Below, one piece after another: positions 1 through 64,000 of a DNA stretch of 64,000 nt. Position 1 is the first letter of the stretch, and every line of letters starts with the position of its first letter. Below the pieces are notes generated by a model. It was not told where the DNA came from, ran no database searches, and saw nothing but the letters and a program-made list of their open reading frames with translations. The position numbers and the translations under genes are program-made. The DNA is from Acidobacteriota bacterium (GTDB taxonomy: Bacteria; Acidobacteriota; Blastocatellia; Chloracidobacteriales; Chloracidobacteriaceae), in assembly GCA_016208495.1 (NCBI GenBank), contig JACQXX010000079.1, positions 1 to 64,000 of the forward strand. Direction: 5' to 3'.

Positions 1-704
1 TGCTTTTGTTCCGGGGTAAACTCAAATGGTTCACCTTCCGATGGATAGACTGGAATCACGACTCCGCGATCCAGTCCAACCGTGATGGGTTCCAGGCTTG
101 CTTCGTCCATCTGGCGGTATTCGGCCTGGAGTTCTTCTTCCGTCGCCAGTTCCTGGCCATCCTCATAATTGAATGACACGAAATACTCACCATTCCGACG
201 TGACACCGTGATTGAATGTGGTGATTGAAACTCCCGCCGGGCGTCAAAACTCAGCTCTCCAATCTGATTGGTCTTTGTTCCAATCAGCAGTTGGTACCCA
301 ATCACGTCTCCGGTTTGGTCATCCGTTTTCGGTTTCAACTCAAATAATTCGCTCGTCAGCCAGACTGAATCCCGGTTGCCTTTCCGTTTCCTGACCGGTC
401 TCTCCGCCAGTCCCGCCACGTATCGCTGGTAGGCTTCCCGCCACCGATACGCCGCATTCCGCAGCACCTGGCTCGGGATGTCTTTAAGCCAGGCCGTCAT
501 TTCCGTTTTGAACTGGGAATAGCACTGGTCCACCGGCACCGGCACCCCGACCAGCGCCAGGCTGTGCGCCTTGAACGTCCGGAAATACTCGTGTTCCGCC
601 ACCTTCGCGTTGTAGATAAACCGCCCAGCGCCCATCCATTGCGATAACACTCGTTTTTGCTCATGGGTTGGATGCGCCTTGAATTTGACGCCACACAGTG
701 CCAT
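1..704 (-). CDS. tnpB: TnpB-type RNA-guided nuclease, IS200/IS605 family (5' part only)
   Basis: Reading the minus strand from the ATG at 704 gives an uninterrupted frame of about 234 residues that runs off the left edge, so the C-terminal half is outside the window. The N-terminus (MALCGVKFKAHPTHEQKRVL) has the helix-turn-helix and wedge layout of TnpB/OrfB proteins, including the typical GRFIYN stretch near residue 30. At residues 209-215 the sequence VGLDRGV matches the first RuvC motif; Asp212 would be the first catalytic acid. TnpB is known to use a right-end reRNA to cut DNA and help the transposon persist. The reRNA would lie beyond position 1. No tnpA is visible upstream. The assignment is good at family level; whether the gene is intact cannot be judged. 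Confidence 0.85.
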   Translation of the reverse strand, partial: MALCGVKFKAHPTHEQKRVLSQWMGAGRFIYNAKVAEHEYFRTFKAHSLALVGVPVPVDQCYSQFKTEMTAWLKDIPSQVLRNAAYRWREAYQRYVAGLAERPVRKRKGNRDSVWLTSELFELKPKTDDQTGDVIGYQLLIGTKTNQIGELSFDARREFQSPHSITVSRRNGEYFVSFNYEDGQELATEEELQAEYRQMDEASLEPITVGLDRGVVIPVYPSEGEPFEFTPEQK

Positions 705-910
705 ATATATTCCCAATCTGTATTATTACTCTAGTAATAGCGTGCACGATACCATGTCGGTCTGTTTCCCGTCGAGCAAAATCTCATCTCTTCACGGCAC
801 TTTCGGTTGAAAGAAGTCGTTTCCAGATGCTGATTATCTTTTCCGTGATCCATCCAGTTCTGCTTGTACTCAGGTTCCTTGATTCTCAAAACCAGATCGG
901 ACTCGCTTAA

Positions 911-930
911 CTCGGCCATGAAGGGCCGAG
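911..930. repeat. Short perfect palindrome, candidate IS605-type subterminal hairpin
   Basis: Seven-base arms CTCGGCC and GGCCGAG enclose a six-base loop. The same arms with the loop CGCAAG occur at 16203-16222, at the 5' edge of the HEARO-like RNA. IS200/IS605 transposases recognise short subterminal hairpins, so this may be the left-end hairpin of the tnpB element. Confidence 0.5.
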
Positions 931-1091
931 ACTGCGCTCGTCGTTTTGTTCAACAGGAAGATGGTTGCGCTGATTGAGCGGGCGTGTACAATGGGCAACA
1001 ACCCATGACTTCGGCAAATGATTCCAGTGAAAGATTTTCAGATATAACCTCAAAGTATAGTTTTTCAAATAGATATCCTGTTCAGAGTATT

Positions 1092-1151
1092 GCCTTTAGG
1101 CGAGAGGTTTTAGCCACTGGGACGAAGTCCAAAGACATCTCGCCTAAAGGC
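1092..1151. repeat. REP-like inverted repeat of the CCGCCTAAAGGCGG type
   Basis: Arms of 14 bases (1092-1105 and 1138-1151) are perfect complements; the spacer holds a smaller GGAC/GTCC hairpin. Related CGCCT-AAAG-GCG units recur at 1864-1947, 9418-9443 and 26247-26278. Confidence 0.7.
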
Positions 1152-1207
1152 GATCCTCTAAACCTTTTTCTGAGAAAATCGACGCGGCGCTTCCGCTTCT
1201 TATAGTG

Positions 1208-1714
1208 ATGAGTATGAAAAAAATATATTCCAAATTTGCCCTTTTTTGTGTCGCTTCAGCATTAACCGCCACAATCGCGCTGGAATCCGGGAGAAGCCAG
1301 GCAACTCCCCTTTACGACGGACCAGGAACTGTGGCCGCCGCTGCCAAGGAAGGCAGCAAAATCGACAAAGAGCAGTATCTTGTCGAGATAAAATCAACTG
1401 CTACGTGCTCTGCGGGCCAGGAGTGCATGGTCGAGATTAGTATCAAAGCAAAGGCTGATTTCCACATCAATGATAAGTACCCTACCAAGTTCAAACTGGC
1501 AGATCCTGCCCCTGAGGGAGTTGCCTATACCAAGGTGTTGGTGAAGCGGGAAGATGGGAAGTTTGATGAGAAGTCAGGGAAACTCCCGGTGGGATTCACC
1601 GTTGCCAAGCCTGGAAAGGTCAGGATCTCCGGTACGCTATCGTTCAGCGTGATCAATGATGCAAATGCGCTCATGGAGAAGGTTGATCTTTCAACCGAGG
1701 TCGAGGTGAAATAG
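1208..1714 (+). CDS. Small exported protein of unknown function
   Basis: This 168-residue protein has a signal peptide (basic start MSMKKIYSK, then a hydrophobic stretch, cleavage likely after the SQA near residue 30). The mature part is a single small, probably beta-rich domain with one cysteine pair (CSAGQEC). Phrases such as FHINDKYPTKF and KVRISGTLSFSV recall the N-terminal domain of DsbD-like thiol-disulfide proteins, but the match is by eye only. GTG 1205, ATG 1208 and ATG 1214 are all possible starts and no clear ribosome site separates them. The gene stands alone between palindromic repeats. It is probably periplasmic; the function is not known. Confidence 0.75.
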   Translation: MSMKKIYSKFALFCVASALTATIALESGRSQATPLYDGPGTVAAAAKEGSKIDKEQYLVEIKSTATCSAGQECMVEISIKAKADFHINDKYPTKFKLADPAPEGVAYTKVLVKREDGKFDEKSGKLPVGFTVAKPGKVRISGTLSFSVINDANALMEKVDLSTEVEVK

Positions 1715-1754
1715 CCGTTTCCTCATATCCTTCATTTGGCTGGACGGCGAAAGC

Positions 1755-1870
1755 TCATTCCGGGCTTATCCACTCCTGGAAATCCGCGAAGGTCAATTCC
1801 GTGTTTTCGGTGGCATCGCAAAATGCCTCAGCCGCTGCTTTGGTGACTGTCCAGACAAAAAAGTTCAGAG
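1755..1870 (-). pseudogene. Possible 3' remnant of an unknown gene
   Basis: On the minus strand a frame ending in TGA at 1755 encodes a plausible protein tail (FCDATENTELTFADFQEW) but has no start codon; upstream it runs into the REP-like palindrome and a stop. It may be the leftover end of a gene broken by the repeat. Weak evidence. Confidence 0.25.
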
Positions 1871-1947
1871 TTCCGCCTTTAGGCGGGTTTTGTATCCCAA
1901 ATTTGGTCTAAACAGATGCTGGGGCCGCCTAAAGACGGAACTCTTGA
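1864..1947. repeat. Inverted pair of REP-like units
   Basis: The arms 1864-1886 and 1925-1947 are near-perfect complements, each holding its own small CCGCCT/AGGCGG palindrome and the tail GAACTCT. This is the paired (BIME-like) form of the repeat seen singly at 9418 and 26247. Confidence 0.65.
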
Positions 1948-1957
1948 CTCGATCCCA

Positions 1958-2334
1958 AACTTCAAACAAAGAATTGCTGACTATGCACGGGTCAAACCTT
2001 TATATCAGCGCGCCCTGGCAGTTTATGAAAAAGCGCTTGTCCCCAACCACCAGTTTGTTGCCCAAAGCCTCAGCAACCTGCCTCGACAACCTTGCCTCGC
2101 TGTATCAAGACCAGCCGGAGTTCTCAAAAGCTGAATGATCAGGTATTACAGTTGCTCAAAACCGGAGTTGGCCGGTCAACAGCACTTCGGCAGGTACGCC
2201 GGGAATTCCTCAAAAACCCAAAACGCAAGCATCCTTACTTTTGGGCCAGTTTTAGCTTATACCAATTTGCAATGAATACCTCGTATTATGAGAAAGCTAA
2301 ATCATTGAAAAAATTGGATTTCCCTGACCTCTAA
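1958..2334 (+). pseudogene. Degraded TPR-CHAT gene copy
   Basis: Three reading frames in succession carry pieces of a protein like the intact neighbour at 2440. One holds a TPR unit (ADYARVKPLYQRALAVYEKA). After a frameshift the next holds LDNLASLYQ. A third holds the tail of a CHAT domain (GVGRSTALRQVRREFLKNP, then HPYFWASF), which parallels GEGRSEALRNVQLKMLKNP in the intact protein. Almost the whole CHAT core is missing. I infer a duplicated gene that lost its middle and its frame. No start or ribosome site remains. Confidence 0.75.
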
Positions 2335-2439
2335 CCCCGATACCCTGACCCCAAATTGGTATTATCGGGCGAATGGGCCAATTTCGACGGGAAAAGATGA
2401 TCGGTGGCAAAATGACAAGGTGGCAGGAAAATCGAGAAT

Positions 2440-5400
2440 ATGTTGGCTCACCTCAAAACAATCATCGCACGTGGTATTATAAGTTGGGTTCTGCTTTCTG
2501 GCTCAGGCCACAGCAGTGCTTCTTCATCCCTCCAAATCTCTCAGTTTCAAACTCTCAGCCCCGGCCAAAAACATACCTATCCGCTCACGCTCGAAGCCAA
2601 CGACTTTCTCAACCTGGTTGTGGAACAAAAAGGAATTGACGTGGTAGTGCGCCTTGTCGGGCTGGATGGAAAAATACTGATTGAAGTTGACAGCCCCAAT
2701 GGCACCCAGGGACCGGAACCGCTTGCGTTCATTGCCGAACTGGCTGGTGACTACACCCTGGAAGTCGAATCACCAGCCAAAACCGGCTCACCGGGAGCAT
2801 ACAAAATAATTCTGGATCCGTTTCGCCCCGCCACGGACCAGGATCGCTCACGGCTTGAAATCAACATGCTCCTGGCAAAAATCCAAACCCTTTCGCTGGC
2901 AGGTGACGACGATGATGCCCTGCCACTGGCAATTGAAGCACTTGAGAAAAGTGAAAAAACTTTTGGTGAAAACCATGTCCTCACCGCTGAAAGTCTTCAG
3001 CACCTCGCACGGATCTATCAAAACAAAGGGGCTTACGCTCAGGCGGAACCACTCTCTTTGAGATCGCTGGCCATTCGGGAAAAAATGCTCGGCGCTGAGC
3101 ATCCGGACGTGGCCAACAGTCTGAACAATCTGGCCGGGCTCTATTATTTGAAAGGAGAATACAATCGAGCGGAGGTCCTGTTTGAACGGTCGCTGGCAAT
3201 TCGGGAAAAAAGACTGGGAAGCGATCACCCACTGCTGGCCGTGGGCCTCAATAATCTGGCTTCGGTTTACAAGGCCAAAGGCGAATATCCAAAAGCTGAG
3301 TCAATGTATTTGAAGTCACTGGCGGTTCGGGAGAAGGCGACTGGGGTTGATCAGTTGGAAGTTGCCCAAACGCTCAACAATCTGGCTTTGGTTTATGAAA
3401 TCCTGGGTGATTACACCAAAGCCGAACCACTCCATCTGAAATCGCTGGCGATCCGGGAGAAAATCTTGGGACCTCATCACCGGAGTGTCGCGGTGAGTCT
3501 CAACAATCTCGCTGAGTTCTACCGAAGGAAAGGTGATGACACCAGAGCTGAGCCGCTCTACCTGAGATCACTGGCCATCTGGGAGAAAACATTAGGCCCC
3601 GACCATCCAGACCTGGCTTTCAGCCTCAACAACCTGGCCAGTCTCTATGAAACCCGAGGCGATTACACCAAAGCCGAACCGCTGTATCTGAGAGCGTTCG
3701 CCATCCGCGAGAACGTGCTGGGCCCAGATCACCCTGATGTCGCTCAAAGCCATAACAATCTGGCCGGGCTGTATCAAACCAAAGGTGATTATTCAAAAGC
3801 CGAACCGCTGTATCTGAAAGCACTGGCAATTCGAGAAAAAGCACTGGGTGCCAATCACCCGGAAGTTGCCCAAAGCCTCAACAATCTCGCGAATCTGGCT
3901 GAGGTCACCGGTGATTTTACCAAAGCGGAATCCCTGTATTTAAAATCGGTGGCCATTTGGAAGCAAACACTGGGTGGAAATCACCCCAACATTGCCCAAA
4001 GTTTCAATAATCTGGCACGGCTCTATCAAACCAAAGGCGACACCGCTCAGGCCATTCGGTTTCTGACCGAGTGTAATGAGGCAACCGAGCGTGACCTCAT
4101 GCGGAATCTGATCGCCGGTTCTGAAAATCAGAAAGCGCTCTACCTGAAGCAAACCGGCGCCCGGACAGATCAGACGATTTCACTTCACGTCCAGGCGGCA
4201 CCACAGGATAAGGACGCCTTGCAGGCGGCACTAACCGTCATCTTGCGGCGGAAAGGACGGGCGCTGGATGCGATGGCCAGTGCTATCGCGGTGTTAAGAA
4301 ATCGAAAAGACGAACCAACCCAAAAGTTGCTGGACACGTATGCAAGTCTGGCCAGCCAAATTTCAGTCCTCACTCTTCAAGGTCCTGGCCAAAAGAATCT
4401 GGAAACGTACCTGGCCGACATCCAGGCATTGGAAGTACACAAAGATCAACTTGAAACCGAAATCAGCCGCCGGTCAGCGGAATTTCAGGCACAGACAACG
4501 CCGATTACCCTGGAGGCGATCCGGGAGTTGATTCCCGCCAATGCCAGTCTGGTCGAATATGCGATTTATCGCCCGTTCAACCCAAAAACCGCCCAGTACG
4601 GCGGCTTCCAATATGTAGCCTATGTATTTGATCAGAAGGGAGTTATCCAGTTTGTTGATTTAGGTGAAGCCGAGCCGATTGACAAAGCCGTGGTTGCTTT
4701 CCGCATGATGGTGCGCGGCACATCAACCCGTTTTTCAAAAGATGCAGCCTCAGCGGCGCAGGAACTTGACCGACTCGTCATGCAGCCAGTGCGAAACCTG
4801 ATCGGGTCAGCCACTCACTTGCTGATTTCACCGGATGGAACCTTAAATCTCATTCCCTTTTCAGCCCTGGTTGATCCCCAGGGGAAGTTTCTGGTTGAAA
4901 ACTATACTGTGACCTATCTTACCAGCGGACGTGACCTGCTCCGGCTCAAGGTCAAACTTCCGGCTCAGGAACCGCCGGTCATCATTGCCAACCCCAATTA
5001 TGGGAACGGCGCCGGACCGATCCTGGCGGGTCACCCACTTGCCCCCTTGCCACAGCTACCTGAAACAGCCAAAGAAGGAAAGAACATCCAGACCCTTTTG
5101 AAAAGAGCCGGCTTTGTCTCTGGACGCAAGGCGACTGAACACTTCGTCAAATCCATTCGGCGACCCGAAGTGCTCCACATTGCGACCCACGGCTATTTTC
5201 TGGAGGACGCCCGCAAAGAACGAACCACTGAGGCAACCCGAGATTTAAGACTTCAAACCGTGGGAGATCTTGAAAGCTGGCGGATTGCCAACCCACTCTT
5301 GCGGTCATGGTTGTTCTTTAGCGGTGCCAATCGGGGTGGACAGGCCGACAATGATGGCACCATGACCGCGCTCGAAGCCGCCCAACTCGACTTGTGGGGC

Positions 5401-5721
5401 ACCAAACTGGTCGTGCTCTCAGCCTGTGAAACCGGAGTTGGAGAAGCCAAAAACGGGGATGGCGTCTTCGGCTTGCGTCGCGCCCTCGTCCTGGCCGGGA
5501 GCGAAAGCCAGATGATGAGCCTCTGGGCGGTGTCAGATCAGGCAACACGCGAATTGATGGTTGACTACTATACCTGGCTCAAAAATGGCGAAGGCCGCTC
5601 TGAAGCTCTGCGTAATGTGCAACTCAAAATGCTCAAAAATCCAAAGTACCAGCACCCGTTTTACTGGGCGGCATTTATTCAATCAGGTGAATGGGCCAAT
5701 CTGGATGGAGTCAGAAAGTGA
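2440..5721 (+). CDS. TPR-CHAT caspase-like protease, exported
   Basis: A 1093-residue protein. The N-terminus has a hydrophobic leader (IIARGIISWVLLSG), so export is likely. Residues about 30-125 form a beta-rich domain like the bacterial pre-peptidase (PPC) domain. From about 165 to 540 come some nine 42-residue kinesin-light-chain-type TPR units (pattern AEPLYLRSLAIREK...NHPDVAQSLNNLA). The C-terminal third is a CHAT domain with the paired catalytic residues His917 (HIATHGYF) and Cys996 (LSACETG), both present. CHAT proteases cleave partner proteins, often in stress or cell-death responses; the TPR array would bind the partner or hold the protease off. A broken relative lies immediately upstream. 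No dedicated substrate gene is recognisable nearby. The annotation is firm at domain level; the role is inferred. Confidence 0.92.
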   Translation: MLAHLKTIIARGIISWVLLSGSGHSSASSSLQISQFQTLSPGQKHTYPLTLEANDFLNLVVEQKGIDVVVRLVGLDGKILIEVDSPNGTQGPEPLAFIAELAGDYTLEVESPAKTGSPGAYKIILDPFRPATDQDRSRLEINMLLAKIQTLSLAGDDDDALPLAIEALEKSEKTFGENHVLTAESLQHLARIYQNKGAYAQAEPLSLRSLAIREKMLGAEHPDVANSLNNLAGLYYLKGEYNRAEVLFERSLAIREKRLGSDHPLLAVGLNNLASVYKAKGEYPKAESMYLKSLAVREKATGVDQLEVAQTLNNLALVYEILGDYTKAEPLHLKSLAIREKILGPHHRSVAVSLNNLAEFYRRKGDDTRAEPLYLRSLAIWEKTLGPDHPDLAFSLNNLASLYETRGDYTKAEPLYLRAFAIRENVLGPDHPDVAQSHNNLAGLYQTKGDYSKAEPLYLKALAIREKALGANHPEVAQSLNNLANLAEVTGDFTKAESLYLKSVAIWKQTLGGNHPNIAQSFNNLARLYQTKGDTAQAIRFLTECNEATERDLMRNLIAGSENQKALYLKQTGARTDQTISLHVQAAPQDKDALQAALTVILRRKGRALDAMASAIAVLRNRKDEPTQKLLDTYASLASQISVLTLQGPGQKNLETYLADIQALEVHKDQLETEISRRSAEFQAQTTPITLEAIRELIPANASLVEYAIYRPFNPKTAQYGGFQYVAYVFDQKGVIQFVDLGEAEPIDKAVVAFRMMVRGTSTRFSKDAASAAQELDRLVMQPVRNLIGSATHLLISPDGTLNLIPFSALVDPQGKFLVENYTVTYLTSGRDLLRLKVKLPAQEPPVIIANPNYGNGAGPILAGHPLAPLPQLPETAKEGKNIQTLLKRAGFVSGRKATEHFVKSIRRPEVLHIATHGYFLEDARKERTTEATRDLRLQTVGDLESWRIANPLLRSWLFFSGANRGGQADNDGTMTALEAAQLDLWGTKLVVLSACETGVGEAKNGDGVFGLRRALVLAGSESQMMSLWAVSDQATRELMVDYYTWLKNGEGRSEALRNVQLKMLKNPKYQHPFYWAAFIQSGEWANLDGVRK

Positions 5722-5724
5722 AAA

Positions 5725-5894
5725 GCCGGGTTCTGGGTTCCGGGTTCCGGGTTCCGGGTTCCGGGTTCCGGGTTCCGGGTTCCGGGTTCCGGGTTCCGGG
5801 TTCCGGGTTCCGGGTTCCGGGTTCCGGGTTCCGGGTTCCGGGTTCCGGGTTCCGGGTTCCGGTTCAAAATCCCAAACCCGGAACCCGGAACCCC
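5725..5894. repeat. Heptamer array (GGGTTCC) about 19-20 copies, with inverted mate
   Basis: Perfect 7-bp tandem repeats fill 5727-5861, then about 12 bases later a short C-rich mate (CCCGGAA units) lies at 5874-5894. The array sits between two convergent genes and ends on the last base before the ABC-F stop codon. The G-rich strand has GGG every seven bases, which fits the G-quadruplex pattern. Confidence 0.95.
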
Positions 5895-7820
5895 CTACTC
5901 TGTCACCACCACCGTTTCCCATTCGGCATAGAGCGCCTCGATACGGGCGTTGAGGGTTTCGTACTGAGACTGGCATTCGGCCAGTAATTCTGGATTTGAA
6001 GCGACTTCGGACGTGCCCATCCGGTCTGAAACTTCGTGGAGCGCAGCTTCTGCTGTGGCAATGTCGGCTTCGATGGTTTCTGGAGCACGCAGCTTTTGTT
6101 TGTTTTTGCGGGCCGGTTTTTTCTCTTCCTGACGCGCGGCGGCTTCCGCTTCGGCTTTGGCGCGGCGTTCTTCCTGAGCCTGAAGACGGGCCGCCTCAGC
6201 CGCCGCCTGACGTTCAGTCTGACGAAGTTCCCAAAACTCAGTGTAGCTGCCATCAAACAACCGATAGTCCTGATTGCGTTCGAGATAGAGCAACTGCGTC
6301 GCGACCCGGTCCAGAAAATACCGGTCGTGCGACACGATCAAACACGTTCCGGTGTAGGCATTGAGCGCCTGTTCCAGCGCTTCGCACGAAGCAATGTCCA
6401 GATGGTTGGTCGGTTCATCTAAAATCAGCACATTGGCCCGGCTGTAAATCAACTTGGCCAGTGCCAGCCGACCGCGTTCTCCACCGGAAAGCGTGCGAAT
6501 CTCTTTGTATACATCATCATTGCGAAACAGAAACTGCGCCAGAAACGAGCGTAATTCGCCTTCCGAAACATTCAGATGATCAGCCTGGAGTTCCTGCAAC
6601 ACGGTATTGTCCAGTCGGAGTGATTCAAGCCGCTGGTCATAATATCCAGGGTTGACGCCAGTTCCCCATTTCCAGTCACCATCAACCGGAGTCAGATTTC
6701 CAAGCAGCGTTTTCAGCAGGGTCGTCTTCCCTGTCCCGTTTGGACCAATCACGCCAAGTCGTTCGCCGCGTTTGAGCGTCAGGTTAAACGGACCGGCCAG
6801 CGGTTTGCCGTCATAGCCAATCTGCAATTCATCCAGCGTCAGTACATCTTCGCCGGTCCGGGCCACGGGTTTGAGATTAAAGTTGCTCGCCTGGCCATCG
6901 GTGGTCGGCGCTTCGAGGCGTTCCATGCGTTCAAGCTGGTTGCGGCGGGATTTCGCCTGCTTGGTTTTCTGCCCCGCCAGATTACGCCGGACAAATTCTT
7001 CGACACGGGCAATTTCTTCCTGCTGCTGTTCAAAATGCCGGAGCTGGATTTCGCGCTCGATCTCGCGCTTGATCAAATATTCAGAAAAGGACCCGGTGTA
7101 GGACTTCGCCACGCCCCGATCAATTTCAACCGTGCGCGTCGTCACCCGGTCCAGCAAAAACCGGTCGTGCGAGATGACGACATAGGCTGTTTTGTAGGCC
7201 ATCAGGAATTCTTCAAGCCATTCAACCGCATGCAGATCCAGATGATTGGTCGGTTCGTCGAGGAGCAAAATATCCGGCTCGCCAAGCAGCAACATCCCAA
7301 GGTGCAACCGGCCCTGTTGCCCCCCACTAAGCGTCATCACGTGGGTGTCGAAATCACTTTTTTGAAAGCCAAGCCCCATCAGGACTTCTTCGATACGGGC
7401 CCGGTAGGTAAACCCGCCCTGCTCTTCAAACCGATGCTGACAGTCGCTGTATTTCTCCAGGATTTGTTCCAGGAACTCATTTTCTTCCGAGTGCTCGGCC
7501 ATTTCATGTTCCAGGTCAAGCATATCGGCTTCAATTTTGAGGAGCGTGGAGAAAACGCTGCGGGCGGCTTCAAAAACCGTGATGTCGGATGGAAAATTGG
7601 GATGTTGTTCGAGTAACCCGATTGAGAGATTGTTGATGCGGACAACCTGTCCACGGTCAGGGGTTTCCGTCCCGCAAACAAGTTTGAAAAGAGTTGATTT
7701 TCCGGCGCCGTTGCGCCCAACCAGACCGACTTTCTCTCCGGGGTTAATCTGGCAGGTTACACCACACAAAACATCGGTGGCGCCGTAGGACTTATAGACA
7801 TCATCAAGACGAAAAAGCAT
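5895..7820 (-). CDS. ABC-F family ATPase (ribosome-associated type)
   Basis: A 641-residue soluble protein with two ABC cassettes and no membrane segment. Cassette 1 has Walker A GRNGAGKST, signature LSGGQQGR and Walker B LLLDEPTNHLD. Cassette 2 has GPNGTGKTT, LSGGERGR and LILDEPTNHLD. The linker between them (about 240-320) is long, charged and helical, as in ABC-F proteins that reach into the ribosomal E site. The C-terminal 100 residues form a second charged coiled coil, as in Uup and related factors. ABC-F members relieve ribosome stalling or protect against antibiotics; which subgroup applies here cannot be told. The gene faces the CHAT gene across a heptamer array. Confidence 0.93.
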   Translation of the reverse strand: MLFRLDDVYKSYGATDVLCGVTCQINPGEKVGLVGRNGAGKSTLFKLVCGTETPDRGQVVRINNLSIGLLEQHPNFPSDITVFEAARSVFSTLLKIEADMLDLEHEMAEHSEENEFLEQILEKYSDCQHRFEEQGGFTYRARIEEVLMGLGFQKSDFDTHVMTLSGGQQGRLHLGMLLLGEPDILLLDEPTNHLDLHAVEWLEEFLMAYKTAYVVISHDRFLLDRVTTRTVEIDRGVAKSYTGSFSEYLIKREIEREIQLRHFEQQQEEIARVEEFVRRNLAGQKTKQAKSRRNQLERMERLEAPTTDGQASNFNLKPVARTGEDVLTLDELQIGYDGKPLAGPFNLTLKRGERLGVIGPNGTGKTTLLKTLLGNLTPVDGDWKWGTGVNPGYYDQRLESLRLDNTVLQELQADHLNVSEGELRSFLAQFLFRNDDVYKEIRTLSGGERGRLALAKLIYSRANVLILDEPTNHLDIASCEALEQALNAYTGTCLIVSHDRYFLDRVATQLLYLERNQDYRLFDGSYTEFWELRQTERQAAAEAARLQAQEERRAKAEAEAAARQEEKKPARKNKQKLRAPETIEADIATAEAALHEVSDRMGTSEVASNPELLAECQSQYETLNARIEALYAEWETVVVTE

Positions 7821-8324
7821 GAGAACAATTGATTGGCCACTGGCTGGCTTTTATTGATTGAAACCAGTTGGTGTTGGATTTGAATTTGGAATGCGTTGCA
7901 ACCCATTTGTATTCGCAGTTTTCCAGCCATGCAAGTTAATCAGGCCAATTGTGAAGACCAGACCAGGTTCTGTTGACATTTCTTCACCGCCTGGCGTCGG
8001 TTGAATGAGAACTGGTGACTGGAGCGCTGGGAATGACCAGATCCGGAATTGGAAGCCGTAAAACCACCGAAATTTGAGGAAGGTAAGGCCAGGAACAAGA
8101 ATCAAAAATATCAACCCAAATTAAATTGAACTCCGCCGACAATTTAATTTTCCTCACAATCCCAAGTGAAGCTCATCCAGGCTGCCCAAACGGGTGGCCA
8201 GACGCTTGCTGTCTCCCGCTAAATCAATGACTGGTAACGATTTCTTTCTTTTATAAACGAATAGTGAAGGCTGGCACTCCAGTTGCTCTTTTGAGTGGGC
8301 ACAAATTCACTCTGGAGCATAACC
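7821..8324. other. Intergenic region, no supported gene
   Basis: About 500 bases that are AT-richer than their surroundings. An 87-codon minus-strand frame (7851-8114) has a hydrophobic start but no ribosome site and no recognisable motif, so I do not call it. No repeats of the local families are seen here. Promoters for both flanking genes should lie in this stretch because they diverge. Confidence 0.5.
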
Positions 8325-9350
8325 GTGCGAAATAAATCCACAACATCGCCTTCACCAAAAACTGGGAGATCGTCGTCGCCATCCTTCGATGGTTGGAACG
8401 GGCGAGTTGCTCATCCGAATTCACCCAACGGCGGAGGTGGACCTGGTGGCTTTACCCAACCGAAACCATTGGGAGTGAACTTCACGGCTTCAACCAGGAG
8501 TCCCCATCCCCTGGCACCGGCCAATCGCAATCGGGTTCCAAGTGAAAAACCTGTGGCGGGCCCTCCGCTTGAATGGTTTTCAAGTGGGGTTGCGGGCTAC
8601 TCCAAAGAAGAAATGAACGATGCGCTCCTGTTACTGTTTGGAGAGGTTTCGACCATTATGTCAACCCTGGATGAGGAAATTAAGGCGGCGGCATCAACCC
8701 TTTTTAATCGTGCAACTTTAATTGACAAAACCCGACGTGAGCTCATGCGGGTTTATCGGGAAAAGAAGAAAATTGAAAAAACAGTCATCAAATTCAAAAC
8801 GGAATATTCAAATTTGCTGAAACAATCAAAAAATCAAAATCAGACCGAAGAAATAAAGGCCGAGCTAAACAAACAAAAGGTCTTCTTAAATGAAGTTGAA
8901 AGGTTACAGAATTCAATCGTCGAATCCCTCAAAGAAGCCAATGACAATCGGTTGTCGGCTGAATCCTACATCAAGCGTGACCGAGTCGGATCATCATCCA
9001 AGTGGGCCAAGCAATACGAAACCGGGATTCCACGCGTTACACTGACTGAGGTCATAAATGGTCCGAAACAATATGAAGCACAATTTTCCGGTAGTGCGCA
9101 AAAACGGTTCGATAGGTATTCAAGGTTAGACCCCAAGAGTAAACAAATTGATTTTCAGCGATGGGAACGGATCAAGCAGATATTGACCCAACTTGCCCAA
9201 ACCCCAAGTTCCCGAACGAGATATATTTCATTCCTGGCACATCAAAATGGATTTTCCGCTACGAAAACAAAAGCAGACCTCATCAACGGAAAACAAATCG
9301 GAGGAAACGATTTTTGGGAACTGAGCTGGGGAAATATGTACCTGCCCTAG
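8325..9350 (+). CDS. Unknown protein with disordered head, coiled coil and small C-terminal domain
   Basis: A 341-residue protein. I choose the GTG at 8325 because TGGAG at 8313-8317 is spaced seven bases before it. Residues 1-90 are Gly/Pro/Ser-rich and disordered. Residues about 100-225 are strongly helical and charged (coiled coil, no membrane segment). The last 110 residues are globular, with many aromatic residues, ending in GGNDFWELSWG. The pattern around TLTEVINGPKQYEAQFSG weakly recalls SleB-type wall hydrolases, but catalytic residues cannot be pointed out. No neighbour shares its direction, so it is a single-gene unit with a terminator 110 bases downstream. The function is unknown. 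Confidence 0.7.
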   Translation: MRNKSTTSPSPKTGRSSSPSFDGWNGRVAHPNSPNGGGGPGGFTQPKPLGVNFTASTRSPHPLAPANRNRVPSEKPVAGPPLEWFSSGVAGYSKEEMNDALLLLFGEVSTIMSTLDEEIKAAASTLFNRATLIDKTRRELMRVYREKKKIEKTVIKFKTEYSNLLKQSKNQNQTEEIKAELNKQKVFLNEVERLQNSIVESLKEANDNRLSAESYIKRDRVGSSSKWAKQYETGIPRVTLTEVINGPKQYEAQFSGSAQKRFDRYSRLDPKSKQIDFQRWERIKQILTQLAQTPSSRTRYISFLAHQNGFSATKTKADLINGKQIGGNDFWELSWGNMYLP

Positions 9351-9417
9351 TTTTTTAGAATCAAAGACCTGATTCGGCGAGCCATTTCCGATTCACTTTA
9401 TTGACCGGCATTTCAAA

Positions 9418-9443
9418 AACCCGCCTGAAGGCGGAACTCTTAA
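9418..9443. repeat. REP-like palindrome (CCGCCTGAAGGCGG)
   Basis: A single copy of the family described at 1092 and 1864, with the same GAACTCT tail. Confidence 0.6.
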
Positions 9444-9459
9444 CAGTTTTGTCGAAAGC

Positions 9460-9495
9460 AAAAGGGCTGAAACTCTCAGAGTTCAGCCCTTTTTC
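9460..9495 (+). terminator. Rho-independent terminator
   Basis: AAAGGGCTGAAACTC pairs with GAGTTCAGCCCTTT across a TCA loop with one bulged A, followed by a T-run. It lies 110 bases after the 8325 gene and would stop its transcription. Confidence 0.8.
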
Positions 9496-9576
9496 TTCAG
9501 CCTTGAACTTGCGAATCTTCAGCCTAAAGAACGAATGACACAATTTTCACACATGAGACTGAGAAACCTCAAAGAT

Positions 9577-9882
9577 TCAAGCTGCAATTGAAACGTCATC
9601 GGGCAGCACGACTTCAATGGGAATATAGGTCAGATAGTCGCCGACTTCTAAAAATGGCTCTTCGGTTTTTTGGCTTTCGGTAAGGTGAAAGGCAATCCCT
9701 TTTGGTGTCGGTAGTGTTTCACCATCTTTTACCATTTCCGAAAGGTGCAACCGGAGCGCAGCTTTCATTTCTTCAACCGTTTTTTCAATCGTTTTTCCAG
9801 TGGCAACACACCCCAACACATCAGGCGAAAAGGCCGAGTAATTCCGCTCTCCTTTTTCAATCACAATCAGATATTGGTTCAT
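9577..9882 (-). CDS. hicB: HicB-family antitoxin
   Basis: A 101-residue protein with the HicB partial RNase H-like fold signature: MNQYLIVIEKGERNYSAFSPDVLGCVATG, followed by the helix with EEMKAALRLHLSEM. It should bind and neutralise the HicA toxin. The start at 9882 is favoured over TTG 9897 and ATG 9894, because GGAG sits six bases before it. The tail ends in a short acidic segment and no DNA-binding helix-turn-helix is evident. It follows hicA by 19 bases in one operon; HicB proteins commonly repress their own promoter. Confidence 0.9.
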   Translation of the reverse strand: MNQYLIVIEKGERNYSAFSPDVLGCVATGKTIEKTVEEMKAALRLHLSEMVKDGETLPTPKGIAFHLTESQKTEEPFLEVGDYLTYIPIEVVLPDDVSIAA

Positions 9883-9901
9883 CACACACTCCATCAACGG
9901 T

Positions 9902-10087
9902 TTATTTCAAACCTGCTTGTCTTAAAATGCTATTCTCGGTTTTTTTGAGCAAGTCGTCACTGAGTTTTCCTGCCACAGTCACTTTTCCTGGTTTGAGTGG
10001 ATGTTTAAATTGGCGGTGACTGCCTTCAGTTTTTGCTAAAAACCAACCATCGGCTTCGATAATCTTAATGATTTCTTTGACTTTCAT
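9902..10087 (-). CDS. hicA: HicA-family mRNA interferase toxin
   Basis: A 61-residue protein of dsRBD-like fold with the family core GSHRQFKHP; His24 is the expected catalytic residue, preceded by the usual Gly-Ser. HicA cleaves mRNA when freed from HicB. Toxin-first order with the antitoxin immediately downstream is the usual hicAB arrangement. Both proteins appear complete, so the module is probably functional. Confidence 0.92.
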   Translation of the reverse strand: MKVKEIIKIIEADGWFLAKTEGSHRQFKHPLKPGKVTVAGKLSDDLLKKTENSILRQAGLK

Positions 10088-10227
10088 TTTGATTTAACTG
10101 GCCAATGTAACTCAATGTTCTTAAAACAACTTACAACAAACTAACAGTACCCAAGTTTATACCACTTATATTCAAGACACCTGGAAACCCTAATTTACAA
10201 AACACTCAGTGCAAGAAATAGGTCACC

Positions 10228-10365
10228 AGTTGGGGGTTGAAGACTTAGGGCTGAAGACTTCCGGGCCTGAAACTGAAAGACCCATCTTCTTCAGCCCATT
10301 TTCTTCAGCCCCGAGCCCAATGTCTTCAGCCCGTTTTCTTCAGCCCGATTCTTCTTCAGCCGGCC
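10228..10365. repeat. GGGCTGAAGA repeats in inverted arrangement
   Basis: Copies of GGGCTGAAGA-like units (10228-10260) are followed by several TCTTCAGCCC units (10283-10365). The same class recurs at 20060, 35811 and 39126. Bases 10088-10227 hold no gene; the hicAB promoter should be there. Confidence 0.85.
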
Positions 10366-11550
10366 TTACTTTTTATCGGCTGGCTTGGTTTCGGCTGGCT
10401 TGGCGGTTTCGGCAGGTTTGGTGGTTTCGGCAGGTTTGGCTTCGGTAGCCGGCGTCGGCTGTGGTGAAGCATTGAGGCTGGCTGGCCGGGTTGAACCAAA
10501 ATTGGCCGGGTTTTCCAACACACGCTGGGCCAGATAGTTCTCGATCCGGGATTCGCTCATCGCGCTCAGCATCAATGCCTGGCTGATGACCTGTTCACGC
10601 TGCTGGCGAATGTATTCCGCAATCTTGCGTTTGACATCCGCGTTGTCGAGCTTGAGTTCCTGTTCATCCAGTTTTTTGCCCGTCACTTTGAAAATGAAAA
10701 AAGCACCCTGGAGCTGGATTGGCTCGGTGACTTCGCCTTCGCGCATTGCGAAAAAGCGCTGTCCCAATCCATTGGGAAACCCTTTGAGCGATTCTTCGGG
10801 GATAAAGCCCATATCGCCGCTCTGCAACGCTGACTGATGTTCCGAGTAGTTGCGGGCCACCGTGGCAAAGTCATCACCGGCTTTGAGTTGGGCGGCAATC
10901 GTCGCAATTTTCTGCTTGGCCTGTTCTTCGGTCACGGCATCGTTTTTGAGGCCGTCATTGGTTGGGCTCACGACGATCTGGCTCAGGTAGACCCCTTTGC
11001 CGAGTTTGAACTGCTCAGGATTTTGCGCATAAAAGTCGGCGATTTCTTTTTCAGCCGGCGCGGGGATCCGCGTCTTTAAGCGATCAACCAGCTTGTTGAT
11101 GAGCAATAATTTGCGCTGTTCGGCCCGGAATTCTTCTTCCGTCATGCCCAGTTCTTTGATCGTTTTCTGGTACTCTTCCTGGCTCCACCCTTGTGCCTGG
11201 ATTAGTTCCTGAACGCGCTGTTTCACATCGTCGTCAGAAACCTGGATGCTTTCTTTCTGGGCGCGCTGGAGCAAAACTTCCTGCGTGATCAACTTATCCA
11301 GCGCCATCATCCGCAGCGAAGCCAACGCAATTGGGCTCAGTTCGGTCAGGGACTGGTTAGTTTGACTTTTCAATTCCTGTTCAATCTGGCGATCAACTTT
11401 TGAAAGCGGAATGATGACTGAATTCACTTTAGCGGCAACTTCGGCGCCACCGCTGCTGCTTGATGCTGCTTGATTGCAGGCGCATAGCGTGGCGACGCAG
11501 ATCAGGCAAATGAGGTTGAGAAACAAACGAAGAGAGAAACGCTGGTTCAC
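10366..11550 (-). CDS. SurA/PpiC-like peptidyl-prolyl isomerase lipoprotein
   Basis: A 394-residue protein with a lipoprotein leader; the lipobox LCAC near residue 25 indicates a lipid-anchored periplasmic protein. Residues about 40-160 form a helical SurA-N-like chaperone domain (KVDRQIEQELKSQ, then LDKLITQEVLLQRA). Residues about 175-290 form a parvulin (PpiC) domain with the typical GDFATVARNYSEH and GDMGFIP. The C-terminus is a low-complexity Lys-Pro-Ala-Glu tail (AKPAETTKPAET) that may reach the cell wall. It should help outer-membrane or exported proteins to fold. It is transcribed alone, diverging from rpmB. Confidence 0.9.
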   Translation of the reverse strand: MNQRFSLRLFLNLICLICVATLCACNQAASSSSGGAEVAAKVNSVIIPLSKVDRQIEQELKSQTNQSLTELSPIALASLRMMALDKLITQEVLLQRAQKESIQVSDDDVKQRVQELIQAQGWSQEEYQKTIKELGMTEEEFRAEQRKLLLINKLVDRLKTRIPAPAEKEIADFYAQNPEQFKLGKGVYLSQIVVSPTNDGLKNDAVTEEQAKQKIATIAAQLKAGDDFATVARNYSEHQSALQSGDMGFIPEESLKGFPNGLGQRFFAMREGEVTEPIQLQGAFFIFKVTGKKLDEQELKLDNADVKRKIAEYIRQQREQVISQALMLSAMSESRIENYLAQRVLENPANFGSTRPASLNASPQPTPATEAKPAETTKPAETAKPAETKPADKK

Positions 11551-11832
11551 GTGGAAAAACTCCTTACACAGAAATTAGAGAGTGATGAAGGATGAATGAT
11601 GAAGAGTCTCCCCAATTACATACCAGACAGCTCGCTTTGTCATCATTCATCGTTCGCATCGAAATGGATTTCGCCATGACCTACAGGCAGTAGGGGGGGG
11701 TACGTCTCAACGGCGTGCTGACTCAACCGGTCCGGGCCTGGAGCATTTCCGGGAGATCGGTGCCGCGCGTCCTCGGCCATAGCTGAACGAAGGACGTTTA
11801 AGACTTTTGGCTTCAAAAGATAAGAGCTTGGT

Positions 11833-11862
11833 TTGACTTACCAGTGACGACTTTGCTATAAA
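11833..11862 (+). promoter_or_regulatory. Sigma-70-type promoter of the rpmB operon
   Basis: TTGACT at 11833-11838 and TATAAA at 11857-11862 are separated by 18 bases and lie about 45 bases before rpmB, which has a strong AAGGAGAG ribosome site. Confidence 0.7.
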
Positions 11863-11908
11863 GTCGAGTTTTGCATTGTAACTAAGAAAAGAAAGGAGAG
11901 CAATTCCC

Positions 11909-12100
11909 ATGGCGAAACGATGTGACATCTGCGATAAAGGGCCCATGTTTGGTAATCGCGTCTCACACGCGAACAACCGCACCAAGCGGCGCTTTAACCC
12001 AAATTTGCAGCGCGTCCACGTTCGAGTTGGTGGTGGTAACACCCATCTGCGCGTCTGTACTCGCTGCATCAAGGCTGGCAAAATTGTCAAAGCCGCCTAA
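11909..12100 (+). CDS. rpmB: 50S ribosomal protein L28
   Basis: A 63-residue L28 with both CxxC pairs (CDIC near the N-terminus, CTRC near the C-terminus), so it is the zinc-binding form. [15 protein letters not shown] is the family core that contacts 23S rRNA. The length is typical. AAGGAGAG sits just upstream. It is followed by rpsO after a 240-base leader. Confidence 0.95.
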
Positions 12101-12296
12101 GCCCTGTTGTTTGAAGAACTAGCCGAAGCTCTGGTACGCGGGAACATGGTTGTTCCCGTCATCACACGATGCCTACGGTCCGTTTCTTTCGCTGATCGTA
12201 AAATCCAAAAACGTCCGGCTTCCCTCACCTACCTTTCAAGCCAGCTTTTCATCACGCGTTTTTGCGGTTTTCAATCACTTCTGATATCTAAAACTC

Positions 12297-12333
12297 CTGC
12301 CCCAGCGGGCAGAGGTTTGTTTACTGCGGAGGA
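12297..12333 (+). promoter_or_regulatory. Hairpin and ribosome site ahead of rpsO
   Basis: CTGCCC (12297-12302) pairs with GGGCAG (12307-12312) around CAGC; GGAGG at 12329-12333 follows and sets the GTG start at 12341. In several bacteria S15 represses its own mRNA by binding a structured leader, so this 240-base leader is a candidate. That role is inferred. Confidence 0.5.
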
Positions 12334-12340
12334 TTTTTCT

Positions 12341-12610
12341 GTGGCACTCGCAAGCGAATTAAAAGCGAAAATTATTGCGGAAAATAAAACCCACGATTCC
12401 GACACGGGATCGCCTGAGGTTCAAATTGCGCTCCTCACCAAGCGCATCGAAGAACTCACTCTTCACTTCAGAACTCACGTCAAGGATAACCACTCCCGTC
12501 GTGGTTTGTTGAAACTTGTTAGCCAGCGCCGGAGCCTGCTCGATTACTTGAAGCGCATTGATAATGAACGCTATCACCGACTCATCGCCAAGCTTGGAAT
12601 CCGGAAATAA
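12341..12610 (+). CDS. rpsO: 30S ribosomal protein S15
   Basis: Exactly 89 residues from the GTG start, the standard S15 length; a longer frame starting at 12107 lacks a ribosome site and its extra residues do not look like protein. The family motif [20 protein letters not shown] is followed by [17 protein letters not shown] and [10 protein letters not shown]15 binds the central domain of 16S rRNA. The rpsO-pnp order is conserved in many bacteria and is present here. Confidence 0.96.
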
Positions 12611-12860
12611 TTCAACCGTACAGTGTCAGCCACTTATCTATAACGTCGCTCAAGTACAAGCCGCCAGCACCCCCAATCTTGCTTTGCAGAGCGGGGACTG
12701 CTGCGGCTTTTTCTGTTCACGAACTGAAAGTACCCCACCTGTCACGGACTGTGGGCGGAAATTCCCAGTTTGTGCGTCAGGGGCGAGAGGTCAATCACCC
12801 CTGAGACCCTTGTGTGTCTGAGATCAACACACAACTAGATCGGTAGAGGAGAAGATATAT

Positions 12861-15089
12861 ATGTATGTAAAGCAGTCCATCCAATTCGGAGGACGTGAGT
12901 TTTGTCTTGAAACTGGAAAAATTGCCAAACAGGCCAACGGATCGGTCATTGTGCGCTATGGTGACACCGTGTTGCTCGTGACGGCAGTCGGCGCCGCTGA
13001 ACAACGCCCCGATCAATCCTTTTTTCCATTGACGGTTGATTATCGCGAATACGGCTATGCCTCAGGCCGGATTCCAGGTGGCTATTTCAAACGTGAAGGC
13101 CGCCCCACCGAGCGTGAAACCCTGATTTGCCGGCTGATTGATCGCCCAATCCGGCCCCTGTTCCCAGAAGGCTACATGGCTGAAACCCAGGTTATCGCCA
13201 TGGTGATCTCGGCAGATACCAACAATGATCCAGATGTGCTGGCGATTACTGGCGCATCCACGGCCCTCTTTATTTCAGATCTCCCATTTCATACCCCAAT
13301 TGCCGGGGTGCGGGTCGGTCTGATTGATGGTCAGTTTGTGGTCAATCCCAACTACCAGGACATGCGCAATTCGGAACTGAATCTGGTTCTGGCTGGCAGC
13401 GAAGAAGCGATTGTGATGGTCGAAGCCGGCGCCAAGGAAGTTTCGGAAGAAACCATGGTCAAAGCCATGGTCTTTGGACATTCGGAAATTAAGAAACTGT
13501 GCGCCTTGCAACGCGAACTGCGTGAAAAGGCTGGAAAAGCGAAACGCGAAGTCGCACCGCCTGAACTGGATGCGGAACAACTGGCTGAAATCGAAGCCAA
13601 TTTTGCTGGCGATATTCGGACCGCGCTCGATACCCGCAATCGGGACAAACTGACCAGCTATGCGGAGCTGGATGCGCTCAAAAAACGAATCGCCGAATCG
13701 TATCCGGAAGATGCCCCGGCCAAACGCAGCATGGCCAAACAAATCTTTGAACACCTCAAAGAACAAATTTTCCGTGATGACATCCTCAACAACCGCCGCC
13801 GTCCAGATGGTCGCCGATTTGGAGAAGTTCGCCCAATCAGCATCGAAGTCGGCTGGCTGCCGCGCACTCACGGAAGTTCCCTGTTTACCCGTGGCGAAAC
13901 CCAGGCGATTGTGACCACCACGCTTGGAACCAGTGAAGATATTCAGTACCTCGATGATCTCGAAACCGGCGAAGTTAAGCGGAACTTCATTTTGAACTAT
14001 AACTTCCCACCGTTTAGCGTGGGGGAAACCGGTCGGATGGGCACCCCTGGCCGGCGTGAAGTTGGTCACGGCGCACTGGCGCATCGTGCGATTCAGGCCG
14101 TGCTCCCCGGAGATGAGTTCCCGTACGTGCTCCGTGTGGTTTCAGACATCACCGAATCCAATGGATCTTCTTCGATGGCAACGATTTGCGGTGGTATTCT
14201 GTCGTTGATGGATGCGGGTGTGCCGATCAAAGCGCCGGTGGCTGGGGTTGCGATGGGTCTGGTGATGAGCGACAAGAAATATGCCATTTTGACTGACATC
14301 GCTGGTGCCGAAGACCACTATGGCGATATGGATTTCAAAGTCGCGGGAACGGCCAACGGGATCACCGCCCTCCAGATGGATATTAAAGTCAAAGGTCTGA
14401 ATGCTCAGATTCTGGCCGATGCACTGGCCCAGGCCAAAGAAGGCCGGATGCACATTTTAGGGAAAATGGCCGAAGTTCTGGTCGCGCCGCGCGCCGCAAT
14501 CAACCCACTTGCCCCACGCATCATGACGATTCAAATTCCAGTCGCCAAAATCCGCGAAGTGATCGGTGCGGGTGGGAAGGTTGTTCGTGGAATTGTCGAA
14601 AAAACCGGTGCCAAAATTGACATCGAAGATACTGGCCGCGTGACGATTGCCGCTTCCGATACCGAAGCTGGCGAACGTGCCAAAGCGATGATCGAAGCCA
14701 TTATCGAAGAAGTCGAAGTCGGCAAAACCTATCTCGGCACCGTCACGCGACTGGCTGATTTTGGCGCCTTTGTCGAAGTGCTGCCAGGAACGGAAGGGCT
14801 GCTTCATATCTCCGAAGTTGCTAACTACCGTGTGCGCAGCATCCACGACGAACTCAAGGAAGGTCAGCAGATTATGGTGAAGTGTCTCAGCACTGATGCC
14901 AGCGGCAAAATCCGATTGAGCCGCAAAGCTCTGTTGACCGACGCCGATGGCGGCCCCAAAGCCAACGGCAATGGATCTGAAGAAGCTTCAGCCGCCCCGG
15001 AACGACAGGAACGCGAACCGCGTGAAGAACGTGAACGCGAACCACGTCACCGTGGTGGTGGAGACCGTCGCCCACCCCGGCGCAAATAA
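12861..15089 (+). CDS. pnp: Polyribonucleotide nucleotidyltransferase (PNPase)
   Basis: 742 residues: two RNase PH core domains with a helical domain between them, then a KH domain (IREVIGAGGKVVRGI, about 565-575) and an S1 domain (ADFGAFVEVLPGTEGLLHI). It ends in an Arg/Glu/Pro-rich tail of about 45 residues that looks disordered. PNPase degrades RNA 3' to 5' with phosphate. The start at 12861 has AGAGGAGA upstream. The 250-base gap after rpsO contains GC-rich hairpins (for instance around 12688-12705) that could serve PNPase autocontrol or RNase III processing, as known in E. coli; that is inference. Confidence 0.97.
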   Translation: MYVKQSIQFGGREFCLETGKIAKQANGSVIVRYGDTVLLVTAVGAAEQRPDQSFFPLTVDYREYGYASGRIPGGYFKREGRPTERETLICRLIDRPIRPLFPEGYMAETQVIAMVISADTNNDPDVLAITGASTALFISDLPFHTPIAGVRVGLIDGQFVVNPNYQDMRNSELNLVLAGSEEAIVMVEAGAKEVSEETMVKAMVFGHSEIKKLCALQRELREKAGKAKREVAPPELDAEQLAEIEANFAGDIRTALDTRNRDKLTSYAELDALKKRIAESYPEDAPAKRSMAKQIFEHLKEQIFRDDILNNRRRPDGRRFGEVRPISIEVGWLPRTHGSSLFTRGETQAIVTTTLGTSEDIQYLDDLETGEVKRNFILNYNFPPFSVGETGRMGTPGRREVGHGALAHRAIQAVLPGDEFPYVLRVVSDITESNGSSSMATICGGILSLMDAGVPIKAPVAGVAMGLVMSDKKYAILTDIAGAEDHYGDMDFKVAGTANGITALQMDIKVKGLNAQILADALAQAKEGRMHILGKMAEVLVAPRAAINPLAPRIMTIQIPVAKIREVIGAGGKVVRGIVEKTGAKIDIEDTGRVTIAASDTEAGERAKAMIEAIIEEVEVGKTYLGTVTRLADFGAFVEVLPGTEGLLHISEVANYRVRSIHDELKEGQQIMVKCLSTDASGKIRLSRKALLTDADGGPKANGNGSEEASAAPERQEREPREEREREPRHRGGGDRRPPRRK

Positions 15090-15090
15090 G

Positions 15091-15257
15091 AATGAAGAAT
15101 GAAGAATTGAGAATGAAGAAAATGAAGAATGAAGAATAAAAAATAGAGAGCGGCTCAAAACGCGGTTCTCTTCAGGCTCAGCTCTGGAATTCTCAATGCT
15201 TCATTCTCAATTCTCAATTCTTCATTCTCAATGCTTCATTCTCAATGCTTCATTCGT
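15091..15257. repeat. GAATGAA/GAATTGA heptamer arrays in inverted pair
   Basis: Copies of GAATGAA and GAATTGA (15091-15146) are followed, after about 40 bases, by the complementary TTCATTC/TCAATTC units (15188-15255). The right arm ends only a few bases before the purN start codon. Confidence 0.9.
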
Positions 15258-15261
15258 GCTT

Positions 15262-15867
15262 ATGAGTCTTCCCAACATTGCCGTTCTGATTTCAGGTCGT
15301 GGATCAAACCTGATGGCGCTAGCCAATGCGATTGATCGTGGTGAACTGCACGCCCGGCTGGCCTGTGTCATCAGCAATCGGGCAGACGCCCCCGGCCTGA
15401 AACTGGCAGCCGAACGACACATTCCCACCTGCATCCTTCCCCGTCAGGGACTTTCCCGTCAGGCCCATGGCCGCCACATTCGCGAAGCGCTGGCCCCTCA
15501 TCACATCTCACTGATTTGTCTGGCAGGCTATATGCGATTGCTCGACAGCGAATTTATTCAGGCGTACAAAAACCGGATCGTGAATATCCATCCATCGCTC
15601 TTACCAGCCTTCCCAGGACTCCATGCCCAGGTTCAGGCATTTGAACATGGGGTAAAAGTGACGGGCTGTACCGTTCATTTTGTGGATGAAGAACTCGATC
15701 ACGGCCCCATCATTGCCCAAACCGCCGTGCTGTCCCAGGATACAGATACTGAAGAAACCCTCGCTCAACGTATTCTTGACGCTGAGCACCACCTCTACCC
15801 CGCTGCTGTTGAAAAAATCCTCCATTCCAGATGGACGATTCAGGGACGTCGCGTCGTTTTTGGATAA
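15262..15867 (+). CDS. purN: Phosphoribosylglycinamide formyltransferase
   Basis: 201 residues starting MSLPNIAVLISGRGSNL, the standard PurN opening. NIHPSLLPAFPGLHAQ contains the conserved His of the active site, and HFVDEELDHGPIIAQ the conserved Asp. It transfers a formyl group from 10-formyl-THF to GAR in purine synthesis. The frame is open further upstream, but those residues are translated repeat units, so I reject the longer start. No ribosome site is visible before the ATG because the heptamer array runs up to it. The gene lies downstream of pnp. Confidence 0.94.
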   Translation: MSLPNIAVLISGRGSNLMALANAIDRGELHARLACVISNRADAPGLKLAAERHIPTCILPRQGLSRQAHGRHIREALAPHHISLICLAGYMRLLDSEFIQAYKNRIVNIHPSLLPAFPGLHAQVQAFEHGVKVTGCTVHFVDEELDHGPIIAQTAVLSQDTDTEETLAQRILDAEHHLYPAAVEKILHSRWTIQGRRVVFG

Positions 15868-16201
15868 CAATTGCCAGCCAGGAGAATCGGCTGGTACTGG
15901 CTGGAATGAACTCTGGCACCAATCCATCTGCTAATTTGATCAGGCCGCACACAATCTTCTTGAAAAAAAGTGAAAATCAATGAAAATACCTGCGCCCAGG
16001 TATTTTCAATCGTTCGCACCCACATTCACCCCAACCCAATTTACCATTCCGCCCCAATGTGCATTAAGTCGGGCAACTTGCTTTTCTTTTCGACCAGTCT
16101 TGAGTAGCAAGTACGGGAATCGTTTTTGGTTTGAGGTGACTTGTGCGCAAGGAGTTGAAGTGGGTGTCGTGTCGTCTCACGTTTTCTCAACAAGTCAATA
16201 G
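15868..16201. other. Intergenic region with one strong hairpin
   Basis: No gene. TGAAAATACCTG (15981-15992) and CAGGTATTTTCA (15997-16008) form a perfect 12-bp stem with a four-base loop, possibly a terminator for purN. The last part borders the hairpin-rich RNA that begins at 16202; any guide sequence of that RNA would lie here. Confidence 0.55.
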
Positions 16202-16635
16202 ACTCGGCCCGCAAGGGCCGAGCTTGAGTCGTGTCCCCACAACGCCATCCTGATGGATGGCCGCTGTGGGGAGAATGGCTCAAGTTCCGGTTGACCAGAT
16301 CCCCGTGCAAATCACGGGAACCGATTGGGAAGAATCGATAGGTACCTGCGGATGCCGCCTCAGTCCGCTGCTCTACGGTGACCGGTTAAACAGGCATGGG
16401 AGTCAGTGCCAGTGCCGGTCACGGCAAACCTTCCCAAATCCGGTCGAGAGGACGTCGAATCCGGTCAGCGGTCACAGTCGGACCGGTACGCACTACCCGA
16501 CGCAAGTCGGTGCGTGACGTGAATCTTTCACGTCACATCTCAAGCGGGAGGAATTCGTTCTTCCCGCTTTCACACTCACACCCAAGCAGGAGCGGCGTTT
16601 CCTCCCGGCCCAGCCAGGACCGGGTCTCCACGCCG
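16202..16635 (+). ncRNA. HEARO/omega-RNA-like structured RNA without its iscB
   Basis: At least ten stem-loops follow one another with little gap. The stems are 16203-16210/16215-16222, 16235-16241/16265-16271 with an inner 16245-16250/16255-16260, 16302-16307/16313-16318, 16322-16326/16333-16337, 16348-16352/16364-16368, 16378-16385/16415-16422, 16461-16466/16481-16486, 16497-16501/16506-16510, 16514-16523/16527-16536, 16542-16549/16562-16569, and the last at 16593-16598/16630-16635. No frame through it looks coding. The order and several loop sequences (for example the AAGCGGGAGGAATTC hairpin and the final CGGCGT..ACGCCG hairpin) match my memory of HEARO RNAs, now known as IscB omega RNAs. 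No IscB (RRXRR, RuvC, HNH) frame is present on either side. The structure is seen; the family name is recognition without a covariance search. Confidence 0.68.
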
Positions 16636-16643
16636 AAAAGAGG

Positions 16644-17867
16644 ATGAAGCTGTGTCCAAAGTGCAACACGCAATGGGATGATTTCAAACGATTTTGCCCG
16701 TACGATGGGACATTTCTCCCGTCACTGGCTCACCCACCTGTGGAATCTACGGCTGAACCAACCAACAGCACCAGTGACTTCCGGACCTCCCAAATCGGGT
16801 ATGCTTCTGACCAGCCTCAACTGGCAGGCTTGCCATCAGAAGGAGCACCCGTCTTGGGAATGACAGGTGTTCCAGCCCCAGTCTCAGTTTCAGCCGCCAC
16901 CACCAGTGCCCAAACACCCTCGCCCGCCAGTCCATCTCCACCTCTTTGGACAACCGACGATACCCCAACGGTCAAAGCCAGCCATCCACATGCAGTCTGG
17001 CCCGCTTCTTATCAACCGGGTCAGACCCCAAGAGAAGGGGTACCCGCAATCCCGGTTGATGATGACCAGCTCTTTCCACTTCAAGAAGCATCAGCTCCCA
17101 ATTCAGGGCCAATCACCAGAGAAACTCCAACCGCTCCAGTGACCGCGCCTGAAATGCCATTCACACCAGGTGCCTGGGGTGGCGACTCACCTGAAGATGT
17201 CGGATTTCTCTTTGATGCCACACATCAGGCTCCAAATCCAGATGCGGTTCCAACCACACCAGCTTCACCACTGCCCGGACAATCATCCGGTGGAATAATC
17301 CATCGTGACCTGGAAGCCACGGCCAAAGCTCCTCCGGCTGATATTCCGAAAACCGTGAGTGTTTTTGAAGTTGCCAGAGAAGCCCGAGACCGCATGCGCC
17401 GCTCACAGAGCATGCCGGCTTTAGTCGAACCAAGCCGTCCCAAACGCACGCATGCCGAGTATTTTCAGCTCCTGAACGAACGAAATCGGATTATCCAGCA
17501 ATTTGTTGAAGTTTTAGTCAAACAAGGCTTTTCATATAAAAGCAGTTACAGCAACAAAGATGACCATCTGATTTATCGGTTTGATCTTTCATTCGGAGAC
17601 GCCGACGATCACCGGACATTTCCAGTCTCAGTTGCCCTGCACCGAAAACCGTCTTATTCCGTCCTGGTTTCAATTGATTTGTTTGAGATTGGTCGAACGC
17701 TTCCCGAACGAACGAAGCGAACGGAATTGATTGGCGGAAAGGTAGAACGAACTGACCATGGCATGTATTTCCATATTGATGCCACTGAAGACCTCCCCAA
17801 CGAATACCTGATGCAATGGCTGGACGAAAATCTGAAGAGCATTTTCCGCATCACGTACGAGAACTGA
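16644..17867 (+). CDS. Zinc-ribbon protein with Pro-rich linker, unknown function
   Basis: 407 residues beginning MKLCPKCNTQW with a second pair CPYDG, a short N-terminal zinc ribbon (the last cysteine of the fourth position is replaced by the PYDG turn). Residues about 30-260 are Pro/Thr/Ser-rich and disordered. Residues about 265-407 form a globular domain (AEYFQLLNERNRIIQQFVEVL through EYLMQWLDENLKSIFR) that I do not recognise. AGAGG just before the ATG comes from the last hairpin tail of the RNA at 16202-16635, so the gene may be read through from it. It resembles the next gene in general plan (zinc ribbon plus long Pro-rich part). Cytoplasmic; function unknown. Confidence 0.8.
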   Translation: MKLCPKCNTQWDDFKRFCPYDGTFLPSLAHPPVESTAEPTNSTSDFRTSQIGYASDQPQLAGLPSEGAPVLGMTGVPAPVSVSAATTSAQTPSPASPSPPLWTTDDTPTVKASHPHAVWPASYQPGQTPREGVPAIPVDDDQLFPLQEASAPNSGPITRETPTAPVTAPEMPFTPGAWGGDSPEDVGFLFDATHQAPNPDAVPTTPASPLPGQSSGGIIHRDLEATAKAPPADIPKTVSVFEVAREARDRMRRSQSMPALVEPSRPKRTHAEYFQLLNERNRIIQQFVEVLVKQGFSYKSSYSNKDDHLIYRFDLSFGDADDHRTFPVSVALHRKPSYSVLVSIDLFEIGRTLPERTKRTELIGGKVERTDHGMYFHIDATEDLPNEYLMQWLDENLKSIFRITYEN

Positions 17868-17873
17868 TCAGTT

Positions 17874-18030
17874 AAGAGCGAGTAGTGAGTAGCGAGTGGT
17901 GAGTAGTCAGGCAAGGTGAGGAACAGAAAGTAAGGAGGGAATGGACGATTCCAGTTCCTCGGTCACCTTGTCACTCTGTCACCCTGTCATCCTGTCACCC
18001 TGTCACCCTGTCACCCTGTCACTTTGTCCG
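17874..18030. repeat. GAGTAGC-type and TGTCACCC-type tandem repeats
   Basis: GAGTAGTGAGTAGC units (17874-17910) are followed by TGTCACCC octamers (17966-18023). Neither has its mate here. The same classes recur at 30822, 44876 and 53371. Confidence 0.85.
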
Positions 18031-18092
18031 CCTGCCCCTGAATCAGAAGGTACCGAGAAATTATTTGGTGGCGACCAAAATCAGCGGTATAC

Positions 18093-18219
18093 TTGGAGTG
18101 CGGCTCACTTGACGCCGCTTTCGATCTTCAGCAACTTCACTCCATCTCTTTTTTCTTTACCAGCTTAGGCAGTGTCAAGCCGTTGCGATGAAAGCGGCGT
18201 CAAGTGAGCCGCACTCCAA
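18093..18219. repeat. Perfect 30-bp inverted repeat, MITE-like
   Basis: Arms 18093-18122 and 18190-18219 are exact complements separated by 67 bases. The arm contains GGAGTGCGGCTCACTTGACG; a shorter relative is at 30318-30362. It lies in the spacer before the 18293 gene. Confidence 0.85.
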
Positions 18220-18292
18220 AAATATTACCCGACGAGCTTTCTCAGTCTGCGACCTCTGAATCTGATTTTTTAGACGCGGCAGGAGACCATCT

Positions 18293-20056
18293 ATGTTTCT
18301 CAACAAATCACTTCTTCGCATTGGAGCCATTGCTGCAGCCATTTGTGGGTTAGGTGGTGCAGCCCTGTGCTTCATCAACCCTAGCCTGGGTGGTGCGCTT
18401 ATCGGGTTAGGCGTCGCTCTCGGAGGCGGCAGTTTCTGGGCTCTGGCAGATTTATTGGCTCAACAGGAAGATAACTATCAAACACCAAAAACGCTGAGTT
18501 CGTCGTTGGCAGCTCCAAATGCTCCTTCCTATGAATCAAACCCAGTCAGGTTGCCATCTGCCAGTCCAGCGCCCGCGCCACCGGCGAGTAGCCCAGTTGC
18601 AACTGGCGCCCGGCCACCAATGCCGGCACCGCCATCAACTCCGGCTCCAGCACCGCAAGCTCTGATGCCTCCGCCGCCCGCGCCACAAGCCTTTACGCCA
18701 CCACCGCCACCACCCGCGCCACAAGCCTTTACGCCACCACCACCGCCGCCAAGACCAGCACCACCAGCTCCTGCTGCCCGTCCAGCTCCGCCGCTCCCAC
18801 CGCCACCGCCGCCAGTTCTTTCCGCAACTCTTCCGCCACCGCCACCGCCACCAATGGCAGTTGAAAAACCGGCTCCATCTGGACATGGCCTTATGGGAGG
18901 TGGCGTGACCCAACGATACAATCCATTTGAAGACCCGCTTGATTTACCAGCACCTGAACCTCCTCCAGCGGCGCCAGCGATGTTTATCCCGCCACCACCA
19001 CCATCGGCTGATCTATTCGGCGGGTCTGGATTGATGGGACGGGGGGCAACCCAACGGGTTTCATCGGAAGAAGCCGCCGGATTCTCCCTCGATGTTCCAT
19101 TGCCACCAGCTCCGCCAGTTCAACCTTCGGTAAGTGAAGGAATGTCCCTTGCCCCCGATTTTGGCTCCGGGTTGATGGGAAAAGGTTCAACCCAACGCGT
19201 AAGCGCTGAGGAAGCAGCCAGTTTTTTGCTGGGAGAAACCCCATCACCAACTCGACCGGTTCCACCGCCCCCAGTTGCGCCCCCCCCAGCCGCACCTGAA
19301 CCGCCGTCTCCATCAATGGGATTACTTGGACATGGGGCCACCCAGCGATACAACCCGAGTGAAGATCCATTGTTTGCACCACCACCCCCGCCAAGTGCGA
19401 ACAAACCCAATATTCAGGAAAGCAATTACAGCACTTTTGGCGGGCTGTCACTGGGAAGCCCGGTGGTTTCATCGGCACCAACGGCATCCAAACCGGCGGC
19501 GCCCCCCCAGGAGACGCCAATTGATTCGACTCAGCGGTACAGCACGTTTGCCGGGTTGTCCTTAGGTGACCAGCGATCAACAACGCCCCTCCCTACTTCA
19601 TCACCGACTGCATCATTTACCCAGCCGCCAACTGCCAAAAACAAGGTTGAAGATATTGCTTCAACCCAGCGGTACAGTACCTTTGCGGGATTGTCGTTGA
19701 ATGAACCCACACCACCATCCACCTCACCACTCACCGAACCAGATACACCTCGTTCGGCGCCGCCTTCAACCCAGCGATACAGTACATTCGCGGGATTGTC
19801 TTTGACCAACACACCACCTCAGGGAATTCAACACCCTCCGGCCAGTGGTGGGGGATTTAATCCAGATCAAACAGTGAAGATGGGCTCCACACCGGCCCCG
19901 CCGGTCGTGGCCGAAGTGAAAGGAAAAGTGCCTCGCCTTCAAGATGGGTTCTGTTCCGCCTGCGGCAGTCCGCAATCAATTGGTCAAGATGCCAATAAAA
20001 CACCGACCGGCATGCCTGAATTTTGCTGGTACTGCGGTGTCCGATTTGAACCGTGA
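18293..20056 (+). CDS. Membrane-anchored Pro-rich protein with repeated TQRY motifs and C-terminal zinc ribbon
   Basis: 587 residues. The first 60 hold two hydrophobic helices (about 9-30 and 33-52), so the protein is inner-membrane anchored. The rest is Pro-rich and disordered but punctuated by a motif: four copies of GLMG(or GLLG)-x-G-x-TQR followed by Y or V (GLMGGGVTQRY, GLMGRGATQRV, GLMGKGSTQRV, GLLGHGATQRY), then four STFGGLSL/STFAGLSL units, three of them preceded by STQRY. A last one is TVKMGST. The C-terminus is a zinc ribbon (CSACGS..CWYCGVRF). TQ-containing motifs in disordered chains are typical targets for Ser/Thr kinases and FHA domains; that reading is inference. AGGAGA precedes the ATG. 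Function unknown. Confidence 0.82.
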   Translation: MFLNKSLLRIGAIAAAICGLGGAALCFINPSLGGALIGLGVALGGGSFWALADLLAQQEDNYQTPKTLSSSLAAPNAPSYESNPVRLPSASPAPAPPASSPVATGARPPMPAPPSTPAPAPQALMPPPPAPQAFTPPPPPPAPQAFTPPPPPPRPAPPAPAARPAPPLPPPPPPVLSATLPPPPPPPMAVEKPAPSGHGLMGGGVTQRYNPFEDPLDLPAPEPPPAAPAMFIPPPPPSADLFGGSGLMGRGATQRVSSEEAAGFSLDVPLPPAPPVQPSVSEGMSLAPDFGSGLMGKGSTQRVSAEEAASFLLGETPSPTRPVPPPPVAPPPAAPEPPSPSMGLLGHGATQRYNPSEDPLFAPPPPPSANKPNIQESNYSTFGGLSLGSPVVSSAPTASKPAAPPQETPIDSTQRYSTFAGLSLGDQRSTTPLPTSSPTASFTQPPTAKNKVEDIASTQRYSTFAGLSLNEPTPPSTSPLTEPDTPRSAPPSTQRYSTFAGLSLTNTPPQGIQHPPASGGGFNPDQTVKMGSTPAPPVVAEVKGKVPRLQDGFCSACGSPQSIGQDANKTPTGMPEFCWYCGVRFEP

Positions 20057-20059
20057 TTG

Positions 20060-20187
20060 GGGCTGAAGACTCGCAGGCTCGGGGTTGAAGAATGTGAGAA
20101 AAAGTTAAACGGGCTGAAGACTATGGGGAATATAAACCCATCTTCTTCAGCCCGACGTCTTCAGCCCCAAGCCCACTGTCTTCAGCC
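20060..20187. repeat. GGGCTGAAGA class, inverted pair
   Basis: GGGGCTGAAGACT units (20060-20125) face TCTTCAGCCC units (20131-20187). They separate two convergent genes, so the hairpin may also stop transcription from both sides. Confidence 0.88.
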
Positions 20188-21033
20188 CTAATTGGTTTCG
20201 GCGGCTTTTTTCTTCACAGGTTTGGTACTGGCGCCTGGAAGTGCGGCCAGTTCGGCACGGATTTCACCAAATGGGGGAGTCGCTTTCATCAATAGAGGCA
20301 ATCGCTTGTGATCGTTGCTGATCCACATCCGAATCTGCATGGTGTCGGATGGATTGCCGGCTTTGTCCTGCGGACGAACGGCCAGATGGACGGCTTCGAG
20401 TTCTTCCCCACCCACAGTGAGTTTTTCAGTTCCAAGTTGCTCCACCTCAACCAGAAACAGCTTCCCGGCGCGGGTATCAAGTCCATTGAGTTTCTGGGTC
20501 TTCCCGCCCTTAAAATTCAGGTTGCGAATCGCCCACATTAAACCGGGAAGGTCAAACGTGGGTTTTTTCAGTGTCACCGTGGTTTTACCATCAATTTCAG
20601 CTTTCAGCTTCGAATGGTCAAACACCACCACGCCGTTTTCAGTGCGCTGACCTTCCTGAATATCACGTTCAGCCCGGTATGGAAGCCGGGTTTTTGGATC
20701 CAGGTAGGTAGTAAAAAGGTCGTTGACTTCGATCATGGTCTTGCGGATCAGACCAATTGTCTCAACTTTGGTCGTTACCTGATAGCCTTCCTGATCATGG
20801 AATGTCCCTTTGCCAGCCACTTCGAGCATCAGGCGTGCGGCGCTCACGTCGTTGAGCTTGACGGTATAACTCAATTTTTCACCAACCGTGAGGTGGTGGA
20901 ATGATCCGACTTCAGCCGTGGTTGAATTCAGAGCCGGCTGGGCTGCCGAACCACGCCGCTGAGCTGCTGCCGGAACGACGGTTCCGGACCCAAATATCAC
21001 AAGCAGCAATACCAGAATAAATACTTTGCGCAT
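20188..21033 (-). CDS. DUF3108 family exported protein
   Basis: 281 residues with a signal peptide (MRKVFILVLLLVIFGSG, cleavage near AAAQ). The mature part matches the DUF3108 pattern: GEKLSYTVKLNDVSAARLML near residue 50, then a beta-rich body with DPKTRLPYRAERDIQEG, VVVFDH and later GKLFLVEVEQLG and RMWISNDHKRLPLLM. Members of this family are periplasmic and often lie by cell-envelope genes, but their role is not established. The C-terminus is Lys-rich (KPVKKKAAE). It is transcribed in the same direction as pyrF, separated from it by a long repeat-filled spacer, so probably not with it. Confidence 0.88.
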   Translation of the reverse strand: MRKVFILVLLLVIFGSGTVVPAAAQRRGSAAQPALNSTTAEVGSFHHLTVGEKLSYTVKLNDVSAARLMLEVAGKGTFHDQEGYQVTTKVETIGLIRKTMIEVNDLFTTYLDPKTRLPYRAERDIQEGQRTENGVVVFDHSKLKAEIDGKTTVTLKKPTFDLPGLMWAIRNLNFKGGKTQKLNGLDTRAGKLFLVEVEQLGTEKLTVGGEELEAVHLAVRPQDKAGNPSDTMQIRMWISNDHKRLPLLMKATPPFGEIRAELAALPGASTKPVKKKAAETN

Positions 21034-21062
21034 AATAATTTCCTACAATTGATGTAATTCCA

Positions 21063-21285
21063 GTCAGTAGTTAATAAGTCAGTAGTCAGTAGTCAGTAGT
21101 CAGTAGTCAGTAGTTTGTTAAGGGACCCAGAAGAAAATAAAATCCCACTGAAATCGGGTTCAGGGTTCAGGGTTCAGGGTTTCGGCGATGAGTTGACTTA
21201 TTCCACGCAAGATGAAGGCTGGGGAACTGGCGGGTACCACTCAACGTGGAGTATCTGGCCCTGAACCCTGAACCCTGAACCCTGG
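21063..21285. repeat. GTCAGTA and GGGTTCA heptamer arrays
   Basis: GTCAGTA units occupy 21063-21116; their mates (CTGACTA) are at 21464-21490, reaching into the end of pyrF. Nested inside, GGGTTCA units (21158-21180) face CCCTGAA units (21260-21284). Two inverted pairs are thus nested in one spacer. Confidence 0.9.
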
Positions 21286-21324
21286 TGGTATGATATTTCC
21301 ATCCGACTCCCTAAGCTCATCTAG

Positions 21325-21446
21325 TTGAATAGCGTGACTATTTTCTAATGTGGGAGTCCCACTCCAAAATGGTATCAGTAGTCCACTAAACACTGATACC
21401 ATTTTGGAATGAAGTAGTTGTATTAGAAAATAGCCAGGTAATTCAA
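21325..21446. repeat. Nested long palindrome, MITE-like
   Basis: Three sets of arms are nested: 21325-21330/21441-21446, 21338-21349/21422-21433 (CTATTTTCTAAT) and 21364-21379/21392-21407 (CCAAAATGGTATCAGT). The whole 122-base stretch could fold as one hairpin. No frame is coding. Confidence 0.85.
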
Positions 21447-21478
21447 TCAAATAGAGTGAGTGAACTACTAACTACTGA

Positions 21479-22201
21479 CTACTGACTACAAACTGATATC
21501 ATTTCCTCAATCACCCTGGTGGCAGCCTCCGCCGGATCAGGATGGGCCGTAATTGGTCGGCCAACAACGAGATAAGAAGCTCCGGCACGGATGGCTTCTC
21601 CGGGAGTCATGACTCGTTTTTGGTCATTGGCGGCGGCCCAAACGGGTCGAACACCTGGCGTTACGATGTGAAAAGTCGGGTCTGGAATAGCCTCGCGAAT
21701 CAAAGTAATTTCCTTTGGCGAAGCCACAACCCCGTGAAGCCCCGATTCCTGGGTTAATTTGGCCAGCCGGACGACCTGTCCTGCCGGAGTTTGGGCAATC
21801 CCAAGTTCATCCATCGTGCTTTGGTCACTGCTGGTCAGGACGGTCACCGCAATAACCATTGGTAATGCGAGCTGTTCGGCTTCGACAGCGGCGGTCAGTC
21901 GGCGGTTTGCTTCCGCCATCATGACACTCCCGCCGCTGGCGTGGACATTGAGCATTGTCACACCCAGTCGTGTGGCAGCAATCACGCTTTCCGCTACCGT
22001 GTTTGGAATATCATGGAACTTGAGGTCCAGGAAGATGCGGACGTTCTGGCTCAGGATGTCTCGCACCAGCCCAGGTCCTTCCGAAGTAAACAACTGGCTT
22101 CCAACTTTGAAGAAGCTCACCACGCCCGCCAGTTTTTCAACCAGCGTTACGGCTTCAGCCCGTGTGGCCACATCGAGTGCAACAATAAGTTTTTCATTCA
22201 T
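21479..22201 (-). CDS. pyrF: Orotidine 5'-phosphate decarboxylase
   Basis: 240 residues. LIVALDVATRAEA opens the barrel; the catalytic motif DLKFHDIPNTV carries Lys61 and Asp64. TPGVRP and the phosphate-gripping VVGRPIT near the C-terminus are present. It converts OMP to UMP, the last step of pyrimidine synthesis. pyrD for the earlier oxidation step lies upstream in the same direction, but 179 bases of repeats separate them. The stop codon lies close to a GTCAGTA-class array and the last codons read through it (SVCSQ), so the very C-terminus may be repeat-derived. Confidence 0.95.
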   Translation of the reverse strand: MNEKLIVALDVATRAEAVTLVEKLAGVVSFFKVGSQLFTSEGPGLVRDILSQNVRIFLDLKFHDIPNTVAESVIAATRLGVTMLNVHASGGSVMMAEANRRLTAAVEAEQLALPMVIAVTVLTSSDQSTMDELGIAQTPAGQVVRLAKLTQESGLHGVVASPKEITLIREAIPDPTFHIVTPGVRPVWAAANDQKRVMTPGEAIRAGASYLVVGRPITAHPDPAEAATRVIEEMISVCSQ

Positions 22202-22229
22202 AACAGTTAGGGGTCAGGGGTCAAGGGTC

Positions 22230-22314
22230 AGGAAATAAAGAATGAAGAATTGAGAATTGAGAATGAAAAACTGGTTCTTGGGTCTTGGGTCTTCTTCGAA
22301 AATATTGATTTCTA
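22230..22314. repeat. GAATGAA array and TTCTTCGAAA core of a composite element
   Basis: GAATGAA/GAATTGA units (22233-22266) lead into a CTGGTTCTTGGGTCTTC stretch with the core TTCTTCGAAAATATTGATTTC. The same core occurs at 57883-57904 and, diverged, at 54570-54590, each time between inverted GAATGAA arrays. Here the right arm is missing. Confidence 0.75.
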
Positions 22315-22411
22315 AGCACTAAGGGACTGTAAAAATACAACTTCCCGTTTTTATCGAAAGTCACCCGGAGAGATCCAATTTCAGAACAGGAAACCACGAA
22401 ATACACGAAAA
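22315..22411. mobile_element. Half copy of a MITE-like element
   Basis: About 95 bases nearly identical to the reverse complement of 46718-46813, the right half of the full element at 46587-46813. The copy overlaps pyrD and supplies its last codons and stop. Confidence 0.85.
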
Positions 22412-23289
22412 ACATCGACCAATCTGAGTGCGGCACAAGGGTCAGCATAGTTGGCGGTTCCGATTTGCACGGCAGTCGCCCCAGCCAGAATAAATTCAAT
22501 GGCATCCATGGCGGAGACAATCCCACCAATGCCAATCCGGGGAATGCGCAGGACCTTTGACACTTCATAAACCATCCGGACGGCAATCGGCTTGATGGCA
22601 GGTCCAGAGAGCCCGCCCGTGGCAAATGCCAGCCGTGGACGATGGGTGTAAACATCAATTGACATTCCAACGATAGTGTTGATCAGTGAAACCGCATCCG
22701 CACCGGCATCTTCGACGGCTCGGGCCACACCAATCAAATCACCAGCATTGGGTGAAAGTTTGACAATGACTGGACGTGTGGAGGCTTTCTTGACCGCCGC
22801 CGTGACTTCAGCCGCCAAAACTGGATCATTCCCAAACTGAGTGCCTCCCTGTTTGACGTTGGGACAGGAAATATTGAGTTCATACGCCGCCACGCCTTCA
22901 GCATCGTTGAGCATCTGGACCACTTCAAGATAATCATCAATCGAATATCCAAACACATTGGCAATAATCTGGGTGTCATGGGCTCGAAGCTGAGGGAGTT
23001 TTTCTTCAATAAATACTTTTACCCCAACATTTTGCAGGCCAATTGCATTGAGCATGCCGGCACTGGTTTCGGCAATCCGAGGGGGCGGATTTCCCTTGAG
23101 CGGTTTTGGAGAAAGCCCCTTGGTGCAAAAGCCGCCTAATCGTGATAAGTCAAAAAATGGAAGGAACTCCAGTCCATAGCCAAAGGTTCCGCTGGCGGGA
23201 AGCACCGGATTTTTCAAGCGAATCCCCGCAATTTCGACCTCAAGCGGATTACCAGACACACTGGAAGGAGCAATAGGCGCAGACGACAT
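22381..23289 (-). CDS. pyrD: Dihydroorotate dehydrogenase, catalytic subunit (class 1B type), with altered C-terminus
   Basis: 302 residues. [15 protein letters not shown] is the usual opening of the class 1B family. [11 protein letters not shown] contains the active-site cysteine expected for that class. [16 protein letters not shown] and [19 protein letters not shown] bind FMN phosphate. It oxidises dihydroorotate to orotate. No pyrK partner is seen in the window. The normal C-terminal helix after DPCAALRL is missing; instead the frame enters a mobile half-element that encodes [10 protein letters not shown] and the stop. Whether the enzyme still folds well is open. Upstream the gene diverges from an MFS exporter. 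Confidence 0.93.
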
Positions 23290-23465
23290 AAAATGATACC
23301 CTCGGTTTTTTCGGGTTTGATGAGTGAAAGAACCCTTTGATCCGTACCGGATGGATTGAAACTCGCCAGTGTACCGATTGACCTTCGACTTGGAAAGTCA
23401 TTTATCAACTTCCTGGCATGCAAATGGATAAACAAGAATTGTAAAGCATTGATTTTCTGAATTTT

Positions 23466-24782
23466 ATGAATGGACGTTCGTCTGCTTCGGCTACTACAGT
23501 TCCAGAGTCGGTTGCACCTGCCCTCGCCGCTGAATCCCAACCAACTGCTTCGTTCCCCGCCCCCGCGATTACCAATCTTCCACCAGCCATTCGAGCCCTT
23601 GCCTATCGTGACTTTCGCAATATCTGGCTTGGCGCCATGACTTCCAGCACAGGTTCCTGGATGCAAACCGTGGCGCAAAGCTGGCTGGTTTTTACGATGA
23701 CCGGGAGTGCCTTTTGGCTTGGACTGGATGGATTTCTGGCCATGGCACCGTCCATGATGTTTTCATTGATTGGCGGTGTAGTGGCTGACCGGGTTGACCG
23801 CCGCAAGTTGTTGCTCTTTTCGCAATATTCGCAAATGACCTATGCTTTTGTCCTGGCGGCCCTGGTTTTTACCGGGAATGTTCAGGTCTGGCATATTTTG
23901 GTGCTCTCGTTTCTGACCGGTACCTCACAGTCCTTTGGCGGACCAGCCTATATGTCGCTCCTCCCAACGCTGGTGGCAAAGCAAGACATCCCCAACGCCG
24001 TGGCATTTAACGCCATCCAGTTCAATATGGCCCGCGTCATTGGCCCGGCACTGGCGGGGATTGCGCTCTACAAATTTGGAAGCGCCGCATGTTTTCTGCT
24101 GAACGGGGTTTCATTTCTGGCCGTGATTTTTTCGATTTACACCATCAAACCCAGAGCGGTTGGGTCGCAAAACGCCAAAGGTTCAATTCTGGATGGGCTT
24201 CGGCAGGGGCTTTCCTTTGTTGCCAATACCAAGGTCATCTGGCAACTGTGTGTGCTGGCCTTTTCGGTCACGTTTCTGGGGATTGGAATGAGCACGCTGC
24301 TGCCGGTGTTTACCCGCACTATTTTTCATGGAGACGAAGCCGTGTACTCGCACCTGATGTCTTGTGTGGGACTCGGCGCCGTGGCTGGAGCGTTTGTGGT
24401 GGCACTGCTGAGCCAGCTTCCTCATCGGGGCAAACGCATGCTCCTTGGGCAGGTCTTTTGCGGGTTGTTTATTGTGCTGTTTGCCCAGGCCCAAACCTTG
24501 TCACTGAGCTACTTCATTCTATTTTTTGGCTCAATGTCAATGGTTACCGTGTTTGCGGTGATGTCGGCACTGGTTCAAAATGCGCTTCCGGATGAAGTTC
24601 GTGGACGTGCGATCAGTATTTATATGCTGCACTTCCAGGCTGGAATGTCGCTTGGCGGACTGACCGCCGGAGGACTCGCGCAACTGCTGACTCCGGTACT
24701 GACCCTGACCATCAACGGTGCGCTGCTCTCAGTGGTTGGAATAGTACTTCTGTTGACACGTTCGAAGGTCAGTGAACTGTAA
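23466..24782 (+). CDS. MFS transporter, DUF894/EntS-like exporter
   Basis: 438 residues with about twelve membrane helices. After a 40-residue polar N-terminus the first helix region contains the family marker SSTGSWMQTVAQSWLVF, and the loop between helices 2 and 3 reads GGVVADRVDRRKLL, the MFS motif A. The second half repeats the plan (LPHRGKRMLLGQVF). The closest types I know are EntS-like and MFS_3 exporters of small molecules. No siderophore genes are nearby, so the substrate is unknown. It diverges from pyrD with a 176-base shared promoter region. Confidence 0.9.
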   Translation: MNGRSSASATTVPESVAPALAAESQPTASFPAPAITNLPPAIRALAYRDFRNIWLGAMTSSTGSWMQTVAQSWLVFTMTGSAFWLGLDGFLAMAPSMMFSLIGGVVADRVDRRKLLLFSQYSQMTYAFVLAALVFTGNVQVWHILVLSFLTGTSQSFGGPAYMSLLPTLVAKQDIPNAVAFNAIQFNMARVIGPALAGIALYKFGSAACFLLNGVSFLAVIFSIYTIKPRAVGSQNAKGSILDGLRQGLSFVANTKVIWQLCVLAFSVTFLGIGMSTLLPVFTRTIFHGDEAVYSHLMSCVGLGAVAGAFVVALLSQLPHRGKRMLLGQVFCGLFIVLFAQAQTLSLSYFILFFGSMSMVTVFAVMSALVQNALPDEVRGRAISIYMLHFQAGMSLGGLTAGGLAQLLTPVLTLTINGALLSVVGIVLLLTRSKVSEL

Positions 24783-25074
24783 GAAGCGGGTTCCGGGTTC
24801 CGGGTTCAGGATTTTCGCCGCGGAGCGGTGGTTGAATTGAGGCAGGTCGTTTACGGCCTGAAAGACCAAAAGGACGAAAGAGACATAAAGGACATAAATT
24901 CGAAAACCCAGAACCCAGACCAGATGACCGAATGACACGGTGAGAGGGTGATTTTTTTCATCCCTCATCCCTCATCCCTCATCCCTTCTGAAAACCCCGA
25001 ACCCTGAACCCCGAACCCTGAACCCCAAACCCTGAACCCTGAACCCCCAACCCTGAACCCTGACCCCTAAAATC
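24783..25074. repeat. GGGTTCC/GGGTTCA arrays, inverted pair with other short repeats inside
   Basis: GGGTTCCGGGTTCC units at 24787-24810 face a long CCCTGAA run at 24993-25070 that stops three bases before the next ATG. Between them lie AAAGGACATAAA units (24875-24897) and CTCATCC units (24957-24985). No gene and no ribosome site. Confidence 0.9.
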
Positions 25075-26109
25075 ATGTCTTTCGACCGCTATTCACGACA
25101 CATTTTGTTTTCAGGCATTGGCAAAGCTGGCCAGCAACGATTGCTTGACAGTCGGGTGGCAATTTTGGGCTGCGGAGCGCTCGGCTGTATGCAGGTGGAA
25201 TCGCTCGCCAGAGCCGGCGTTGGTTTTTTGCGCATCATTGATCGCGACTTTATCGAGTTTTCCAACCTCCAGCGACAGGTGTTGTTTGATGAAGCGGATG
25301 CCGAACAGCAGCTTCCAAAAGCGATTGCGGCGAAAAACCATATTCATCGGATTAACTCAGAGATTCAGGTTGAAGCCGTGGTCACCGATGCCCGCGCGGC
25401 CAATATCGAAGAACTCATCACCGGTGTGGATCTGGTCATTGATGGAACTGACAACTTTGAGACCCGGTTTTTGCTCAATGACGCCTGTGTCAAACAGGGC
25501 CGGCCCTGGATTTACGGGGCAGCCGTCGGGGCCTATGGGTTAACGATGACCATTCGACCGGGCCAAACTCCCTGTTTACGCTGTGTTTTGGGGGAAAATC
25601 CGCCGCCGGGGTCGTCTCCGACCTGTGACACGGCTGGAATTATTTTGCCGGCGATTGCGATGATTGCTTCAGCCCAAATCACAGAAGCATTAAAACTCCT
25701 CACCGGGCAGGTTGAGAAATTGCGCGGCACACTTTGGCAAATTGACCTGTGGGAAAACACGGTTCGGTCAACCAAACTGGATGGAGTGCGAGAGGCAGGC
25801 CAGTGCCTGTGCTGTGTTCAAGGCCAGTATGAATATCTTGATGCCGCTGCCAGCCAGCTTACAGCCATGTTGTGCGGACGTGGGGCAATTCAGATCACTC
25901 CGGCCATTCAAAACAAAGGAAAACTGGACTTGCAGGAACTGGCAACACGGCTTCAGCCTGTCGGAGAGGTCAAAGCCAATCCTTTTTTGGTGAAATGCCG
26001 CATCGGAGAGCATGAATTGACGATTTTTTCTGACGCCCGTGCCATTATTAAAGGAACGGATGATCTTTTAACCGCACGCAGCCTTTACGCCAAATATGTC
26101 GGGGTGTGA
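25075..26109 (+). CDS. ThiF/MoeB-like E1 adenylyltransferase
   Basis: 344 residues. RYSRHILFSGIGKAGQQRLL is the usual MoeB/ThiF opening. The nucleotide loop is GCGALGCM and the Mg/ATP motif DGTDNFETR. The zinc site has CLRC and CLCC. The likely thiol-carrying Cys is in SPTCDTAG. The C-terminal 80 residues (LTIFSDARAIIKGTDD) match the extension found in full-length members. It should adenylate the C-terminal glycine of a ThiS/MoaD-like carrier for thiamine or molybdopterin. The neighbour moaE at the right end of the window and the desulfurase at 27046 fit a sulfur-transfer role, but do not decide which. No ribosome site is visible; an array ends beside the start. Confidence 0.92.
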   Translation: MSFDRYSRHILFSGIGKAGQQRLLDSRVAILGCGALGCMQVESLARAGVGFLRIIDRDFIEFSNLQRQVLFDEADAEQQLPKAIAAKNHIHRINSEIQVEAVVTDARAANIEELITGVDLVIDGTDNFETRFLLNDACVKQGRPWIYGAAVGAYGLTMTIRPGQTPCLRCVLGENPPPGSSPTCDTAGIILPAIAMIASAQITEALKLLTGQVEKLRGTLWQIDLWENTVRSTKLDGVREAGQCLCCVQGQYEYLDAAASQLTAMLCGRGAIQITPAIQNKGKLDLQELATRLQPVGEVKANPFLVKCRIGEHELTIFSDARAIIKGTDDLLTARSLYAKYVGV

Positions 26110-26246
26110 AATATCGTCATCTAGTCAATACTTGCAGCCTCAGCAATTGGTTTTGATTGGCGGAGATACACGCTATCATTCACACACGCACCCAGCCTGA
26201 AAACTACCTGACCGATAACCGCAGACCGCCTCATCTCTCAATTAGA

Positions 26247-26278
26247 AAAACCGCCTCAAAGCGGGACTCTCAACTCCT
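26247..26278. repeat. REP-like unit (CCGCCTCAAAGCGGGACTCT)
   Basis: A diverged member of the CCGCCT..GGCGG..ACTCT family. Confidence 0.55.
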
Positions 26279-26296
26279 TTTCCGAGGAAGCTTCCA

Positions 26297-27007
26297 ATGA
26301 TCAATAAGCAAAGTCGTCTGGCAATCAGCATGATGGGCGAACGCCCTGAAAAATATGATTGGGTCACTGGTGAAATCCTGGTCGAACGGTATGGGCAATC
26401 CCATCCGCATTTCCTCTTAAAACAAAATGATCACGTGCTGGCCAAAATTGACTGGCCGTTTGCCCGCCGGGGCAACTACACCTCGACTGATGGTTCAGTA
26501 GATCTGGATTTAGTCGTGTCACAGATGGGCCGGACACTGGTTGCCAAGGACCTGATGAGTCATATGTCAACGTTGCACATCAAACGGACGATGAACCGGA
26601 AACACTCTAAGTTGATGATTTGCTTGTCAGATAGCGACTGTTTTCTGATTAAACCTCAGATTGACCGAACCAAACCCTGGCGATTTTCGCTGCACATTAC
26701 CAAACAATTTTATTCGTCGGAGTTGTTTGATATCGAAATTCTGACCAGTCAGGAAAAAGCCCGACACCGACGCCGGCACGATGCACGAGTGGTGGCAAAA
26801 ATTTTTATCAACCCGATCATGCGATGGGAAGGCCGCCACTTTCATCATTTGATGGCGCTGGTGGTTGGACGCATTATTTTTATTGGCAAACACGATAAGT
26901 TTCACTTTGACTCGGTCCATAACCAGTACTTTTCAGTCGAGGGCGCCAATGTCGTTTCACAAAAACGGCGAAACCATCATTTTCAGGACCGGCAATTTCT
27001 GCTCTAA
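26297..27007 (+). CDS. Unknown basic cytoplasmic protein
   Basis: 236 residues, no signal peptide or membrane segment, rich in His and Arg (a run RHRRRHDAR near residue 160). Two mixed alpha/beta parts can be seen: about 1-110 with HFLLKQNDHVLAKIDWPF, and about 115-230 with PWRFSLHITKQFY and RIIFIGKHDKFHFD. The position of RRHDAR followed by a beta-rich stretch recalls PilZ domains, but the DxSxxG part is absent. I do not recognise it. GAGGAAG precedes the ATG. It is followed after 38 bases by the desulfurase and may be co-transcribed with it. Confidence 0.72.
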   Translation: MINKQSRLAISMMGERPEKYDWVTGEILVERYGQSHPHFLLKQNDHVLAKIDWPFARRGNYTSTDGSVDLDLVVSQMGRTLVAKDLMSHMSTLHIKRTMNRKHSKLMICLSDSDCFLIKPQIDRTKPWRFSLHITKQFYSSELFDIEILTSQEKARHRRRHDARVVAKIFINPIMRWEGRHFHHLMALVVGRIIFIGKHDKFHFDSVHNQYFSVEGANVVSQKRRNHHFQDRQFLL

Positions 27008-27045
27008 CCCCACCCGCTGACGCAGGTGGTACGGACTTCTTTCCT

Positions 27046-28188
27046 ATGATTTATCTGGATAATGCAGCCACCAGTTACCCCAAGCCAGAGATTGTCTACA
27101 CCGCATTGGGAAGATTTTTACGCGAGGTCGGTGGAAACCCTGGGCGTGGAAGCTACCGGGTTGCGGTTGAGGCTGAACGAGTACTGATTGATGTGCGCGG
27201 CAAACTGGCACGACTGATTGGGGCAGCAACGCCGGACCGGGTTATTTTTGCGTGTAACACCACGGATGCACTCAACATGGCGATCAAGGGAGCACTCCGC
27301 GAAGGTGACCACGTCATCACGTCTGAGTTGGAACATAATTCCGTGTTGCGTCCCCTGGCCCGGCTCAAGCAAACGCGCCAAATTCAGGTCACGACGCTCC
27401 CGTTTGATGTTCGCGGACAGGTTGACCCAGATGCCTTTCGGCGAGCCATTACCCCCCGAACCCGGATGCTGATCCTGACGCATGCTTCAAATGTGATCGG
27501 CACCATTCAGCCCATCGAAGAAGTCGGCAAAATTGCCCGCGCCCACAATCTGTTATTTCTGGTTGATGCGGCCCAAACCCTGGGCAAGATTGATATCAAC
27601 GTCCAGACAGCCAACATTGACCTTCTGGCCGGGCCAGGCCATAAAGGCTTGATGGGCCCGCCCGGAACCGGATTTCTCTATGTTGGAGAACGAGCGGTGC
27701 TGGAACCGTGGCGTGAAGGCGGAACGGGAGGTAATTCGTTGCTCGAACTCCAACCACCCGAATATCCATTCTTTCTTGAAGCCGGAACCCCAAACACAGT
27801 GGGACTGGCGGCGCTTGGTGTCGCCCTCGAATATATCGCCGAACGTGGCATTGACCGTATTCGCGAGCACGAACTTCAGTTGCTTGAACTTCTGGCCGAT
27901 GAGTTATGCCAGCTTCCGGATGTTTCAATTTTTGGGCCGCCAGATCTCGACTACGCGGTGGGTGTGATTTCATTCACGATGGAAGTCTTTGAACCACAAG
28001 AAGTTGGGATTGTGCTGGATGAATCGTTTGACATTGCGGTTCGATCAGGGCTGCACTGTGCCCCATTGACTCATAAACGGCTGGGCACGTCGCCAACGGG
28101 CACGATCCGGGTCAGCCCCGGAGCATTTACAACGGTGGCCGATATCGAACAGTTTATTTCAGCCCTGAAAACACTGGCCTTGAGCTGA
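27046..28188 (+). CDS. Cysteine desulfurase-like class V aminotransferase
   Basis: 380 residues. MIYLDNAATSYPKP opens the fold; ELEHNSV holds His97 of the cofactor stack; the PLP lysine is Lys200 in GPGHKGLMGP; the persulfide-forming cysteine is Cys338 in RSGLHCAP. It is closer to the SufS-like or CsdB group 'aminotransferase class V' that starts directly with the cofactor domain. It should free sulfur from cysteine for iron-sulfur clusters, thiamine or molybdopterin. No suf or isc genes are nearby; the E1 enzyme at 25075 is a plausible user of its sulfur. Confidence 0.93.
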   Translation: MIYLDNAATSYPKPEIVYTALGRFLREVGGNPGRGSYRVAVEAERVLIDVRGKLARLIGAATPDRVIFACNTTDALNMAIKGALREGDHVITSELEHNSVLRPLARLKQTRQIQVTTLPFDVRGQVDPDAFRRAITPRTRMLILTHASNVIGTIQPIEEVGKIARAHNLLFLVDAAQTLGKIDINVQTANIDLLAGPGHKGLMGPPGTGFLYVGERAVLEPWREGGTGGNSLLELQPPEYPFFLEAGTPNTVGLAALGVALEYIAERGIDRIREHELQLLELLADELCQLPDVSIFGPPDLDYAVGVISFTMEVFEPQEVGIVLDESFDIAVRSGLHCAPLTHKRLGTSPTGTIRVSPGAFTTVADIEQFISALKTLALS

Positions 28189-28536
28189 GGAATGAAGAAT
28201 TGAGAATGAAGAATGAAGAATGAAGAATGACCTGAATTTCGCCAAAATAACCTTGCCTTGCCAAAAGACCACCACCGATCTGTTCGGGGCACCTCTTGCA
28301 GGCGGGAAGCTCCCGGTCAGTGAGTGGAATCGAAGTTCACCTAAATTGAGCCTTTGCGGTGACGAAACTGACTCCCACCCTGTCTTTTATGTCCTTTATG
28401 TCCTTTGGCTCTGGCTCAATCAACCACCTGTGTGACCAAAACCGAGGACAGGATCGGTATTTTGGGCGAAATTTGGGGAATGAAGAATGAAGAAAGTAAT
28501 ACCAGCTACCCATCTCAGGTTTATCTACCCGACTCT
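28189..28536. repeat. Repeat-filled spacer (GAATGAA array, TATGTCCTTT units)
   Basis: GAATGAA/GAATTGA units at 28189-28228 and again briefly at 28478-28492; TTTATGTCC units at 28385-28408. The rest shows no gene. The array has no clear inverted mate. Confidence 0.75.
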
Positions 28537-30309
28537 ATGTCAATCAATTCCGTGGTCAACGAAACTGGATCAGCGACACCAATCAACACAAACTGGAAAC
28601 TTCAGGTCTGGGTTGGTGTGGGGCTGGTCCTTCTGATTGTTGTGGTTTATGGACAGGCGTGGCAGTTTGGGTTCGTTCGTTGGGATGACAACGAATATGT
28701 TTATGAAAATGAACATGTTATCGCTGGACTCACCCTCAAGGGAGTCATCTGGGCGTTTACGACGCTCTATTCGTCCGGGTACTGGCATCCGTTGACCTGG
28801 CTTTCCCATATGCTGGATTGCCAGTTGTTTGGGGTGCATCCGGGGTGGCATCACGTCACCAATATTACATTGCATGCTCTGAATACTTTGCTTTTGTTTG
28901 GAATCGTCAACCAGATGACTCGCCGCCAGTGGTCTGCGGTGGCAACGGCTGCGGTGTTTGCCATTCATCCAATTCACGTTGAATCGGTTCTCTGGCTTTC
29001 AGAACGCAAAGATCTGCTCTGTACTCTGTTTGAACTGCTGGCGATTGGGGCCTATCTTCGCTATGGCGCACAGACAAATTCCTGGGCCCGCTATCTGACA
29101 GTCATTGGGCTGACTGTGCTGAGTGCGCTCTCCAAACCGAGTATGGTCGCACTGCCTTTCCTTCTCTTACTGCTTGATTTCTGGCCATTGAAGCGAATTG
29201 ATCTGCCTCAAACCGGTCAATGGAAATCCTTTTGGGTACAGACCTGGAGGCTTTTTTGGGAGAAGCTTCCACTGATTGTGATTTCGCTGACGATCATGCT
29301 GGTGACCTATGTTGGAACGCATCAGGGACTGATGGCCGCCAAATTTGGTATTCCCCGAACTCCCACAACCACCTATATCGAACCGGTTGAAATACCCGTC
29401 TCACATCAATTTGCGGATGCACTGGTCACCACCGCCATCTTCCTCAAGCGAACTGTCTGGCCGAATGGATTGTCATTTTTCTATGAATGCGATGACCCGA
29501 TTGCCTGGTGGCACATTCTGGTGGCCGGAGTGGTTCTTCTCGGCTTTTCGGCGGGTTCACTCTGGATGATCCGCCGGGCGCCATACCTGTTTGTCGGCTG
29601 GTGGTGGTATCTCCTGGTTCTGTTTCCAGTCAGCGGCATTGTCGCAATTGCCACCCCTCGGGCTGATCATTACAGCTACTTTTCACTGATTGGGATCTTC
29701 CTGGCGCTCAGTTTGGGACTGGCAGACCTGACCAAACAAAGGCCGGGGCTTCGACTTGTTGTTGGAACCGGGGTCTGTGTGGTCCTGCTTGTGCTGTCAG
29801 GTCTTGCCTGGAAACAAACCCAAACCTGGAAAAGCAGTCTGACTCTATTTCAACATGCGACCCTGGTTGATCCGAGCAACAAAATCGCCCATCACAAACT
29901 GGCTGAAGAATACTTTCGGCAGGAACAATATGAACTGGCTCATCAGCATTTTGAAGCGGCAGGGAATGAGTGGGGGATGGCACTGGCCAATCAAAAAAAT
30001 CAAGTCGGGCAGATTCAGGTTCTTCGACACCGCCTCACGGCCAACCCACGGGATGCCAAAACTCAACTGGCATTGGGGCAGGCATATGCCCAGCGTGGAC
30101 AGCCAGAAGACGCCGTACCCTATTTGCAACGATCAACTGAACTGTCACCAAATGAAATTGAACCCTGGGTTGCGTTGGGGAAAGTGTACCTTCAAACAGG
30201 TGAGCACCCGAAAGCCCTGGCTGCTTTTTCACGGGCATTGACGCTTGATCCGAATCGGATTGAAGTCAGGCAGCAGGTTGAGACGTTGCGGGAAAAAATT
30301 GGAAAGTGA
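28537..30309 (+). CDS. TMTC-like membrane glycosyltransferase with C-terminal TPRs
   Basis: 590 residues from the ATG at 28537; the frame is open from 28405, but the extra residues are low-complexity and repeat-derived. About ten membrane helices cover 25-450. The first exported loop has FVRWDDNEYVYEN, with the paired Asp residues expected of GT-C mannosyltransferases, followed by SGYWHPLTWLSHMLDCQLFG and HPIHVESVLWLSERKD, the same phrases as in eukaryotic TMTC proteins and their bacterial relatives. Three to four TPR units lie at the C-terminus (KLAEEYFRQEQYELAHQHF, ALGQAYAQRGQPEDAVPYL, ALGKVYLQTGEHPKALAAF). It probably adds a sugar from a lipid carrier to exported proteins. It stands alone. 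Confidence 0.88.
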   Translation: MSINSVVNETGSATPINTNWKLQVWVGVGLVLLIVVVYGQAWQFGFVRWDDNEYVYENEHVIAGLTLKGVIWAFTTLYSSGYWHPLTWLSHMLDCQLFGVHPGWHHVTNITLHALNTLLLFGIVNQMTRRQWSAVATAAVFAIHPIHVESVLWLSERKDLLCTLFELLAIGAYLRYGAQTNSWARYLTVIGLTVLSALSKPSMVALPFLLLLLDFWPLKRIDLPQTGQWKSFWVQTWRLFWEKLPLIVISLTIMLVTYVGTHQGLMAAKFGIPRTPTTTYIEPVEIPVSHQFADALVTTAIFLKRTVWPNGLSFFYECDDPIAWWHILVAGVVLLGFSAGSLWMIRRAPYLFVGWWWYLLVLFPVSGIVAIATPRADHYSYFSLIGIFLALSLGLADLTKQRPGLRLVVGTGVCVVLLVLSGLAWKQTQTWKSSLTLFQHATLVDPSNKIAHHKLAEEYFRQEQYELAHQHFEAAGNEWGMALANQKNQVGQIQVLRHRLTANPRDAKTQLALGQAYAQRGQPEDAVPYLQRSTELSPNEIEPWVALGKVYLQTGEHPKALAAFSRALTLDPNRIEVRQQVETLREKIGK

Positions 30310-30317
30310 ATCGCGAC

Positions 30318-30362
30318 GAACCATCAACATTGAAAGCGCCGACAAGTCGGCGCACTCCAAAA
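30318..30362. repeat. REP-like hairpin related to the 18093 element
   Basis: GCGCCGAC pairs with GTCGGCGC at 30334-30351, followed by ACTCCAAAA. Same plan and tail as the arms at 18093-18219. Confidence 0.65.
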
Positions 30363-30430
30363 TTTTCTCCAAAACACAACTGGCGGCACATAGTGCCGCC
30401 AGTTTCTTTTTCGATTCAACACAATGGAGG

Positions 30431-30703
30431 TTACTTGCACCGGCAAGGACTGCCTTTTCCACCACGTTCACTGGCATAACTTTCAGCATCGGCCAGATTA
30501 CTGAATTCAGCCAGGGTGCACACATTGTTGCCGCGAGCCGCCTTCATTTGATCCAGCGTCCGGCTATCAACTTCGAGTTTCCCATTGGCACAATAGACGT
30601 TATAGCGCCCAAAACTGGCGGCCAGGGTTTGAGTTCCCGCCAACAAGACCAGCGCAATGAGTCCAAAAAGCAATACCGACAGATGTTGTTTATGAAAGCG
30701 CAT
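30431..30703 (-). CDS. Small exported Cys-containing protein
   Basis: 90 residues. MRFHKQHLSVLLFGLIALVL is a signal peptide cut near the LAA at 30. The mature part (about 60 residues) has five cysteines: one in YCANGK, one in NNVCTL and the last three near the C-terminus ending PCRCK. It is thus likely to be disulfide-linked outside the cytoplasm. GGAG nine bases before 30703 sets the start rather than the in-frame ATG at 30718. Nothing in it is recognised; convergent with the TMTC-like gene. Confidence 0.72.
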   Translation of the reverse strand: MRFHKQHLSVLLFGLIALVLLAGTQTLAASFGRYNVYCANGKLEVDSRTLDQMKAARGNNVCTLAEFSNLADAESYASERGGKGSPCRCK

Positions 30704-30821
30704 ATTGAGAATCTCCAATAAATAGGTCGAATAAAATCAAAATGAGAAATGCTTGAACTGGAAAGGAATGTGATATCCCCTGCGATGTCCTGGATTTTTC
30801 AACAGTTGCCTTTTTGAGTGA

Positions 30822-31000
30822 AGGAGCGAGATAGCGAGTAGCGAGTGGTCAGACCAGTTGAGATTAAACTGGTTGTTTCAACTGGTCCTAAAACAAATTT
30901 TGGTTGACGACTCACGACCTCACGACCTTGCTCTTTCTGACTACTCGCTACTCGCTACTCACTATCTCGCTCTTTCTGATTACTCGCTACTCACGGTTTC
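30822..31000. repeat. GAGTAGC / CTCGCTA arrays, inverted pair
   Basis: GAGCGAGATAGCGAGTAGCG units (30827-30850) face CTACTCGCTACTCG units (30938-31000). The right arm ends beside the stop of the next gene. No gene lies in 30719-31007. Confidence 0.88.
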
Positions 31001-31007
31001 GCTCATC

Positions 31008-32138
31008 TCAAAGCTCATCCTCAAATTGCTGGCGGATAACTTCCAGAATTGCTTCCCGACTGACAAACCCTTGTAATTCATTGTCCTTGACCACTGGCAG
31101 GCACGGAACGTTGGCAAATTCCATTTGTTCGAGGGCCACCACCACATCGGTTTCAGGCGAAATGCGCTCAAAGCGTTCAATCGGCAGCATATAGTCACGC
31201 AACCGGACGGTCTGCAAATCTTTTTCTTCAAGTGTGGAGCGCAATAAACGGAGCAGTTCCATGGTGATGATTCCAGCAATCACTTCTCCGTTTAAAACCA
31301 GAAATAACCGGTTGCGTGCCCCAAAATCGTGAATATCCAGAAATTCCGTCGCCGTCTGGTCGGCTGGCACAAACGGGAGTTCTTCCCAACCAACATCCTG
31401 AATGTGAATTGCGCGCAAACGTTCCCGGAGTTCAGCCTGCCGATAGCCATTCCAGGCCGCCCCAAACAAATAGAGTCCAAATAAAACCCACAACAGCCCC
31501 AAACCACGTTTCTCCAAAAGTAAAAAAATTCCAACGAACAAAAACAGTCCGGCGACCCCCTGGCCAAAGCGTGTCGCAACATAGGTAGCCTTGCGAAAAT
31601 CGCCAGTAAACCACCAGATGGCTGAGCGCAAGACTCGTCCACCGTCAAGTGGAAACCCAGGCAGCAAGTTAAACACACCCAGTAAAATATTGATGGCACC
31701 GATTTCACGCAGCATGAAGCTAAATGATTTCAACTGGGTCTCAGTAAGTAAAGCCAGGATGAGCAAAAGCGCCCCGGTGGCCAGACTGACCAGTGGGCCA
31801 GTCAGGGCAATCCAAAATTCCTCGATTGGTTTCAGGGCTTCGCGGGCAAACCGGGCCAAACCGCCAAAGGGTTGAAGTGTTACAGAGTGAACCTGGATTC
31901 CATTGGCCTGGGCCACCAACCCACGACTCAATTCATGGATTAAGACTGAGAAAAAAAACAGCAAACTGGCGCACAATCCCCAGCTATAGCGTTTCCCAGG
32001 TGTCCAGGTGGGAAATTCAGAGGCCGCCCGCTCTGCCAGCAAGAGGGTCACAACCAGAAAGATGAAAGCCCAGGCACGGCTTACCCGGACATGAATGCCC
32101 CGAAAGGTGCCCAGTTCCACAGAAGAGGAATCCGTCAT
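31008..32138 (-). CDS. M50 site-2 protease homologue with CBS pair, zinc motif altered
   Basis: 376 residues from the ATG at 32138 (a longer frame starts at 32216). Six membrane helices cover about 20-215. The zinc motif reads HELSR (His68-Arg72) where the family has HExxH; CGT encodes Arg72, so the second zinc His is missing. The other zinc/acid motif, LPGFPLDGGRVLRS, is intact. The C-terminal 130 residues form two CBS units (about 245-375) that would bind nucleotides. With two metal ligands out of three it is probably not a working peptidase, or it uses another ligand. It is separated from nuoB by 90 bases. Confidence 0.9.
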   Translation of the reverse strand: MTDSSSVELGTFRGIHVRVSRAWAFIFLVVTLLLAERAASEFPTWTPGKRYSWGLCASLLFFFSVLIHELSRGLVAQANGIQVHSVTLQPFGGLARFAREALKPIEEFWIALTGPLVSLATGALLLILALLTETQLKSFSFMLREIGAINILLGVFNLLPGFPLDGGRVLRSAIWWFTGDFRKATYVATRFGQGVAGLFLFVGIFLLLEKRGLGLLWVLFGLYLFGAAWNGYRQAELRERLRAIHIQDVGWEELPFVPADQTATEFLDIHDFGARNRLFLVLNGEVIAGIITMELLRLLRSTLEEKDLQTVRLRDYMLPIERFERISPETDVVVALEQMEFANVPCLPVVKDNELQGFVSREAILEVIRQQFEDEL

Positions 32139-32228
32139 ACTTCCATTCCACATAGAAAAAGTCAGCACCGAGAGAGCGAACAAATCAATGAGTTCCCTCC
32201 TTCCCGGTACAGTCAACCATCAATCAGA

Positions 32229-32810
32229 TCAACGTGGAGCTGCCGTCTCATTCGGGGAATCAGGTGACTGAACCATTGAGACTGCGGCTTCATCGCCGTC
32301 TGGTATTTCCAGAAAATGATCTCCACGACCAAACATAAAGCGGGTTGGATGCTCACGCATAATTTTATCCTGCAAGCGCATTAACCCATACATCAGTGCC
32401 TCGGGGCGGGGCGGACACCCAGGTACATACACATCCACCGGGACAATTCGGTCAACGCCTTGCAGCGTCGAATAGGTGTTAAACGGCCCACCGACATTCG
32501 AACAAGAACCCATCGAAATCACCCATTTGGGTTCCGGCATTTGTTCATAAATGCGCCGAACCACCGGAGCCATCTTCAAAGTGACGGTTCCGGCCACAAT
32601 CATCAAATCTGACTGACGCGGGCTGGGTCGAAACACACCAGCCCCAAACCGATCCAGGTCAAAGCGCGAGGCCCCAGTTGCCATCATTTCAATCGCACAA
32701 CAGGCCAGACCAAACGTCATTGGCCAGAGTGCTGATTTGCGCGCCCAGTTAAAAACAAAATCAATTGAGGAAACGACAACTCCTGGTGAGGCTTCTTTTT
32801 CAACTGGCAT
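32229..32810 (-). CDS. nuoB: NADH-quinone oxidoreductase subunit B
   Basis: 193 residues. The cluster N2 ligands are all present: Cys37 and Cys38 (GLACCAIEM), Cys103 ([10 protein letters not shown]) and Cys132 ([11 protein letters not shown]). It sits in the peripheral arm of complex I and passes electrons to quinone. The last 40 residues extend past the usual end with an acidic, Pro-rich tail. nuoA lies upstream in the same direction, but 148 bases with a GGGTTCA array separate the two; downstream lies an M50 homologue, not nuoC. Confidence 0.95.
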
Positions 32811-32842
32811 AAGACAGAATTCGCCTTTCTGATTGTGAAAAC

Positions 32843-32945
32843 TAGGGTTTGGGGTTCAGGGTTCAGGGTTCAGGGTTCAGGGTTTTCAAACCAAAAACCC
32901 TGTCATTTTTTATGTCCTTTTCGTCCCTTTTGTCCTTTTGAAATC
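32843..32945. repeat. GGGTTCA array and GTCCTTTT units between nuoA and nuoB
   Basis: Five GGGTTCA-type units (32846-32884) are followed by a short AAAACCCTG and several TGTCCTTTT units (32908-32940). Confidence 0.85.
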
Positions 32946-32958
32946 TCTGAAACAGAAA

Positions 32959-33363
32959 CTACCCCCACTGCAAAGCACCCTTTCGCCAGGCATAGTAGTA
33001 CCCAACCACCAAAATTCCAAGAAAGACAAACATCTCAATCAGCCCAAACCACGCAAGCTGGTCATAGATGATTGCCCAGGGAAACAGAAACAAAATTTCA
33101 ACGTCAAACACCAGAAAGAGCATTGCCACCATGTAATACCGGACTGAAAACCGCCCACGGGCGTCTTCCACTGGATCAGAACCACACTCGTAAGCCATCA
33201 TTTTTTCAGGGGTTTCATTGGTTCGCCGCAGAAACCGCCCAGCCGTTAAAGCCCCAACTGGAATCAACACGGCAATTCCCAGCAAGATCAGAATCGGCAA
33301 GTAATTAATGGACGCGGTTGAATGAGCCAGTTCAGTGGTGTGTGCAAACCAGAATGCCAACAT
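32959..33363 (-). CDS. nuoA: NADH-quinone oxidoreductase subunit A
   Basis: 134 residues from the ATG at 33363, which has AGGAGA ten bases upstream; the longer frame from 33426 would add 21 residues with no support. Three membrane helices (about 22-44, 78-100, 105-125) with the conserved loop MMAYECGSDPVEDARGRFSVRYY between the first two. It belongs to the quinone-binding part of complex I. Only nuoA and nuoB occur here, so the other subunits must be elsewhere. Confidence 0.94.
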   Translation of the reverse strand: MLAFWFAHTTELAHSTASINYLPILILLGIAVLIPVGALTAGRFLRRTNETPEKMMAYECGSDPVEDARGRFSVRYYMVAMLFLVFDVEILFLFPWAIIYDQLAWFGLIEMFVFLGILVVGYYYAWRKGALQWG

Positions 33364-33585
33364 ATAGACAAAGTCTCCTGCAGGGCAAATTGAAGTGATG
33401 AGGTTCACTCTCTGGGGTTGGGGCACTTGTTGGTGGATTGGACTTGAATTGTAAATGGAATTCTATCAACGAATTGCAGAAAGAGACAAGAAAACTGGCT
33501 GATTTTTTACAGACTATGGTGTGGAAAGCAGCCAGGTCACCGAAATTCAAGGTCAGAGGCCAGGCAATTTGCGACCGGCAAAGAA

Positions 33586-33627
33586 AAAAGACTCCAAAAA
33601 CCAAATGAGTTTTCGGAGCCTTTTTTG
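33586..33627 (-). terminator. Rho-independent terminator of the ffh-rplS operon
   Basis: Read on the minus strand, GGCTCCGAAAAC pairs with GTTTTTGGAGTC and a T-run follows. It lies about 60 bases after rplS. Confidence 0.75.
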
Positions 33628-33689
33628 TCCATACTGACATTGACCGTCCAGAATTCCGGCGTGAAACCACTCCGGGTTTCCGGTTTGGC

Positions 33690-34082
33690 CTAGCGCTTGC
33701 TGGCCTGACCGGCAGCTTTGGCATGAGCGGTAACTCGTGTATCGCGTTCCCGGATACGCGCTGCCTTTCCGCGCAAAGCACGCAGGTAATAGAGTTTGGC
33801 GCGACGCACGCGACCACGCTTGGTGACTTCGATCTTTTCAATCACGGTCGCATGGAGCGGGAAAATGCGTTCGACCCCGATGCCGAAGCTGATTTTACGC
33901 ACCGTAACAGTTTCACGAACTCCACTATGCTTGCGGGCAATGACAACCCCTTCGTAAAGCTGAATTCGCTCTTTGTCACCTTCCTTAATGCGAACGTGAA
34001 CGCGAATCGTGTCACCGGCAATAAATTCCGGATGCTGACGCATCTGCGCTTTCTCAATGCTATCAACCAACTGGTTCATCAT
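33690..34082 (-). CDS. rplS: 50S ribosomal protein L19
   Basis: 130 residues. [20 protein letters not shown] and [13 protein letters not shown] are the family core; [13 protein letters not shown] and [20 protein letters not shown] follow. GGGAGG lies upstream of the start at 34082. The tail has a few more residues than in E. coli. Last gene of the ffh-rpsP-khpA-rimM-trmD-rplS operon. Confidence 0.96.
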
Positions 34083-34145
34083 GATGGCGGTACCTCCCTA
34101 GTAGTGCTGTCTCAAATCCGGCGTCATCTCATCCGGAAAAATTAT

Positions 34146-34937
34146 TTATTCAGTAGTGTGGTTACTTTTGCGGGCTAACAAATCCTGCAGTATTTTTTGG
34201 TCTACTTCATCAAGGCAATCACGCTGACTGAGCAAATCAGGTCGGTAGGCCAGCGTTTTTTCAAGAGCTTTGCGGCGACGCCACTTATCAATTTCGCCAT
34301 GGTGTCCGGTCAAAAGTTCTTTTGGGACATCATAGCCGCGATAACTGGCAGGCCGGGTGTAAACCGGATAATCGAGTCGTCCGGCGCTAAATGACTCGTT
34401 GACGGCTGAGGTTGAACTCCCCAACGTTTCGGGTAGAAGCCGGGTCACGGCGTCCACCACCACCATTGCGGCCACTTCTCCCCCGGAAAGCACATAGTCG
34501 CCAATGGAGATCTCTTCAGTGGCAACGTGGCGTGCAACCCGTTCGTCAACGCCTTCATAGCGACCGCAAATCAAAACAATCTGTGATTTTTGGCTCAGCC
34601 GAATGGCTTCCGCCTGGGTAAACAAGCGCCCCTGTGGTGTCAGTAAAATGATTGACACCTCAGACTGATCACGGTTGGGGTTGGTGTCAGACGGCAACGA
34701 CCACTCTGGGTGAGTAAGTGCCTCAACCGCCCGAAAAATTGGTTCCGGTTTGAGCACCATGCCATCGCTTCCCCCAAAAGGACGATCATCAACCACGTGG
34801 TGACGGTCAAATGTGTAGTCACGTAAATCGTGAACTCCCACCTGAATCCGATGTGCCTCGTGCGCCCGTCGCACGATGCCATGCGTGAGAAACCCTTCAA
34901 AGAACTTTGGAAAAATCGTCAGGATATCAAACCGCAT
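34146..34937 (-). CDS. trmD: tRNA (guanine-N1)-methyltransferase
   Basis: 263 residues from [16 protein letters not shown]. The knot that binds SAM shows in [13 protein letters not shown] and [13 protein letters not shown]; the substrate side in [15 protein letters not shown]. It methylates G37 of tRNAs that read CNN and CGG codons. The frame is open further upstream but that would overlap rimM. The insert with [10 protein letters not shown] is longer than in E. coli. Usual place between rimM and rplS. Confidence 0.96.
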
Positions 34938-34950
34938 GCTGTGTGCTTCT

Positions 34951-35496
34951 TTAGAGTTCAAGCAACCCCTCAGGTGGCGTGACCACAATTCGTCGCGCCT
35001 CGACGTCAACGTGTGAGCAAATGCTTTCGACAAAAGGAATCAGATGCTCGCGTTCCTCATCTGAGGCGTCAGCTCCTGGGGAACGAACCACCAGCGTATC
35101 ACCACCGCCCACCGCCAAAACATCCACCACCTGGCCAATCCGCTGACCGTCGGCCAGTTCGACCTGACAGCCAATCAACGAATCAACGAAAAACTCGTCG
35201 TCCTCAAGCTCAACTCGTTCATCCGAAGGGATTTGCACTTTGCATTTGGCAAGTGCTTCCGCCTGGGTTCGGGTGTTAATTCCTTCAAATTTGAGAATCA
35301 ACGTGCCGTTTTGAAACCAGGATTCTTCGAGTTTGACAGGCTTGACCTCACCTGAAGGGTACTGCAACCAGACGTCTTCCAGCTCGTCAAAGTGCTCGGG
35401 AAAATCGGTCAGCAGATGAGTAATCACTTCCCCGCGTAACCCCCGTGCCCGCAGCACCACAGCCAGTGTGGCCCGGTCAGTTGGTGGATGGTTCAT
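34951..35496 (-). CDS. rimM: 16S rRNA processing protein RimM
   Basis: 181 residues from [33 protein letters not shown] marks the N-terminal domain and [21 protein letters not shown] the PRC-barrel that binds S19; [31 protein letters not shown] is the common end. Its start overlaps the end of khpA by 20 bases, so the two are probably translationally coupled. The frame is open further upstream in the khpA gene, which I reject. Confidence 0.93.
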
Positions 35497-35788
35497 GGCG
35501 GGATGGTCCCTCTTCGGCAATTTCCAGCGCGCATCGAATTGACTGTTTCTCAGCCGCGGCATTGAGTACTGTCCGCAGGGCTCGCGCAGTCTTTCCATGT
35601 TTGCCTATGATTTTACCGATGTCAGATGACGCGATATGCAGCTCCAGAACCGAGGTGCCGGCTGATGATTGTTCTTCGACCCGAACCTCTTCCGGAAGAT
35701 CAACCAGTGATTTCGCTAAATGCTCAACCAGCTCATGAAGGTCGGTTTCTGAATGTGATCGAGATCGAGAGGGGCGTTTTCGATTCAT
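35477..35788 (-). CDS. khpA: KhpA-type KH-domain RNA-binding protein
   Basis: 103 residues with one type II KH domain: the loop IGKIIGKHGKTARALRTVL holds the GxxG (GKHG). The first 17 residues are a basic, Arg/Ser-rich extension (MNRKRPSRSRSHSE) that is not typical. KhpA binds RNA with KhpB/Jag and affects cell division and envelope growth in Firmicutes; in other phyla it is usually found in this rpsP-rimM position, as here. Confidence 0.92.
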   Translation of the reverse strand: MNRKRPSRSRSHSETDLHELVEHLAKSLVDLPEEVRVEEQSSAGTSVLELHIASSDIGKIIGKHGKTARALRTVLNAAAEKQSIRCALEIAEEGPSRHEPSTN

Positions 35789-35810
35789 GGTACTTGGTGC
35801 TTAGTGCTGA

Positions 35811-35976
35811 ACAAACCAGGGCTCAGGGCTGAAAACCAGGGCTTGGGGCTTGGGGCTGAAGTCCCGCAAGCTCGGAGCAATCGAAGGGATGAGGGATGAG
35901 GGATGAGGGATGAAATAAAACTAATTTCTTCAGCCCTTCGCCCCAAGCCCTCAGCCCTGGTTTTTTCAGCCCGCTG
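35811..35976. repeat. GGGCTGAAGA class arrays with GATGAGG units, inverted pair
   Basis: GGGCTGAA/GGGCTTG units (35818-35866) face TTCAGCCC units (35930-35976); GATGAGG heptamers lie between (35886-35912). They split the rpsP-khpA part of the operon. Confidence 0.88.
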
Positions 35977-35979
35977 GCT

Positions 35980-36231
35980 TCAGGCGGCTGGTTTCAGGTG
36001 TTTGTTAAACAGTTCGCGAACGGTTTCAGTTGGCTGGGCACCGCGTTCTTGCCAGTAGGCAATCCGGTCGGCATTCAACCGAATGGCTTCCTGCGAAGGC
36101 TGTGCAATTGGGTTGTAAAATCCAAGGATTTCAATAAACCGCCCGTCCCGCTTTGACAGTTTTTCTGTTACCACGATGCGGTAAAATGGACGTTTTTTGG
36201 CTCCCATTCGGGTCATTCGAATCGCTAACAC
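35980..36231 (-). CDS. rpsP: 30S ribosomal protein S16
   Basis: 83 residues: MLAIRMTRMGAKKRPFYRIVV opens the family, followed by KRDGRFIEILGFYNP. Right length. The end (NKHLKPAA) abuts a repeat array that encodes its last codons. Second gene of the operon, 17 bases after ffh. Confidence 0.96.
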   Translation of the reverse strand: MLAIRMTRMGAKKRPFYRIVVTEKLSKRDGRFIEILGFYNPIAQPSQEAIRLNADRIAYWQERGAQPTETVRELFNKHLKPAA

Positions 36232-36248
36232 GAGTTACCTCCAGGTTA

Positions 36249-37733
36249 CTAACGACGTTTTTTCTTGCCGCCGTGCTGTTTTTGCTTTTTGCGTTTACCA
36301 CCGCCCATCATTCCACCGCCCATGCCGCCCATACCGCCCATTGGTGGCATTGGCATCTGCGGCATCATACCGCCCATGCCGCCCATGCCGCCGACCCCAC
36401 CAAACAAGCCGCTGGTGGCGACGTCACGCATCATGCGGCGCATCATCATGTATTCCTGCAGGAGTTCATCAACTTTGCGCAGTGAGGTGCCGCTGCCTTT
36501 GGCAATCCGGCGACGACGGGAAAGGCTGCTGGTCAAGAGCACATGGTCATCGCGCTCTTTGCGGGTCATTGAATCAATGATGGCTTCGGTGTATTTGAGT
36601 TTCTGTCCGACCAGGGAGCTTTGCTCTGGCGTCAAACGGGCCATTCCAAAGCTGCGGAGCAGAGCATCGGGGAGCATTGACATTAATTTGTCAATAGACC
36701 CTAACTTCTTCACCTGCCGCAGTTGAGCGCGATAGTCTTCAAGCGTGAACTTGTTTTCCATCATGCGCTGCTGCAGGCGGATGGCTTCGTCCTCATCCAC
36801 TTCGGATTGGACTTTTTCGATGAGCGAAAGCACGTCACCCATGCCGAGGATGCGCTGGGCGACCCGGTCCGGGTGGAAGGCTTCGAGCGCTTCGTACTTT
36901 TCGCCGACACCGACAAATTTGATTGGCTGCCCCGTCACATGTTTGACTGACAGCGCCGCGCCGCCACGGGCATCACCGTCCATCTTGGTGAGCACCACGC
37001 CGGTAATCCCAACCTTGTCGTGAAACTCAGAGGCGCTCTTGACGGCATCCTGGCCGATCATCGCGTCCGCCACAAACAGCGTTTCGCTTGGCTGCAGTTC
37101 GGCCTTGATGTTCGACAACTCTTTCATCAACTCATCGTCAATGTGCAACCGACCGGCAGTATCCACCAGCACCGTGTCAAACCCGCGCTGTTTGGCCATT
37201 TTGATGGCACCCCGACACAATTCAAGCGGGTCGTTGGTGGTGGCATCTTCATACACCGGGATGTTGATGGCGTTGGCAATGATGGAAAGCTGGGCACGAG
37301 CGGCGGGACGGTAAACGTCAACGGAAACCAGCATGGGCTGACGCTTCATTTGCGTCTTGAGATAGCGGGCGATTTTTCCGGTTGAGGTGGTTTTTCCAGA
37401 TCCTTGCAACCCAACGATCATCACAACATTGGGTTTGACGTTTGAATTGAACTCCAGATCGGAGGACTCGCCGCCAAGCATGTCCCTGAGTTCATCAAAT
37501 ACAATCTTGACGACTTGCTGGTGTGGAGAGAGGGCTTGCAGGACATCCTGTCCAACCGCTTTTTGCTTCACCGCTTCGACAAACTGCTTCACAACCTTGA
37601 AGTTGACGTCGGCTTCGAGCAATGCCGTCCGGATCTCCTTCATGGCCAGATCAATATGTTCCTCGGTCAACCGACCCTGGCCGCGAAGGTTCTTGAGCGC
37701 GCGCTTCAGTTTGTCGGATAAGGCTTCAAACAT
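36249..37733 (-). CDS. ffh: Signal recognition particle protein Ffh
   Basis: 494 residues. The N and G domains carry GLQGSGKTTSTGKIA (G1), DTAGR (G3) and TKMDGDARGG (G4); the M domain reads RRRIAKGSGTSLRKVDELL. It binds signal sequences and the SRP RNA and docks with FtsY. The C-terminal 60 residues are Met/Gly/Pro-rich (GGMGGMGGMMPQMPMPP) and end in a Lys-rich tail. First gene of the operon. No SRP RNA gene was found in the window. Confidence 0.97.
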   Translation of the reverse strand: MFEALSDKLKRALKNLRGQGRLTEEHIDLAMKEIRTALLEADVNFKVVKQFVEAVKQKAVGQDVLQALSPHQQVVKIVFDELRDMLGGESSDLEFNSNVKPNVVMIVGLQGSGKTTSTGKIARYLKTQMKRQPMLVSVDVYRPAARAQLSIIANAINIPVYEDATTNDPLELCRGAIKMAKQRGFDTVLVDTAGRLHIDDELMKELSNIKAELQPSETLFVADAMIGQDAVKSASEFHDKVGITGVVLTKMDGDARGGAALSVKHVTGQPIKFVGVGEKYEALEAFHPDRVAQRILGMGDVLSLIEKVQSEVDEDEAIRLQQRMMENKFTLEDYRAQLRQVKKLGSIDKLMSMLPDALLRSFGMARLTPEQSSLVGQKLKYTEAIIDSMTRKERDDHVLLTSSLSRRRRIAKGSGTSLRKVDELLQEYMMMRRMMRDVATSGLFGGVGGMGGMGGMMPQMPMPPMGGMGGMGGGMMGGGKRKKQKQHGGKKKRR

Positions 37734-37964
37734 GACTACTACCTCAACCTTTACTTATTGAAGATTATGCTGGGTTAGGGATTTTTTGGGCGAAATGCGC
37801 AAGATAGAGCTTTCCGGCAGGACTGTCAAGCAGTCGAACGGAATTCAAGGCGAGAAAATCGTTGGTCAGGGAAAAGAATCGGCGGAAAAAAGATTGTCAG
37901 GTGGGTGGAATTTGCGGGTGAGGGCGGGAATTTGAGCCAAAACCCACCCTCATCGTACCTGAAA

Positions 37965-38948
37965 TCAAGCGGTGTGCGAACTGGCTTTATGGGCCTGTTC
38001 TTCAAGCCAGCGTTCGGCTTCGATGGCCGCCATACACCCGGATCCGGCTGCGGTCACGGCCTGCCGGAAGGTGAAATCCTGGACATCGCCAGCGGCAAAC
38101 ACCCCTTCAACACTGGTATAGGTCGAACCAGGTTTGGTCAAAATGTAGCCCTGCGGGTCAAGATCAAGCTGTCCGGTAAACAATGTGGTATTGGGCTGGT
38201 GACCGATGGCGACAAACAGCCCTTCACAGGGAAATTCTTCCAATTCATCGGTTTTGACATTGCGGAGCCGCAGCCCACTGACACCAGTTTCACGGGTGCC
38301 AAGCACTCCATCCACAACCGAATCCCACTTGTATTCGATTTTCGGATTGGCAAAGGCCCGGTCCTGCATAATTTTTGATGCCCGGAGCGACTTCCGACGA
38401 TGAATAATGGTGACTTTGGGGCAGAACTTGGTCAAAAAGATGGCTTCTTCAATCGCGGTATCACCACCGCCAACCACGGCGACTTCTTTGCCACGGAAAA
38501 AGAATCCATCGCAGGTCGCACAGGCTGAGACGCCATAGCCCATCAAGAGCGTTTCGCAAGGGAGATTCAGCAGTTTGGCCCGGGCGCCGGTCGAGATAAT
38601 CAGTGCGTCGCAGGTGTAGCGATCTTCCCCGACATCCACCACAAATGGGCGAACCGAAAAGTCAACCGCCGTGACCCGCCGGGAAATGACCTGGGTATGG
38701 AACCGAAGCGCCTGGGTCTTCATGTTGTGCATCAATTCCGGTCCCAAAATTCCATTCGGAAATCCTGGGAAATTATCGACATCGGTGGTAATCATAAGCT
38801 GTCCGCCTGGGACTTCACCACCTTCGACGGCCTCACCTTCAAACACCAGCGGTGTCAGGTTTGCCCGTGCCACATAGATAGCGGCTGTCCACCCAGCCGG
38901 ACCCGATCCAACAATAATGACGCGATGATGATTTTGTTGTGTTGACAA
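37965..38948 (-). CDS. trxB: Thioredoxin reductase
   Basis: 327 residues. The FAD motif is VGSGPAGWTAAIY; the NADPH motif GGGDTAIEEA; the redox centre is CATC (Cys143, Cys146) in the usual VSACATCDGFFF; the C-terminal FAD part is VFAAGDVQDFTFRQA. It reduces thioredoxin with NADPH. The C-terminus is His/Ala-rich. It is transcribed alone, with 231 bases before ffh on its downstream side where I see nothing else. Confidence 0.96.
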   Translation of the reverse strand: MSTQQNHHRVIIVGSGPAGWTAAIYVARANLTPLVFEGEAVEGGEVPGGQLMITTDVDNFPGFPNGILGPELMHNMKTQALRFHTQVISRRVTAVDFSVRPFVVDVGEDRYTCDALIISTGARAKLLNLPCETLLMGYGVSACATCDGFFFRGKEVAVVGGGDTAIEEAIFLTKFCPKVTIIHRRKSLRASKIMQDRAFANPKIEYKWDSVVDGVLGTRETGVSGLRLRNVKTDELEEFPCEGLFVAIGHQPNTTLFTGQLDLDPQGYILTKPGSTYTSVEGVFAAGDVQDFTFRQAVTAAGSGCMAAIEAERWLEEQAHKASSHTA

Positions 38949-39125
38949 GATGCCCCCAATCTCACGTCTGACGCTGTCACACTTCTATTGAGCGAGCATT
39001 TTCCGACTGGACAGGTCAGCGAAATTCAGTAAATGATGATGATTCAGAATGAAAAAAAACCGCCCACATTCTATGCAACCAGGAGAAGATAGCAAGACGC
39101 TGTGCCTTTTTACGTCGGGCGGAAA

Positions 39126-39235
39126 AACCAGGGCTGAAGAAGCCGGGCTGAAGAAGTCGGACTGAAGACTCGCAAGCTCGGGGCTGAACAATCCAGGGCT
39201 AAGGGCTTGGGGCTTGGGGCTGAAGAAAACAGCGT
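39126..39235. repeat. GGGCTGAAGA class units without mate
   Basis: Five GGGCTGAAGA-like units; GGGCTTGGGGCTTG at 39203-39218. The remainder of 38949-39329 shows no gene. The promoters for trxB and the epimerase must lie here. Confidence 0.8.
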
Positions 39236-39329
39236 CGTGCCTGGCTCCTGGTTCTTCGTAGGAATTGGCTCCCAGGCACCACAAGCAATCTCCACTCTAA
39301 CACTCAGGTTATTTCGATCAAAAAAACAT

Positions 39330-40451
39330 ATGCCGCGAACACCACACAAAAGTTCTCGTCCAAAACGTCTGTTGATCACTGGTATCGCGGGTGGTCTCGC
39401 CACTCAAGTCGCTTCGGCAGTACCACCGGATTGGGAAGTCGTTGGAATTGGCCGCCGCCCACCGCAGGAAACACTCAAGCGCGATATCATTTTCAAACAA
39501 ATTGACATCACCAAAAAAACGCTTGAGGATCTCTTCCGCCATGAACACTTTGACGCGGTTCTCCATCTGGCTGTCGCCAATGACCAGCACTTGCCCATGA
39601 AGATCCGCCATACGGTGAATGTCATTGCCACCATGCGGCTGCTTGATTGTTGTGAGCGGCACAAAATCAAGGAAGTAATCCTGCTCAGCACCTCCGAAGT
39701 TTATGGCGCCGACCCAACCAATCCCATTTACCTGCCGGAAGACAGTCCGCTCAAAGCCATCCAGCGTTTTACCGAAATGGGTGATAAGGTTGAGTTTGAT
39801 ACTTATTGCCGGTCCTGGATGTATCACGTCAAAGACATTAAAACCACGTTGTTGCGTCCGTGCTATATCGTCGGCCCACACGTCCAGAACTTTTTGACGA
39901 CCTACCTGCGCTATGGAATTGTGCCGATCCCGATGGGCTATGACCCGATGATCCAGGTCATTCACGAACGCGATATGGTTGAGGCCCTGCTCCGGGTACT
40001 GGCCAATCCCAAACGAGGCGTCTATAACGTGACCGGTCCTGGGGAAGTACCACTCTCGGTTGCCATCCGTGAAGCTGGTGGCATCGCCGTACCAGTGGTT
40101 TATGCGCTGGCCTCACCGTTGATGAAGCTTGGCTGGTGGGTTGGGATCTCACCTTTTCCAGTTCCGCAATTTGACTATTTGATGTATCCCTGCGTGATTG
40201 ACGGTCGAAAATTTCAGGAGGATTTTCAATTCAAATCTGAATACAACCTCCATGAAACCTTGCGTACTTTGCGCCGGGCAGCCGTCCAAATGGATCGGCT
40301 TGATTCAATGCAAAGCCGGGAAGAGGAAGAGCCAGAAGAAGAGGAAGAGCTGGAAGAAGCCGAAGAAACTCGCCCACACCGGTCATCCAGTTCTGGGCTA
40401 AAGGGTATTCCACGTGACCGCCGACAAAATCTGGCACGGCCAAACCAGTGA
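39330..40451 (+). CDS. NAD-dependent epimerase/dehydratase-like SDR protein
   Basis: 373 residues from ATG 39330; the frame is open to 39207, but the added part is repeat-derived. Rossmann motif RLLITGIAGGLATQVA, then AVLHLAVAND and LLSTSEVYGAD as in extended SDRs. The active-site stretch reads DTYCRSWMYHVK: the Tyr is there, but the residue four places on is Trp where Lys is expected. LRPCYIVGPH and IQVIHERDMVEALL fit the substrate side. The last 60 residues are very acidic (about 310-335) and then basic. It may bind nucleotide-sugars without turnover, or use another Lys. kdsD on the opposite strand next to it also points to sugar-nucleotide chemistry. Substrate unknown. Confidence 0.82.
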   Translation: MPRTPHKSSRPKRLLITGIAGGLATQVASAVPPDWEVVGIGRRPPQETLKRDIIFKQIDITKKTLEDLFRHEHFDAVLHLAVANDQHLPMKIRHTVNVIATMRLLDCCERHKIKEVILLSTSEVYGADPTNPIYLPEDSPLKAIQRFTEMGDKVEFDTYCRSWMYHVKDIKTTLLRPCYIVGPHVQNFLTTYLRYGIVPIPMGYDPMIQVIHERDMVEALLRVLANPKRGVYNVTGPGEVPLSVAIREAGGIAVPVVYALASPLMKLGWWVGISPFPVPQFDYLMYPCVIDGRKFQEDFQFKSEYNLHETLRTLRRAAVQMDRLDSMQSREEEEPEEEEELEEAEETRPHRSSSSGLKGIPRDRRQNLARPNQ

Positions 40452-40463
40452 GGAATGAAGAAT

Positions 40464-40745
40464 TTACAGGGTTCAGGGTTCAGGGTTCAGGGTTCAGGGT
40501 TCAGGGTTCAGGGTTCAGGGTTCAGGGTTCAGGGTTCAGGGTTCAGGGTTCAGGGTTCAGGGTTCAGGGTTCAGGGTTCAGGGTCAGGGTTCAGGGTTCA
40601 GGGTTTTCGAATCAATGGTTGGTTTGGTTTCCGTGGGCTACGCACCACGGGTATTGCGCGACGCCCGTGCCGGGCTAAAACCCTTATTTCGACGTTTATG
40701 CCCTTGAACCCTGTCTTTCAAACCCTGAACCCTGAACCCTCTTCA
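40464..40745. repeat. GGGTTCA array (about 19 copies) with inverted mate
   Basis: The main array (40466-40605) has one 6-bp shortening at 40581; the inverted mate CCCTGAA lies at 40720-40741. It sits between two convergent genes. The G-rich strand follows the G-quadruplex rule. Confidence 0.95.
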
Positions 40746-40748
40746 TTC

Positions 40749-41768
40749 TCACTGGTTTCCAAAAACCTTCCATAAATCATGAAGGTGGATCAGACCTTCA
40801 ACCCGGTTGGCTTCATCAACCACCACCAGCGACGTAATCCGATAGCTTTCCATTAAATGCAGGGCGTGCGTGGCCAACTCTGAACGGGTTACGGTGCGTG
40901 GCTGTGGATTGCGCGGGTGATGAACGTGCATGGCATCTCCCGCCATCACGGTCAGGGCATTGGCGTGCTGGCGTTCGACCAGTCGGCGCAGGTCACCATC
41001 AGAAATGACTCCGAGTAGACACCCATTTTCATCAACCACTGTGGTAATGCCAAATCCTTTGCGCGACATTTCGATAATTGCCTCTGACATCGGGGTTTCA
41101 AACGTCACCCGTGGGACCTGTTCGCCGCCGTGCATCAGGTCAAAAACCCGGAGCAATAATCGGCGACCGAGCTGACCCGCCGGATGAAGCGCGGCAAAAT
41201 CCGACGCTTGAAAGCCACGATACTCCAGGAGCGCCATCGCCAGGGCATCTCCGAGTGCCATCGCCGCCGTGGTTGAGGCGGTTGGCGCCAGGCCAAGTGG
41301 ACAGGCTTCGCCATTGACACCAGCATCCAGCACAACCTGACTGGCTTTGGCCAGCGTGGACCTGGTTTTTCCAACAATCGAAATCAACGCGACATCTACG
41401 CTGCGTTCAATCAACGGGAGCAACCTCAAAAGCTCTTCAGTTTCACCACTATAGGAAAAAGCCAGCAAAATATCGCCTGGGGTGACTCGACCAAAATCAC
41501 CATGCAGCGCTTCAGCCGGATGTAAAAAGAATGACGGGGTGCCGGTGCTGGCCAGCGTCGAAGCGACCTTTTGGGCCACAATTCCACTTTTGCCCATGCC
41601 AATCGTCACCACGTGGCCACGACAGTTGGCGATTTGCTCAACGGCGGCGTCAAAGGCATCATCGAGTCGGGTCGCTATATTGGAAATAGCTGAAGCTTCA
41701 AGGTTTAAAACAGTACGTGCCCGCTCGCGCAGGGTCAATTTCCGGGTTTCGATCACAGGTGCAACCAT
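40749..41768 (-). CDS. kdsD: Arabinose-5-phosphate isomerase
   Basis: 339 residues. The SIS domain carries GMGKSGIVAQKVASTLASTGTP and LLAFSYSGETEELLRLLP; HGDFGRV is typical of the KdsD/GutQ group. Two CBS units follow (about 210-335). It makes arabinose 5-phosphate for KDO, hence for lipopolysaccharide, so an outer membrane with LPS-type sugar is implied. The other Kds genes are not in the window. The start is followed upstream by a GGGTTCA array. Confidence 0.94.
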   Translation of the reverse strand: MVAPVIETRKLTLRERARTVLNLEASAISNIATRLDDAFDAAVEQIANCRGHVVTIGMGKSGIVAQKVASTLASTGTPSFFLHPAEALHGDFGRVTPGDILLAFSYSGETEELLRLLPLIERSVDVALISIVGKTRSTLAKASQVVLDAGVNGEACPLGLAPTASTTAAMALGDALAMALLEYRGFQASDFAALHPAGQLGRRLLLRVFDLMHGGEQVPRVTFETPMSEAIIEMSRKGFGITTVVDENGCLLGVISDGDLRRLVERQHANALTVMAGDAMHVHHPRNPQPRTVTRSELATHALHLMESYRITSLVVVDEANRVEGLIHLHDLWKVFGNQ

Positions 41769-41784
41769 TGGGGAATGAAGAATG

Positions 41785-42066
41785 GAGAAATCAGGGTTCA
41801 GGGTTCAAGGTTCAGGGTTTAAGGAAATCCAATTTTTCCAATCAGTTAACCTTTTGTGAGTGTAAGGTAATAGCTTGAGACTGGTATTTGAGGATTTGGT
41901 CTTCCTGAACTGATGCTGGTGGTTGTTTACTCGGGGTTGGTATGTGAAGTCAATATTTTGCCGATGATGGAATCTGAAAATTGGGAGCTTGGGAGCGCAC
42001 TAAACGATTCACCAATTGAAAAGGTGGGATTCCCAGAACCCTGAACTCCAACCCCTGAACCCTGAC
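41785..42066. repeat. GGGTTCA arrays, inverted pair around a 215-base spacer
   Basis: GGGTTCAGGGTTCAAGGTTCAGGG (41790-41818) faces CCCTGAACTCC and CCCTGAACCCTGA (42036-42066). The interior has no gene or other repeat. Confidence 0.85.
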
Positions 42067-42075
42067 AATTCTTCA

Positions 42076-42735
42076 TTATCGGGCGGTTACCAGAACATAT
42101 TCTCCGCCAGCCAACGGGCCGGGTTTGTGCAGTCCCCGAATCAGAATCTGAGGAAATCCATTGGATTGAAGGCTTTCAATGAGTTCATCACGCGTGGGAA
42201 ATACCTGGTCACTGAAATCAACCAGTCGTTCGATATAGCGTGCCCGCCATTGACGATATTTGGTGAAGTTTTTTTGCCAGGTCGGAAACCCACTGTACAA
42301 CTCAACCACCGCCACCAGATATCCACCTGGGACAACCGCTTCACGCGCCCAGGCAAAAAACTCATTTAAAATCAAAGTTGTCGTGGCGGCACCACACAGC
42401 AAAGCGCCCAGCTTAAACCCGGCGGGATTGGGTTGTTTGGGGAGTTTAAGCACCTGCCAGGTCACCCGGTTAAAGCAATCCAGTTCGTGAGCCCGGTGCT
42501 GGGACTCGGCTTGTTCCGCTGCACAGACGGCAATGGCGTGCAAATCCAGTTTTCTCGATTTCTGCCACGCGGCTGCCAGCCAGTCAGCGGTCGGTTCCGC
42601 CACAATTCCAACCCGTGTGTCGTGGCACACGTTGGCTGCGTCCAGGACCTGGGCCGCCACTTTGGCAAAATTCATCCTGGTTTGGACTTCAAAGCGTCGC
42701 GTGATTTGGGTTGCTGTCGGGGTTGAAGCAGGCAT
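42076..42735 (-). CDS. Methyltransferase-like protein, uncertain
   Basis: 219 residues, no signal peptide. The N-terminal part (RVGIVAEPTADWLAAAW, HAIAVCAAEQAES) has the helix-strand rhythm of a class I methyltransferase, but the usual GxGxG is absent. The middle holds LGALLCGAATTTLILNEFFAWAREAVVPGGYLVAV, where VPGGYLVAV is typical of strand 5 in such enzymes; FPTRDELIESLQSNGF is the usual end (strand 6-7). It therefore looks like a diverged SAM-binding protein that may have lost activity. It starts 17 bases after pilT, so both are likely on one mRNA. Confidence 0.6.
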   Translation of the reverse strand: MPASTPTATQITRRFEVQTRMNFAKVAAQVLDAANVCHDTRVGIVAEPTADWLAAAWQKSRKLDLHAIAVCAAEQAESQHRAHELDCFNRVTWQVLKLPKQPNPAGFKLGALLCGAATTTLILNEFFAWAREAVVPGGYLVAVVELYSGFPTWQKNFTKYRQWRARYIERLVDFSDQVFPTRDELIESLQSNGFPQILIRGLHKPGPLAGGEYVLVTAR

Positions 42736-42751
42736 GAAGGTGTGCCGAAAA

Positions 42752-44026
42752 TCAACGCTCGATCATATCGAGCATGCTTCCGCCGCCTCCGCCTCCGCCA
42801 CTACTACCTGGAGAGTGAGCACCCGTCGGCGTTCCTGGAAACCGATAGGCGCCAGTTTGACGAGCAGATGACGGCGGGGCCGGCGGAGGCTGGGGAGCAC
42901 TCGGAGGAGCACCATCTTCCATGTCATTGAGTTGCAGCAACAGGTTGCCCGGATTTGAGGCGTAGGCGATGCCATCCTCTTTTGAAACCAGACCGCTCCG
43001 GATCATCTTTTCGATGATGCTGTCAAAAGTCTGCATGCCTTCGTTGTCACCGTCCCGCATGGCATCAACCAGTGTTTTTCCGCTGGATTCACCTTTTTCA
43101 ATGTACTCGCGGGTTCGCATCGTCGAGCGTAGGATTTCAATTGCCGCAATTCGCCCCTGACGATCCGCCCGGGGCATCAGGCGTTGCGAAATAATGTAGC
43201 GGAACGACTGGGCCAGACGGGTTCGCACTACGTGCTCTTCGCTCTTGGGAAAGATCCCGATAATCCGATCAACTGTCTTGGCCGCATCAATGGTATGTAG
43301 CGTCGAAAGCACAAGGTGCCCGGTTTCAGCCGCTTCCATTGCGATTTCCACCGTTTCACGGTCACGCATTTCACCGACCAGAATCACCTTTGGGGCCTGA
43401 CGCAGGGCGGCTCGGAGCGCCAGCGCAAAGTCCGGTGTGTCGCTATACAACTCGCGCTGGTGAATGGTGCTGTTTTTGTGTGGATGAATAAATTCAATCG
43501 GGTCTTCAATCGTGACGATGTGGTAGTACTTGGTCTGGTTGATCAAATCAATCACCGCTGCCAGCGTTGAAGATTTTCCGCTTCCGGTCGGTCCAGTCAC
43601 CAGCACCACGCCATTTTTTAACTCTGAAATCTGTTTCAGTTGCTGCGGCAGCGAGAGTTCCTCGAATGACGGAATTCGATTGGGAATCACCCGCATCACG
43701 ATGGCGTGTGTCCCGCGCTGCATAAAGACATTCACCCGAAACCGCGAACACCCTGGAACGCTGTAGGACAAATCCGCCGAGCCATTTTTTTCCAATTTTT
43801 CGGCATTATGAGGGTTGGCCCCGAGCAAAACCTGCGTGATTCCGTGGGTGTGTGCCGGCGTCAACATCTCCAACCCCTGAATTTTGACAGCTCGCAACTG
43901 CCCCAACAATTCAACTTGCGGAGGTCGCCCAGGCGAAAAGATCAAGTCACTGACCTTATCGGAAACCGACAACATCATTTGCAAAATCTGATTAAAGGTT
44001 TGTGCGAAGTTGTTAGCTGTGGACAT
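42752..44026 (-). CDS. pilT: Type IV pilus retraction ATPase PilT family
   Basis: 424 residues. Walker A is GPTGSGKSSTLAA; the Asp box reads TIEDPIEFIHPHKNS; Walker B LRAALRQAPKVILVGEMRD; the His box TGHLVLSTLHTIDAAKTVDRI. It powers pilus retraction at the inner membrane. The tail (about 365-424) is Pro- and Gly-rich with a run of seven Gly, ending in SMLDMIER, which is unusual. The AIRNLIRE helix of classical PilT is not obvious, so it may be a PilT2/PilU-like paralogue. No other pil genes lie nearby. Confidence 0.93.
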   Translation of the reverse strand: MSTANNFAQTFNQILQMMLSVSDKVSDLIFSPGRPPQVELLGQLRAVKIQGLEMLTPAHTHGITQVLLGANPHNAEKLEKNGSADLSYSVPGCSRFRVNVFMQRGTHAIVMRVIPNRIPSFEELSLPQQLKQISELKNGVVLVTGPTGSGKSSTLAAVIDLINQTKYYHIVTIEDPIEFIHPHKNSTIHQRELYSDTPDFALALRAALRQAPKVILVGEMRDRETVEIAMEAAETGHLVLSTLHTIDAAKTVDRIIGIFPKSEEHVVRTRLAQSFRYIISQRLMPRADRQGRIAAIEILRSTMRTREYIEKGESSGKTLVDAMRDGDNEGMQTFDSIIEKMIRSGLVSKEDGIAYASNPGNLLLQLNDMEDGAPPSAPQPPPAPPSSARQTGAYRFPGTPTGAHSPGSSGGGGGGGSMLDMIER

Positions 44027-44528
44027 AGATGGACCGTCTCCCCCCTTGGAGCTTGCTCAGTGTGAAAACTCCGTGCGTGATGAGTCGATTTTGGTTTGAG
44101 GATTGAAAACATTTGGTGTGTGAACAGGCGTGATGTTACTGGATTCTTGACCGTCCCGCAACTGAACATCAATCCGAACGGATGATTTCTTATGTGGAAA
44201 TCTCCAGTCAGCTCCCTGTATTTTTCTAGCTGGATGAAACTAAATGTATTTCCAGCCAGATGTGAACCATATCGCACCAGGGTTACACCATATCGGATGC
44301 CACCCAAACCATTTCCTGGCTGACCAGTCTTGTTTCCGATGACTTCCCTGCCGGACTATCACATTTTGGACCAGCAATTTAGGAAAAACTGGAAAAATAT
44401 TCGCTTATTTGGCACACGAAATGCCCAGAGAAAGAGAAACCAAAAGAGAAACCAAACAAGGGCACACCAACAACCCTTTCGCATCCAGGTACAACAACAA
44501 CCCACAACCTTTCTGGGAGGAACAATTT
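44027..44528. other. Intergenic region, nothing recognised
   Basis: About 500 bases between divergent genes. A small CCATATCG direct repeat near 44268-44296 is visible. The frame that runs from 44409 into the next gene is open but its residues are low complexity, so I start the gene at 44529. Promoters for pilT and the glycine-zipper gene are expected here. Confidence 0.5.
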
Positions 44529-44861
44529 ATGATGAACCGTTTTAAGAAAATTACCCTGCTTGGTGTGATGCTGGCCGTTTTTGGATCCATTCTGGCGATC
44601 CCGACCTCGATTCAAGCTCACGAACGCAGTAAATGGAGCAAATACCGAACTCCAATCACAATTGCCGGCGGGACCCTGGCCGGAGCGGGAATCGGTGGAC
44701 TGGCTGGTGGCCGCAAAGGCGCCGTCATCGGTGCCATTGCCGGGGCTGGGAGCTCCAGCATCTTTGAAATCGTGCGCACTAAACGCGATAAAAAGAATGA
44801 CGACCGCTATTACCGCAACAACCGGTCTTCAAAAAACCGATGTCACCGGTCACACCATTGA
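44529..44861 (+). CDS. Small exported glycine-zipper protein
   Basis: 110 residues. MMNRFKKITLLGVMLAVFGSIL is a signal peptide, cut near the QAH at 30. The mature part has GGTLAGAGIGGLAGGRKGA then VIGAIAGAGSSS, a glycine-zipper membrane segment, followed by a basic, Asn/Arg/His-rich tail. Such proteins sit in the outer membrane or periplasm; the precise role is unknown. GGGAGGAAC lies ideally before the ATG at 44529. Confidence 0.82.
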   Translation: MMNRFKKITLLGVMLAVFGSILAIPTSIQAHERSKWSKYRTPITIAGGTLAGAGIGGLAGGRKGAVIGAIAGAGSSSIFEIVRTKRDKKNDDRYYRNNRSSKNRCHRSHH

Positions 44862-44875
44862 TACCCTGACGAAGT

Positions 44876-45055
44876 AGCGAAATAGTGAACTAGCGAAGTA
44901 GCGAAGTAGCGAAGTAGCGAAGTAGCAAAGTCAAAGCGATGAGTGAGTAGTTACACCAGATTGATTTGGATTGACTGCTCACGAATCGCTTTTCTTTTGT
45001 CATTTCACGACTTCGCTACTTCGCTATTTCGCCACTTCGCTATTTCGCTATAATT
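44876..45055. repeat. GCGAAGTA octamer arrays, inverted pair
   Basis: GCGAAGTA units (44876-44930) face TACTTCGC/TATTTCGC units (45007-45052), with a 75-base spacer. No gene. Confidence 0.92.
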
Positions 45056-45097
45056 CCTCCCATTCTGATATTCCATCTTGTGCCGCCTCAACCAAAT

Positions 45098-45643
45098 ATG
45101 AAGTTTCTTCCCACCGACCTTCCAGGTGTGATTATTATTGAGCCAACCCTTTTTCGTGATGACCGGGGGTTTTTTCTGGAATCGTACCACCTTGAAAAAT
45201 TCCGCCAGGGAGGGATTGATATCTCTTTTGTGCAGGATAACCACTCGCAATCCGTTCGGGGAACCTTACGCGGCCTGCATGCCCAGCGACAAATTCCACA
45301 AGGCAAGCTGATACGGGTGATTGAAGGCGAGATTTTTGACGTGGCCGTGGATATTCGCCGCACGTCCCCGATGTTTGGAAAGTGGGTTGGTGTTACGCTT
45401 TCGGCTGAGAATTTTCGTCAACTCTATATTCCACCAGGGTTTGCGCATGGGTTTTGTGTTCTTAGCGAACACGCCCAGGTTCAGTACAAGTGCACCGCTT
45501 TCTACCACCCCGGTGATGAAATCGGTATTGCCTGGAACGATCCAACGCTGGCCATCACCTGGCCAGTGACGTCCCCTCTTCTTTCCGCCAAGGACCAAAA
45601 CGCCTTATGCCTCAACGATTTGCTCGATATGTTGCCCCATTAA
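45098..45643 (+). CDS. rfbC: dTDP-4-dehydrorhamnose 3,5-epimerase
   Basis: 181 residues from ATG 45098. The cupin fold is clear: [19 protein letters not shown], then [12 protein letters not shown] with the catalytic His, and [28 protein letters not shown]. The usual Tyr after the LH is Ala here (LHAQ), seen in some members. It makes the rhamnose precursor for surface polysaccharide. rfbA, B and D are not in the window. Its end overlaps the next gene by 37 bases. Confidence 0.93.
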
Positions 45644-46560
45644 TCGCGCTGGTGGTTGGACTCTTCTCGCCAGGATTCCAAACCGCATCAGGATCAGTGG
45701 CCGCCCAAACACCACCGCCTAGTTCATCGCGAACAGCCCTTTCAACGCCAGTTGAAGTCCTTCCCCATCCTGGTTCCGCACACTGGTTTTATGAACGCGC
45801 ACTGGTCAATTTTATTTTTGATCGGTTTAAAGAAGCGGATCTGGATCTGACCCTGGCCTTCGAGCAAAAACCTCAGTATCCGGAAGCCAAATACTTGCTA
45901 GGAGTTATGAAGGAACGGCAGGGACGTTTCACAGAAGCAATCGAATGTTACCAAACCGTGTTATCACGCACGCCCACCGAACACCTTCCGGCTCGATTGC
46001 GGTTGGTGCATTTGCTGCTGACCCAGGAACGGCCTGGTGAAGCCGGGCCACACGCCGAGAAGTTGATTCGATTGCTGAAAATCCCCGGTACTGAAATTGC
46101 CGATGCTCGGACCCAACTCCAGGTACTGCTCGCCACACCTGATGCCCGGCCATCTCAGATTTTTGCCCTGGTGGATGAACTCACGGATCGCATTGACGCC
46201 TATCTGGCCGATAATCCCAGTCACTATCTGGCAGCCACGCTTGACCGTGGACTTAATGACGGACTGGTCTGCCTTGAATATGTCAATCTGGTTCGGAAAC
46301 AGGCGGAAGTGAAGCCGGTTGAGGTAAATACGGCGCTTCGCAAGGGATTTTTTACCCGGAGCATGTTCTCACCAGTGCTCTATTTTCAGTGGGGTGAGAT
46401 CGAAGAACGCCAAAATCACCTCAAGGAAGCCGTCGCAGGGTACAATCAGGCAATAAAACAAATGTTCCATTTGGGATTTTCTGAAGGCAATCAAGATTTT
46501 TCAGCGGAACACTTTCGCGAACTCGAACAAAAATTGCAGGAGCAATCCCTTAAGAAATGA
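45607..46560 (+). CDS. Exported TPR protein
   Basis: 317 residues. A signal peptide ([17 protein letters not shown]) is followed by a Pro/Ser stretch. TPR-like helices at about 60-150 read [44 protein letters not shown] later helical part contains [26 protein letters not shown]. The protein is probably periplasmic and acts in protein contacts. The start is inside rfbC and no independent ribosome site is obvious, so the two may be coupled. Function unknown. Confidence 0.8.
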
Positions 46561-46586
46561 AGAACCCTTTTAGTGGTTAGTGGTTA

Positions 46587-46813
46587 GTGGTTAGGGAGCG
46601 TTAAAAAACAACTTCCCGATTTTCATTTGGGTCGAAGCCATTTTCTTTTGAGTTCGGTGGCACTTTCCCTGACAAAAGCTCAGACCCCATTGAAGTCTTT
46701 GGATTTCTTTTTCGTGGTTTTCGTGTATTTCGTGGTTTCCTGTTCTGAAATTCGATCTCTCCGGGTGACTTTCGATAAAAACGGGAAGTTGTATTTTTAC
46801 AGTCCCTAACCAC
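46587..46813. mobile_element. MITE-like element, 227 bp with about 40-bp terminal inverted repeats
   Basis: Left arm 46587-46626 and right arm 46773-46813 are imperfect complements sharing GGTTAGGGA, ACAACTTCCCG and ATTTT/TTTTTAT blocks. The inside has no gene; the 61-codon frame in it ends with the element. The right half is repeated in inverted direction at 22315-22411 inside pyrD. Short TTAGTGG heptamers flank both ends. Confidence 0.85.
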
Positions 46814-46844
46814 TCACCACTAACCACCAACCACTACTCTTCAT

Positions 46845-49800
46845 TTACTCAGTTCTTGCCCATCGAAGCAAAACCGCATCCAACTCGTGTCTTTTGAGCG
46901 GTTTGGAAAGATATTCGTCCATTCCAGCGGCCAGGCATTTTTCGCGATCACCCACCATCGCATTGGCAGTTAAGGCAACAATCGGAACATGTGGCATGAT
47001 TCCATTTAAACCACCGACTGAGGAGTCAGGATGCCCCAACTGGTTCATTGCTTCCAATCGGCGGATAATTTGTGTTGCTTCATACCCATCCATTTCGGGC
47101 ATCTGGCAGTCCATAAACACCAGATCATAGGTTCGGTGCTGCAAAGCGCGAATTGCTTCCTCTCCGTTATCAACCACATCCACCCGATATCCACGTTTTT
47201 CCAATAACCGCACTGTCAACTTTTGGTTTACCGGGTTGTCCTCGACAACCAGAATCACCCCACTGGTCTTCGGCTGATCGTTGTCAGCGGTCAGGTTACT
47301 TTCGGTGAATAAGATTCCAGTCGTTTCAAACTTTCTCTCCTGAACAAGTTCTTCCTGATTGACAGAGGCAAAGGTTGAAGCCAGCAAAGCCTGTAAATGA
47401 AATGGGTTGACTGGTTTTGGAATCCGAGCTTCAACTCCCATTTCTTTGAGTTCAGTATCGGTCAGAATCTGGTCAACCGGGGTGAGCAGAAAGATTCGGG
47501 TTGAAGCCAGATTGGGAATGGATTTGACCATACTGATCACGGCCAATCCGTTCATTTCAGGCAACTCTTTCTCAATCAGCATCAGATGAAATGGTTCACC
47601 AGCCTTGACCGCAGCGCGGAGCACTCCCAATGCCTGTAAGCCCTCTTCAGCAATTTCACACTCAACGCCCAACCGTCTGAGATACGTCTGGCAGGTTTCG
47701 CGCACGATTTCAGAATGTTCAACCACCAGTACCCGCAGATGTGAAAAATCAGGCCGATCTGAGGTGGTTTCCCCAACTGACCGGAGTGTGGGTACGGAGT
47801 GGTGAGTCAATCCAAACTGGGCCGTAAACCAAAAAGTACTTCCTTTTCCGATTGTACTTTCAACTCCAATTTGCCCGTTCATCAACTCGGCAAGTTGCTT
47901 TGAAATGGCAAGCCCCAATCCTGTCCCCCCAAACTGGCGGGTGGTTGAGCCGTCAGCCTGCGAAAAGGATTCAAAAATATGGCTTGTGATGGTGACAGGA
48001 ATCCCAATTCCGGTGTCAGTAACCTCAAAGCGGAGGCAGATGGTATCTGGTGAATGCAAAGACTCCACTCTGACACGGAGAACGACATGCCCGGTTTGGG
48101 TAAATTTGACGGCGTTGCCAACCAGATTGAGAATTACCTGCCGGAGTCGAACCGGATCGCCGTGCAGCCAGGGGGGTACATCTTCAGCTATCAAGTAGGC
48201 CAGCTCGATACCTTTTTGATGTGCCTGCCGGGCAAATAACTCAACGCCCTCAATAATGGTGCGGGTAAGATCAAAATCCACCAGTTCAAGCTGCAGTTTG
48301 CCGGATTCGATTTTCGAGAAATCCAAAATGTCGTTGATGATCTGCAACAGCGATTCCGCCGAATGATGCGCAATCGAGGCATATTCCTGCTGGTCAGTGC
48401 CCAGTCGGGTTTCGAGCAGCAATTCCAGCATGCCCAGAACTCCGTTCATCGGCGTTCGGATTTCATGGCTCATATTGGCCAAAAACATGCTTTTGGTTGC
48501 GCTGGCTTCGAGGGCTTTGCGTTCAGCTTCGAGGGCTTTGTCTTTGAGTTCCAGCGCGTTTTTCTCTGAAAGTCGAAGCTGATCAATCGTTTGTGCCAGT
48601 TCACGGGTGCGGGCCCGAATCCGTGCTTCAAGGCGTTCGGTTCGCTGGCTCAAGGCTCGCAACCGCAACTGCGTCCCGCCATAAACGCCCCCAATCACAA
48701 TGCCGGTCATCAGAAAAATGGCCCAGGGTGACTGGTAAAAATAAGGTTTCAGGGTGAACTCGACCGTGGCTGGCGCAGTGCTCCAGATACCATCATTGTT
48801 TTGAGCCCGAACGACAAAGCGGTATGTGCCCGGCGGCACGTTGGTATAAAACGCGACCCGCCGCGTGTCGGCTGACTTCCATTCCGATTCAAACCCTTCA
48901 AGCCGATATTGAAAGGTCACCTTTTCCGGCACCAGCAAACTCAGCCCGGCATAATAAAACTCAAAATTTTCTTTTCCTGGGGCAAACTCAATCTGACGTT
49001 GAGGATAGAGCGGAATTGGCTCGTTATTGACCAGCACTTTTTCAATGACAACTGGTGGCGGTAACCTGTTGACCGGAATATGCCGGGGGTCAATCACCGT
49101 GACTCCAGCCGGCGTTGGGAACCACATCCGCCCATCACGCGCCTTCCAACCGGCTGGCTGTGAGGCTCCGTTGCACTGGCTGGAGCGCATCCCATCGGCT
49201 TTTCCATACACAACCGACTGTGCCAGGGGAATTTCGCCACGTCCAACCTGCTCAAGCTCTGCCCGGCGGATTTGAAACACCCCCTTGTTGCACGTCATCC
49301 ACAAAAATCCATTCTCATCTTCCAGGATTTGGAAAATCTTATCGTCAAACAATCCCTGACGCGTGGTAAAGGCAGTCACGTGACCATCTTTAAACCAGTT
49401 CAGGCCACTATTGGTGCCAATCCAGAGTGCACCGGTTGGATCCTCATAAAATGAAAAGACGATATCGCTCGATAACCCATCACGGGATGATAGGGTCGTG
49501 ATGGTTCCATCCTTGATGCGATTGATTCCGCCACCATCGGTGCCAATCCAAACCACACCCTGGCGATCAACAAATAAGGATCGCACAACATTATGGGCCA
49601 GGCCGTTGGCGACGGTGTAGGTCGCCGTCACTTTGCCATTCTCGACACAATTGACCCCGCCGCCATACGTGCCTACCCAGAGTCGCCCAAGCCGGTCTTC
49701 ACACAGGGCATACACAATATCGTTGGTGAGCCCATTTTTGGTGTTCAGGTGAGCAGTGAATCGTCCATCAGTCCAACAATCAACCCCACCTCCGGTCGTG

Positions 49801-51044
49801 CCAAACCAGAGTCGCCCAAGCCGGTCTTCACAAATGGACTTCACCAGGTTGTTGGACAATCCATTGGCAGTGGTGTACGTCGTGATGGCTCCATTATGAA
49901 GGCAATTGACGCCGCCGCCATCCGTGCCAATCCACATCCTCCCGGCATGGTCTTCTAAAACAGAGCGGGTATTGTTGTTCGACAGACCTTCCTGGGTTGA
50001 ATAGTTGATGAATTTTCCATCTTTCAGGCGATTCAGACCGGCATTGGTGCCAATCCAGAGGCTGCCTTCAAAGTCAATGCAGAGTGAGCGGGCATAATCC
50101 TGCGAAAGTCCCTGGCGTGTGGCGTAGACCTGCAGTGTTCCATTTTGAAACCGGTTGAGGCCACCGCCTTCGGTTCCAACCCAGAGCGTTCCGGTGCGAT
50201 CTTCAAGCAGGGCCCACACCAGATTGCTCGATAACCCATCGCGCTGGCTGTACCCGACGAATTTCCCTTGCTCAAAATATCCAAACCCGCCACCATACAG
50301 ACCAATCCACAACCGGCCATTTCGTCCGCACCAAAGCGATGAAACCGTGGTATGCGGCAGCCCTTCGGCTTTTGTAAACTGGCCCTGATGAAATCGGTTG
50401 AGCCCACCACCATCGGTGCCAATCCAGATATCTCCAATCGTGTCGGCACACAGAGAGAGGATATTATTGGAGGAAAGGCCATCTTGTGTGGTAAATGACT
50501 CAAACCGGTCGTTGACCAGCCGACTGAGCCCCGATTTGGTACCAACCCAGAGTGTGCCGGCGGCATCTTCACAAAACGCATACACAAAATCGCCAGCCAG
50601 TCCGTCACGCATTGAATAGGCCCGAAAGGCGCGATTCTGGTAACACACCAAACCACCACTGAGGGTGCCAATCCACAACCGCCCCGAGCGATCTTCAAAC
50701 AGTGACCAGATACTGTTGCTTTTGATTTCCGGAGTATTGCGCTTATCAAAGACAGTAAACTGAGTGCCGTTGAACCGAACCAGACCTTCGTGGGTTCCAA
50801 ACCACAAATACCCATCCCTGGTTTGACATAGAGAAAGAATCGAAGTATGCGGCAACCCGTCCTGCCAGACGTCATGTCCATACTGAGTCAGCGTTTTTTG
50901 AGGGTCGAGTGCAAAAACGGAACCAGAACACAGGCACAGCGTGACACACAGGGATAGCCACATCCCCAGCACTGTCCAAATGTGAAATTTTTTCTGCCCA
51001 CATCGGGTCAAACATTTTGGATCAGTAGACATCTGACGAGACAC
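46845..51044 (-). CDS. Hybrid sensor histidine kinase with propeller sensor and two receiver domains
   Basis: 1399 residues. After an export helix (about 25-45) come roughly fourteen Reg_prop units (about 55-650; pattern DRxGxLWIGTxGGGLNRF) that make two seven-bladed beta-propellers in the periplasm. A Y_Y_Y domain (about 695-765) follows, then a single membrane helix (about 775-795) and a coiled coil. The kinase core has the H box MSHEIRTP (His860), N box NLVGNAVKF, G1 DTGIGIP and G2 GTGLGLAIS. The first receiver has Glu1158 (LIEKELPEMNG) where the phosphorylated Asp is expected; the second has a normal acidic pocket VVEDN and Asp1312 (FMDCQMPEMDG). No DNA-binding output is attached. The ligand is unknown; similar sensors bind polysaccharide pieces. 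Confidence 0.94.
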   Translation of the reverse strand: MSRQMSTDPKCLTRCGQKKFHIWTVLGMWLSLCVTLCLCSGSVFALDPQKTLTQYGHDVWQDGLPHTSILSLCQTRDGYLWFGTHEGLVRFNGTQFTVFDKRNTPEIKSNSIWSLFEDRSGRLWIGTLSGGLVCYQNRAFRAYSMRDGLAGDFVYAFCEDAAGTLWVGTKSGLSRLVNDRFESFTTQDGLSSNNILSLCADTIGDIWIGTDGGGLNRFHQGQFTKAEGLPHTTVSSLWCGRNGRLWIGLYGGGFGYFEQGKFVGYSQRDGLSSNLVWALLEDRTGTLWVGTEGGGLNRFQNGTLQVYATRQGLSQDYARSLCIDFEGSLWIGTNAGLNRLKDGKFINYSTQEGLSNNNTRSVLEDHAGRMWIGTDGGGVNCLHNGAITTYTTANGLSNNLVKSICEDRLGRLWFGTTGGGVDCWTDGRFTAHLNTKNGLTNDIVYALCEDRLGRLWVGTYGGGVNCVENGKVTATYTVANGLAHNVVRSLFVDRQGVVWIGTDGGGINRIKDGTITTLSSRDGLSSDIVFSFYEDPTGALWIGTNSGLNWFKDGHVTAFTTRQGLFDDKIFQILEDENGFLWMTCNKGVFQIRRAELEQVGRGEIPLAQSVVYGKADGMRSSQCNGASQPAGWKARDGRMWFPTPAGVTVIDPRHIPVNRLPPPVVIEKVLVNNEPIPLYPQRQIEFAPGKENFEFYYAGLSLLVPEKVTFQYRLEGFESEWKSADTRRVAFYTNVPPGTYRFVVRAQNNDGIWSTAPATVEFTLKPYFYQSPWAIFLMTGIVIGGVYGGTQLRLRALSQRTERLEARIRARTRELAQTIDQLRLSEKNALELKDKALEAERKALEASATKSMFLANMSHEIRTPMNGVLGMLELLLETRLGTDQQEYASIAHHSAESLLQIINDILDFSKIESGKLQLELVDFDLTRTIIEGVELFARQAHQKGIELAYLIAEDVPPWLHGDPVRLRQVILNLVGNAVKFTQTGHVVLRVRVESLHSPDTICLRFEVTDTGIGIPVTITSHIFESFSQADGSTTRQFGGTGLGLAISKQLAELMNGQIGVESTIGKGSTFWFTAQFGLTHHSVPTLRSVGETTSDRPDFSHLRVLVVEHSEIVRETCQTYLRRLGVECEIAEEGLQALGVLRAAVKAGEPFHLMLIEKELPEMNGLAVISMVKSIPNLASTRIFLLTPVDQILTDTELKEMGVEARIPKPVNPFHLQALLASTFASVNQEELVQERKFETTGILFTESNLTADNDQPKTSGVILVVEDNPVNQKLTVRLLEKRGYRVDVVDNGEEAIRALQHRTYDLVFMDCQMPEMDGYEATQIIRRLEAMNQLGHPDSSVGGLNGIMPHVPIVALTANAMVGDREKCLAAGMDEYLSKPLKRHELDAVLLRWARTE

Positions 51045-51490
51045 ACAACCAATCAGTGATCAAAACCAGGTGGCGACGGCTTTTTATCTGTACCCTTGGG
51101 AATGCCTTGATGACAGAACACCAGCGGTTCTGCATTTTTGGGGAAAGGAGAAAATCGCGTCAAGGCCAGGATTCTCTGAGAAAATCAAGCTGGGATATCG
51201 GGCGCTTCATCTCGACTATACCATAAAATCCTCATTTACCACGTGAAGCAGCATGATTTTTCATTCCCTTTTGGATCAGGCGGCACAGGGGTCTGGCGGT
51301 TTTGATTCAAGTGGTACCAGACAATCCGGGTGTTTCAATTCCGGCAATTGTTGGAGCTTTCACCGTTCAACTACCTTGAGAGCATTTGACCGCAATGGCA
51401 TAATGCGAACCCTTTTACCTGGTTGGCCATTCCTGCTGAAGCTTTTCCTTCCGTTTCAGGCCAACCCCAATCACTTGTGGAGCAGTACCC
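51045..51490. other. Divergent promoter region, nothing recognised
   Basis: About 445 bases without a supported gene or local repeat class. Frames across it (for instance 51253-51609) are shadows or chance. It should hold the promoters of the kinase and the next gene. Confidence 0.5.
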
Positions 51491-52156
51491 ATGCCTTCTT
51501 TTTCGTTGATTCGTCGAATGCTGGCCGTCTTTGTCATCGGCTTTGTCCTCACCGCTGGTCTTTTTCCGCAAGACCTCTTTGCCAGCCAGCGCAAACGCGC
51601 CGCGGCTAAACGATCAGCCGCCAAACGCTCTGGCGGTGCCAAGAAATCATCCCGTACCAAAAAAACCAGTCGCAAGAGCACTCGCGCCAGCAGCAAAAAA
51701 AGCCGTGGGAAGACCAGTGCCCGCTCCAATCGGAGTCGGCGTGGAAAGACCCGCTATGTCCGCACCCGTCGTGGAGGACGCCGTGCCGTATACACCCGGA
51801 GCCGCCGGGGCCGGGCGCGGAGCCGAGCCACGGTTGCCAGTACGCCACGGGCACCACGGACGCCACCTCGGGCTCAAATTCCTTCAGACCGGGTAACCGA
51901 AATCCAGGATGCTTTGAAAAAGGCCGGGTTCTATCAAGGTGAGATGACTGGTGAGTATGATTCATCAACCCGTGAAGCCATGAGCGCTTTCCAACGCGCC
52001 AATGGAATCAAAGAAACCGGGATGCCGACGGCGCACGCCCTGGCTAAACTGGGGTTGACGAAAAAGACTTCAGCCGCGGGCGACACCTCAGCTCCGGGCG
52101 TCCAGTTTGAACCATCCAAAAACCAGCCGCAAAATGAGGAAGACAATAATCAGTAG
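51491..52156 (+). CDS. Exported peptidoglycan-binding protein with basic linker
   Basis: 221 residues. A signal peptide (RRMLAVFVIGFVLTAGLF, cut near FAS) leads to a very basic, Arg/Lys/Ser-rich stretch (about 33-120) and then a PG_binding_1 domain (about 133-190; VTEIQDALKKAGFYQGEMTGEYD and AMSAFQRANGIKETG). It should bind the cell wall, and the basic part could touch nucleic acid or lipopolysaccharide. The tail is acidic. It stands alone. Confidence 0.87.
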   Translation: MPSFSLIRRMLAVFVIGFVLTAGLFPQDLFASQRKRAAAKRSAAKRSGGAKKSSRTKKTSRKSTRASSKKSRGKTSARSNRSRRGKTRYVRTRRGGRRAVYTRSRRGRARSRATVASTPRAPRTPPRAQIPSDRVTEIQDALKKAGFYQGEMTGEYDSSTREAMSAFQRANGIKETGMPTAHALAKLGLTKKTSAAGDTSAPGVQFEPSKNQPQNEEDNNQ

Positions 52157-52157
52157 A

Positions 52158-52400
52158 ACTTAGTCAGTAGTCAGTAGTCAGTAGTCAGTAGTCAGTAGTC
52201 AGTAGTCAGTAGTCAGTAGTCAGTAGTCAGTAGTCAGTAGCCGAGTGTTGGGAGTTCGGAGCTTATGTCAAGTATATTTGGTTTTATTTGAGTCATTTAG
52301 GAACAATTCTTTTCAAGAATTCGACGAATTCAACTATCCAGGTTTTATCTACTGACTAAGTTCTACTGACTACTGACTACTGACTACTGACTACTGACGA
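52158..52400. repeat. GTCAGTA heptamer arrays, inverted pair
   Basis: About eleven GTCAGTA units (52162-52240) face CTGACTA units (52352-52398), with a 110-base AT-rich spacer. They fill almost all of the gap. Confidence 0.93.
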
Positions 52401-52416
52401 ACAACTACATTCACAA

Positions 52417-53370
52417 ATGCCGATGAACATCCACAAACTTACCGTTCCAACGCCATTTTATGTCGGTCCGGTGAATGTCTACCTGATTGACCAGGATCCG
52501 TTGACGTTGGTAGATGTCGGTCCAAATACCGACGAAGCCTGGAACGCGCTGCACGCTGAAATGCGCCGGGTTGGTCACGAAGTCCGTGACCTCCGGCGCA
52601 TTCTCATTTCACACGCGCACACGGATCATTTTGGGCTGGCCGGCAGAGTTCAGGAAATCTCTGGCGCGCGTGTCTTTATTCATGATTGGGATGCACCACG
52701 TCTAAAACGTGACCCGGATTACACCTGCCATAACACGCTGCTCCATCGGGCAGGTGTTCCAAATGAAGTCACTCAAGGATTTAAAGCTGGCTATGAATCC
52801 GTCAAAGAGCTGGCCTACCATCTGCTTGACGTAGACACACTCAAGGACGAAGACGAAATCCTGTTCCAAAATTCAGCGTTACGCGTGGTGCATACACCGG
52901 GACATACCCCTGGCAGCATTTGCCTGTTGCGCGAAAGCACGCGGCATTTGCTGGCGGCAGATACCCTGCTCAAACACATCACCCCAAATCCGACGCTGCA
53001 TGCAGATCCAATTGACGAACAGCGTCGCTTTCCATCGCTTTCCGAATATTTATGCTCGCTGGCGCGCATCAAGGAGATGGCCCCAACCTATATCCAGACC
53101 GGCCATGGCGACGATATTGCTGATTACTCCGAGCATTTTCATACGCTGGTGCATTACACTGATCGCCGCCAGCAGAAAGTGATTCAGTTCGTCCAGCAGA
53201 AACAATCGGTCACCGCCTGGGAACTTTCGCGCTATCTCTTTCCAAATACAAAGGATGTTCACATTTACCTTGGCGTTTCCGAAGCCCAGGCTCACCTTGA
53301 TCTGGCAGTTGCCGAAGGTAAGCTCCAGCTTGAAAAACGCGGCCCAATTGACTTCTTCCGCCCCGCTTGA
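52417..53370 (+). CDS. MBL-fold metallohydrolase with winged-helix tail
   Basis: 317 residues. The metal motif SHAHTDHFG (His66, His68, Asp70, His71) and TPGHTPGSIC with its zinc His are present, as are AADTLL (metal Asp) and IQTGHG (last His). The C-terminal 80 residues (VIQFVQQKQSVTAWELSRYLF, VSEAQAHLDLAVAEGKLQ) look like the winged-helix that ends LACTB2-type hydrolases. The substrate may be a thioester or RNA; unknown. The arrays upstream end about 15 bases before the ATG. Confidence 0.92.
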   Translation: MPMNIHKLTVPTPFYVGPVNVYLIDQDPLTLVDVGPNTDEAWNALHAEMRRVGHEVRDLRRILISHAHTDHFGLAGRVQEISGARVFIHDWDAPRLKRDPDYTCHNTLLHRAGVPNEVTQGFKAGYESVKELAYHLLDVDTLKDEDEILFQNSALRVVHTPGHTPGSICLLRESTRHLLAADTLLKHITPNPTLHADPIDEQRRFPSLSEYLCSLARIKEMAPTYIQTGHGDDIADYSEHFHTLVHYTDRRQQKVIQFVQQKQSVTAWELSRYLFPNTKDVHIYLGVSEAQAHLDLAVAEGKLQLEKRGPIDFFRPA

Positions 53371-53580
53371 GATGACAGAATGACAAGGTGACAAGTGACA
53401 AAATGACAAGGTGACAAATGACAAGGTGACAAAGCGAACTTTCTTCTCACTTTCCTGAATTGACAACTCGCTACTCGCTACTCGCTACTCGCTTTATCTG
53501 GATTGACAACTCGCTACTTCGCTACTTCACTATTTCGCTACTTCACTATTTCACTATTTCACTATTTCGCTTTCCTGTTG
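53371..53580. repeat. GGTGACAA units, then CTCGCTA and CTACTTC units
   Basis: GGTGACAA/AATGACAA octamers (53371-53435), CTCGCTA heptamers (53465-53492) and CTATTTCA units (53515-53575). Only one arm of each class is present. No gene. Confidence 0.88.
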
Positions 53581-53615
53581 CTCCTTTATTTTACCGTTGG
53601 AGATTCTCATAACTT

Positions 53616-54506
53616 ATGGAATTTAAAAAAGTAGGCGTTCTCGGATGTGGACTGATGGGCTCTGGCATTGCCCAGGTGGCAGCCAGTGCCGGGTTTGAAA
53701 CCGTGGTGGTCGAAGCTGACCAGAAAGCACTTGAAAAGGGCATGGCCGGTATTCAGAAATCACTGGCCAAATTCGTCGAAAAAGGCACTCTCACGCCTGA
53801 AGCCAAAGACGAAATTCTGGGACGGCTTTCCAGCAGCCTCGAACTGTCAGCCCTGGCTGACTGTGACATCATCATCGAAGCCATCATTGAAAATCTTCCC
53901 ATCAAGCACGAAACATTCAAAAAGCTTGATGAATTGTGCAAACCAGAAACCGTGTTTGCCAGCAATACGTCATCACTTTCAGTGACTCAAATGATGACGG
54001 TGACCAGCCCTGAGCGGCAACGTCGGTTTGTCGGCGTGCACTTCTTTAACCCGGTGCCGTTGATGAAACTGGTGGAAGTCGTCAGAACCATTTTAACCGC
54101 CCCTGAAGTCTTTGATGCGGTGAACGACTTTGGCAAAAAACTGGGCAAAGTCACGGTGCGCACCAGTGACCGAACTGGCTTTATTGTCAACCGGTTGCTT
54201 GTTCCGTATATGCTTGACGCCATCCGCGCTCTCGAAGAAGGCGTTGGGACAATTGAAGATATTGACAATGCCATGAAACTGGGCTGTGGCTATCCGATGG
54301 GGCCGTTTACGTTGACGGATTTCGTCGGCGTTGATACCACCTATTACATTGCCCAGATTATGTTTGACGAATTCCGCGAAAAACGGTTTGCGCCGCCGCC
54401 GCTCCTCACCCGGATGGTCGCCGCCAAACTGTATGGGCGGAAAACCGGTCGCGGCTTTTACGACTATGCCGATCCAAAAAATCCGAAGCCGATGAATTTG
54501 GTCTAG
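53616..54506 (+). CDS. 3-hydroxybutyryl-CoA dehydrogenase family
   Basis: 296 residues. NAD motif GVLGCGLMGSGIAQV; NTSSLSVTQ and HFFNPVPLMKLVEVV carry the catalytic Ser and His; DRTGFIVNRLLVPYMLDAI and GCGYPMGPFTLTDFVGVDT are the C-terminal dimer part. It oxidises or reduces 3-hydroxyacyl-CoA with NAD. With the thiolase at 60458 it could serve butanoate or polyhydroxybutyrate metabolism, though the two genes are 6 kb apart. GGAG precedes the start. Confidence 0.95.
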   Translation: MEFKKVGVLGCGLMGSGIAQVAASAGFETVVVEADQKALEKGMAGIQKSLAKFVEKGTLTPEAKDEILGRLSSSLELSALADCDIIIEAIIENLPIKHETFKKLDELCKPETVFASNTSSLSVTQMMTVTSPERQRRFVGVHFFNPVPLMKLVEVVRTILTAPEVFDAVNDFGKKLGKVTVRTSDRTGFIVNRLLVPYMLDAIRALEEGVGTIEDIDNAMKLGCGYPMGPFTLTDFVGVDTTYYIAQIMFDEFREKRFAPPPLLTRMVAAKLYGRKTGRGFYDYADPKNPKPMNLV

Positions 54507-54657
54507 GGAATGAAAAATTGAGAATGAAGAATGAAGAATGAAGAAACAATTTGGTTCCTGGTTTTTGGTTCTTCGAAAGCATTGGTTCCAAAGCACCAAG
54601 CACCAAGCACCAGATACATTCTTCATTCTCAATTCTTCATTCTCAATTCTTCATTCG
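54507..54657. repeat. Composite element: GAATGAA arrays around a TTCTTCGAAA core
   Basis: GAATGAA/GAATTGA units (54509-54545) and their mates (54617-54657) enclose a core TGGTTCTTCGAAAGCATTGG with AAGCACC units. Same build as 57826-57987 and, in part, 22230-22314. Confidence 0.88.
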
Positions 54658-54672
54658 ACATCAGGAGGTTCT

Positions 54673-54975
54673 ATGGGTACTGATCAGAAAAAGTTTACTG
54701 AATATCGTGTCGGAGACGAAGTTTCATTTGCCACGCCAAACGGTATGCTCTATGGCGAAGTGGTTCGAATCGTGACGGCTGGTGAGAACGGGGCCGTCGA
54801 AATTGAATATGAAGATGGCCGCCGCGAGACCAAACGCATGCGTGATCACGCCATGCGGCTGCTTCGGCGGCGAACTGGCGTGAGCGAACTGGAAGAACAA
54901 CGCGGACCACGCACCCGCAGCAAAGATGATGAAATCCAGGAAGTTCGCCGGAGCGACCAGCGCCGCCGCTGGTAG
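54673..54975 (+). CDS. Unknown small basic protein
   Basis: 100 residues. The start at 54673 has AGGAGG nine bases before it. Residues 10-50 are a small beta barrel (YRVGDEVSFATPNGMLYGEVVRI then GAVEIEYEDGRRETKRM) that resembles KOW/Tudor or SH3-like folds; the rest is a charged helix ending in RSDQRRRW. It may bind RNA or protein. The neighbours give no hint. Longer frames from 54538 are translated repeat and rejected. Confidence 0.75.
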   Translation: MGTDQKKFTEYRVGDEVSFATPNGMLYGEVVRIVTAGENGAVEIEYEDGRRETKRMRDHAMRLLRRRTGVSELEEQRGPRTRSKDDEIQEVRRSDQRRRW

Positions 54976-55211
54976 TCGCTCAGGGCGGTCCCAAAAAAAG
55001 CAAACCCGATTGCTTTAGTTTGACTCAAACACAAGTCAAGCGATTGCCGACTGCCACTCAGAATTGTGAATGAGCTATCTCTTGTCAATAAATCATTTAG
55101 CTTATTCTTTATTCTTTATTCTTCAGTTGAAGCTGCCCACCGAAAACGAACATTTGTCAACGCTACATCAGCCGGTTGTTGGTTTAAACTGGTATTGTAG
55201 AAAGGAATCCT

Positions 55212-57281
55212 ATGTTACGTCAGGCTTTGGTTCGCAGGCCGTGGGTATGGTGTCTTGTCACCAGCATCCTTGGAATTCACCTCCACCTTCTCTCAAATTC
55301 AACACCCGCTTTCAATTTGGAATACACCACCAGGGCGCGGCAGACAACCACGCCATCCATCACCCTTGAACGCGTGGTCACAGGGTTATCGAGCCCGCTC
55401 CTGGCCACGCATGCTCGCGACACCAGTGGCCGACTGTTCCTGGTTGAGCAACCTGGACGGATCCGTATTTTTCAGAATGGCACCCTGCTGGAATCACCCT
55501 TTTTGGATATTTCCTCGCAATTGATTTTTAGTGGAGAACGTGGACTCCTTGGACTCGCCTTTCATCCGGAATTTGCAACCAATCGCCGTTTTTTTGTGAA
55601 CTACACGCGCCGACCTGATGGCGCCACGGTGATTGCCGAATACCAGGCCAGCGCCAGCAACCCCAATCTGGCCAACAACGCCGAGCGAATCCTGCTCACG
55701 ATTCCACAACCCTTTGCCAATCATAATGGCGGCATGATTGAGTTTGGGCCGGATGGGTTTCTCTACATCGGGATGGGCGATGGAGGATCGGCGGGTGACC
55801 CGCAAAACAATGCCCAGAACGTAGACAGCCTTCTTGGGAAATTCCTGCGCATCAACGTTGATTCCGGAAATCCCTACAGTTCACCGAGCGATAACCCCTT
55901 CTTTGGGGCAACCCGTGGGCGGGATGAAATTTATGCCGTGGGTTTGCGCAATCCCTTCCGATTCTCTTTTGACCGGGAAACCGGCCAGCTTTATGCCGGA
56001 GACGTCGGCCAAAATCGCCTTGAAGAAATTGATATCATCACCAAAGGTGGGAACTATGGCTGGCGAGTGATGGAAGCCTCCGATTGTTTTAACCCGTCAA
56101 CCAACTGTAACCGCACTGGTCTGACCTTGCCGATAGCCGAATATGATCATTCGGTTGGCTGTTCGGTCACTGGTGGGTATGTCTATCGCGGAAGCCGGTT
56201 TCCGTCACTGGACGGCATCTATTTTTATGGCGACTACTGCACGGGCGTGATATTTGGGTATCGAAACGGTCAGTCGTTTGAAGTTCGTGCCCCTGACAGC
56301 AACCTCAACATCACGTCGTTTGGCGAAGATGCTGACGGTGAACTGTATGTCATCAGTCAGGGCGGCGAAGTGTTTCGCATTTTGGGTCCGCAAAATGAAC
56401 CGTGCTCCCTCACCTGTCCAAATGACATCACGGTCACGGATGAAGACGGCAATGGCTCGGAAGCGGTGACATTCTCAGCACCTCAGACCAGCGGCAACTG
56501 CGGGACGGTCACCTCGACGCCAGCCTCTGGATCAACGTTTGCAGTCGGCACCACCACCGTCAGGAGTCGAACAGTGGATGGAAGCGCTGAATGCTCGTTT
56601 ACGGTCACCGTACGCCCCAAACCAGCCGACAGTGTTGAACCAGCCGTTCAGGTCATTGCTCCAAATGGTGGCGAAACCATCACCGCCGGCGACCAGGTCA
56701 CCATCACCTGGACATCAAGTGATAATGTGGCCGTTGTCTCCCAGGATATTGATTATCTGTTTGAATTCATTGATCTGGCGCCAGTCCCGATTGTCACAGG
56801 TCTGCCAGGGAATGCTCAGAGTTTTCTTTGGGAATTTAATGGTCGCGAATCAGCCGCTGACACGATCCGCATCCGGGTGATTGCTTTTGATGAAGCCGAA
56901 AACCGGGGAACAGATATGTCAGATGCTCCGCTGACGCTGGTTACACCCACGGTTGACACCACGCCGCCGACGGTTCGGGTGGTGTCTCCAAATGGCGGCG
57001 AGAAACTCAAAGCTGGAACGACAACGATCATTCGGTGGGAATCGGCTGACAATCAGGGCGTAAACCGGCATGATGTCCTGCTCTCAACTGATGATGGAGC
57101 AAGTTTCCCGACCACACTTGCCTCAGGACTGCCTGGAACGGCCCAAAGTTTCGATTTTGCAATTCCAGCAACTCAAGGGAAATCAAAAACCGCCCGCATT
57201 CAGGTTCGTGCGACCGACGATGCTGGCAATTCGGCATTTGATACCAGCGATGCCAGCTTCCGAATTAAAAGACGAAAATGA
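55212..57281 (+). CDS. PQQ-type sugar dehydrogenase with HYR and Ig-like modules, exported
   Basis: 689 residues. After a signal peptide, residues about 50-390 form a glucose/sorbosone dehydrogenase propeller: [79 protein letters not shown] and [10 protein letters not shown]; His and Arg of the active site are in NHNGG and LRNPF. Then a HYR-like module (about 400-465; [12 protein letters not shown]), and two Ig-like units (about 475-580 and 585-685; [20 protein letters not shown] and [13 protein letters not shown]). It likely oxidises an aldose outside the cell. The next gene starts inside its stop (ATGA). Confidence 0.92.
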
Positions 57282-57823
57282 ACTGTCCAATTTGTCGCAC
57301 CACACAGCTTGTTAGCATTCAACTGGAAGATCAGCTTTGGGCATTTACCTGTACTGCCTGTCACGGACATTGGATTTCTTCAGCAAAATACCACGCCTGG
57401 CTGGCATATCATGGGCAAACCCTGCCGGAAAAACCCTATGACGGGCCGCCGCTGGATACATCCGATGTGGAACAGACCAAAATCTGCCCTGAATGTCATC
57501 GGGTGATGCTCCGTTATCTGGTTGGCCACGGGACTGGGTTCTCACTCGATTTGTGCACCGGATGTCAGGGTGTCTGGTTTGATCCTAATCAATGGCAGGC
57601 TTTAAAAGGAAAAAACCTGCACGACGAAGTACACCTCATCATCACTTCGCCCTGGCAAAGCAAAGTCCGCCGCGAAGAAGCCCGCAACCGGATTGACGCC
57701 CTGTATGAAAAGTGGTTTCAGGAAGACTATGAGGAAATCCAGCGCATTCGAGACTGGGTTCAAAACCATCCCAATCGCCAGCGGTTGATCGCCTTCCTGA
57801 TTGACCGGGATCCCTACAGTTAG
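57278..57823 (+). CDS. Double zinc-ribbon protein (zf-TFIIB-like)
   Basis: 181 residues with two zinc ribbons: CPIC..CTAC (about 3-32) and CPEC..CTGC (about 70-95). [22 protein letters not shown] is the usual zf-TFIIB phrase. The C-terminal 70 residues are helical and charged. It overlaps the sugar dehydrogenase stop by four bases (ATGA), so the two are coupled, though no shared role is evident. Cytoplasmic; function unknown. Confidence 0.85.
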
Positions 57824-57825
57824 AT

Positions 57826-57987
57826 CTGAATATGAAGAATGAAGAATTGAGAATGAAGAATGAAGAAAAACTGGTTCCTGGTTCTTCTTCGAAAGTATTG
57901 ATTTCTAACCACTAACCACTAACTTCATTCTTCATTCTCAATTCTTCATTCTCAATTCTTCATTCTTCATTCTTCATTCTTCATTCA
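57826..57987. repeat. Composite element: GAATGAA arrays around a TTCTTCGAAA core
   Basis: Left array 57831-57868, core GGTTCTTCTTCGAAAGTATTG (57880-57900) and CTAACCA units, right array 57924-57986. The right arm touches the next start codon. Confidence 0.92.
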
Positions 57988-57988
57988 C

Positions 57989-59050
57989 ATGTCTGGACCA
58001 GCCGTTAACATCGTCACCGGATTTTTAGGCAGCGGAAAAACCACGCTGCTCCAACACGTGCTCAAGCACGGACTCAATGGCCGTCGGGTCGCCTTGATCA
58101 TCAATGAGATGGCCGACCTGGGAATTGACGGCCAGATTGTCGAATGCGCCAATGTTGAGCGCATGATTGAACTCAACAACGGGTGTATCTGCTGCACCAT
58201 CAACCGCGAATTTGCGTCAGCCATTCAATCCATTATTGAAACCGCCAATCCGCACCTGATCATTATTGAAACCACCGGCGCTGCCGAAGTCATGCCGCTC
58301 ATTGATGAGGTTTACACCTGTGGGCTTCGGGTGGACGCGGTGATTACGGTGGTGGATGCGCTTAACTTTTTTGCGGCGGCTGAAACCAGCGATGTCACGA
58401 TGGAACAGGTTGCCGGGGCGGATTTTCTCGTTTTGAACAAGCTGGATCTGGTCACGGCTCGACCGTTGGGGAAAGTGCGACGAACACTGCGCAAAATCAA
58501 TCCTCGGGCGCTGATTTTGGAAACAGTTCGCGGCGCGCTGGAAAGTGATGTGCTGTTTGCGACCAGTGCGGCTTCATTTCGCGAACATCTCCGCCGGTCA
58601 CCATCACTGGTTGAATCATCTGGTGCAATAACGACAGCCACCTCACCTGTCCTGGAACGGTATCTGGCGGCGGCGAGCAGTGGGCACCGATCCAGTCGTG
58701 GTTCGCGAAGCCTTCCGGTGGCAAGCGGCAATCATCTCCAGGAAGCTGATCTGTCGGCCTTTAGCTATACCAGTTCCGAACCATTGAAACGGCTGGCCTT
58801 TGAACAATTTCTCGAAGCACTCCCACCAGCCGTCTACCGGGCCAAAGGGATTGTTCATTTTGACGGTGAACGCTGGCCCTGCCTGTTTAATTTCACCTGT
58901 GGCCGCTATGATCTGGATCCGTTGCTCTACCCGGTCACGGCAGGGTTCCAAAATCAGGCAATTTTTATTGGCCACACGATTTCAACGATCAAACCCCAAA
59001 TCCTGCCCAGACTTCAGGCTTGTGAACGGAATTCTCCAAATCACAAATAA
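57989..59050 (+). CDS. COG0523 (CobW/G3E) metal-handling GTPase
   Basis: 353 residues. Walker A GFLGSGKTT; the metal motif CICC in NNGCICCTINREF; LIIIETTGAAEVMPL; LNKLDLV is the G4 motif. The C-terminal domain is present (YRAKGIVHFDGERWPCLFNF). Between them lies a disordered Ser/Arg-rich insert (about 205-250). Such proteins insert or carry Zn, Co or Ni; the partner here is unknown. No Zur box or metal enzyme is nearby. No ribosome site: the TTCATTC array ends six bases before the ATG. Confidence 0.92.
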   Translation: MSGPAVNIVTGFLGSGKTTLLQHVLKHGLNGRRVALIINEMADLGIDGQIVECANVERMIELNNGCICCTINREFASAIQSIIETANPHLIIIETTGAAEVMPLIDEVYTCGLRVDAVITVVDALNFFAAAETSDVTMEQVAGADFLVLNKLDLVTARPLGKVRRTLRKINPRALILETVRGALESDVLFATSAASFREHLRRSPSLVESSGAITTATSPVLERYLAAASSGHRSSRGSRSLPVASGNHLQEADLSAFSYTSSEPLKRLAFEQFLEALPPAVYRAKGIVHFDGERWPCLFNFTCGRYDLDPLLYPVTAGFQNQAIFIGHTISTIKPQILPRLQACERNSPNHK

Positions 59051-59147
59051 ACTACCCGCTTTTTGCAATCCATCGTTGACAAAGCAAGAGTTGGTTTTTT
59101 ATTTTGGCAAACCTTAATCTATCCTTAAAGAAAAACGGTAACTCCTC

Positions 59148-59504
59148 ATGGAACAAGAAGTTCTTGAACGGCTGCATCAAAAATTGCTCGACAAACGGCG
59201 GGAACTCCAAATTGCCCTGAACATTGAGTCTCAGAAAGACAACCAAATGGATGAAGAAGGCAAAGATCCGCTCGATGCAGCAGCGACTTATACCAATCGC
59301 GAACTGGTTGCTCGCCAGATTGATCAGTATCGTCAACTCCTGCTGGATGTTGAAGAAGCGTTGGAGCGAGTCGAAGAAGGAACCTATGGCGTCTGCCTCG
59401 GTTCCGGTGAGCCGATTCCGATTCGACGCCTGGATGCCATTCCCTGGGCCCGCTACACCATTGACTATCAAGAAAAGCTTGAGCAAGGTCTGGTCATTGA
59501 TTGA
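59148..59504 (+). CDS. DksA/TraR-family protein without zinc cysteines
   Basis: 118 residues: a coiled-coil hairpin (about 1-80; EVLERLHQKLLDKRRELQ, ELVARQIDQYRQLLLDVEEAL) with the Asp-rich bend DEEGKDPLDAA, then the zinc-finger region YGVCLGSGEPIPIRRLDAIPWARYTIDYQ. Only the first of the four cysteines is left; the others are Ser, Thr and Tyr. It likely enters the RNA polymerase channel as DksA does, with a fold that does not need zinc. Followed by yggS after 12 bases, so probably co-transcribed. Confidence 0.9.
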   Translation: MEQEVLERLHQKLLDKRRELQIALNIESQKDNQMDEEGKDPLDAAATYTNRELVARQIDQYRQLLLDVEEALERVEEGTYGVCLGSGEPIPIRRLDAIPWARYTIDYQEKLEQGLVID

Positions 59505-59516
59505 TACACACCTGCC

Positions 59517-60218
59517 ATGAACGTTCCTTCAACTTTTTCTGAACGACTGGATGCCATTCATTCACGCATCCATGCGGCCTGTGCCCGAGCTGGTCGCACA
59601 TCCGACAACATCACCCTGGTGGCGGTTTCCAAAACGAAGCCGGTTGAAATGCTGCAGGAAGCATTTGAAGCCGGCGTTCGTCATTTTGGGGAAAATCGTG
59701 TGCAGGAAGCCGCCACCAAAATCCCACACTTGCCCAAAGCGGGCCTTACCTGGCATTTGATCGGTCACTTACAAAGCAACAAAGCCAAATCGGCAGTGGA
59801 ACTCTTTGATGTTATCCATTCGGTTGACTCAATTGCCCTCGCCACCCGATTGAATCGGCTGGCTGGCGAACAAAACAAACGTGTACCGATTTTCCTCCAG
59901 GTTCATCTTGGCGATGAAGAAAGCAAAGCAGGGATTGACCCGGCTGAACTTCCCGCCCTGTTTCAAACCGCAGCTCAACTGACACATCTAAAGATCACTG
60001 GATTGATGGCGATTCCACCCTATTTTCCTGATCCGGAGCAGGTTCGCCCATCTTTTGTGACCTTGCGGCAGTTACGCGATCAACTCGCGGCTCAATTCCC
60101 AGACCAGTCGCCACTTCCCTTTCTGTCAATGGGCATGAGTCATGACTTTGAAGTCGCCATTGAAGAAGGCGCCACCCACGTCCGGGTTGGGACAGCCCTC
60201 TTTGGCGGACGATCCTAA
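59517..60218 (+). CDS. yggS: PLP homeostasis protein YggS/PLPBP
   Basis: 233 residues. LVAVSKTKPVEML carries the PLP lysine; FGENRVQEA, WHLIGHLQSNKAK and IHSVDS are the family marks; LSMGMSHDFEVAIEEGATHVRVGTALFG binds the phosphate. It buffers pyridoxal phosphate in the cytoplasm. The gene starts 12 bases after the DksA-like gene. Confidence 0.95.
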   Translation: MNVPSTFSERLDAIHSRIHAACARAGRTSDNITLVAVSKTKPVEMLQEAFEAGVRHFGENRVQEAATKIPHLPKAGLTWHLIGHLQSNKAKSAVELFDVIHSVDSIALATRLNRLAGEQNKRVPIFLQVHLGDEESKAGIDPAELPALFQTAAQLTHLKITGLMAIPPYFPDPEQVRPSFVTLRQLRDQLAAQFPDQSPLPFLSMGMSHDFEVAIEEGATHVRVGTALFGGRS

Positions 60219-60221
60219 AAC

Positions 60222-60457
60222 CATAGGGTTCAGGGTTCAGGGTTTGAAAAACAGAGCTCAAGGGTCAGGATAAAAGACACAAGGGCAGAAAAATTAGACC
60301 GTTGTTGATGTGAGGTATGTTCAATTCGAAAACCCTGAACCCTGAACCCTGAACCCTGAACCCTGAACCCTGAACCCTGAACCCTGAACCCTGAACCCTG
60401 AACCCTGAACCCTGAACCCTGAACCCTGAACCCTGAACCCTGAACCCTGAACCCTGA
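60222..60457. repeat. GGGTTCA and CCCTGAA arrays (about 18 copies), inverted pair
   Basis: A short left arm (60226-60243) and a long right arm of CCCTGAA units (60333-60457) with a 90-base spacer. The last unit touches the ATG of the thiolase gene. Confidence 0.95.
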
Positions 60458-61579
60458 ATGGCTGATTGGACGGCGGCTGAACTTGGGGTGGCGGCAACCC
60501 AGGAAGCCCTCCGGCGGGCGGGTCTCGCACCGGAAACAGTGCAGGAAGTCATCTTCGGCAGCGCCCGGCAGGCTGGCGGCGGCCCAAACGTGGCGCGCCA
60601 GATTGGCTATCGGGCGAGGATTCCAGAGAGCGTTCCGGCCTACACGGTCAATCAGGCGTGCGCGTCAGGGCTGAAAAGTATGTTGCTCGCCATTCAGGAA
60701 ATCCAGCTTGGACAGGCTGATGTGGTCGTGGCTGGGGGAACGGAATCAATGAGCCGTGTTCCTTACTTTGCCGAAGGTGCCCGGTGGGGCGCCCGCCTTG
60801 GTCATACACAACTGGTTGACGGTATGTACCGCGACGGCTTTTTGTGCCCGCTGTCCGGAAAAATTATGGGTGAAACCGCCGAAACCCTGGCCGTCCAGTA
60901 TGGAATCTCCCGCCGTGAGCAGGATGAATTTGCACTTCGCTCACATCAGCGAGCCGAAGCGGCTGAAGCTGCCGGATATTTTGCCGCCGAACGGATGACG
61001 CTTTCGCGCACCGATTCCCGTGGCCGAACCCAAACCCTTGACCGGGATGAACATCCGCGTGCGGGAATGAAAATCGAGGATCTGGCCAAACTCCCACCGG
61101 TCTTTTCCAAAACCGGCACGGTTGCAGCAGGCAATTCAAGCGGTATCACCGATGGTGCGGCTGCCCTGGTGGTGCTTTCCGAAGAAGCCGTGACTACCCA
61201 CCAGATTTCTCCACTGGCACGTGTTGTCGGATACACAACGGTTGGTCTTGATCCAAATGTGATGGGGCTTGGGCCAGTTCCGGCAACGAAAAAGCTCCTT
61301 GACTGTGAGAAACTCTCCCTGGATGAAATTGATTTAATCGAATTAAATGAAGCATTTGCCGCTCAAGTCATCGCCTGTGACCGCGAACTGGGCCTGGATC
61401 CTGAACGGCTCAACGTCAACGGCGGGGCGATTGCCCTCGGCCACCCAATCGGGTGTACTGGGACACGGATTGTGGTCACGCTGCTCCACGAAATGAAACG
61501 GCGACAGGCCCGACGCGGCCTTGCAACTTTGTGTGTGAGTGGTGGTTTAGGTATCGCGCTTTTACTCGAAAACGTTTAA
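60458..61579 (+). CDS. Thiolase (acetyl-CoA acetyltransferase family), N-terminus truncated
   Basis: 373 residues. Catalytic Cys68 lies in [11 protein letters not shown], the other residues in [23 protein letters not shown] and [13 protein letters not shown]. It joins or splits acetyl-CoA units. In full-length members this Cys is near residue 88-90, so about 20 residues with the first strand (the VRTPIG motif) are missing. The in-frame codon before the ATG is TGA and everything upstream is the CCCTGAA array, so no longer start exists. The first strand of the core may be lost; activity is doubtful. Confidence 0.9.
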
Positions 61580-61655
61580 GATACCCCGCCGAAGAAAATT
61601 ACCTTCCGTAATTTTCGACCTTTTTCTGAAACCACCATTGACCTTATACCAGTTT

Positions 61656-61690
61656 GTAGTCAGTAGTCAGTAGTCAGTAGTCAGTAGTTC
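61656..61690. repeat. GTCAGTA heptamer array, single arm
   Basis: Four to five GTCAGTA units in the 225-base gap after the thiolase; no mate is seen. A good GGAGGGAG site lies before the next gene. Confidence 0.85.
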
Positions 61691-61804
61691 GCTAAGTTTG
61701 TTTGATAGAATTACTTGACTGTTTATTCATACCAGGATTTCATTGCAAATTGGTAGTACCAACCTGTTGCCGGTTTCTTCAGCCATTGAAGGAGGGAGTA
61801 CGCT

Positions 61805-62830
61805 ATGCTCAAGACACGCCTGTACTCGGCTGCAGCCTTTCTGATTGCCTTCACCATTGGCGTCGGCCTCGGTCAACTTCCACTCAAACTCTCCACCAAT
61901 GAACCTCTCCCCATTGCCTGCAGTTTTGATTCGTTTCCAAGGTTTACCTCCATCACTGCCGTGGCCTTCTCCCCAAATAATCAGTTGGTGGTTTCGGGGG
62001 ATACAGCCGGGCATGTATGCCTGTGGCGAACAAAAACGCAAACCCTGGTTTGGACCAGTAGTGCGAGTCACGCTGGTAATCGGGTGCTGTCCCTGGCCTT
62101 CTCTCCAGGTGGCACCACGGTTGTGGCGCTTTCCAAAGATGGCCGAATAACCACTTTTGATGTGGCTGGCGGGGAAATACTTCAGGTCACTGAATCCTTG
62201 CCGAAATTTGGAATCGAGGGCGGTGCCATACAGGTTACCTCCGCCCAGGAAACTTCAATTATGGTGTTTGGAGGCAGTAGTTCGTTGCGAAACTGGGCCA
62301 AACTCAATGGTCGGGAAGACCGGTTACATCCTTTCGATAATACGGCAACCTGTGTTACCTGGTCATCGCAAGCCAATCGCTATGGGCTTGGAAATCAAAG
62401 TGGTCTGGTCAAACTCTATGACCGGGAAACTTTTTCTGAGATCACAAGCTGGGCAACACCATTTTCGGAAATACAGGCGGTAGCACTTTCCCCAAGCGGT
62501 AAGCAACTGATTGCCTCAGGTAAGTCGGGATTCCAAATCATCAGCACAGAGAACCCAGGCAAGGAGTTCTATTTTTCCAATTCGACGTTTGGAACACTTA
62601 CTGGTTTTGCTTTTTCTCGGAATGAACGATGGCTGGTAGCTGGTGACCATCGTGGGAAAATAGTGATCTGGTCAATTGATCCTGAGATGGGGCATCCACC
62701 AATCCTTCAACAGCAGTGGTTGGGTGATGATTGTTGCCGAGGCAACTCGTCTCAAGCCTGTTCTGGGCTGGAGCACCATTTAGGAACGAACTTGCATTCG
62801 TGCACGTCACACTGTACTCATGGCGACTGA
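61805..62830 (+). CDS. Exported or anchored WD40-repeat protein, 3' end in doubt
   Basis: 341 residues. An export helix (YSAAAFLIAFTIGVGLG) is followed by about six WD40 units (TAVAFSPNNQLVVSGDTAGHVCLW; VLSLAFSPGGTTVVALSKDGRI; later LTGFAFSRNERWLVAGDHRGKIVIW). After residue about 305 the sequence turns Cys- and His-rich (DDCCRGNSSQACSG) and is not WD40-like, so a frameshift near 62715-62735 is likely. The next frame is open to 63075. A GGAGGGAG ribosome site supports the start. Function unknown. Confidence 0.75.
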   Translation: MLKTRLYSAAAFLIAFTIGVGLGQLPLKLSTNEPLPIACSFDSFPRFTSITAVAFSPNNQLVVSGDTAGHVCLWRTKTQTLVWTSSASHAGNRVLSLAFSPGGTTVVALSKDGRITTFDVAGGEILQVTESLPKFGIEGGAIQVTSAQETSIMVFGGSSSLRNWAKLNGREDRLHPFDNTATCVTWSSQANRYGLGNQSGLVKLYDRETFSEITSWATPFSEIQAVALSPSGKQLIASGKSGFQIISTENPGKEFYFSNSTFGTLTGFAFSRNERWLVAGDHRGKIVIWSIDPEMGHPPILQQQWLGDDCCRGNSSQACSGLEHHLGTNLHSCTSHCTHGD

Positions 62831-63075
62831 TTCATAACGAAAGTATCTTCCTCTGCAGGTTGATACTCTTTTCTGTACCTGATCCAAATTTCATCGGGAT
62901 CACTGCCCACGGTTCAAGCGGTTTTATGGCCAAAAAGTGTATTCAATTGATTTCCTATCTTTTGCTTCCATTTCAGGTAGCACTGGTGATTGGCGTTGGT
63001 GTCATTCGTGCGCTACTACCTGCGAAAGAAACCAAATTCCGGGTGAGCACCCAGCCTGCACCCGCGAAAGCTTAA
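62731..63075 (+). other. Possible continuation of the WD40 gene in another frame
   Basis: A 114-codon frame without its own ATG (TTG start) or ribosome site. It contains a hydrophobic helix (ISYLLLPFQVALVIGVGVI) near its end and a phrase (NFIGITAHGSSGF) that could be a worn WD40 unit. It may be the rest of the preceding gene after a frameshift, or chance. Confidence 0.35.
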
Positions 63076-63097
63076 ACCACGGAGGGAACCGGAGGAT

Positions 63098-63388
63098 ATG
63101 ATTTGCCATTCCTGTGGCCGTGACGTCCGCATCCTTGGTCGCGTCGGACGAACCGCTGAATGTACTGAATGCGGTGCGGACCTGCATTGTTGTCGGAACT
63201 GTCGTTTTTTTGATACTTCGGCACCCAATCAGTGCCGGGAACCAATTGCCGAACCTGAGAAAGACAAAGCAGCGGCAAATTTCTGTGACTACTTTGAAGC
63301 CAATACCAAAATTGCGCTTACGACCCGAAGTGGTCCAACGTCAAGCGATTCACGCAAAGCATTTGACGCATTGTTCAAGAAAAAATGA
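63098..63388 (+). CDS. Small cysteine-rich zinc protein
   Basis: 96 residues with a CxxC-type N-terminus: MICHSCGRDVRILGRVGRTAECTECGADLHCCRNCRFFD, eight cysteines in the first 36 residues and two more at about 46 and 63. GGAGGAT precedes the ATG. This short family occurs widely as a hypothetical protein; it is a zinc finger by appearance, function not known. It ends 15 bases before the next gene. Confidence 0.85.
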   Translation: MICHSCGRDVRILGRVGRTAECTECGADLHCCRNCRFFDTSAPNQCREPIAEPEKDKAAANFCDYFEANTKIALTTRSGPTSSDSRKAFDALFKKK

Positions 63389-63403
63389 GGAGGAACAGGT
63401 CCG

Positions 63404-63610
63404 GTGCCTGCATCAACTGATTTGGCCTATTTGAATGCTGTCGTTCAAGCGATTCGTCAGCAACCACCAGAAGAAGCCTTGAAGGAGATCACCGAGCAGT
63501 ATCCAACGCTCGATCCGGTCCGCATTCTCAAAGACCTGACCTGGGCAAAACAGCTCAAACAAAGGGGATACAGCCGACAAGAGATTCTGGAAGACCTGCA
63601 CCTTGGATGA
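63404..63610 (+). CDS. Small helical protein of unknown function
   Basis: 68 residues from GTG 63404; AGGAGGAAC lies about nine bases before it, at the end of the previous gene. The sequence is all helical (LNAVVQAIRQQPPEEALKEI, LDPVRILKDLTWAKQLKQRG, SRQEILEDLHLG) and the last part resembles helical repeats of RecX-like proteins, without being a full member. Likely co-transcribed with the cysteine-rich gene. Function unknown. Confidence 0.7.
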   Translation: MPASTDLAYLNAVVQAIRQQPPEEALKEITEQYPTLDPVRILKDLTWAKQLKQRGYSRQEILEDLHLG

Positions 63611-63649
63611 AGCTCCCTGGCGTCGGTTTCACGACCGACGCTGCTTCCC

Positions 63650-64000
63650 CTACCCTACTTCCGGTGGGCGTTGCCCTTCAACCCACACATCACCATCTTC
63701 AAAAAACTCACGTTTCCAGATCGGCACGATTTGCTTCACCCGATCAATCCCAAACCGACAGGCATCAAACGCATCTTTGCGATGGGCGGAAGTCACCACA
63801 ATCACCACGCTTGACTCGCCAATTTCAAGCCGTCCCACGCGGTGCACAATCCCAATCCGATCAATCGCCCACTGGCTCAGCGCTTCTTCGGCGACTTGTT
63901 TCATGGTTTTGAGCGCCATGCCGGTATAGCCTTCATATTCCAGGTAGAGCGTCCGGCGGCCTTTGGTGTTATTGCGCACCACACCATCAAACGTCACCAC
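63650..64000 (-). CDS. moaE: Molybdopterin synthase catalytic subunit MoaE (3' part)
   Basis: 117 codons run in from the right edge, so the start is outside. TLYLEYEGYTGMALKTM, GIVHRVGRLEIGESSVVIVVTSAHRKDAFDACRFGIDRVKQIVPIWKREFFEDG are the MoaE core, with the catalytic Lys in PIWKRE and the Arg in AHRKDAF. MoaE puts sulfur, carried by MoaD, into molybdopterin. The ThiF-like enzyme at 25075 could activate MoaD but is 38 kb away. Its stop overlaps nothing; the neighbour on the left is convergent. Confidence 0.93.
   Translation of the reverse strand: MVTFDGVVRNNTKGRRTLYLEYEGYTGMALKTMKQVAEEALSQWAIDRIGIVHRVGRLEIGESSVVIVVTSAHRKDAFDACRFGIDRVKQIVPIWKREFFEDGDVWVEGQRPPEVG

What the first reader, a model, noticed from the sequence alone, without database searches (positions are those of the whole stretch)
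16202..16635. Orphan HEARO/omega-RNA-like locus without iscB
At least ten stem-loops follow each other over 430 bases, with no coding frame. The order and several conserved loops resemble the RNA that normally lies upstream of iscB and guides that nuclease. Here the next gene is a zinc-ribbon protein beginning nine bases after the last hairpin, and no iscB is present. A stand-alone omega RNA could act in trans with an IscB elsewhere in the genome, or have been taken over as a leader for the 16644 gene. The structure is seen; the family name is my recognition.
Basis: partly seen in the sequence, partly recalled or inferred. Interest (0 to 1): 0.85.

Follow-up and report, generated by a model that had tools for sequence, protein, structure and literature searches.

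The report
Non-autonomous IscB transposon carrying guide RNA
This is one of twelve nearly identical copies of a small jumping-DNA element that carries a guide RNA for the Cas9-like enzyme IscB but not the enzyme's gene; five complete IscB elements elsewhere in the same genome could supply the enzyme, and half of the small copies sit exactly at the start codon of a host gene.

Summary
Window 16194-16459 (+) is a full-length match to Rfam HEARO (RF02033, 93.7 bits, gathering score 83), and no iscB lies nearby. The RNA is the main part of a 450-bp mobile element, 16194-16643. The genome holds 12 complete copies of it and 5 complete iscB elements (about 1.6 kb). Orphans and iscB elements share the 5' part (element positions 1-299, left end plus omega RNA) and the last 64 bp (391-454, right end). 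In the orphans, iscB is replaced by a 91-bp linker with three hairpins. The linker diverges to 61% mean identity yet keeps its hairpins. No fragments were found. All 17 copies lie directly upstream of host ATGAA, without target duplication. Orthologues of the 16644 gene in seven related genomes also begin ATGAA with no element, so ATGAA was the target. Six of 12 orphans and three of five iscB copies sit exactly at the ATG of a long gene, several between its ribosome-binding site and its start codon. Best reading: a MITE-like, non-autonomous IscB transposon whose omega RNA works with IscB supplied in trans, guided by its 5' flank to the empty site, so that excised copies are restored. That activity is inferred and no expression was tested. 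New variant of a known kind.

The parts
16194..16643 (+). Whole non-autonomous IscB-family element (450 bp), left end GTCAA to right end ..GAGG, inserted directly before host ATGAA
   Evidence: 12 full-length copies with identical ends and unique flanks
16194..16459 (+). HEARO / omega RNA core
   Evidence: RF02033 93.7 bits, model 1-211 complete
16178..16193 (+). Predicted guide (about 16 nt of host 5' flank, ..CACGTTTTCTCAACAA)
   Evidence: Inferred from IscB omega RNA anatomy; a 17-nt stretch containing it is unique in the genome with 0-1 mismatches; the 9 near matches inspected are not followed by ATGA
16460..16487 (+). 3' hairpin of the omega RNA with compensatory changes (CCGGTC/GACCGG versus TCAACC/GGTTGA in other copies)
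16493..16583 (+). Orphan-specific linker of three hairpins that takes the place of the iscB gene
   Evidence: iscB elements match only element positions 1-299 and 391-454; 61% mean identity but three hairpins in all 12 copies
16584..16643 (+). Right end shared with the iscB elements; hairpin 16593-16635
   Evidence: 84-95% identical to the last 64 bp of all five iscB elements
16644..16648 (+). Host target motif ATGAA, predicted TAM, which is also the start codon of the downstream gene
   Evidence: 17 of 17 copies; orthologues in G001 and G004-G009 begin ATGAAR without the element
16644..17867 (+). Host gene whose start codon is the insertion target (407 aa, zinc-ribbon-like N-terminus, no Pfam or NCBIfam hit)

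Best explanation
Window 16194-16643 is a non-autonomous, MITE/PATE-like derivative of an IscB-carrying IS200/IS605-type transposon. It keeps the left end with the complete omega RNA and the right end; iscB has been replaced by a short linker of hairpins. It was presumably moved by a transposase supplied in trans, inserting directly upstream of ATGAA, here the start codon of the 16644 gene. Transcription from the host's own upstream region would produce an RNA whose 5' end is the host flank (the guide), followed by the omega RNA scaffold. One of the five IscB proteins made elsewhere in the genome would bind it and cut the restored empty site (guide sequence followed by ATGAA), which arises on a sister chromosome when the element is excised. 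Repair from the copy that still has the element would put it back. While the element is present its own locus is safe, because the guide sequence is followed by GTCAA instead of ATGAA. Shown here: element ends, copy number, homology of both ends to the iscB elements, target motif, omega RNA structure, and intact IscB genes with matching omega RNAs. Inferred: transposition in trans, transcription, guide use and cleavage.
For: RF02033 match over the full model. 17 HEARO copies in the genome, five next to IscB genes; three of the five proteins were scanned and score 310-320 bits against NF040563 'RNA-guided endonuclease IscB', cut-off 175, and all five are open over 414-425 aa. In the one copy aligned to a solved IscB, the RuvC Asp and Glu, the HNH HH and the RuvC-III Asp are kept. 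Blast of the element on its own genome: 12 full-length orphans; the five iscB elements match only the two end blocks, positions 1-299 (75-92%) and 391-454 (84-95%); no fragments. Exact shared ends, unique flanks and no target duplication. 17 of 17 insertions abut ATGAA. Orthologues of the 16644 gene in seven related genomes begin ATGAAR without an element, and gatB of G001, the target of one iscB copy, begins ATGAC without one. 20 of 133 base pairs show changes on both sides. Linker hairpins are conserved while sequence identity falls to 61% on average. The 17-nt flank stretch is unique with 0-1 mismatches, and the nine best near matches lack ATGA.
Against: No RNA data, so guide-bearing transcripts are unproven. 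None of the nine Y1-transposase matches in the genome is flanked by sequence resembling these element ends, so the mobilising enzyme is unidentified. No congeneric genome is held, so no base-exact empty site was seen; the closest orthologue is 50% identical. The IscB targeting rule (5' guide, 3' TAM) is carried over from characterised IscBs and was not tested here. The linkers of some copies look like terminators, which would argue against co-expression with the downstream gene.
Confidence: 0.72

Rival explanations
1. A leader or regulatory RNA taken over by the 16644 gene, for example a cis-acting 5' UTR controlling the zinc-ribbon protein.
For: It lies directly before the start codon in sense orientation, and it separates the gene from its ancestral upstream region.
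Against: Eleven other copies of the same element sit before unrelated genes or before no gene. Orthologues of the 16644 gene in seven relatives have no such leader. The 5' flanks differ at every copy.
Confidence: 0.06
2. Dead relics: internally deleted IscB elements with no activity, spread by a transposase alone; the omega RNA is a passenger because it overlaps the left end.
For: No TnpA carrying these ends was found. Ends-only IS605 derivatives are known (PMC7290912). The omega RNA overlaps the left end, so it could be kept for transposition alone.
Against: All 12 copies are full length with no fragments. The omega RNA core is about 91% identical between copies and keeps its pairs; the linker keeps its hairpins under strong divergence. 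A minimal ends-only element would not need about 300 nt of omega RNA.
Confidence: 0.2
3. Guide RNAs adopted by the host: orphans kept as fixed guides directing IscB to other DNA (defence or gene regulation).
For: Guide-RNA systems derived from related transposon nucleases have been adopted for regulation elsewhere (the RNA-guided TldR; PMC13418256, abstract).
Against: The guide of this copy has no other exact or one-mismatch target in the genome. Guides differ at every copy and are simply the insertion flanks.
Confidence: 0.04

Closest known systems
HEARO RNA / IscB omega RNA (Rfam RF02033)
   Same: Complete model match and order of stems; sits at the left end of an IscB-type element
   Different: No iscB follows; a hairpin linker and the right end follow directly
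IscB-carrying elements of the same genome (contigs C19, C47, C56, C88, C91)
   Same: Left end with omega RNA, right end hairpin and ATGAA target are shared
   Different: They carry a 414-425 aa IscB gene in place of the 91-bp linker; in four of five the iscB stop codon TGA lies in the host ATGA
PATE / MITE derivatives of IS200/IS605 elements
   Same: Short, ends kept, no transposase gene, palindromic end, no target duplication (PMC7290912)
   Different: Keeps a complete guide RNA scaffold, not only the ends
TnpB/omega RNA retention system (Meers et al. 2023, cited in PMC11870625)
   Same: Guide from the flank, TAM equal to the insertion motif, predicted cleavage of the empty site
   Different: Guide 5' and TAM 3' (Cas9-like), nuclease encoded elsewhere; activity not shown here

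Membership tests
HEARO / omega RNA (RF02033) | Covariance-model score above the curated gathering score, full model length | tested here: met
   93.7 bits against 83, model 1-211
HEARO / omega RNA (RF02033) | Compensatory changes that keep the stems among homologues | tested here: met
   20 of 133 pairs changed on both sides across 12 copies; most of these lie in the 3' hairpins, fewer in the core
HEARO / omega RNA (RF02033) | iscB gene directly downstream | tested here: not met
   Absent at this locus and 11 others; present at five other copies in the genome. The claim is therefore an orphan omega RNA, not a complete IscB locus
HEARO / omega RNA (RF02033) | Transcribed with a 5' guide and bound by IscB | not testable with these tools
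   Needs RNA-seq or pull-down
IS200/IS605-type element, non-autonomous (PATE-like) | Several copies with exact ends in unrelated flanks | tested here: met
   12 full-length orphans plus 5 iscB copies
IS200/IS605-type element, non-autonomous (PATE-like) | Insertion next to a fixed short motif, no target duplication | tested here: met
   17 of 17 at ATGAA on the right side, left flank not conserved
IS200/IS605-type element, non-autonomous (PATE-like) | Palindromic subterminal structure at the ends | tested here: met
   Right-end hairpin 16593-16635, left-end hairpin at about 16204-16221
IS200/IS605-type element, non-autonomous (PATE-like) | Y1 transposase (TnpA) that recognises these ends | tested here: inconclusive
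   Nine Y1_Tnp matches over the cut-off in the genome (seven strong), none flanked by these ends within about 1.5 kb
Adopted cis-regulatory leader of gene 16644 | Conserved association with orthologues of the gene | tested here: not met
   Seven related orthologues lack it

The most novel reading that the evidence does not exclude
The ATGAA target makes these IscB elements land between a gene's ribosome-binding site and its start codon, so the host gene's own promoter makes the omega RNA with the 5' UTR as guide. The orphans have added a hairpin linker, terminator-like in several copies, that ends this transcript, so that a family of nuclease-less elements lives as parasites on the IscB of full elements. 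In full copies the iscB stop codon lies in the target (ATGA), overlapping the host start codon and coupling translation of iscB to the host gene.
Probability: 0.25. Interest if true: 0.75.

Novelty: new variant of a known kind. Interest (0 to 1): 0.55.

Why it matters
It extends the non-autonomous element concept to RNA-guided transposon systems. A short element that keeps the guide scaffold but not the nuclease can be tested as a dependent parasite of IscB elements, and the 17 copies in one genome give a natural set of guide+target pairs. The start-codon position also suggests how such guides could be transcribed, and offers a predicted TAM (ATGAA) for a compact IscB family of 414-425 aa.

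Tried and rejected
A coding explanation: the 83-aa frame 16396-16647 is not in the same frame in other copies. A link to a TnpA in the same genome: the ends do not match the flanks of any of the nine Y1-transposase matches. A host-gene leader: orthologues lack it. Trans targets of the guide: none with 0-1 mismatches outside the locus, and the nine best near matches lack ATGA. HEARO is rare in the sampled phylum (5 of 297 genomes). The weak RRXRR hit on C72 (E 0.67) was not counted as IscB. Altae-Tran 2021, Meers 2023 and Kapitonov 2016 are not held, so I could not check how much they say about omega RNAs without IscB.

Full report
Observation. The stretch is strongly structured: window 16194-16643 folds to -214.1 kcal/mol, z = -7.8 against dinucleotide shuffles, with about a dozen hairpins. 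The Rfam HEARO covariance model matches 16194-16459 (+) over its whole length with 93.7 bits (gathering 83); it is the only family found in the 64 kb window at gathering threshold. No IscB gene is in the window.

Copies in the genome. The genome (8.38 Mb, 177 contigs) has 17 HEARO matches, 14 over the gathering score. Five lie directly upstream of an IscB gene and twelve do not. The five IscB genes are open over 414-425 aa. Three were scanned: each has RRXRR and HNH domains and scores 310-320 bits against the NCBI model for RNA-guided endonuclease IscB, cut-off 175. The best solved relatives are IscB structures such as 7xht, 8csz and 7utn. In the copy aligned to them (C47) the RuvC Asp, the RuvC-II Glu, the HNH HH and the RuvC-III Asp are aligned.

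Element ends. After orientation, the twelve orphans align from GTCAA at the left (16194) to ..GCCGAARAKAGR at the right (16643) and diverge completely outside. Blast of the 454-bp stretch (element plus ATGA) against the genome returns exactly 12 full-length orphans and no fragments. The five IscB elements match in two blocks: positions 1-299 (75-92%; in the more divergent copies slightly shorter or longer, ending between 288 and 313) and 391-454 (84-95%). So both ends are shared with the IscB elements (1.60-1.62 kb in the four measured), and the gene is replaced by positions 300-390, window 16493-16583. This is the anatomy of an internally deleted, non-autonomous derivative.

The linker. Across the 12 orphans the left part is on average 91% identical, the right end 88%, the linker only 61% (minimum 40%), yet every linker folds into three hairpins (z from -3.8 to -8.0 against mononucleotide shuffles). 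Across the whole element 20 of 133 predicted pairs have changes on both sides, including the hairpin just 3' of the Rfam model and the first linker stem. In copies L009, L013 and L014 the last linker hairpin is followed by T-rich sequence. The simple scan finds terminator-like sites there in L014 (3 in the region, two of them in this hairpin on the + strand, 0.8 expected) and in one orphan of the sister family, L067, but not on the + strand of the window copy. I suggest, as inference, that the linker gives the omega RNA a 3' end.

Target site. All 17 copies are followed by ATGAA; the left flank is not conserved and nothing is duplicated. That ATGAA belongs to the host is shown at this locus by seven orthologues of the 16644 gene in the same family (33-50% identity), all of which begin ATGAAR and have no element upstream. 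At gatB, which carries an IscB element at its start codon, the closest relative begins ATGACG with no element. In the known IS200/IS605 scheme (a fixed motif beside one end, no duplication; PMC7290912), the motif here lies on the right of the RNA, that is TTCAT on the opposite strand. This mirrors TnpB elements and fits a 3' TAM for IscB.

Start codons. With the element removed in silico, 9 of 17 sites (6 of 12 orphans; 3 of 5 IscB copies: gatB, an 830-codon frame and a 246-codon frame) are ATG starts of frames of at least 150 codons with an in-frame stop close upstream. Several joined flanks show a ribosome-binding site at about the expected distance (L007 AGGAAATACTA|ATG, L016 AAAGGAGAGCTGAT|ATG, L014 GAGGAGT|ATG), so the element separates it from its start codon. 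In about 290 kb of this genome 6.9% of all ATGAA sites, and 23% of those outside long frames, look like starts; 9 of 17 is above both (P = 5e-7 and 0.007). Most of the excess is therefore explained by the motif plus loss of insertions that break genes; a further preference is possible but weakly supported. In four of five IscB copies the iscB stop codon TGA is part of the target ATGA, so where that ATGA is a start codon iscB overlaps the host gene in the way typical of translational coupling; the coupling itself is inference.

Other genomes. HEARO is rare in the sampled phylum (5 of 297 genomes) but frequent in a sister family (1, 6 and 13 matches in three genomes). There, orphans with a similar right end (GCCGAARATTG|ATGAA) sit at the ATG of frames of 123, 451 and 167 codons (L063, L067, L072), and another orphan type abuts ATAAA (L062, L064, L066). 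One IscB element in G013 ends in ATGA overlapping what looks by eye like the start of hisD (L068). Two complete genomes of the window's family have contig sizes I recall as those of Chloracidobacterium (inference from memory), so the host is probably an Acidobacteriota member related to it.

Mechanism. The characterised relatives make a guide from the 5' flank and cut guide+TAM; for TnpB this has been described as retention of the element after excision (PMC11870625 citing Meers 2023). Here the guide would be about 16178-16193. A 17-nt stretch containing it is unique in the genome with 0-1 mismatches, and the nine best near matches are not followed by ATGA, so the only expected target is the empty site. 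The orphan would use an IscB from another element. Transposition, transcription and cleavage are not shown.

Known or new. HEARO RNAs, IscB guides, and ends-only IS605 derivatives are known. I recall that omega RNAs without a nuclease gene have been mentioned in the IscB literature, and that HEARO elements were described as inserting next to ATGA or GTGA, but the main papers were not held, so priority is uncertain. What looks distinctive is the 12-copy family with a complete omega RNA and its own conserved hairpin linker, and the position at start codons. I rate it a new variant of a known kind.

Noticed in passing
window 18088-18224: A second MITE-like repeat: 35-bp inverted arms (94% complementary, 67 nt apart), GGAGTGCGGCTCACTTGACGCCGC; the 24-mer occurs 33 times in the genome with up to 3 mismatches, 0 in the reversed control.
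   Followed up: partly
window 15084-15255: Between the pnp-like gene and purN, repeats of GAATGAAGAATTGAGAATGAAG face their inverted copies (arms of about 30 nt, 93% complementary).
   Followed up: partly
window 17954-18041: Eight-base tandem repeat GTCACCCT, about ten units, downstream of the 16644 gene.
   Followed up: no
L024, oriented position 5010-5014 (G000:C19): An iscB stop codon TGA overlaps the ATG of gatB, an essential gene in many bacteria, so an IscB transposon sits directly at its start.
   Followed up: yes
L062, L064, L066 (G013): Orphan HEARO elements of a different type abut ATAAA instead of ATGAA, like the TAM known for some IscBs (NTAAA for OrufIscB in PMC13180657).
   Followed up: partly
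L068 (G013:C82): iscB inserted between hisG-like and hisD-like genes (named by eye), its TGA overlapping the ATG of the next frame.
   Followed up: partly
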